Source: a virus
Length of the DNA: 26,686 nucleotides
IMG/VR virus record: IMGVR_UViG_3300021376_000295
Location: 1 to 26,686 of that record
Direction: 5' to 3' (one strand)
Positions within the stretch are counted from its first letter, which is position 1. Every line of letters begins with the position of its first letter. This document shows positions 1 through 26,686 of the stretch, piece after piece. The notes beneath the pieces are model-generated. The model worked only from the letters and a program-made list of their open reading frames with translations, was not told the origin of the DNA and made no database searches. The position numbers and the translations under genes were made by a program.

Positions 1-185
1 TCTACTGTGTTATCAGCAGGCACTGGCAATGCAGCAGGTGTAGCAATAGCGGAATTGGTTGTGTTAGCAGTTCCGTTTAGAGATACAGCGACTGTCATTA
101 CAGCAGCACTTGCAGGTGTTGCGATAAATGTACCCATAGTCATGGCTGCAACCACGGCTAGAGCGATCTTTTTAAATGAATTCAT
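1..185 (-). CDS. Secreted protein with signal peptide, 3' end cut by window edge
   Basis: The minus-strand reading frame starts at an ATG at 185 with a strong Shine-Dalgarno (AAAAGGAGAAAAATG) and stays open to the window edge, so only the first 61 residues are visible. The N-terminus is a classic Sec signal peptide: a basic start (MNSFKK), a hydrophobic core at about residues 7-21 and an AxA signal peptidase I site (PASA at 24-27, cleavage likely after A27). The mature part begins with a small-residue, Thr/Ala/Val-rich stretch like an extracellular beta-strand domain. The function is unknown. It lies just after the large terminase with a 31-base gap. By hand count it is about 46% GC, above the AT-rich end of the terminase gene. 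It could be a surface or virion-associated protein, but the sequence alone does not decide. Confidence 0.75.
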   Translation of the reverse strand, partial: MNSFKKIALAVVAAMTMGTFIATPASAAVMTVAVSLNGTANTTNSAIATPAALPVPADNTV

Positions 186-216
186 TTTTCTCCTTTTATA
201 TTCATTATTTATATTT

Positions 217-2004
217 TTATATTGTTTTAAGCCTATCCAAGTAGTTTTCAATCTCCTCTATTTGGCTAGGTTTATATTGTATCACGTTCTCAGGAAGCGT
301 GTCAACTTTACGTGGCTTATCTTTAAATGTATGGACCTCAACTTCAAGGTTTGTGTCTTTGGGGGTATACGATATCGCCCCAAAAATAGCACCACACACA
401 GCATCCGCTAGGTCTTTAGATAATTTTCGTGGATGATCTACATTTTTTCCATTTTTAGTTATTTTTAATTCTGTAAGTTCTTCAAATAAAAGTTCTATAG
501 ATGGCATAGCAAGACGTTCTTCATATACCAACATTGCCATATCTTCATATTGTTTTTTAGATACAGATACTGTATCGGTTTTTATTCCTACAGACTTAAG
601 TTCATTTTGAATATCAAATGATTGCCACCTATCAAAAGTCACCATTCCTATATTAAATCCTAGTCTCCTAAGATTTTGTATCCATTGTTTAACCTCAGAT
701 AGATTAACTGGACCTTCAGTTTTTGGTTCCCACCAAGCAACTGCATCTACAACTACAACTGGAGATATTTCTTCATAATTTTTAATAACTTGAACGCTTA
801 CCCATTTATCTACGTGTGCAATAGCAACAGCACATTTGTCATGTCTTTGTGCAAGGTCAGCATGCACATAATAAACTTTATCTGGATCAGGCTTAAAACT
901 TGTTTCAAATCTTCTAAACTGATCTAATGGATTTCTAATGGTCATACATGAACGAACTTTATCCGCCTGCTTAAAAAATGCATCAGACGCATAGGTAGGA
1001 ACACAAGCAAAACGCATCATGGCATCGCCAAGATCTGTCATAAAAGCAATTTTAAAATCATCAACCTTTCTAGTTGGGTTAACCTCCCAAGTGGCTCTTT
1101 TTAATGCAAAGACTCCTGGGTATTTATAAGAACTTATCTCATCATAATCCCAAGATATTTCAAACCAATTATCTGGATCATCTTCTGGAAGCAATGGATT
1201 AATTATATATCTGTGTGTTTTTGTTATAGTTTCTTTTTCTGCAATTACTGCTTCATACCGTTCAGAAATATAGTCTCCATTATATCTAGGGAATGAAAGC
1301 AAAACAACCTTACCCAAATCAGGAAAACGAGAATCTACTGAGCCACGAAACGACTTGTAGATGTTTTCAGATGTCTTTCCCTGCTCATTGCCAGTTGCAA
1401 CTTCAGATGCAAAACCAGAAATTTCATCAAGAACTGCAAGTAAAAGGTTTAACCCTTCATGCGATTCTCTTTCGGAATGTCCAGAATAAACCGTAATTGA
1501 TTTGTTAAATCCCATTGAGTCTACCTTTGCTTCATATTTTCCAGCAAACCAGGGAGACTTTTCAATCTTTGTTTTAAAACCTTTAAAGAAAACATTCTTT
1601 GCCTGTTGTGCGTTAATGGCAACATTAATTAAATCTATCGCATCCCCACTTGGTTTTCCAAAATATCTTGCAGGATCTTTAAGACATAACAATTTATAGA
1701 CAATATAAGCACAAGCAACAGTAGAGGTGAAGTCCTTTCCACTACCCTTTCCAAGTTGCAAAATAATTTCGTTCTTTGTATATTTTTCATAATATTCTTC
1801 TCCTTCTTTTTGCCCCATCAATTCTTGCAAATCTTCTTTACGATATATTTGACTCATGGCCTGAACAATGTCGTATTGTATATCAGACAATTTTGGCTGT
1901 CCTAAATAATCTGCAGACTCAACAAATGTTACTACGTCTACTGGAATTTCTTCAAAATGATTATCTTTTAACGCTTCAAGAAAATCATTAAACGTCGTGG
2001 ACAA
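217..2004 (-). CDS. terL: Terminase large subunit (DNA-packaging ATPase/nuclease)
   Basis: This is the motor that pumps phage DNA into the prohead and cuts concatemers. The 595-residue length is usual for the family. The ATPase part has a Walker A at residues 85-91 (GKGSGKD) and a Walker B at about 187-194 ending in DE (D193, E194). The C-terminal RNase H-like nuclease shows the expected three acidic positions: D383 in HADLA, D458 in FDRW and D534 in KDLADAV. The start is a TTG at 2004 inside the end of the preceding gene (17-base overlap), with a GAGG Shine-Dalgarno about nine bases upstream. There is no in-frame ATG nearby, so the TTG start is the best choice. The gene follows the putative small subunit. 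No portal or capsid gene is in the window. Confidence 0.93.
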   Translation of the reverse strand: MSTTFNDFLEALKDNHFEEIPVDVVTFVESADYLGQPKLSDIQYDIVQAMSQIYRKEDLQELMGQKEGEEYYEKYTKNEIILQLGKGSGKDFTSTVACAYIVYKLLCLKDPARYFGKPSGDAIDLINVAINAQQAKNVFFKGFKTKIEKSPWFAGKYEAKVDSMGFNKSITVYSGHSERESHEGLNLLLAVLDEISGFASEVATGNEQGKTSENIYKSFRGSVDSRFPDLGKVVLLSFPRYNGDYISERYEAVIAEKETITKTHRYIINPLLPEDDPDNWFEISWDYDEISSYKYPGVFALKRATWEVNPTRKVDDFKIAFMTDLGDAMMRFACVPTYASDAFFKQADKVRSCMTIRNPLDQFRRFETSFKPDPDKVYYVHADLAQRHDKCAVAIAHVDKWVSVQVIKNYEEISPVVVVDAVAWWEPKTEGPVNLSEVKQWIQNLRRLGFNIGMVTFDRWQSFDIQNELKSVGIKTDTVSVSKKQYEDMAMLVYEERLAMPSIELLFEELTELKITKNGKNVDHPRKLSKDLADAVCGAIFGAISYTPKDTNLEVEVHTFKDKPRKVDTLPENVIQYKPSQIEEIENYLDRLKTI

Positions 2005-2521
2005 TTGTAATTACCTCATCTTTTTTGGCAATATCAGAAAGCCTACGCATAATTTCGTCACGAACATCTGGATATTCTGAGGCTATGTCACGAAGAATAG
2101 CCATCAGTACGTCTTGTTTCTTTTCAATTTGCAACATTTCTTCTGCCAGTTCTTTGTTTTCAAGCAGCCCTGCCTTTTGAAGCATGTCAATTCTTTTGGA
2201 CTCAATATCCATTACTAGTTTAATTGCTTGTGTTTTTGCGCCAAGATTATTGTTTAGTGATGCCTCGTCAATAACTTCGTATGACTTAGAAATCAGTTTA
2301 TTGTAATGTGTATCAGCAATAGCCAATGCTTCTTTAGCACGAGCACGGATTGCGTCATTAGCGGAGGCCATGACCTTCCATTCGTTTATATGTTGGACAA
2401 CACGACCTCTTGGGATTTCTAAATCTTTAGATATTTTTGTTGGATCATTACCCTTAAGATATTCACCAACGACAGTATTTAACTCATCAAGATGATTAAT
2501 TAAGTCTTCTTCAGTTGACAT
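1988..2521 (-). CDS. Putative terminase small subunit (HTH DNA-binding)
   Basis: This 177-residue protein has an N-terminal helix-turn-helix at about residues 27-48 (DPTKISKDLEIPRGRVVQHI), followed by a long charged, helix-rich region at about 55-160 that could oligomerise or form a coiled coil. That layout and its place directly upstream of the large subunit fit a small terminase subunit, which recognises DNA for packaging. No catalytic motif is visible. An ATG also exists at 2527, but the AAAGGA Shine-Dalgarno abuts it and sits six bases before the ATG at 2521, so I chose 2521. It overlaps the end of the preceding gene by 11 bases and the start of terL by 17. The role is inferred from context and the HTH. 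Confidence 0.7.
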   Translation of the reverse strand: MSTEEDLINHLDELNTVVGEYLKGNDPTKISKDLEIPRGRVVQHINEWKVMASANDAIRARAKEALAIADTHYNKLISKSYEVIDEASLNNNLGAKTQAIKLVMDIESKRIDMLQKAGLLENKELAEEMLQIEKKQDVLMAILRDIASEYPDVRDEIMRRLSDIAKKDEVITIVHDV

Positions 2522-2846
2522 TTTCATCCTTTGCTATCTTTAATAATACCAAATATCCAATTAAATCATCAATATCGTTATCTCCAACATATTCTGTACC
2601 ACGCATAATCCTGCTTAATTTGTCATCAATACGAACATGCAACTGTTCTCTTGCGTCTGCCTTACTAAAAATACGAATAGGTTCTAATGCAGAGTTTCCA
2701 TATGAAATGTTTTTTCTGATAAGCATGTGTGCAAGATTTAGGCAGGCATCAAGAATCTGTTTTCCAGCACTAGTGCCAACAGTAAGCAAATATAGATCGT
2801 TAAAATTAAAAACTTTTGAATCAGGGAATACTGGCTTTAGACTCAT
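2511..2846 (-). CDS. Nmad1/DUF1599-like protein
   Basis: This 111-residue protein carries a signature I recognise from the family called nucleotide modification associated domain 1 (DUF1599): KNISYGNSALEP at about 45-56, then VRIDDKLSRI at 71-80 and an acidic DIDDLIGYLVLLKI near 91-104. The biochemical function of the family is not established; its name comes from gene neighbourhoods with nucleotide or base modification enzymes. The ATG at 2846 overlaps the stop of the small HTH gene as ATGA, and an AGGAGG Shine-Dalgarno precedes it, so the two are probably co-translated. The small terminase follows. Involvement in DNA modification here is only a hypothesis. The family assignment is fairly secure. 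Confidence 0.72.
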   Translation of the reverse strand: MSLKPVFPDSKVFNFNDLYLLTVGTSAGKQILDACLNLAHMLIRKNISYGNSALEPIRIFSKADAREQLHVRIDDKLSRIMRGTEYVGDNDIDDLIGYLVLLKIAKDENVN

Positions 2847-2998
2847 CTCTTTGACCTCCTTAATCCAAATTTAGCAAGATACACGTAAATAGTTTCCACG
2901 CTTACCCCGCATTCTTTTGCTATGGCCTCTGGAGATTTTTTATCAATATGATATCTCTTTTTAAGCCACAATTCGCTTGTGTATAGTTTAGCAGACAT
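2843..2998 (-). CDS. Small helix-turn-helix protein (51 aa)
   Basis: A short frame of 51 residues fills the space between the neighbouring genes. It reads as one compact homeodomain-like HTH: a first helix around SELWLKKRYHI, then SPEAIAKECGVSVETIYVYL (about residues 22-41), ending in a basic tail, KFGLRRSKR. Phage proteins and domains attached to homing endonucleases of this kind bind DNA. Its stop overlaps the start of the Nmad1-like gene by four bases (ATGA), which strongly supports it being real. An AAAGGAG lies 15 bases before the ATG, too far for ideal spacing, so a non-ATG start slightly upstream is possible. It may be a regulator of the terminase block or an additional packaging factor; neither is shown. 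Confidence 0.7.
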   Translation of the reverse strand: MSAKLYTSELWLKKRYHIDKKSPEAIAKECGVSVETIYVYLAKFGLRRSKR

Positions 2999-3013
2999 AA
3001 TATTAATTGTCAA
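2985..3013 (-). promoter_or_regulatory. Possible promoter inside the start of the small HTH gene
   Basis: A perfect -35 hexamer TTGACA (3008-3013) is followed 17 bases later by TAAACT (2985-2990), which matches four of six -10 positions and is preceded by an extended-10 TG. It would transcribe the Nmad1-like and terminase genes. The -10 is imperfect and the site overlaps a coding start, so this is tentative. Confidence 0.3.
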
Positions 3014-3019
3014 CTCCTT

Positions 3020-3727
3020 TCATATACCGTTATCCTCCATATATTTCAATCTCTCTGTGTATGAGTCAAACGCAGGCCCACCTTCATTTTCCATGTTCAT
3101 AATGTCATAATGATATGCATCCGAATCCTCTGTGACCCATTTAGAGGCATCCTCAACATCCCATTTACGATTAGAATTAATTAATCTATGAATCAATGGC
3201 TTACCAATCTTTGTAGTAAAAGATGGTTCCAATATAAATACACGGTTGTTAGGTTGAATCGCAAAGTTTCCGTCGTCTCTTTGAATAACATGACCACACT
3301 TATGTTGTCCAGGAGTTTCCGAATACCCATCATCTAAACTATTACCATCCCCACCGTACCAGTCAAGAGTAAATAAATATTTACCACTTATCTTAGTTTT
3401 AGTTCTATCAGTATAATACATCTTCAAATTTGTAAGCCCCGAAAATTTTGTGACGGTAACAAAAGGACTAAACGAATTCCACAATACTAAGTTATGTATA
3501 TCTTCCTCTGGTACTCCAGGCTCAGTACAAAAAGCACTAACAGGCATTCTCCACCATAGTCCACCATCTTCCATCATAAAGTGAAATAGTGGGCTTCGGT
3601 TTGGTACGCTGGATACGCCAAATATTACACAAGGGAAATATTGCTCATGACTATCTTTTTGATTTCTTAAATAGTTTCCACGAACATAGCATTCAATAGG
3701 TGGGATGTTGGCGTTTAATTCTGGCAT
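3020..3727 (-). CDS. Conserved-looking phage protein of unknown function
   Basis: I do not recognise a functional family in this 235-residue protein. It is soluble, rich in aromatic residues (Trp, Tyr, Phe) and looks mostly beta-stranded, with no signal peptide or membrane segment. A GGLWWRMP stretch lies near residue 56, and the C-terminal third contains many acidic and aromatic residues. A TTG at 3748 would add seven residues, but the ATG at 3727 forms a tight TAATG junction with the stop of the RuvC-like gene and has an AAAAGG about ten bases upstream, so I prefer it. Its place after the resolvase and before the packaging genes suggests a role in late DNA metabolism, without direct support. 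Confidence 0.75.
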   Translation of the reverse strand: MPELNANIPPIECYVRGNYLRNQKDSHEQYFPCVIFGVSSVPNRSPLFHFMMEDGGLWWRMPVSAFCTEPGVPEEDIHNLVLWNSFSPFVTVTKFSGLTNLKMYYTDRTKTKISGKYLFTLDWYGGDGNSLDDGYSETPGQHKCGHVIQRDDGNFAIQPNNRVFILEPSFTTKIGKPLIHRLINSNRKWDVEDASKWVTEDSDAYHYDIMNMENEGGPAFDSYTERLKYMEDNGI

Positions 3728-4329
3728 TATTGCACTGCCTTTTCCCAATTATTTATTGCCCAATGACCGATACCTGCTGAGTCTGCAACATCGTTGTCTG
3801 TTATTTTTTTATCATAAAAAATACCTAATAATTTTATTGTTCTTTGCTTTCTAAATTCTCTTTCGTATGCCTTATACCATGATAATGATTTACCTGGATT
3901 GGCAGATCTAATCTGCAATTGCTCTTCTTTAGTTAATTTTTTGTTACCTAAATACGATTGCCAAGTTATTGGAGATACTTTTCCAATAATTTTAAGATTA
4001 GACAAACCTGCGCCACCTATAATTGCTCCCTGTACAAGAGCAAGATCTGCTGCAGTTTTGGGGGAATTCATAAAAACCGTATGCTCAATAACAATAGCCT
4101 CAACTAAATTATAATAATCAAATAAGGCTTTTGTTTTTTTAGTAGCATCAATAACTTTAGTATAAATATCTTTGCCCTCAAACATGATCTTTCCGTGATC
4201 TGTTAATCTTTTATACGAGTATATGGTAAATGCTAAACTACTTGTGCTGGCATCAATTGCACAAATAACACCAGGCTGAGTAGACAACTCTGGCTTAAAA
4301 TATCTATCTGTTTCTTTTGCTCTTGTCAT
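3727..4329 (-). CDS. ruvC: RuvC-like Holliday junction resolvase
   Basis: This is a 200-residue RNase H-fold nuclease of the RuvC type, expected to cut four-way DNA junctions during recombination and before packaging. The four acidic positions of the family can be seen: D26 in CAIDAS on the first strand, E82 in VIEH, and D180 and D183 in DNDVADSAGIG near the C-terminus. The length is close to bacterial RuvC. No RuvA or RuvB partner is in the window, as is usual for phage enzymes. It overlaps the zinc-finger gene upstream by 26 bases and abuts the next gene as TAATG. Phage RuvC-like enzymes can also debranch replication intermediates. The fold assignment is good; the precise substrate is inferred. 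Confidence 0.85.
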   Translation of the reverse strand: MTRAKETDRYFKPELSTQPGVICAIDASTSSLAFTIYSYKRLTDHGKIMFEGKDIYTKVIDATKKTKALFDYYNLVEAIVIEHTVFMNSPKTAADLALVQGAIIGGAGLSNLKIIGKVSPITWQSYLGNKKLTKEEQLQIRSANPGKSLSWYKAYEREFRKQRTIKLLGIFYDKKITDNDVADSAGIGHWAINNWEKAVQ

Positions 4330-4600
4330 TTGACAAATCCTTAATTTCCTTGATTGCTTTTTTTACATCTATTGGATTTATAGAACATCTTGTGCATAGC
4401 AAATCATCGTTATATATTGATAACCTAGATCCACAATCTCTACACATTCTATTTTTTCCTTTTCTTTTTTGTCTTTTTGTTTGTATGTATCTTTGTGCAA
4501 TTTTTTCTTTAGTAGCAGTCTCTCTACATTGTTCTGAACAATATATTTGATATGAAACTATTGATTCAAAGTCATTGTCACACCATTTACAATTCTTCAT
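4304..4600 (-). CDS. Small protein with two zinc-binding cysteine sets
   Basis: This 98-residue basic protein contains two predicted zinc-binding units. The first uses C4, C7, C21 and C25 (CxxC ... CxxxC); the second uses C53, C56, C69 and C72 (CxxC ... CxxC). A lysine- and arginine-rich linker lies between them (about 37-51). Such modules bind nucleic acid or mediate protein contacts; no catalytic motif is present. It overlaps the Cas4/RecB-like nuclease upstream by 14 bases and the resolvase downstream by 26, so all three are probably co-translated and may work together in recombination. The function is otherwise unknown. Confidence 0.8.
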   Translation of the reverse strand: MKNCKWCDNDFESIVSYQIYCSEQCRETATKEKIAQRYIQTKRQKRKGKNRMCRDCGSRLSIYNDDLLCTRCSINPIDVKKAIKEIKDLSNDKSKRNR

Positions 4601-5447
4601 CTTTTAGCAACTCCAGAGGTTTAATTTTAATTACCCCTGTCTCTGCTTCAGCGCATGCTTTTTGAATTGGACAAACCTTACATGTTTTAGAATTAGATCT
4701 ATATGGCTTCTGTGGAAGTTCCTTATTTTTCCAACTCTCGTATACTTTTTTCATCCAATCAAATGCCTGGTCTACCCACCGACGGTAATGATCGTTTACT
4801 AATACTGGTAAAGTTAACAACTTATGATCATTTTTATTTTCATAAATTATAACACCCTTGCCAATTTTCCAAACCTTCATATACATTAATAACTGCATAA
4901 GATGAGCCAACTTGGGATTTCTAGTTCTCTTCTTATACTCAAATCCATCACTAGATATTACTTTAATTTCTCCAATGACACGTTCTTCGTTTATATTTAA
5001 CATTACATCGCCATAACCATCAAATGGTGGATCTTCTGTTTTTACTCTAAACTCCATTGCTGGGTGTGTTTGTTTGTTATATTTTCTTTCTAGAGGATCA
5101 AACTCCATTGTTTCATCAAGAAGACCAGATGCTTTTATTGCTTCTTGAATTCTTTCATGACCCAAAGATCCATTAGTCCTATTTGCAACTCCATATGCGT
5201 CTGAATTGTCATAATGCACTGCTCCATCAAAAGCAAGATACCAGTATCTAGGACATTCTCCAGCACCATAAGTTAATGCAGATGCAGAAAAATTACTTTT
5301 TTTAGTAAACTTTGGTTTTGTTTTTGTCATATATCCAGAATTTATTTTGTCAATTATTCCGTCAACAAAACTTACATCTTCTTGTGATACATTTTTCTTT
5401 TTCTTTGGATCTCTTGTCATTACTTGTTGTAATAAATTTTTAGCCAT
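4587..5447 (-). CDS. Cas4/RecB-type PD-(D/E)XK exonuclease with Fe-S cysteines
   Basis: The 286-residue protein has the core of the RecB/Cas4 nuclease family: H97 in LGHER, D147 in GYGDVM, E160 and K162 in GEIKVI, and Q185 and Y189 in the QLLMYM helix. One cysteine at 65 (ECPRYWY) and three near the C-terminus (C256, C259, C265; CKVCPIQKAC) make the four-cysteine pattern that holds an iron-sulfur cluster in Cas4 and AddB-type enzymes. It is expected to resect DNA ends for recombination. There is no CRISPR array or other cas gene nearby; it sits among RecA-like, RuvC-like and Hjc-like genes, so a recombination role is more likely. The ATG at 5447 has an AAAGGA Shine-Dalgarno and a promoter-like element upstream. 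Confidence 0.87.
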   Translation of the reverse strand: MAKNLLQQVMTRDPKKKKNVSQEDVSFVDGIIDKINSGYMTKTKPKFTKKSNFSASALTYGAGECPRYWYLAFDGAVHYDNSDAYGVANRTNGSLGHERIQEAIKASGLLDETMEFDPLERKYNKQTHPAMEFRVKTEDPPFDGYGDVMLNINEERVIGEIKVISSDGFEYKKRTRNPKLAHLMQLLMYMKVWKIGKGVIIYENKNDHKLLTLPVLVNDHYRRWVDQAFDWMKKVYESWKNKELPQKPYRSNSKTCKVCPIQKACAEAETGVIKIKPLELLKDEEL

Positions 5448-5470
5448 GTCTTATTCCTTTGTTTAAATTA

Positions 5471-5479
5471 ATTATATCA
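5471..5479 (-). promoter_or_regulatory. Extended -10 promoter candidate before the Cas4-like gene
   Basis: The 36-base gap between genes holds TGATATAAT, an extended -10 (TG, one base, TATAAT; hexamer at 5471-5476). No good -35 is visible, which extended -10 promoters tolerate. The flanking 13-mer TCTGATATAATTA recurs exactly in the gap at 18631-18643. Confidence 0.45.
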
Positions 5480-5483
5480 GATA

Positions 5484-5789
5484 TCAGCGAATTATGTATT
5501 TTAGTGCAGATACTAGATTATTTATTGACTCTGCTGCAGTGTAATATATATTTTTTTTACTGCGGTTAGACTTATCCACGTTGGCCATCCAAGTGGCACG
5601 TAGTGCCATTTTAGATGCTATTGCCTGAAGTCTAACGATTTCTAAAGTGGCAACATTCATAGGAATGTCTGGCTTTAGTATTAGTTTTGCAATTACAGTA
5701 AGTGCTGTAGTCAGTTCTTCATCTTTCATGTACTCTGATATTTCTGAGAGTCCATTTATCATTTCTATTGTAGTTTGTTGTTGTTCCAT
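5484..5789 (-). CDS. Small helical phage protein, function unknown
   Basis: This 101-residue protein starts at an ATG that forms a TAATG junction with the stop of the oxygenase upstream; a GTG at 5840 would extend it but would create a 52-base overlap. It is almost entirely helical by composition. The segment around LKPDIPMNVATLEIVRLQ at about 36-53 and the closing SINNLVSALKYIIR resemble a conserved family found in several unrelated phage groups, whose function I do not know. No metal-binding or membrane motif is present. It sits between the oxygenase pair and the Cas4-like nuclease, so it may be a recombination accessory or simply a passenger of the operon. Confidence 0.75.
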   Translation of the reverse strand: MEQQQTTIEMINGLSEISEYMKDEELTTALTVIAKLILKPDIPMNVATLEIVRLQAIASKMALRATWMANVDKSNRSKKNIYYTAAESINNLVSALKYIIR

Positions 5790-6577
5790 TATCCCATCGA
5801 TTCTGTTGATATTCCGTCTTGTAAACCATCTTTTGCCCACAAATTAAAAGCAGCCTGCATGTCTGTCCTTGCTTGTAATTTATCTAAATACTCTTTTCTT
5901 TTCTCTGGATATTTTTCTGGATCTATTGGATTTTCTTCCTTGGTAAATCTATAACTATTAATAGGACAATAATCCATACTAATAATTTCACAGAATTCTC
6001 CTTCTTTAAACTTCCGTTTTGGTCTCCAATGTATTTGATTTACTGCGCTAAATACTATGGTTTGTCCTGCTCCAAGAGTATACCTGGTAAAATTTTTAGT
6101 ATCATTCCAGTTTCCAACATATAAATCCCACTCTATATTTGTATCTGGACAGTAATTAACTGTTACTAAATTTTCATCTGCATCTAAATGCGGTGGCAAT
6201 GCTGGACTATTATCCCCATAGCCATACTTTAAGTTATAATCTATATAATTCCAATGACACAATGCTATGTCTTCTTTATACAATGGCTTTGCAATTTTGT
6301 CTAAAACTGCCTCGCAATCTTCTGGCATATCAAATTCAACTAAAACTCTTGACATATTCTTTGCTATCTTAGGCTGAAACCTACTCTTAAATGGAGATTT
6401 TCTAATATATCCGTCTTCTATTCTATCTCCTATAACAAAAGGTTCAAGTTTACGATTTTCTTGAATTAAATTCATTATCCTTTTCTTTTGATCTTCTGTA
6501 AATAAATTGTCTACATAAAAAGGCAATGGCTTATTATATTTGTCAAACCCAGTTAAATAATTATGAAGTTGAGCCAT
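5789..6577 (-). CDS. Putative 2OG-Fe(II) oxygenase (second of a tandem pair)
   Basis: From the ATG at 6577 the protein is 262 residues. It shows an HxD pair (H130, D132 in PPHLDADE), then a distal histidine and arginine (H183 and R185 in QIHWRPK), the facial triad and co-substrate arrangement of Fe(II)/2-oxoglutarate oxygenases in a double-stranded beta-helix. Such enzymes hydroxylate proteins, nucleic acids or small molecules; the substrate here is unknown. A longer version from an upstream non-ATG start is possible, but the GGGGGGTGG Shine-Dalgarno fits 6577. It overlaps the preceding oxygenase by 17 bases and shares its core pattern (NI-W-L, GQ-I-FS, Q-HWR, FK-G-F-E), so the two are paralogues. 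The C-terminal 60 residues are charged and helical and lack a counterpart in the partner. Confidence 0.7.
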   Translation of the reverse strand: MAQLHNYLTGFDKYNKPLPFYVDNLFTEDQKKRIMNLIQENRKLEPFVIGDRIEDGYIRKSPFKSRFQPKIAKNMSRVLVEFDMPEDCEAVLDKIAKPLYKEDIALCHWNYIDYNLKYGYGDNSPALPPHLDADENLVTVNYCPDTNIEWDLYVGNWNDTKNFTRYTLGAGQTIVFSAVNQIHWRPKRKFKEGEFCEIISMDYCPINSYRFTKEENPIDPEKYPEKRKEYLDKLQARTDMQAAFNLWAKDGLQDGISTESMG

Positions 6578-7178
6578 TTGTCCACCCCCCTGCATCAAAA
6601 TATGCTTTACGATATTTATCAACTTTTTCATCCATAATTTTATTTAAGCCTTCTTCTTTTGGACCAGAGTTTGGATCTGAGAAGTGGCAAAAAACCATTT
6701 CTACAAAATTGCCGTCTTTAAACTCAGTTGGCTTTCTCCAATGTACTTGATGTGTTCCACTAAATGTTATTGCCTGGTTATCCTTTAATATAAATTCTTT
6801 GTCTGGTTCAACAAAAAGTGGCCAACTTATATTAGAACTTAACTGATAGTCAAAAGTAAATCTAGGCTCTTTAAAGGTTTCGTCATAATGAGGAAACAGT
6901 GATGGCTTGAAATGAAATTTGCCACAATTACTAGTGACATTTTCATACCTGGCAAAACAAAATTCTGTTAATACTAGATTGTCGTTGCCACTTACTCGCC
7001 TTGCTACTTTGGTAAATTTTTTAACAACTTCTATCTCTAGTTCAATGAATAAGTTTGCTTGACAATGTTCTTGAACAAAGTTGCCACCAGTGCTTCTAGA
7101 AATAGATTTTCTTACAGAATCTATTCCATCTTGATTTAATATATCATCTACTATTACATTATTTTCATTATGTTTCAT
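6561..7178 (-). CDS. Putative 2OG-Fe(II) oxygenase (first of a tandem pair)
   Basis: This 205-residue protein carries H97 and D99 (FPHYDET), then H146 and R148 (HQVHWRKP), the spacing expected of a 2OG-Fe(II) oxygenase core. Between them lie NISWPLFV and NQAITFS, which match the same positions in the neighbouring oxygenase. The N-terminal 80 residues differ from the partner, so the copies have diverged. Genes of this kind are common in marine cyanophages, where substrates are mostly unknown. The ATG at 7178 is preceded by a GGAGA Shine-Dalgarno, and a TATAAT hexamer lies in the short gap upstream, so it may head its own transcript together with the second oxygenase and the genes after it. Catalytic activity is inferred from the motifs. 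Confidence 0.7.
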   Translation of the reverse strand: MKHNENNVIVDDILNQDGIDSVRKSISRSTGGNFVQEHCQANLFIELEIEVVKKFTKVARRVSGNDNLVLTEFCFARYENVTSNCGKFHFKPSLFPHYDETFKEPRFTFDYQLSSNISWPLFVEPDKEFILKDNQAITFSGTHQVHWRKPTEFKDGNFVEMVFCHFSDPNSGPKEEGLNKIMDEKVDKYRKAYFDAGGWTNGSTS

Positions 7179-7218
7179 TTTATGTCTCCGTTTCGGATCT
7201 AAGAAGTGTCATATATAT

Positions 7219-7224
7219 ATTATA
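7219..7224 (-). promoter_or_regulatory. Possible -10 element before the oxygenase pair
   Basis: TATAAT overlaps the stop codon of the Hjc-like gene and lies about 40 bases before the oxygenase ATG. The -35 region is poor (about three of six matches), so it is only a candidate. Downstream is a small hyphenated palindrome, TCCG-TTT-CGGA at 7185-7195, just before the Shine-Dalgarno. Confidence 0.35.
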
Positions 7225-7504
7225 CCCTATCAATCAATGATTCTAATAGTTCAAATTCTAATATTGCTAATCTAGTTTTTTTGTTGCCCTCACCTAAAAC
7301 AACAACTATCGCTGGATCATTATTGTTTTTAATAGCATCGGTAGTTACCTTAGCCCACACATCTTGATTTAATGTAAAAGATTTTTTATTTTCTTTAAAA
7401 TCTACAGTAAAATTATTCCAAGTGGCGTCACCCTTTTTAATTCCACGTCCAGAATTTTTATGCTGCTTGGCACCAATTCTTTTGCTTTCACTTTTCTCTG
7501 TCAT
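7220..7504 (-). CDS. Hjc-like PD-(D/E)XK nuclease
   Basis: The 94-residue protein matches a small nuclease fold related to archaeal-type Holliday junction resolvases: an early glutamate or lysine-rich start (E6 region), GD at 25-26 in KKGDATW, and VDFK at 34-37 giving the D-x-K pair, followed by KSFTLNQDVW and a hydrophobic strand, PAIVVVLGE. Phage versions of this family cut branched DNA or act with RecA-type recombination. It is short compared with cellular Hjc (about 130 residues), lacking C-terminal structure. The ATG at 7504 overlaps the zinc-ribbon gene upstream by 17 bases. The catalytic residues look intact, but whether it resolves junctions or trims ends is open. Confidence 0.7.
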   Translation of the reverse strand: MTEKSESKRIGAKQHKNSGRGIKKGDATWNNFTVDFKENKKSFTLNQDVWAKVTTDAIKNNNDPAIVVVLGEGNKKTRLAILEFELLESLIDRV

Positions 7505-7676
7505 TTTTTTTCCTTGTTTTATATCCTACTTTAAATAATTGACTTTCAGATAAATGTTTGTCTGGACACATCCATGTGGAAATTCCAGTAGCCATATAAA
7601 CACGTATAGTCTTTACTTCTTTTTTACAAGTTTTGCAAGGAAACTTGCCTTCATAAATACTATACCTTTCGGTCAA
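7488..7676 (-). CDS. Small zinc-ribbon protein, TTG start
   Basis: This 62-residue basic protein has CxxC at C14 and C17 and a second half with C37 and H41 (CPDKH), a plausible single zinc-binding site. No catalytic motif is seen. The start is a TTG at 7676, overlapping the end of the RecA-like gene by 17 bases. An AAGGA Shine-Dalgarno lies just upstream, and the only internal ATG would remove the first cysteine pair, so the TTG start is favoured. Its position between recombinase and nuclease suggests a nucleic-acid-binding accessory of recombination, by context only. Confidence 0.7.
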   Translation of the reverse strand: MTERYSIYEGKFPCKTCKKEVKTIRVYMATGISTWMCPDKHLSESQLFKVGYKTRKKNDREK

Positions 7677-8679
7677 CTTTATCCTTAATCATATTTTGTA
7701 GATCAAGATCCTTTCTTACTTTAGTAATAAATCCTTCTCTGCCTTGAACTTTTAAACCATCTGGCAGAAGATACCAGGCTCCTGTACGCTCTACAATTCC
7801 CATTAGTTCAGCAGTGTCAACAAGATCGGCAATAGAATCGACGCCCAAATTGCTGCCTTTAAAATAGAAATCATATTCTCCACTTTGAAAAGATGGAGAT
7901 GTTTTTGAGAACTGCAACTCCCATCGAACTTTTCTACCAATCTTTTCTTCAATTGCTTTGTCGCCAACATACAACTTGCCCTTAATTGCTTGATTCTCTG
8001 ATTCTGAAGAAAACAGTTTAATTACAGTAGATGAATAAAATTTTGTAGCCTGACCACCAGTTGGCTGTTGAATTGTATACATAGCATTAATATTATTTCT
8101 TGATTGACTAATTAAAAGTAATAAAGTTGGCTTAACTTTGTTGTTTGCATAATTAAGCATTTTCCATGCGTTACTAAAATCACGAGACTCTGCACCAATC
8201 TGTTTTGTATTTTCTAATTGCTTTAATTCTGTAGAATCTTTTTCAAAATAGATAGCAGGTAGTAAAGAAGTTATGGAATCTATTGCAATAATATCAACAC
8301 CAGCCTCAATTAAACTTACTCCTGTTTCAACCATATCATTGATAGTTCTTGCCTGCGAAACTATTAGTTTAGATATGTCAACTCCCAACTTAGCAGCCCA
8401 ATCTTTGTCATAGGACATTTCTGCATCAATCCAGGCACAGACTTTTCCCTCCGCCTGTGCATTGGCAATTGTTTGTAAGCATAATGATGACTTAGCGCTT
8501 GATTTACTGCCCCATACTAAGACTTGCCTGCCATAGGGAAATCCACCATTTAATGCACGATTAAGTCCGTGACTGGGTGTTACTGCGTATTCTGTCTTTG
8601 GCACCTCATCTCCAACCAAAATACTTTTACGAAGTTTAGGGTTTAACTGTGCTAATACATCTTCAATACTAACTGACAT
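7660..8679 (-). CDS. recA: RecA-like recombinase with altered Walker A
   Basis: This 339-residue protein is a RecA-family strand-exchange ATPase, expected to coat ssDNA and drive homologous pairing. The Walker A region lies at 57-65 as GSKSSAKSS, so the usual glycine before the catalytic lysine is alanine (A62, K63). The Walker B strand is DIIAIDSITSLLP at about 129-141. An acidic residue in WIDAEMSYD (about 83-91) matches the conserved E/D region after the P-loop. The SQSRNN stretch near 194 and GGQATKFYSS near 208 fit the L1-L2 regions and the DNA-binding core. A GGAGG Shine-Dalgarno precedes the ATG, which lies 11 bases inside the end of dnaE, so the two are translationally linked. Length and motif order support RecA rather than a DnaB-type ATPase. 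Confidence 0.88.
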   Translation of the reverse strand: MSVSIEDVLAQLNPKLRKSILVGDEVPKTEYAVTPSHGLNRALNGGFPYGRQVLVWGSKSSAKSSLCLQTIANAQAEGKVCAWIDAEMSYDKDWAAKLGVDISKLIVSQARTINDMVETGVSLIEAGVDIIAIDSITSLLPAIYFEKDSTELKQLENTKQIGAESRDFSNAWKMLNYANNKVKPTLLLLISQSRNNINAMYTIQQPTGGQATKFYSSTVIKLFSSESENQAIKGKLYVGDKAIEEKIGRKVRWELQFSKTSPSFQSGEYDFYFKGSNLGVDSIADLVDTAELMGIVERTGAWYLLPDGLKVQGREGFITKVRKDLDLQNMIKDKVDRKV

Positions 8680-11600
8680 TTACATCCTCCAATATTACTG
8701 TCCCCTCTTTGGTCTTACCAAATTCAAATTTATACGCATTGCCTTCTTTAATATGCATATATGCTTTTGCAAAAGATGTAGGAAACACTGTTATTGAATG
8801 AAGGTCTCTCTTGGTATCTGCTAGGGTAAGTGAGGCCATCTTTTTCCCCTTCTTTGTTATTCTAGGTTTAAATGATACAACAAACATTTCATCATCTTTA
8901 TATGGCAACATCTTGTAATTTAAAAACTTAACCAATGCTGCACTAGAACTTTTTATTTCATCCACAGGAACTGCAGACACAATCCTGTTATCACTACAAA
9001 GGACCAAATAAGAACGACCTGTCTCAATAGTCGTATTTTCATCATCAAATATACCGACAGACCCAGTTTTGTCCAAAATTTCAACTCTAGACCAACCCTT
9101 TCCCCTCTTAATTGATTTTACCATACCCAGAAAAATATAGCAACCCTTATCATCAAAATCTGATATCTCCTGAATAAAGGCATAGTAGTGAGAAGGAATG
9201 GTCATGTTAAATTCTGGAAGGTTTAAATACTCGTATAAATTTTCTCTCTTCTCTTCTTCGGTTTTAATATTATCTGAAAACTCTGCAGCACCAACTACAT
9301 TTAGTGCTTGAAGTGCTCTGCTATTTACACCATTTCCCTTAGTAAAGGTGAACTTTTCAAGTTCTGCATAAGACTTAAAAGGTCGTGCCTGTATATATCG
9401 TTCTGCAATCTTATCAGAGATATATTTGATTGCCGTGAGTCCGATCCGAATACCCTTACCCTCAATTTTAAAATCAATATCCGATTCATTAATATGAGGT
9501 AGTTTAACCCTAATCCCCATTCTTTTCGCTTCAATAAGATATTCAGTTCGTGCATCTTTGTCCCCTTCGTTTTTTAGCACTGAGTACATAAACTCAAGTG
9601 GATAGTAATACTTTAGCCACGCCGTCCAATACGAGAGCGTAGAATAAGCAACCGCATGACTCTTGTTGAACGAATATCCCGCATGCTCTTCAAAATCATG
9701 CCATAGATCACGAGCAGTATTAGGACTAATGTACTTAGAAGCACCGCCAACAAACTTATCACGAAACGCATCTAATTCTCTTGCATCTTTTTTCTTACCA
9801 ATAATTTTACGAACCTTATCAGCCTCAGACCAAGACATTCCCCCTAACTCAACGCAAGCCTGCATAACTTGCTCTTGGTATAGGATACACCCATATGTTT
9901 CTTCTGTGAATGGTTTCATTGTCTGATGTAAATAATTTACTGCCTGTTTACCACGCTTTCTTTCAATATAATCTTTTCCAATAGTGTTCATGGCGCCTGG
10001 ACGAACAAGAGCGTTTGAAGCAGCAAGTTCTGCTAGATTTTTTACACCCATCTTAATGAGAAGGTTGGTGTATGGCGCTGCCTCACACTGAAATACTCCC
10101 TTTGTGTGTCCATCGGAAAGCATTTGATATACCTTTGGGTCAGACATATCAATACTCAAAAGATCAATATTCGTGCCCTCTCGTTTTTTAATTATTGTTA
10201 CAGTATCTTTAATTACACTCAAAGTTTTAAGCCCTAATGCATCAATCTTAATAAGACCAATTTTTTCAGCCTCCTCCATGTCAACAGCAACTACAGGAAT
10301 GCGTTCATCTGATCCTGGAGAGTTTCTTGTTTCCATAGGTGCATATCTAAAAATAGGATTCTTGCTAGTGACAACACCAGCAGCGTGAATACCAGTACCT
10401 CGAATGCGCCCACGAAGTTTTTCTCCGTACTCTTCTAACTCTGGATATTTTTCCCTAAACCATAGGGTGGTTTTAGAAGTGCAATAGTCGTCCCAAGTGT
10501 CAACCAACTTTAAAACCTTGTTTACATCTGATAAAGGAATGTTTAATACACGAGCAACATCTCGCACAACACCCTTATCTTTAAACTCTAAAAATGTTGC
10601 AATTGAAGCAACATGCTTGTACTGTCTTACAAGATAATCTTTAACCTCATCACGACGAGAATCTTGAATGTCTGTATCGATGTCTGGAAAATCGTTGCGC
10701 TCTGGATTAATAAATCGGAAGAACAAGAGTCCGTGCTTAATGGGATCAATCTCAGTAATGCCAAGAACGTAACAAAGCAAAGAACCAGCAGAAGAGCCAC
10801 GGCCAGGGCCAATCAAAATATCTTCTTTTTTAGCCCACGAAATCATACTTTGAACTACAAGAAAGTATGGCCCAAACTTTTTATCTTTAATAACTTTAAG
10901 TTCTTCACTAAGTCTATCTAAATATTCTTTGTTTTTATTTAAACCTTTTTCTGTCAATCCTAGCATGGCAAGTTCTTCTAACTGCTTATCAGGATTTTTA
11001 TATTGAACTGGAAGAAGATTTAGTCCATCTTTAATTTCATAATCTTCTATTTTATTTGCAAGTTCAACTGTGTTCTCATAAATGTCTGTTCTAAATATAC
11101 CCTGCTTTTCCATAGCAGCCTGTATTTCTTCATATGACAACAAGTGAATATCAAGTTTATTAAATGACATTTGTCTGTCTGCGCCGTATAAGTAATCAAG
11201 GCGCTTCATTAAGTCCCCTTGCTTTTTAGACTTCTCGTATGTAGCGTCTTTCTGAATTTTATTTGAATAGGTATTAAGAATAAGTTTTAGTTCTTGAATT
11301 TCTTTTTGTGAGGGATCAACATGATGACAGTCTGGGGTTACTATTGATTTAATCTTAAACTCGTCTGCCAACTGTAATATTGTTTGATTAACACTCTCAC
11401 TATTGTGTGGCATTACTTCAAGATAATAATCGTCGCCAAACTCTTCTTTAAACCATTTAATATATTTCTTTGCCATTCCCAATTCGCCAAGTTCTATTGA
11501 TTTAGCAATAATTCCACTTGGACATGCAGACGATACTATGATTCCTTCTTTATATTTAGATAAAATATCAAAGTCAATTCGTGGCTTTTTGTAATAGCCC

Positions 11601-11947
11601 TCTGTCCACGCAATTTCATTTAACTTATTAAGGTTTTCTAACCCTGCCTGATTCTTGGCTAGAAGAATTATATGATTATAAACCATGTCTAATGGTGTAG
11701 TGCGATCTTCTTTATCTCTTCGATCAAAACGATCCTCACACATATAACCTTCTACGCCAAGAATAGGCTTAATGCCACTTGCTTTTGCAGTACGATACAT
11801 TTCTCTGTGACCAGAAAGAGAGCCATGGTCTGTAATCGATATTGCAGGCATACCCAATTGTTTAGCACGATCTACATATTCAGACGGCAATCCAATACCA
11901 TCGAATAGTGAAAAATGGGTATGTAAGTGTAGTGGTACGTAATTCAT
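8669..11947 (-). CDS. dnaE: DNA polymerase III alpha subunit (DnaE-type) with intact PHP domain
   Basis: This 1092-residue C-family polymerase would be the replicative enzyme of the phage. The N-terminal PHP domain keeps what look like all nine metal ligands of proofreading-active DnaE proteins: H7, H9, D16, H41, E66, H92, C142, D206 and H208. The palm has PGRGSSAGS at 381-389, catalytic D424 and D426 in PDIDTD, and D569 in IKIDALGL. A helix-hairpin-helix-like region and an OB-fold (RGKGWSRVEILD) follow in the C-terminal third. It is about 70 residues shorter than bacterial DnaE. The ATG at 11947 lies three bases after the stop of the ssDNA-binding protein gene with only a weak Shine-Dalgarno, suggesting coupling. 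No separate DnaQ exonuclease, clamp or clamp loader is in the window. Confidence 0.96.
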   Translation of the reverse strand: MNYVPLHLHTHFSLFDGIGLPSEYVDRAKQLGMPAISITDHGSLSGHREMYRTAKASGIKPILGVEGYMCEDRFDRRDKEDRTTPLDMVYNHIILLAKNQAGLENLNKLNEIAWTEGYYKKPRIDFDILSKYKEGIIVSSACPSGIIAKSIELGELGMAKKYIKWFKEEFGDDYYLEVMPHNSESVNQTILQLADEFKIKSIVTPDCHHVDPSQKEIQELKLILNTYSNKIQKDATYEKSKKQGDLMKRLDYLYGADRQMSFNKLDIHLLSYEEIQAAMEKQGIFRTDIYENTVELANKIEDYEIKDGLNLLPVQYKNPDKQLEELAMLGLTEKGLNKNKEYLDRLSEELKVIKDKKFGPYFLVVQSMISWAKKEDILIGPGRGSSAGSLLCYVLGITEIDPIKHGLLFFRFINPERNDFPDIDTDIQDSRRDEVKDYLVRQYKHVASIATFLEFKDKGVVRDVARVLNIPLSDVNKVLKLVDTWDDYCTSKTTLWFREKYPELEEYGEKLRGRIRGTGIHAAGVVTSKNPIFRYAPMETRNSPGSDERIPVVAVDMEEAEKIGLIKIDALGLKTLSVIKDTVTIIKKREGTNIDLLSIDMSDPKVYQMLSDGHTKGVFQCEAAPYTNLLIKMGVKNLAELAASNALVRPGAMNTIGKDYIERKRGKQAVNYLHQTMKPFTEETYGCILYQEQVMQACVELGGMSWSEADKVRKIIGKKKDARELDAFRDKFVGGASKYISPNTARDLWHDFEEHAGYSFNKSHAVAYSTLSYWTAWLKYYYPLEFMYSVLKNEGDKDARTEYLIEAKRMGIRVKLPHINESDIDFKIEGKGIRIGLTAIKYISDKIAERYIQARPFKSYAELEKFTFTKGNGVNSRALQALNVVGAAEFSDNIKTEEEKRENLYEYLNLPEFNMTIPSHYYAFIQEISDFDDKGCYIFLGMVKSIKRGKGWSRVEILDKTGSVGIFDDENTTIETGRSYLVLCSDNRIVSAVPVDEIKSSSAALVKFLNYKMLPYKDDEMFVVSFKPRITKKGKKMASLTLADTKRDLHSITVFPTSFAKAYMHIKEGNAYKFEFGKTKEGTVILEDVNVS

Positions 11948-11950
11948 CTA

Positions 11951-12610
11951 CTACCAGTCGATGTTTGTCGCTGATGTAGATGAAGGAGTGTCAAAGCCCA
12001 AATAGAATGCCTCTTGCTCTGCGTAAGGGACATGTCGTATTGCTCTTTCTAGTGGATACGGCTCAATACCTTCCCAATTAAATGGCTCCTTATCTGGAGC
12101 AGAAGGAATTAAAGTATAGGATGTTTCAGTTGCCTGACCATTACGCTTTAATTTCCATGTGAGATTTGAAATGCTACCTGTTTCAAGGGCATACTCACGA
12201 ATAGTATTAAATGAAGATTGCCTGCTTACACCCATAGACCAGATAGCAACATAAGGCTTATCCTCAATGCCATCATCTACAAGTACGTTGCAATAGAAGC
12301 GAAGACGAGCCCGCCATCCGCTATTACCTTTTGGATCTTTTTCATACATCTCTTGAGCCCAATCACGCTCTTCTGTAGCCATGGTGTCTAAAGCCTTACG
12401 CCTATAGTCCTTTGGATTTGTGTGTTCTTTTACGACGAGTGCGACACCACGCTTTTCATTGTAATGTGCAGAATCATAATCTAGTTCTTCAATGAACCTA
12501 ACCTTTACTGCTTGTCCATCGGCTAACTTAAGCCATTTAATCTTTGGACCACCTTCCTCTTTTTTTTCAAGCAAGGCATTTATATTTTTTAGTCCCTTAA
12601 CGATACTCAT
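11951..12610 (-). CDS. Putative ssDNA-binding protein (gp32-like)
   Basis: The 219-residue protein has the pattern of a phage single-stranded DNA-binding protein: an N-terminal basic and acidic leader, then WLKLADGQAVKVRFIEEL at 26-43, a typical first OB-fold strand, later RFYCNVLVDDG at about 104-114 and YVAIWSMG at 120-127 as further strands. Aromatic and basic residues are spread through the core. It is directly upstream of dnaE, where it could coat template strands. I see no zinc-binding cysteines (only one cysteine), so the T4 gp32 zinc site is absent. The assignment rests on motif and position and is less certain than for the polymerase. It has a strong AGAGGAG Shine-Dalgarno and a consensus promoter immediately upstream. 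Confidence 0.68.
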   Translation of the reverse strand: MSIVKGLKNINALLEKKEEGGPKIKWLKLADGQAVKVRFIEELDYDSAHYNEKRGVALVVKEHTNPKDYRRKALDTMATEERDWAQEMYEKDPKGNSGWRARLRFYCNVLVDDGIEDKPYVAIWSMGVSRQSSFNTIREYALETGSISNLTWKLKRNGQATETSYTLIPSAPDKEPFNWEGIEPYPLERAIRHVPYAEQEAFYLGFDTPSSTSATNIDW

Positions 12611-12632
12611 AGTTTTCTCCTCTGTTTTTTAT

Positions 12633-12661
12633 ATTATATAATCGCAAATTATGTTTGTCAA
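12633..12661 (-). promoter_or_regulatory. Consensus sigma70-type promoter for the SSB-polymerase-recombination genes
   Basis: On the minus strand TTGACA (12656-12661) and TATAAT (12633-12638) are both perfect and are separated by exactly 17 bases. Transcription should begin near 12626 and give a leader of about 16 bases, which contains the AGAGGAG Shine-Dalgarno of the ssDNA-binding protein gene. It lies just after the halogenase stop, in the largest gap of the window (55 bases). Confidence 0.85.
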
Positions 12662-12665
12662 ATAG

Positions 12666-14108
12666 TTAGTTATATTTAGTTAAATATTCCTGTATCTCTA
12701 CTCCTTTAAACTCTTTTGCTTCTTTATACAGTCTATCATATGCGCTCTTTGTTTGCAAATTAGAAACTGCATGTGATTTATTAAATTGTCCTGTGCCCAC
12801 ATAAGTGGTCATCCAAGACTGGTAGCCAAATGTTTTATTATTATTTTTTATAACAAACTCAGAAATATATGAGTTGTCTAATTCATCTAAAACATTTTTA
12901 GCATAATCTGGAATAATATTTTTATTTTTAAAATTTTTCCAGAAATCTGTATCGTCCCTGTCGGTTAAATAATGAATGTATATAAAACCTAAAATTTCTT
13001 TATTTTTTTCTAGTACTTTATTATTATATTTTTCTATTACAGAATAATCTTTTTCTGATATAAATTTATGCATAAAGTCGTCAGAAATAAATAGATTCAT
13101 CATATAGATTGTTAACATAATTGACGTTCCATGCAATGGTTCAAAAAATCCAGATGCTAAACCAACAGATAAACAATTTTTAGCCCAGGGTTGCTTATAG
13201 TATCCTGGTTTAAAATCAAAATGATTTACTATTTTAACATCTTCTTTTTTAAATAATTCATATATTTCTTGCTCTGCTTGTTCTTTGTTTATATATGATG
13301 GATCATAAACATAGCCACATCCATATCTATGCTTAAGCGGTGTTTTCCAAACCCATCCGTATTTCATTGCAATTATTTCTGTACATAAAGAATAATCTTC
13401 ATCTTGTGGCAAAAAGAATGCTAGTGCTTTTGTGCATGGCAAACTTTCAGATGTGTCAACCCACTCGGATTGTAAGTGTTTTCCAATAATTAGATTATTA
13501 AACCCTGTTGCATCAATGACAAAATCACAATCATAAAAACCTTTTTCTGTGTGAACTACACTAATTGCACCCTCAAATTCTCCAAAGTGTGTAAACACAT
13601 CGTCAACAACTTTAATTCCTCTAAGTTCAGAATGTTTTCTAAAAAACTCAGCAAGTTTAATTGCATCAAGATGCCACCCAGCATAGGGCCAGGTAAGTGT
13701 ATTTGACATTGTTGCCGACAAACCTTTATTTATATCATCAAGATTTTTATCATTTGACATTAATTCTATAGACGCAAGCCTAAACTGCTCTAATTCAAAA
13801 TCTCTATTTTCACTGCTATCTGATATATAATTTGTTAATGGATGAAAGTATGATTTGTTTTTTTTAGACCATCCAATAAATCGTATACCATTTTTTAATG
13901 TTGCACCAGTATGTTCAATAAACTCATTTAATGGCAAATCTAACTCATCAAAAATATACCTAAAATTAGAAGTTGTTCCTTCTCCAGCACCAAGCACACC
14001 TATTTTAGAACTATCAATTATTGTAATATCAGAGTCAGTATATTTATGCTTAATAGTAAGTGCTGCCAAGTATCCAGCAGTACCGCCACCAATAACAACT
14101 ATCTTCAT
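12666..14108 (-). CDS. Flavin-dependent halogenase (tryptophan halogenase family)
   Basis: The 480-residue protein begins with a dinucleotide-binding motif (GGGTAGYLAAL at 8-18) and then GEGTTSNFR at 42-50. The catalytic lysine of the family lies in ATLKNGIRF as K72, comparable to K79 of PrnA and RebH. The WxWxxP signature reads WVWKTP at 252-257 (Thr where Ile is common), and the second catalytic residue sits in FFEPLHGTSI as E323. These enzymes use FADH2, oxygen and halide to halogenate aromatic substrates, and need a flavin reductase, which is not in the window. Cyanophages carry related genes, and one enzyme (VirX1) has been reported as a viral halogenase. The ATG overlaps the stop of the membrane-protein gene as ATGA, without a good Shine-Dalgarno, so translation is probably coupled. 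The substrate is unknown. Confidence 0.9.
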   Translation of the reverse strand: MKIVVIGGGTAGYLAALTIKHKYTDSDITIIDSSKIGVLGAGEGTTSNFRYIFDELDLPLNEFIEHTGATLKNGIRFIGWSKKNKSYFHPLTNYISDSSENRDFELEQFRLASIELMSNDKNLDDINKGLSATMSNTLTWPYAGWHLDAIKLAEFFRKHSELRGIKVVDDVFTHFGEFEGAISVVHTEKGFYDCDFVIDATGFNNLIIGKHLQSEWVDTSESLPCTKALAFFLPQDEDYSLCTEIIAMKYGWVWKTPLKHRYGCGYVYDPSYINKEQAEQEIYELFKKEDVKIVNHFDFKPGYYKQPWAKNCLSVGLASGFFEPLHGTSIMLTIYMMNLFISDDFMHKFISEKDYSVIEKYNNKVLEKNKEILGFIYIHYLTDRDDTDFWKNFKNKNIIPDYAKNVLDELDNSYISEFVIKNNNKTFGYQSWMTTYVGTGQFNKSHAVSNLQTKSAYDRLYKEAKEFKGVEIQEYLTKYN

Positions 14109-14407
14109 AAAATTAAACCAAAATATTTAGCGATATAAGCAATAGCAAGAAAAGACCACAAAATATTAAACCAAATTAAAGTAGGAATTGTTTTTACGGT
14201 TGAAGACCAGATTAATCCCAGGCTTGACACTAGAGCAAAAACATAAAACCACCAAACACTTACATCAAACAAAAGACCTGGAAGTATAATTGCAGCCTTT
14301 GCTACAAAAGCAAAAAACTCTACAGTGTTAGCCCTAGTCCAATATTTTTTATGGCCCATTGTTTTTAATGCCTGTAGCCATTCCATGTGCGAATGTTTTT
14401 TTGTCAT
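14105..14407 (-). CDS. Three-helix membrane protein coupled to the halogenase
   Basis: This 100-residue protein has a basic, soluble N-terminus of about 27 residues and then three predicted membrane helices (about 29-47, 50-68 and 75-99), rich in Trp and Phe. I do not recognise a family. It has no signal peptide and no lysis signature, such as a holin-endolysin pair nearby. Its start overlaps the primase stop by four bases (ATGA) and its own stop overlaps the halogenase start in the same way, so it should be made in step with both. It could anchor the halogenase at the membrane, deliver substrate or halide, or be an unrelated accessory. This is inference from position. Confidence 0.78.
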   Translation of the reverse strand: MTKKHSHMEWLQALKTMGHKKYWTRANTVEFFAFVAKAAIILPGLLFDVSVWWFYVFALVSSLGLIWSSTVKTIPTLIWFNILWSFLAIAYIAKYFGLIL

Positions 14408-15348
14408 ACCATCATTCCATTTATTTGATTTTGAAAACTTGAATCTAAATTAATTATATCATAATCTTCCATCTCTCCAATATCTTTATATTTAGAGTCT
14501 AAAGTTATTACAGATGCCAAAGATCCAACCCTATTCATTATTTTTTCTTTCATCTTTAATCCTGCCTCATCATTATCTGCTATCAGTGTAATATCGTTAA
14601 AATATTTCTTTAATAATTCTATTTGCTTTGAAGAAACGTTTGCGCCAAGGGTGGCTACTGCTGGAAGGCCAACTTGATCTAATCTAATTGCGTCAAATGA
14701 AGATTCAACAACATAAACCTTAGAAGCAGTTTTTACTCTGTTAAGATTAAACAATAACTTTGATTTTGGTAATTTTGGTGTATTTTTAAAGTCTTTGCCT
14801 TCTATAGATCTTGCCACAAATCCAACACACAGGCCTTCGTGATTGTGAACTGGAACAGATATCATGTCTTGTGTTTCAGAATATCCTAATTTAAACTTTA
14901 ATACAGATTCTTTTGTAATTTTCCTTTTAGCAAAATAATCTTTTGCTCTTGTTGATGAAGTAGCCTGGTCATGTAATCTTTGTACTACAGACGTATCAAA
15001 CTCTGTCCATTCTTCTTTTTCTACTAACCTAGAATTAACCTCAGACAAAATGTCTATATCAACTTCTTTACTTTTGATAAATCTAACAGATTCAAAATAT
15101 GTTCTATTAGAAAAATGCATTACTATTTCTATTAGATCTGCGGTTCTGCCACAAGAAAAACAAAAAAACAATCCGCTATATTTATTTATTTCTCCAGCAG
15201 GGGTACGGTGATTTGAATGAAATGGACAAAATACAATGTACTCAGACTCTGCTTCTTTTTCTACTGTTACGCCAGACCCTGAGAGAACTCTTTTAACTTG
15301 ACTGGGTGTGTATAAATCGCCTTGGTTCCGTCTATCCCTAATATCCAT
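14404..15348 (-). CDS. dnaG: DnaG-type primase (CHC2 zinc finger plus TOPRIM)
   Basis: The 314-residue protein makes RNA primers for replication. An N-terminal CHC2-type zinc finger uses C41, H44, C63 and C66 (CPFH ... CFSC). The TOPRIM catalytic core begins with VYVVESSFDAIRL at 211-223 (E215, D219) and continues with TLIADNDEAG at 254-263 (D258, D260). The protein ends soon after the TOPRIM, so it lacks the C-terminal helicase-binding domain of cellular DnaG; contact with the DnaB-type helicase must differ. The start at 15348 overlaps the end of the preceding gene by 82 bases. The segment YTPSQVKRVLSGSG at 13-26 looks like the start of a normal primase fold, so the overlap is probably real. 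Confidence 0.92.
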   Translation of the reverse strand: MDIRDRRNQGDLYTPSQVKRVLSGSGVTVEKEAESEYIVFCPFHSNHRTPAGEINKYSGLFFCFSCGRTADLIEIVMHFSNRTYFESVRFIKSKEVDIDILSEVNSRLVEKEEWTEFDTSVVQRLHDQATSSTRAKDYFAKRKITKESVLKFKLGYSETQDMISVPVHNHEGLCVGFVARSIEGKDFKNTPKLPKSKLLFNLNRVKTASKVYVVESSFDAIRLDQVGLPAVATLGANVSSKQIELLKKYFNDITLIADNDEAGLKMKEKIMNRVGSLASVITLDSKYKDIGEMEDYDIINLDSSFQNQINGMMV

Positions 15349-15593
15349 TCTGCCTTTTTTCTCCCTATATATATTCCGTATACGCTTAATTCAAATTCAA
15401 AATAATTTTTTTGTTCATTATATGATAGTGTAAACTCTGGATTAATGTCAAATCTTGGAGCATATCCAGATAGGCGCATTTCTGATACCAGTAACCTGAT
15501 ATACTCTTGTTGCAGTCTGTATATGGCCGAGTCATCAACTATGATTCCGTCCAGCCCAAACCGCTTTATCGCCTTGTGTGGAAATGTTTCCAT
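15267..15593 (-). CDS. Small conserved-looking phage protein of unknown function
   Basis: The 108-residue protein has an N-terminal helical part (YRLQQEYIRLLVSEMRLSGY at about 25-44) and a beta-rich middle containing FDINPEFTLSY, then YGIYIGRKKAEWILGIDG at about 72-89. I do not know a function for it, though similar sequences seem to occur beside phage replication genes. The last 82 bases overlap the primase in another frame. The ATG at 15593 has no Shine-Dalgarno; instead TATAAT ends exactly seven bases upstream, so the message may be leaderless. Position between helicase and primase suggests a replication accessory. Confidence 0.72.
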   Translation of the reverse strand: METFPHKAIKRFGLDGIIVDDSAIYRLQQEYIRLLVSEMRLSGYAPRFDINPEFTLSYNEQKNYFEFELSVYGIYIGRKKAEWILGIDGTKAIYTHPVKLKEFSQGLA

Positions 15594-15600
15594 GTGGCAT

Positions 15601-15606
15601 ATTATA
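15601..15606 (-). promoter_or_regulatory. Possible -10 element for a leaderless transcript
   Basis: TATAAT here overlaps the helicase stop codon, with seven bases between it and the ATG of the 108-residue gene. Transcription from it would start at or next to that ATG. No Shine-Dalgarno is visible for the gene and no clear -35 is present. Confidence 0.4.
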
Positions 15607-16828
15607 CTGACTTATCTTCATAATCCTTATACCTATAATATCCTTTGTCAAAATCAACCTGAACCAAGAACTCTCCCATAAAACCATGGCGATTCTTGCG
15701 AAATACGCATTCAATTACATCACTATTAGATGCTCTACCTAGTGCAAGAACCCAGTCAGCATCATAAGCAATCTGCCTTGACCATGCCGTTTGTCCAAGG
15801 GTGGGAACAATTTCAAGTTTTTTTACATCATCGGGGGTAGCAGATGAAATGGCAATAATAGGAACCTCTTCGCTAATAGCCATTAATTTAAGTTCACGAG
15901 ACAGATTCTTCATTCGTACCGTTTCATTTTCAGACTTTTGGTTTGGAGACATTAACTGTAGATAATCGACAACAACAAAGTCTGGTTTATATTGATCTAT
16001 CTTTCCACGAAGAACTACTGGGTTGATATCTCCGCCAGTATCGTTTGAAACAATATGAAACTCTGGCTTACCCTGAACATTTTTAGCATGCCAAGACTTA
16101 AGCATATCCATCTCAACCTGACCAGCACTTAGTTTTCTATGAGACCATACCCCTTCTCCCATGATTGCAAATACACGATTGCGAACTTCAACTTCAGACA
16201 TTTCAAGACTTATGATCATCGGGCTACGACCCTGTTTCCAGGCCTGTACAGCAAAATAGAGAGACAACCACGACTTTCCTATGCCTGGGTATGCAAGAAA
16301 GACCCCCAACTGCCCTGGCATAATTCCAGCAGGTAAATAGTTATCAAATCCTGGAAGACCAGTTTTGATTCCAATTGCCCCCATTGCTTGCTGTTTTTTA
16401 AGATTTTCAAAATAGGCGATTGCAGAATCTAAATCTGTAACATCAATATCACGAATGGCTGCTGTGTTTTTTCTTAACTCTGCAGTTTTAGTAATTAAAG
16501 ACTCAAGGGCATTCAGTCCTTGTCCACCTTGAACATCTGTAGCAGCAGATCTAATAATTTCTTTAAGACTATTTGTTAAATATTCTGCTTGCACTTCTTC
16601 AAGATGATGTTTGGTGGAACCTACACCACTGACTGGCTCAAAATCCCTAAACTTTTGTACAACCAATTCTGTTGGAGGTACAGTTGAGTTATGCTCGTAG
16701 TATCTTTTAATAAATTGCCATAGGTCTGTGTGTGTGGTTAAAATATTTTCTATATTGGCCTGCAACAATACGTGCGCTTGCTTGTCTTGCAGTAATGCAG
16801 AAATTAGTTTAGATTCTGCATTGTTCAT
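15602..16828 (-). CDS. dnaB: DnaB-type replicative helicase
   Basis: This 408-residue RecA-fold helicase unwinds DNA ahead of the polymerase. A helical N-terminal domain (about 1-130) is followed by an ATPase core with the phage-typical GIKTGLPGFDNYL at 153-165, Walker A AYPGIGKSW at 179-187, SLEMSE at 207-212, and a Walker B strand, FVVVDYLQLM, near 280. A late arginine-rich stretch, VFRKNRHG, is in the usual position of the arginine finger and DNA-binding loops. Its length is shorter than bacterial DnaB (about 470), mostly in the N-terminal domain. The start overlaps the stop of a 42-residue membrane peptide gene by ATGA. No loader with a recognisable AAA+ core is present; the 102-residue gene upstream is the only candidate partner. 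Confidence 0.92.
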   Translation of the reverse strand: MNNAESKLISALLQDKQAHVLLQANIENILTTHTDLWQFIKRYYEHNSTVPPTELVVQKFRDFEPVSGVGSTKHHLEEVQAEYLTNSLKEIIRSAATDVQGGQGLNALESLITKTAELRKNTAAIRDIDVTDLDSAIAYFENLKKQQAMGAIGIKTGLPGFDNYLPAGIMPGQLGVFLAYPGIGKSWLSLYFAVQAWKQGRSPMIISLEMSEVEVRNRVFAIMGEGVWSHRKLSAGQVEMDMLKSWHAKNVQGKPEFHIVSNDTGGDINPVVLRGKIDQYKPDFVVVDYLQLMSPNQKSENETVRMKNLSRELKLMAISEEVPIIAISSATPDDVKKLEIVPTLGQTAWSRQIAYDADWVLALGRASNSDVIECVFRKNRHGFMGEFLVQVDFDKGYYRYKDYEDKSV

Positions 16829-16953
16829 CGAGACACCTTATACAATATTATCATCTGTATCACAATCACAACAAAAGTCCCAATGGTCCTAATTAATCCC
16901 ATCTTATGGTTGTGCTCATCGCACCATCTTTCTAGGCGGTCTCTTTCTTCCAT
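16825..16953 (-). CDS. 42-residue membrane peptide before the helicase
   Basis: A short frame reads 42 residues. It begins with a charged segment (MEERDRLERWCDEHNHKMG), followed by one strongly hydrophobic stretch at about 24-38 (IGTFVVIVIQMIILY) and a short basic end. The ATG at 16953 has a good Shine-Dalgarno (GGGGAAGG), and the stop overlaps the helicase start by ATGA. These two signs make a real gene likely despite the small size. It resembles a one-pass membrane peptide with a cytoplasmic N-terminus by charge distribution. It could be a membrane anchor for replication or an inhibitor of host functions; there is no evidence for either. Confidence 0.68.
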   Translation of the reverse strand: MEERDRLERWCDEHNHKMGLIRTIGTFVVIVIQMIILYKVSR

Positions 16954-16962
16954 GACCTTCCC

Positions 16963-17271
16963 CTATTCACTCAACCACTCCTTAGCCTTTTTTCTACGCT
17001 CTGCACGTTCTTTTGTGTCTTTTGTATGTTGTTCTTTTGCTTCTAGTATATCATCTGCCATGTAAGCAAAATGACTCCATGTCGGATTAGGTACTACTTC
17101 AAAATAATACTCAAGTAACTCGTAGCAGGTGTCTAGTCCATATGAGTCAATAATTGCGTTAGCAGACCACTGCTCAACCCATTTGTTATATCTTGGCTTG
17201 TGTCCTAGTTTAAACGTGTAGTGTTTGTCAAACCGACTTAACAGAGCCAATCGCTTCTGCTTATCGGTCAC
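16963..17271 (-). CDS. Small helical protein upstream of the helicase, function unknown
   Basis: This 102-residue protein uses a GTG start at 17271 next to the stop of the preceding gene, with an AAGGA Shine-Dalgarno. The first two thirds contain compact helical elements (YNKWVEQWSANAIIDSYGL, then a tryptophan-rich NPTWSHFAYMADD near 62-74) and the last 25 residues are a highly charged helix (KERAERRKKAKEWL). No known catalytic motif is present. Because it directly precedes the helicase block it might help load or regulate the helicase. That is an inference from position, and I do not recognise a family. Confidence 0.7.
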   Translation of the reverse strand: MTDKQKRLALLSRFDKHYTFKLGHKPRYNKWVEQWSANAIIDSYGLDTCYELLEYYFEVVPNPTWSHFAYMADDILEAKEQHTKDTKERAERRKKAKEWLSE

Positions 17272-17272
17272 A

Positions 17273-17479
17273 TTAATTTCCTTCGTCTATTTCAACCTTT
17301 GCTTCTGCCACTTTTTCTGTTAGTTTGTCTTCAACAAACTTATACACACGCACAAATGCCTGATCTACAGTCTCTCCGTCACGTTTTGAATCTACTATAC
17401 CCAAGTCTATTCTTAATGACTGGAAATTACCCAAATTCTGTGTATAGCCGAGCGTTACTGATACCCTTGTATCTTCCAT
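17273..17479 (-). CDS. Small protein of unknown function (68 aa)
   Basis: The protein from the ATG at 17479 is 68 residues. Two beta-strand-like segments (RVSVTLGYTQNLG and QSLRIDLGIVDS) are followed by a helix carrying VDQAFVRVYKFVEDKLTEKV. The pattern resembles a small alpha-beta family in phage replication regions, with no assigned function. Another ATG at 17485 would give two extra residues, but the AAGGG Shine-Dalgarno is too close to it and fits 17479. The gene is followed at once by the 102-residue gene (TAATGTG junction). Nothing in the sequence suggests catalysis or a membrane location. Confidence 0.68.
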   Translation of the reverse strand: MEDTRVSVTLGYTQNLGNFQSLRIDLGIVDSKRDGETVDQAFVRVYKFVEDKLTEKVAEAKVEIDEGN

Positions 17480-17494
17480 CTTCATACCCTTCTA

Positions 17495-18037
17495 CTATAT
17501 TGATTCTGACCAAATTGGTATAAACCTACCGTCTTCAGTCTTGGTATATGTAAGTATACCATCCCCCATTCGGCGTGTCAACTCAGCCTTTGTTGGAGTT
17601 ATATCATTTGTTATTAAATTATCTTTTCTTGGTCTTCCAATATGATATGTAGCCAGTATATCACGAATCTCTCTAACTTGCGATTCAGAATAATATGATC
17701 TAATCTGCCATGCACGTTTGCCATCTTTTTGTGCACCTATAGGATTTGGAATAATTCCACGTTTCATTAATGTAGGCATATATTTTCTATGTCTATTGAC
17801 AAGATCTGCAGTTTCTGATACAGTATATGCTCTTTCTTTTTTATTTTTAAATTCTTTTGTTAAACAACTTTCAGTTTTATCTTTTGTTATATTATAAATT
17901 GACATAATGCCATTTGATCTGTTATAATGAATAACTCTAACTAAGTCTTTATTTAAAAACCAAATTTTTTTACTTCCTGTAATTACAGAGGAGAGGTTGT
18001 AGTCTTCGCTCGTTCTAATTCCTTTTTTAATAACCAC
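17495..18037 (-). CDS. MerR-like HTH DNA-binding protein with AT-hook-like motif
   Basis: The 180-residue basic protein has a central winged HTH like the MerR/excisionase group: YTVSETADLVNRHRKYMPTL at 71-90, RGIIPNPIG at 93-101 as the wing region, then a helix to about 130. GRPRK at 134-138 is an AT-hook-like minor-groove motif, followed by TKAELTRRMGDG. The first 65 residues form another, Tyr-rich and basic domain I cannot place. It probably controls transcription or binds replication DNA. The GTG start at 18037 has a GGGGAAGG Shine-Dalgarno and lies 55 bases inside the preceding zinc-ribbon gene. It stands at the boundary of tail and replication genes, which suits a switch regulator, but no operator was identified. 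Confidence 0.75.
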   Translation of the reverse strand: MVIKKGIRTSEDYNLSSVITGSKKIWFLNKDLVRVIHYNRSNGIMSIYNITKDKTESCLTKEFKNKKERAYTVSETADLVNRHRKYMPTLMKRGIIPNPIGAQKDGKRAWQIRSYYSESQVREIRDILATYHIGRPRKDNLITNDITPTKAELTRRMGDGILTYTKTEDGRFIPIWSESI

Positions 18038-18174
18038 GTGCCTTCCCCTGACTCAAGCGGTGGATGAAAAAATCTTCTTGATCCACAAATAAAACAATAT
18101 ATTTCTATATGAGATAAAGAGGTATAAACTCTGTCTATCATCATATATCTTGAACATTTTTTGCATTTAATCAT
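17983..18174 (-). CDS. Small zinc-ribbon protein (63 aa)
   Basis: The protein has two CxxC pairs, C4/C7 and C27/C30, with 19 residues between, forming a likely zinc ribbon of about 30 residues. The remainder is charged and probably flexible or helical (LLKKELERAKTT). The ATG at 18174 forms a TAATG junction with the stop of the last tail gene, and the 3' end overlaps the HTH gene by 55 bases. It may bind nucleic acid or the following HTH protein. I do not recognise a specific family. Confidence 0.7.
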   Translation of the reverse strand: MIKCKKCSRYMMIDRVYTSLSHIEIYCFICGSRRFFHPPLESGEGTWLLKKELERAKTTTSPL

Positions 18175-18617
18175 TAATTAGGCATGCCGACGATAATTAA
18201 ATTAACGCCAATAGATACATCTCCACTAGAATTAAAATTAACAATGCCGTCAACCTTAGATGTTGTAATGCTTTTTATTACAACTGAAACATTTTTGCCT
18301 GCTTCTGTACCGCCAATATTAATTGGAGTTGCAGTAACTATTGGAGCAAATTTAAAGTCTGCTGCAAAACTATAAGAAAATGGTTGCTGACTTCCTACGC
18401 TCTGATTTGAGCCTTTGACAACATCAGTATATCCTGCAATAATTCTAGTTTCAGAAGCCTTGGCATTTTGAGATACTGATCCAGGAACGTCTACCGTAAC
18501 ATATTTGTATATTGCTGGTGAGACCTGCAGCGATAATTCGTTAATTGCATTAGCAATTTGATAAATATAAGAAACGTCAAGCGGTTGACCTAATTCTGGT
18601 AATGGTATTTTTGCCAT
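18174..18617 (-). CDS. Tail-tip or fibre protein with beta-sandwich C-terminus
   Basis: The 147-residue protein starts with a helical segment (DVSYIYQIANAINELSLQV at about 14-32) typical of an assembly or attachment part, followed by a beta-rich domain (about 36-145) containing FKFAPIVTATPINIGG, which resembles the strand arrangement of H-type lectin-like folds in phage tails. It closes the run of tail genes. A role in host contact is therefore plausible. A strong AGGAGG Shine-Dalgarno and a TATAAT hexamer in the short gap upstream precede its ATG, so it may be transcribed more strongly than the other tail genes. Sugar binding is not shown. Confidence 0.65.
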   Translation of the reverse strand: MAKIPLPELGQPLDVSYIYQIANAINELSLQVSPAIYKYVTVDVPGSVSQNAKASETRIIAGYTDVVKGSNQSVGSQQPFSYSFAADFKFAPIVTATPINIGGTEAGKNVSVVIKSITTSKVDGIVNFNSSGDVSIGVNLIIVGMPN

Positions 18618-18632
18618 AATTCCTCCTGTCTA

Positions 18633-18641
18633 ATTATATCA
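18633..18641 (-). promoter_or_regulatory. Extended -10 promoter candidate before the last tail gene
   Basis: TGATATAAT (hexamer 18633-18638) overlaps the stop of the 146-residue tail gene. The exact 13-mer TCTGATATAATTA also occurs before the Cas4-like gene. The predicted start near 18626 leaves room for the AGGAGG Shine-Dalgarno of the downstream gene. No clear -35 is visible. Confidence 0.45.
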
Positions 18642-19074
18642 GACTGCCCTCATTTTCAAATAGAGTTGCGTCGTCAAATTTTTCCAATGGTATAGTTTTA
18701 GGCTGAACGGCAATATGAACGTATGTCTTAGTAACGTCATAAACTATAGAATGGTTTGTTTGAGATGTCTTTGTATAATATTCCCATCCAGCATTATTCC
18801 ATTTTACGTATATAAAATATTCTTCAATATGTTGTTGAGGCTGCCACGCTAAATTAATAACACGATGATCTTTGTCTATAATAATACTATTAAGTATTTC
18901 TTCTGGAGTATCTTCTGCAATAATTTTATATACTGGAGACCAATGCGAAGTTCTATTTTTATCTTCAGAAATAAACCTATATCTCAAAACATATTTTTTA
19001 TTTGCACCAAAAAATCCAGGTAATTTAGATTTTGGTATTATAACTTTTTTAATTCCAGCATCTGGAGTAGGCAT
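18634..19074 (-). CDS. Small tail-associated protein, fibronectin-III-like
   Basis: This 146-residue protein is nearly all beta strand by pattern. KKYVLRYRFISEDKNRTSHW at about 26-45 followed by SPVYKIIAED, and later YFIYVKWNNAGWEYYTKT near 85-102, resemble a fibronectin type III domain, common in phage tail decorations. No catalytic or membrane motif is seen. The ATG forms a TAATG junction with the stop of the 368-residue gene upstream. It is presumably a tail-tip or fibre component by neighbourhood and fold-like features. The domain call is by pattern only. Confidence 0.65.
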   Translation of the reverse strand: MPTPDAGIKKVIIPKSKLPGFFGANKKYVLRYRFISEDKNRTSHWSPVYKIIAEDTPEEILNSIIIDKDHRVINLAWQPQQHIEEYFIYVKWNNAGWEYYTKTSQTNHSIVYDVTKTYVHIAVQPKTIPLEKFDDATLFENEGSLI

Positions 19075-20180
19075 TATTGCACATCCAATGCAAATCTAAA
19101 CTCTATATAGTTTGTTGTGTTTGCAGCCTTAATCACAGTTTGTGCATTGTTATTTTTTAATACTGTATAGCCTGTAAGACCATATACTGGATTTGTTGTT
19201 GAAACATTTTCAAATCTAACTGCATCTAAACCAACATAAAAGTCACTAGATGGCCCATTTTTAATAACAGTTGTATATATTTTTACGACACTGACATTGT
19301 TCCATGTGAAACCAGTAGTTTTGTATAATTCTTGTAATTGTTTAGTTACTACATGATATCTGTTTGTTGAAAAATTATAATCTTGGTTTTTCATTATGAC
19401 TTCAAATCTAGCAGACTCTCCACTTCCAACCGTGTTGGTTTCTGCAAATTCTAATAATATTCTTACTTCGTCGGGAACAATAGACGAATCTGGATCTTTA
19501 TTTATGATGCTAAATGCCAATTTAATTTCATCAGTTGGTACATTTTTATTAAAATCTAAAGATGTTCCCAATAAGTGTAAATGATCAGATCCTGTATTTA
19601 TTTTTAAATGATTATTTTCTACAGTTAGATTTGCCGAATCTCCTCTCATCATTACCATATTATTATAAAACCTTGCTCTTTCATACCTAGATGTTCTGCT
19701 AGAATCAGTAAATACAACATTGTCTGAGTTTGTTTGAAAGGCTTTATATGGTTGATTTATAACGTTATTTTCACCTAATGGTTCATATATTACTTCTAAC
19801 TTGCTAGAAGTTGTTTGGTCGAAGTATTCCCAGTTTTCATTTACAGTAAAAGCAAACAAAGATCTAGAGTCATATGCTCCAGCAGATGGGTTTGCTCCAG
19901 CAGAATATATTCCAACTTCTGATATTTCATACCTCTCATCAGTTGGCAACTCTGCGGTTAAAACAATTTTTTCTACCCCTTCATCATTAACATAGCCTCT
20001 TGAAATAATAGGAACTCTAAACATTTCAAAGTCTAAACTTTTTTTATTTGAATAATCAGCAAATGGTTGATTAGTATTTAACGGCCTGGCGCCACAGCCT
20101 ATTGCAATGTAGGATGCATAGGCAGGAGCCTGTCCTATAAGATATTTGGCTAAAATCCCTTTTCCAATGTTAGTAATCAT
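19074..20180 (-). CDS. Tail-tip/baseplate protein
   Basis: The 368-residue protein opens with MITNIGKGILAKYLIGQAP, a start seen in phage structural proteins of the tail tip, followed by an YIAIGCGA strand and the segment YEISEVGIYSA near 82-92, which resembles the N-terminal module of tail-fibre or baseplate proteins. From about 150 to 320 there is a beta-rich region (DNVVFTDSS, then LKINTGSDHLHLLG and DFYVGLDAVRFENV) compatible with a jelly-roll carbohydrate-binding domain. The end is another short beta-rich tail. It abuts the 212-residue structural gene upstream. It probably attaches to the hub and helps receptor contact; this is inferred from sequence style and location. Confidence 0.68.
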   Translation of the reverse strand: MITNIGKGILAKYLIGQAPAYASYIAIGCGARPLNTNQPFADYSNKKSLDFEMFRVPIISRGYVNDEGVEKIVLTAELPTDERYEISEVGIYSAGANPSAGAYDSRSLFAFTVNENWEYFDQTTSSKLEVIYEPLGENNVINQPYKAFQTNSDNVVFTDSSRTSRYERARFYNNMVMMRGDSANLTVENNHLKINTGSDHLHLLGTSLDFNKNVPTDEIKLAFSIINKDPDSSIVPDEVRILLEFAETNTVGSGESARFEVIMKNQDYNFSTNRYHVVTKQLQELYKTTGFTWNNVSVVKIYTTVIKNGPSSDFYVGLDAVRFENVSTTNPVYGLTGYTVLKNNNAQTVIKAANTTNYIEFRFALDVQ

Positions 20181-20182
20181 AT

Positions 20183-20821
20183 TTACACCACATATATTGT
20201 ATCATCTAATACTACCCCTTCAGATATAATAGAAACCTCAACCTGTTCATCTTTAGCCAGGTTAATAACATTAATTATTAAGTTGCCAGTTTCTTGATCA
20301 ATATATACTATAGAGCAGTTAGGTCCAGTTCCACATTCTGGTGTTTTGCTAGAAAAATTAATTGGAAATTGTTTAAAATAGTTTGAGTCTATATCCTGTA
20401 AGCCTAAAATATTTTGAGGATTATATTGAAAATATAGACTACTTAAATTTTTAATTGGTTGATATAGAATATTTTGTCCATTGACTAAATCTGATCTTGT
20501 TATATTAATTAATTCTTGACCACCTATATTTTCAAATATGAGATCTGTCATTATGGTGTCTGGTAATGTATCATTTTTAAATAAAATTAAATTTGATGTT
20601 GCAGGACTTACATCTTCATCGACTTTGCCGTTTGGATATAAAACAGTTGGATCGTCTGGTATTGCATTTAACCCACTTATATAATCACCATATTCTTTGA
20701 GTTGTGTGGCACTGGTTACTCTCTTTGCACTTCCTGTCTTCCAAGACATTTTTTCTTCATGTGTTGGTGCAACTGGATAATCATCATAAACTATTTTTCC
20801 ATCTCCATTAAAATATACCAT
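20183..20821 (-). CDS. Probable tail-tip structural protein
   Basis: I cannot place this 212-residue protein in a family. The first 60 residues are polar and Tyr/Asp-rich (YDDYPVAPTHEEKMSWKTGS), followed by an extended Asn-rich and hydrophobic middle and a beta-rich end (IVYIDQETGNLIINVINL at about 168-185, then QVEVSIISEG). Two cysteines, C161 and C167, lie in a short segment, ECGTGPNC. There is no signal peptide or transmembrane segment. It lies one base downstream of the giant hub gene and three bases before the next tail gene, so it is part of the tail operon and probably sits at the tip. Confidence 0.62.
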   Translation of the reverse strand: MVYFNGDGKIVYDDYPVAPTHEEKMSWKTGSAKRVTSATQLKEYGDYISGLNAIPDDPTVLYPNGKVDEDVSPATSNLILFKNDTLPDTIMTDLIFENIGGQELINITRSDLVNGQNILYQPIKNLSSLYFQYNPQNILGLQDIDSNYFKQFPINFSSKTPECGTGPNCSIVYIDQETGNLIINVINLAKDEQVEVSIISEGVVLDDTIYVV

Positions 20822-20822
20822 A

Positions 20823-23800
20823 CTACACCTCGCTCAAATATAGTGTCATATTGGGTCCACCTATATCTTTTTGATAATCTATGTTGTAAACTACAAATTT
20901 TGATTTAGGAGAAACAACAACATCTAAATTATTTTCATTTTTATATTCTATATTTACTATATCTCCTAATTGTACAATAGGCAAATTAAATACTTTAAGT
21001 CCAATGCTTTTTCTTGGCTTCATGATTTTTTGTATAATCCAAGACATTAAATCTTTTGCGTCATCTTCAGACTGAATATATGGGGTCTCCATAGAAAACT
21101 CTTTTTTTCCATATGTTAGCCTGCTCGTTTTTATTTTATCAAAATCTTGTTGTGCTTTAATTGGAGAAACAATCAAGCCATCTTTACCAATTTCTGGATC
21201 AGAAAAATTACTATTTTTAGCAAAATAATTATCTACTGTTAATTCATTTTCTGATTGTTGTGTAAACGTTACTCCCTGTATTCTTAAATAGTTTCCACTA
21301 GTTTCATCTAAGTTAATTGCAGTATCTGTAGCATTAAATATTAAAAATTCTGCTCCATATGATCCAGCCCTAAATCCAGAAACTGTATATCCCTTAATTC
21401 TATTGAAGGTGGGAGATAGTTGTGCATATAGTGCTGGAAATGCTTTATCATATCTAACTTTTAAATATGCTGCTTCTCTCATTATACTTCCAAATTCCTC
21501 AAAATAAATATTAAATTTAGGTGGCTGACTTGGACTTATTCCAGAAAGATAAGTAGACTGTATAATGCCAGACATAGAATATTTTCTAAATGACTCATTA
21601 GCATTAATTTCATTATCTTCAAATGCTGCTGATACTGGAGTGTCTAATGCAAAGACAGTATTTTGACTGTAGTTATTGGTTAATGCATATATATTTTCAA
21701 ACATACATTTTGATCCGCCACGAACAAATAAAGCCATGTTGTTATAAACTGGTGTTGGTGCTTCATCATCTACGATGCTTACTATTTGATTGTTAATATA
21801 TAAGTAGAACCTTCTAATAGAACCTATGTCTTGATATTCTACTGCTAAATCATATACGGTAGAATTCTTTTCGCCCGTCAGTCTTGATAGACCAACAAAG
21901 TTACCTTCATCAACAATTATGTTTGTAATTCCGCCCCATAATTTTATAGGTATTGCTTTATGTTCTGGGTCAGATAAAACTTTATAGAAAATTACATTAT
22001 GAAGATTTTCTGTAGCAGTTGAATACTCACTAACATTTTTTTCTGTTAATGATATTATTTCAAAATAATATCCAACATTGGTGTTTGGATTTAAGAGAAC
22101 AGCAATTCCTCCAGATCCGCCAGATATATTAAGACTTTGATTTGGTTGTGATCCCTGAAGGACATAGTATGGCGTAGGATTTAATGGTGTCTGTCCACGT
22201 GTTTCACTTGTTTCAATTTTACCAATAATTCTCATCCTTGTTCCAAAATGCTTATATCTATTGTCTAATGCTTTATATTGATATGATAAGAAGTTAAGTG
22301 GCGTTTCTGTATTTGGAAATGAAGGTCCAGACATAACCAATGCCGATGATTGAACAGATCCAGTTTGTGTTGATTTTATAGTATTGTTTTGTGTTTCTTT
22401 TGTAAAAGATGTAGATAAAAAGTTTTTAATAATTCCAGTTCTTTTATTTTCTTTAGATCTTATGTTGTTTACTCCAGCCTCGCCATCACTTAAAGTTATT
22501 GCTTCACTTATATCTTTAACTAATTCCTCCTTAGTCTTGGCAATATGTTCTAATCCAAACAAATATTTGCTCTCCATATCCATTCCACGAACATACAAAT
22601 CATTACTCCAATAAGGATCTAGTCCAGCCTTATGAGAAAGTACTGGAGTTCCAAACTGACCTCTTCCATGTCTAGAAACGCTACCGTTTTTCATAACGGT
22701 TATTCCATTTATCTCTTCATATTTTGGCTCAGAATAAATACGAACTAATCCAGTAGGATATATCTTTCCATTAAATGTAAGTTTAGACATATAGTTTTGA
22801 TATTCTTGATTACTGCTAATCCAAACATTTCCAATAGCACCAACATTAGTTGTTGTAAAACTAATCTTTCCATTATTATCTTGTGTTGTAATTACTTTTT
22901 CTGCGCCAGGAATGTTGTATTGTAATGCATCAAATCTTATAATCTCTCCATTGGCGTAAAAATATCCAGCGTGTCTTCCTAACCAGTATACGGCTTCACC
23001 AAGATCAATTGTGTTATTTGTTATTTGATTTCCTACAACAACTGGTTCATTATTTGATAAATTAGAGTTTAATGGAATAGCAGATAGGCTATATCCCGAT
23101 TGACTTTGAACCTGCCCATTTATTGACCTTAATGGATTTTCACCAGTTACCTCCCATAAAAGTGCTGGTTTATATATCCAGTTTTTTGCTGCAGCCTCAT
23201 TATCTATCATTGACGCTTGCTTAATTGTTCCGTATGATCTTTGAATATATCTTGATTTATAATTAATCCTTCCGTCATTAAAAACATTTTTATCACTAGA
23301 CGCTATGTCTATAATATTAGTTAGTTTAATATTTTTATTTTTATTTCTTATTTCATTGTTTTTAATAAAATCATTTGATCCATAAAAAGTAAATTGCACA
23401 TCTCTTTCAGAATTTGAAGGAAGCATATAATTTTTGCTCATCATAACAAAATTATTATATTCATCAAAGAACATTGCTGTTTGTGTAGATAATGCTAAGT
23501 CATTCAAAACTTCCGCTACCGTCTTGTCTGGACCAATATAAAAGAATGGAATTATTAATTCTTTTTCTCCAGTAACTCTTTTAAAGGTATAATTAGAAAA
23601 CCCTACTGAATCCAAAAGTAAAGATACTGCATAACTTAAAGATACGTTAGTAACAAGCATTTCTGGTGCAAGAATTGATTCAAAATAAAAATATAAATCT
23701 CTTAATTCTAAAGTTACTTTTTTATCGTTTGGATTATATTTTGGAAACGAATCACAATATAATGTTTTTATTGGAACCATATAGTCATATCCGTTAACAT

Positions 23801-25229
23801 CAACTACAATATCATAAAATTTTAATTGCATATTATTAGACAAATATTTATAGATAATGCTATTAATATTATTTTCATTAAAGGCATCATCATAGTCAAA
23901 TATAGACAATGATCCAACTGATGCTAAAAGTTGTCCTACTGGCATACCGCTACTACCTAAATCAGATGCTGATTTTTTAACTGAAAAACTAGTTACTTTA
24001 TCTGAAATATCTGCAACTAGTCTTGGAGACATTTCTATTAAGTCAAATGTAGAATTAACCTTATTCATTGCATCAACTACAACCCTTATGCCTTTTATGT
24101 TTTCAAACTCTCTATAAACTTTTCTATTGTCTGTATTTGATTTAAATGATATAGGATTTGTTAAATCTGTTACAAAATTAGTTAGTCTTGTTACTGTTTC
24201 TTCTTCTAAGTACCAACCATAGGACGGCGTAAATGTTTCCCATCCATCGTCAAACCAAATATGATAAGTTCCTAAGTCATCATCATTATTTTTAATTAAA
24301 TAAGCGTAACCAGTAATAGACTCTTTTGGCAAAAAAGATTCATTGTGGTATTCTTCTGCACGAATAAATACATCTTTATATTTTGCTGGAACCTTTAATC
24401 CGTATGCAAGTTCTACATATCCATCATGCTTTATAATTGATGTTCCGTCAGTTCTTCTAGAGTTAGCATCAAACTTAATTGCATCAACCCACTCATTTTG
24501 TTTTAAGTATTGAATTTTCCATTGAACTGGTGTTGTTTTATTAGAATCTCCATACAGAGAATCTGAAAAAGATCCAGCCTTTCCAGAAAAAGGACCTAGA
24601 TCCACTGAACCAACATTTGTTTGCATTTTAATTACTATTCTATTTGTTGGTATTGGATCTGAATAAACAACAAAGGGACATGCATCATCTATAAAATATT
24701 GACCACCTATTTGCTTATTTGCTATTCCAAAAACAGAACCAGCCTCAGTTCTATATGATGTCCAATATTTAAAATTATCATTTTTATCTGCCATATAGTA
24801 TCTAGGTCTATTTGACATGTTTATATTAGAGTGATGAGTTTTTTTACCTGGAATATAACATGCTTTATTTATACCAGATCTTGGTCTAAATTTTTTAAAA
24901 CAATCTTCTAATGAATACAACATTTTATTTTTTGTATTTTGTGCTAACAAAAACCATGGCTGTTCATTATCTTCTGGATCAATTCCTCCATCGATTTTTA
25001 TATCGGCATCTGTACCACCTGTATAAAAATTTCCTACATCATTTACATCAAAGGTATTTGGAATAAGTTTATATTTTTCAGAGTTAGAAAGTGTTGGTCT
25101 ATATCTGTAATTACCAATTCTAAAAATGTTATTAGCAATATTCATATTCCACTCTACAATAATTGCAGATTGTGTTTTAATTGTATTTGAAGACTCAAGA
25201 TGAGTTTTTAATTCTTCGTTTTGAAACAT
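20823..25229 (-). CDS. Very large tail hub / minor tail protein with lectin-like insert
   Basis: From the ATG at 25229 (TAATG junction; GGAAG Shine-Dalgarno) the protein is 1468 residues. Around residues 400-600 is a part resembling phage tail-hub domains (DISDKVTSFSVKKSASDLG, then FFDEYNNFVMMSKNY). At about 990-1180 there is a beta-rich section (RMRIIGKIETSE; DIGSIRRFYLYINNQI; MALFVRGGSKCMFENIYAL) typical of concanavalin/LamG-like lectin folds. The end, about 1380-1460, contains PIVQLGDIVNIEY, a pattern common at the end of hub and minor tail proteins. The whole would form the tail tip and may bind host surface glycans. A start at 25262 is possible but lies inside the preceding gene. Confidence 0.78.
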   Translation of the reverse strand: MFQNEELKTHLESSNTIKTQSAIIVEWNMNIANNIFRIGNYRYRPTLSNSEKYKLIPNTFDVNDVGNFYTGGTDADIKIDGGIDPEDNEQPWFLLAQNTKNKMLYSLEDCFKKFRPRSGINKACYIPGKKTHHSNINMSNRPRYYMADKNDNFKYWTSYRTEAGSVFGIANKQIGGQYFIDDACPFVVYSDPIPTNRIVIKMQTNVGSVDLGPFSGKAGSFSDSLYGDSNKTTPVQWKIQYLKQNEWVDAIKFDANSRRTDGTSIIKHDGYVELAYGLKVPAKYKDVFIRAEEYHNESFLPKESITGYAYLIKNNDDDLGTYHIWFDDGWETFTPSYGWYLEEETVTRLTNFVTDLTNPISFKSNTDNRKVYREFENIKGIRVVVDAMNKVNSTFDLIEMSPRLVADISDKVTSFSVKKSASDLGSSGMPVGQLLASVGSLSIFDYDDAFNENNINSIIYKYLSNNMQLKFYDIVVDVNGYDYMVPIKTLYCDSFPKYNPNDKKVTLELRDLYFYFESILAPEMLVTNVSLSYAVSLLLDSVGFSNYTFKRVTGEKELIIPFFYIGPDKTVAEVLNDLALSTQTAMFFDEYNNFVMMSKNYMLPSNSERDVQFTFYGSNDFIKNNEIRNKNKNIKLTNIIDIASSDKNVFNDGRINYKSRYIQRSYGTIKQASMIDNEAAAKNWIYKPALLWEVTGENPLRSINGQVQSQSGYSLSAIPLNSNLSNNEPVVVGNQITNNTIDLGEAVYWLGRHAGYFYANGEIIRFDALQYNIPGAEKVITTQDNNGKISFTTTNVGAIGNVWISSNQEYQNYMSKLTFNGKIYPTGLVRIYSEPKYEEINGITVMKNGSVSRHGRGQFGTPVLSHKAGLDPYWSNDLYVRGMDMESKYLFGLEHIAKTKEELVKDISEAITLSDGEAGVNNIRSKENKRTGIIKNFLSTSFTKETQNNTIKSTQTGSVQSSALVMSGPSFPNTETPLNFLSYQYKALDNRYKHFGTRMRIIGKIETSETRGQTPLNPTPYYVLQGSQPNQSLNISGGSGGIAVLLNPNTNVGYYFEIISLTEKNVSEYSTATENLHNVIFYKVLSDPEHKAIPIKLWGGITNIIVDEGNFVGLSRLTGEKNSTVYDLAVEYQDIGSIRRFYLYINNQIVSIVDDEAPTPVYNNMALFVRGGSKCMFENIYALTNNYSQNTVFALDTPVSAAFEDNEINANESFRKYSMSGIIQSTYLSGISPSQPPKFNIYFEEFGSIMREAAYLKVRYDKAFPALYAQLSPTFNRIKGYTVSGFRAGSYGAEFLIFNATDTAINLDETSGNYLRIQGVTFTQQSENELTVDNYFAKNSNFSDPEIGKDGLIVSPIKAQQDFDKIKTSRLTYGKKEFSMETPYIQSEDDAKDLMSWIIQKIMKPRKSIGLKVFNLPIVQLGDIVNIEYKNENNLDVVVSPKSKFVVYNIDYQKDIGGPNMTLYLSEV

Positions 25230-25903
25230 TATACTTCTTCCAATGTAACATCTATATTCCACAAATCAAAATTAGTTCCGCCTCTTTTAACTACAGAATA
25301 ACTAAAGTCTGTAAAATACATTTGTATTAATTGACTGTATTGAGGCAAGTGTGCATATGAATTATTATCAATGAGTCCATTGTCATTTTTAAAGTTTTTA
25401 TAATTATCATATGATAAATAAACCCAAAAGGGGCCCTGATGACTTTCGTACCAGTCTAAAATTTCTACTCCACCAGCGCCTCCGTCAGTTGTAAATTCTA
25501 AATTATTATCATTAATATGTGGAGATTTTCCAGTTGTGAGATTAAATTCTGGTGTTTGAAAATAAGATCTAGAAGGAAGCATTTCCCATGATGTGGTTAT
25601 TTGTAGTTTATCCGCTATATGATAAGACCTCATTCTACCATTTATCATCCTTTCACGTTTTTCAATTCTGGTAGGTTTAAAATTAATTTCTCCTCTATTG
25701 TCATCAGATAAAATTAAAAATTGGTCATACAAGTCTGTATTTGTTTCACTACCCACATCTTGTCCAATTTCCAAACCATTAGGGACATATATTTTATTTC
25801 CTCCAGGACTTGACTCTACAAGAGTTCCAGAATTTTCAGACCACAACATTCCTTGAGGCCTTTGATATCTTCTTCTACCAGTTATATAACTTGCTGTAGC
25901 CAT
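25229..25903 (-). CDS. Distal-tail-like protein
   Basis: The 224-residue protein lies directly between the tape measure and the hub, the usual place for a distal tail protein that joins tube and tip. It is rich in beta strands, with RIEKRERMINGRMRSYHIADK at about 79-99 and KLQITTSWEMLPSRSY following. The end, TNFDLWNIDVTLEEV at about 210-224, resembles the C-terminal strand of tail-tube-related folds. It starts at an ATG with a TAATG junction to the tape measure stop. Position is the main argument; sequence is only compatible. Confidence 0.66.
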   Translation of the reverse strand: MATASYITGRRRYQRPQGMLWSENSGTLVESSPGGNKIYVPNGLEIGQDVGSETNTDLYDQFLILSDDNRGEINFKPTRIEKRERMINGRMRSYHIADKLQITTSWEMLPSRSYFQTPEFNLTTGKSPHINDNNLEFTTDGGAGGVEILDWYESHQGPFWVYLSYDNYKNFKNDNGLIDNNSYAHLPQYSQLIQMYFTDFSYSVVKRGGTNFDLWNIDVTLEEV

Positions 25904-26686
25904 TATCCTGCAACACTCCTAAGTCTCTTAGAATCTACCTGACGAATTTGAGTCATTACTGCTCTTGCAATTTCATCAGGATTTGCATCAGATCTTACAT
26001 TAACTGCAACACTATAATTATACACTGAAGAATCAGAAACATCTCCATTATTCATGGCTCTCATTTTATCAACACCATAATTTTGAACAGCATATCTACT
26101 CATAACAAATTCACCTGGTGTTAGCATTGAAGGAATTACATCAGTTCCTATTACTGACCCACCCACCGCATATCTCTTTATTAGTCCTCCAGATGCTTTT
26201 CCACTGGGCCAATTAGCAAACTGACTTGCAGCAATGGCATTGCCACCAAACTTCTTGATGTCTGCTGCAGCCTTTGCTTTTGCTGCTGCGTCTGCCTTCT
26301 TTTTAGCGTTGGCTGCTTTTACTTCTGCAGTAAATGCTGCTGCCGAAGCAGCCTTTTGTGCTGGGGTATTTGTTAATTCATCTAAATGGGCATAGGCGCC
26401 TCCACCCATTTTTTTAATATTTGCATTAATAATTTCTTTTGAAAATGCATTTGCTCGATCTTTCATATTGAATAAATCTTGTACATGTAATCCAGCAGTT
26501 TGTCCAGCATTCTTAGTAATGTTTGCTACTGTGACGGCGTTGGCGATTCTTGCTAGGTCTTGTCTGTGTAAATCAGCAACAGATCCACCACTATTAACAT
26601 CTTTAACTATTGTGACGTCATCTTTTGTTCCATTAGACTTTGTTGCATTTCCATCACCTGTTTTTGGTTTTGTATTTGAGTCTGGA
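25903..26686 (-). CDS. Tape measure protein, C-terminal part (5' end outside window)
   Basis: The frame is open from the right window edge to the stop at 25903, about 261 residues, so the gene begins outside; an internal ATG at 26466 is not its start. An Ala/Lys-rich helical stretch (KAANAKKKADAAAKAKAAAD) is followed by GGLIKRYAVGGSVIGTDVIP and MLTPGEFVMSRYAVQNYG, a well-known signature at the C-terminus of tape measure proteins, which set the tail length. The last 60 residues contain NYSVAVNVRSDANPDEIARA, again typical. It is followed at once by the distal-tail-like gene. The visible portion supports a long non-contractile or contractile tail; which type is not decided here. Confidence 0.88.
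   Translation of the reverse strand, partial: PDSNTKPKTGDGNATKSNGTKDDVTIVKDVNSGGSVADLHRQDLARIANAVTVANITKNAGQTAGLHVQDLFNMKDRANAFSKEIINANIKKMGGGAYAHLDELTNTPAQKAASAAAFTAEVKAANAKKKADAAAKAKAAADIKKFGGNAIAASQFANWPSGKASGGLIKRYAVGGSVIGTDVIPSMLTPGEFVMSRYAVQNYGVDKMRAMNNGDVSDSSVYNYSVAVNVRSDANPDEIARAVMTQIRQVDSKRLRSVAG

Follow-up and report, generated by a model that had tools for sequence, protein, structure and literature searches.

The window, that is, the whole 26,686-base IMG/VR virus record analysed here, has a G+C content of 34% and carries nearly all its genes on the minus strand, in the order DnaB helicase, a 108-aa ORF, primase, TM100, halogenase, SSB, DnaE, RecA, resolvase, nucleases and terminase (Table 1). 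The first-pass annotation had placed one flavin-dependent halogenase (FDH) at 12666-14407, and the 480-aa frame is indeed real, but it occupies only part of that interval, the remainder being a separate gene upstream, here called TM100, which is more out of the ordinary than the FDH and was overlooked within those limits. Likewise, the location proposed for the FDH, between primase and ssDNA-binding protein, is right as to the replication gene cluster, although TM100 separates the FDH from the primase, and the ATGA coupling reported for it is found at both the primase/TM100 and the TM100/FDH overlaps. By its homologous DnaE (55% identical) and terminase (54%), and by its gene order, the window is similar to the Stanwilliamsviridae (Streptomyces phages), and because of this kinship the host would probably be found among the Actinobacteria.

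Table 1. Features of the halogenase locus, in window coordinates.
Feature	Position	Strand	Match or remark
DnaG-like primase	14404..15348	minus	overlap with TM100 is ATGA
TM100 (100 aa), membrane protein with three helices predicted in the membrane; conserved companion of viral halogenases	14105..14407	minus	
FDH homologue of 480 aa with His in place of the catalytic Glu	12666..14108	minus	PF04820, phrog_2928, PDB matches
GGGTAG, residues 7-12, FAD dinucleotide-binding motif (GxGxxG)	14073..14090	minus	
Lys72, equivalent of PrnA K79 and PyrH K75 (reactive lysine)	13893..13895	minus	
WVWKTP, residues 252-257, WxWxxP motif	13338..13355	minus	
Glu323, EPL glutamate (PyrH E351), structural, not catalytic	13140..13142	minus	
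His326 (CAT), at the catalytic Glu position (PyrH E354, PrnA E346, RebH E357)	13131..13133	minus	
Thr328-Ser329, halide-binding pair (RebH T359-G360; BrvH T351-S352)	13122..13127	minus	
Sigma70-type promoter match, perfect TTGACA-17-TATAAT, before ssb and past the FDH stop codon	12633..12661	minus	
ssDNA-binding protein (SSB)	11951..12610	minus	phrog_9721

The assignment of the FDH to its family is not due to chance, since it matches the Pfam family Trp_halogenase (PF04820), with homology over the full length, at E=1.7e-92, scoring 311 bits where the cut-off is 21; its PHROG match, phrog_2928, bears the label "tryptophan halogenase". The comparison with characterised halogenases recommended in the first-pass annotation gave PyrH as the best PDB match (phmmer), followed by PrnA, RebH, BrvH and VirX1, and every PDB match down to E=1e-31 is a flavin-dependent halogenase, the non-halogenating flavoproteins LodB and QhpG showing weak similarity to the FAD part. 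The FAD motif and the reactive lysine had been correctly recognised: 129 of 131 viral homologues keep all the glycines of the former, the other two having gaps there, and Lys72, which aligns with the lysine of the characterised enzymes, is conserved in 130 of the 131, with one gap. The WxWxIP-type motif carries, as had been noted, Thr in place of Ile; this Thr was considered as a special feature and dropped, being present in 17 of 131 viral halogenases. The correspondence of the halide-binding pair in BrvH and RebH is taken from PMC5945002. These residue assignments rest on alignments, and an AlphaFold model made with six close relatives (pLDDT 38) was not used. The reading of the gene as a phage FDH homologue with its FAD motif, lysine and WxWxxP signature intact, within a replication cluster, is thus upheld.

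It is at the catalytic glutamate that the earlier account, which spoke of intact catalytic residues and named E323, no longer holds. In the ungapped phmmer alignment of the key loop, FFEPLHGTS in the window faces FVEPLESTG in PyrH; PyrH T356 falls on T328 without a gap, and therefore PyrH E354, the counterpart of the catalytic glutamate of PrnA (E346), RebH (E357) and BrvH (E349) (PMC5727139, PMC5945002), falls on H326, and PyrH E351 on E323. The alignment proposed as a check of K72 and E323 thus bears out the lysine and not the glutamate, the latter being the EPL glutamate found in all 131 viral homologues. At position 326 the 131 unique viral halogenases have E in 123 cases and H in 8, every H belonging to the clade of the window, where His is present in 13 of 13 contigs, so that the whole clade departs from the PrnA/RebH/PyrH class at this position. 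Of the 55 viral loci found by a close protein search, the 12 close relatives all read PLH, and the others, as far as they cover this region, read PLE. The DNA pattern GFxEPLH[AG]T matched 14 viral contigs, 13 of them within halogenase ORFs, from 13 metagenomes. Across 84,980 cellular genomes the same pattern matched 79 stretches, of which none lies within a halogenase ORF, and no cellular relative came up when genomes were scanned with the clade alignment. This census is not exhaustive, since the pattern requires G, F and A/G at its flanking positions and conserved peptide patterns served to collect the viral set.

In the tree, the eight H sequences form one clade of single origin (support 100), whose stem is long, at 0.94 changes per site. 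Two bases must change for E to become H (GAR to CAY), and each of the seven sequences read has CAT; the dN/dS of the gene within the clade, 0.08-0.19, is that of purifying selection. Because the His is confined to one clade of 13 contigs with so low a dN/dS, it looks like a selected change rather than decay. Besides H326, the residues fixed in this clade only are Y13, L91, L147, A200 and C242. Position 91, Leu throughout the clade as against F in 109 of 123 others, comes third in the HxF (Trp2) motif, which stacks on the indole (PMC8269204), and the window has H89-P90-L91 in its place. As for the Trp4 carboxylate motif, the published strings are absent by eye, in a C-terminal region that aligns with PyrH, and this was judged on sequences rather than on a substrate-bound model.

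The TM100 gene lies upstream of the FDH. The window protein has no match in Pfam or PHROG, and none was found in 50,697 phage records; close relatives occur in 94 viral stretches, and a profile-guided scan raised the number to at least 267. Among 38 aligned members 40 residues are invariant, including W10, Y22-W23, W52-W53, S68-S69-T70 and K72-T-I-P-T-L-I-W-F-N81. The model (pLDDT 74) consists of an N-terminal helix and three longer helices, and the hydropathy is consistent with a membrane protein. The best Foldseek matches of this moderate model are small carriers of the SemiSWEET/PQ-loop type (TM-score ~0.5), at E-values of 1-5, which are not significant; an hhalign comparison with 28 SemiSWEETs did no better than reversed controls, and the kinship is kept as a lead. 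The Pfam family SdpI, matched by 10 of the 38 members with a best E=0.0038, was set aside as too weak. Cellular forms were sought in two phyla, in 297 genomes of one and 299 of the other, with one weak match (E=1.4e-4), judged to be chance as it lies inside a 783-aa frame. A search of the open texts of PubMed Central yielded VirX1 and the cyanophage prnA with no mention of a TM100-like partner; TM100 is thus apparently undescribed as a partner of halogenases.

The association of the two genes is strong. An FDH adjoins TM100 in 56 of 88 loci, upstream in 27, downstream in 25 and, in a few, with one gene between or on the opposite strand, and these loci fall into 13 gene-content backgrounds by a rough clustering, TM100 recurring with FDHs in many unrelated uncultured viruses. 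When whole TM100 contigs were searched, an FDH was encoded in 28 of 31, including all 15 of at least 40 kb, and the three contigs with none are fragments of 26-35 kb; for comparison, the window FDH is matched by 66 of 50,697 phage records. The converse is weaker, with TM100 in 9 of 20 long FDH contigs, some of which had been picked as known carriers, and in none of the four cultured halogenase phages tested. The FDHs linked to TM100 are scattered across the viral FDH tree, including the clade that holds both proteins of phage Syn10. Median identity across backgrounds is 73% for TM100 and 30% for the FDH, and as the synonymous sites are near saturation, the TM100 value points to an old and strong constraint and not to recent transfer alone.

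The behaviour of the slot in related phages is instructive. In two of them (L237 and L245), whose DnaB (88-91%), SSB (85-86%) and TM100 (89-90%) are nearly those of the window, the FDH in the same slot is 38-40% identical to that of the window over the aligned part and has kept the Glu; in L302, an otherwise close relative, TM100 (70%) is present and the slot has no FDH; and in many cousins TM100 stands alone in the slot, with the FDH elsewhere. From these cases TM100 is the constant part, and the FDH the part that is exchanged.

With regard to expression, the promoter match before ssb recurs, slightly altered, in members of the clade and in some relatives. The FDH would thus be read with the primase and TM100, whereas ssb-dnaE could start separately from this putative promoter, a consensus match and not a proof. 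The expression with the replisome supposed in the first-pass annotation is thereby weakened, and for the replisome proteins downstream it is no longer implied. A second perfect match, TTGACA-18-TATAAT, lies at 17899-17928 on the plus strand, opposite to the genes.

Some further observations concern the surroundings of viral halogenases. Syn10 (L058) has two adjacent halogenase homologues, at 2887-4410 and 4400-5992, the second annotated as a hypothetical protein, although its 530 aa suit VirX1 better than the annotated one does; tandem halogenase pairs are also found beside TM100 in L238 and L281. A protein of ~245 aa (phrog_7084) recurs beside viral halogenases, at 5964-6761 in Syn10, where it is next to the pair of halogenases, and in many TM100 loci (for example L268, 4672-5457); of four long contigs from the clade of the window, three have it at another place. 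In the window, 5789-6631 and 6561-7178 (minus) encode adjacent related proteins with HxD...H patterns (PHLDAD...NQIHWR; PHYDE...HQVHWR) that resemble oxygenases of the 2OG-Fe(II) type, with no Pfam family and weak PHROG matches only; 2OG oxygenases are often near halogenases in marine phages (HTVC008M). The 242-aa product of 3020-3748 (minus) has the PHROG label "ferredoxin" (phrog_3704), its sequence not being obviously ferredoxin-like.

The reading that we prefer, to which we give about an even chance, is that TM100 and the FDH constitute a two-gene phage module, made from ATGA-overlapping genes, in which a halogenase, probably active but with its acid-base chemistry altered and acting on a substrate other than tryptophan, would work with a membrane partner. 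The FDH would bind reduced FAD, presumably supplied by a flavin reductase of the host (a reductase of family PF01613 was sought in four clade contigs and not found), and would form HOX from O2 and halide, which would then pass through the tunnel to Lys72. The His326 of the clade would stand where the glutamate orients HOX and takes the proton of the substrate, and with the indole-stacking aromatic replaced by Leu91, the pocket may have been remodelled to take, instead of free tryptophan, some other substrate that is perhaps phenol-like and richer in electrons. TM100, whose place as the membrane partner is suggested by gene association, might tether the FDH at the membrane or carry substrate, product or halide. 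It could also be that the invariant Trp and Tyr of TM100 are themselves what the FDH halogenates, and these aromatics are abundant (W10, Y22, W23, W52, W53, Y55, W67, W79, W84) in a protein almost never seen without an FDH; but nearly the same TM100 pairs with FDHs that are only 30% identical, the aromatics are mostly within the membrane, and TM100 is missing from roughly half the viral contigs with an FDH that were tested, which makes this very improbable.

An active halogenase is favoured because the Lys, the WxW and the halide-binding Thr are all kept, and most likely it acts on a different substrate, which may be more electron-rich, with His perhaps serving as the base. The glutamate is missing in phenol halogenases, and that of VirX1 is said to aid less activated substrates (PMC8407142). 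On the other hand, H326 may cripple halogenation, because PrnA E346Q is ~100 times slower, K79A abolishing the reaction (PMC5727139), and the E-to-Q form of MalA is inactive (PMC8407142). That the clade has lost a residue which the tested enzymes need in order to halogenate efficiently, together with its long stem, would suit a departure from halogenation towards a flavin monooxygenase or oxidase that used the C4a-hydroperoxide directly on its substrate, and the weak likeness of the FAD part to LodB and QhpG goes the same way, though any FAD-binding domain gives that. Against this, Lys72 would be superfluous in a pure monooxygenase, and the whole clade keeps it, along with the halide-binding Thr and both Trp of the WxW, which are thought to suppress monooxygenation (PMC5945002), so that we regard such a departure as rather unlikely. 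That the FDH is an ordinary viral halogenase, in which His does the general-base work of Glu with the substrate class unchanged, agrees with the retention of the fold and of all the other motifs. His can be a base at neutral pH and might serve as such here; yet other fixed changes accompany the passage from E to H, including the one at the indole-stacking position 91, and we consider this explanation improbable. Finally, an inactive remnant, to which only the missing catalytic Glu would point, is hardly credible in view of an ORF that is full-length in 13 contigs, drawn from 13 metagenomes, the constraint on its evolution and the invariance of Lys72 and all the cofactor motifs.

More tentatively, and at rather less than an even chance, the pair of TM100 and an FDH could be a general, undescribed viral module of membrane-associated halogenation, in which TM100 would be the fixed docking site or carrier, the FDH would be swapped to change the product, and the clade of the window would have turned the catalytic pair Lys/Glu into Lys/His. 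In any case, a clade in which a universal catalytic residue has been naturally exchanged offers a direct natural test of the role of that glutamate, and a constant partner such as TM100 gives a handle on where in the infected cell phage halogenases act, and on what, the more so as the pairing recurs across many phage backgrounds and phage halogenases are widespread.

Among known systems, phage BillNye and its relatives in the Stanwilliamsviridae have the replication and packaging gene order of the window, but in BillNye neither halogenase nor TM100 stands between primase and ssb, that slot being empty. The tryptophan halogenases PyrH, PrnA and RebH share with the window FDH the fold family (E=1e-57 to 1e-47, phmmer), the Lys, the halide Thr and the WxWxxP, and differ in having E354, E346 and E357, respectively, where the window has H326; the window also has Leu as the Trp2 stacking residue and no evident match to Trp4. 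BrvH, a metagenomic indole brominase (PMC5945002), resembles it in the halide pair and has no Trp4 motif, which the window may lack as well, but has the catalytic Glu (E349). The statement that few viral halogenases have been studied is true of their biochemistry, VirX1 being the characterised one (PMC8407142), and not of the genes, which are common in phages and present, for example, in 20 of 153 cyanophage genomes (PMC10452541). VirX1 (cyanophage Syn10, PDB 6qgm; PMC8407142) is, like the window FDH, a phage PF04820 protein with FAD motif, reactive Lys and WxW, from which the latter differs by His at the catalytic Glu; the Syn10 homologues are ~25% identical to it and both fall in a separate clade of the tree, and Syn10 itself is a marine T4-like phage in which TM100 was sought and not found. 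The PrnA-like protein of Pelagibacter phage HTVC008M (34.8% identical) and the cyanophage prnA (PMC3037559) are phage halogenases that share the signature AMKYGWVW with the window, while keeping the Glu, in genomes that, as tested, are without TM100. Phage halogenases as such are therefore already known, and what is new here is a variant of the catalytic site together with a strongly associated, apparently undescribed membrane partner.
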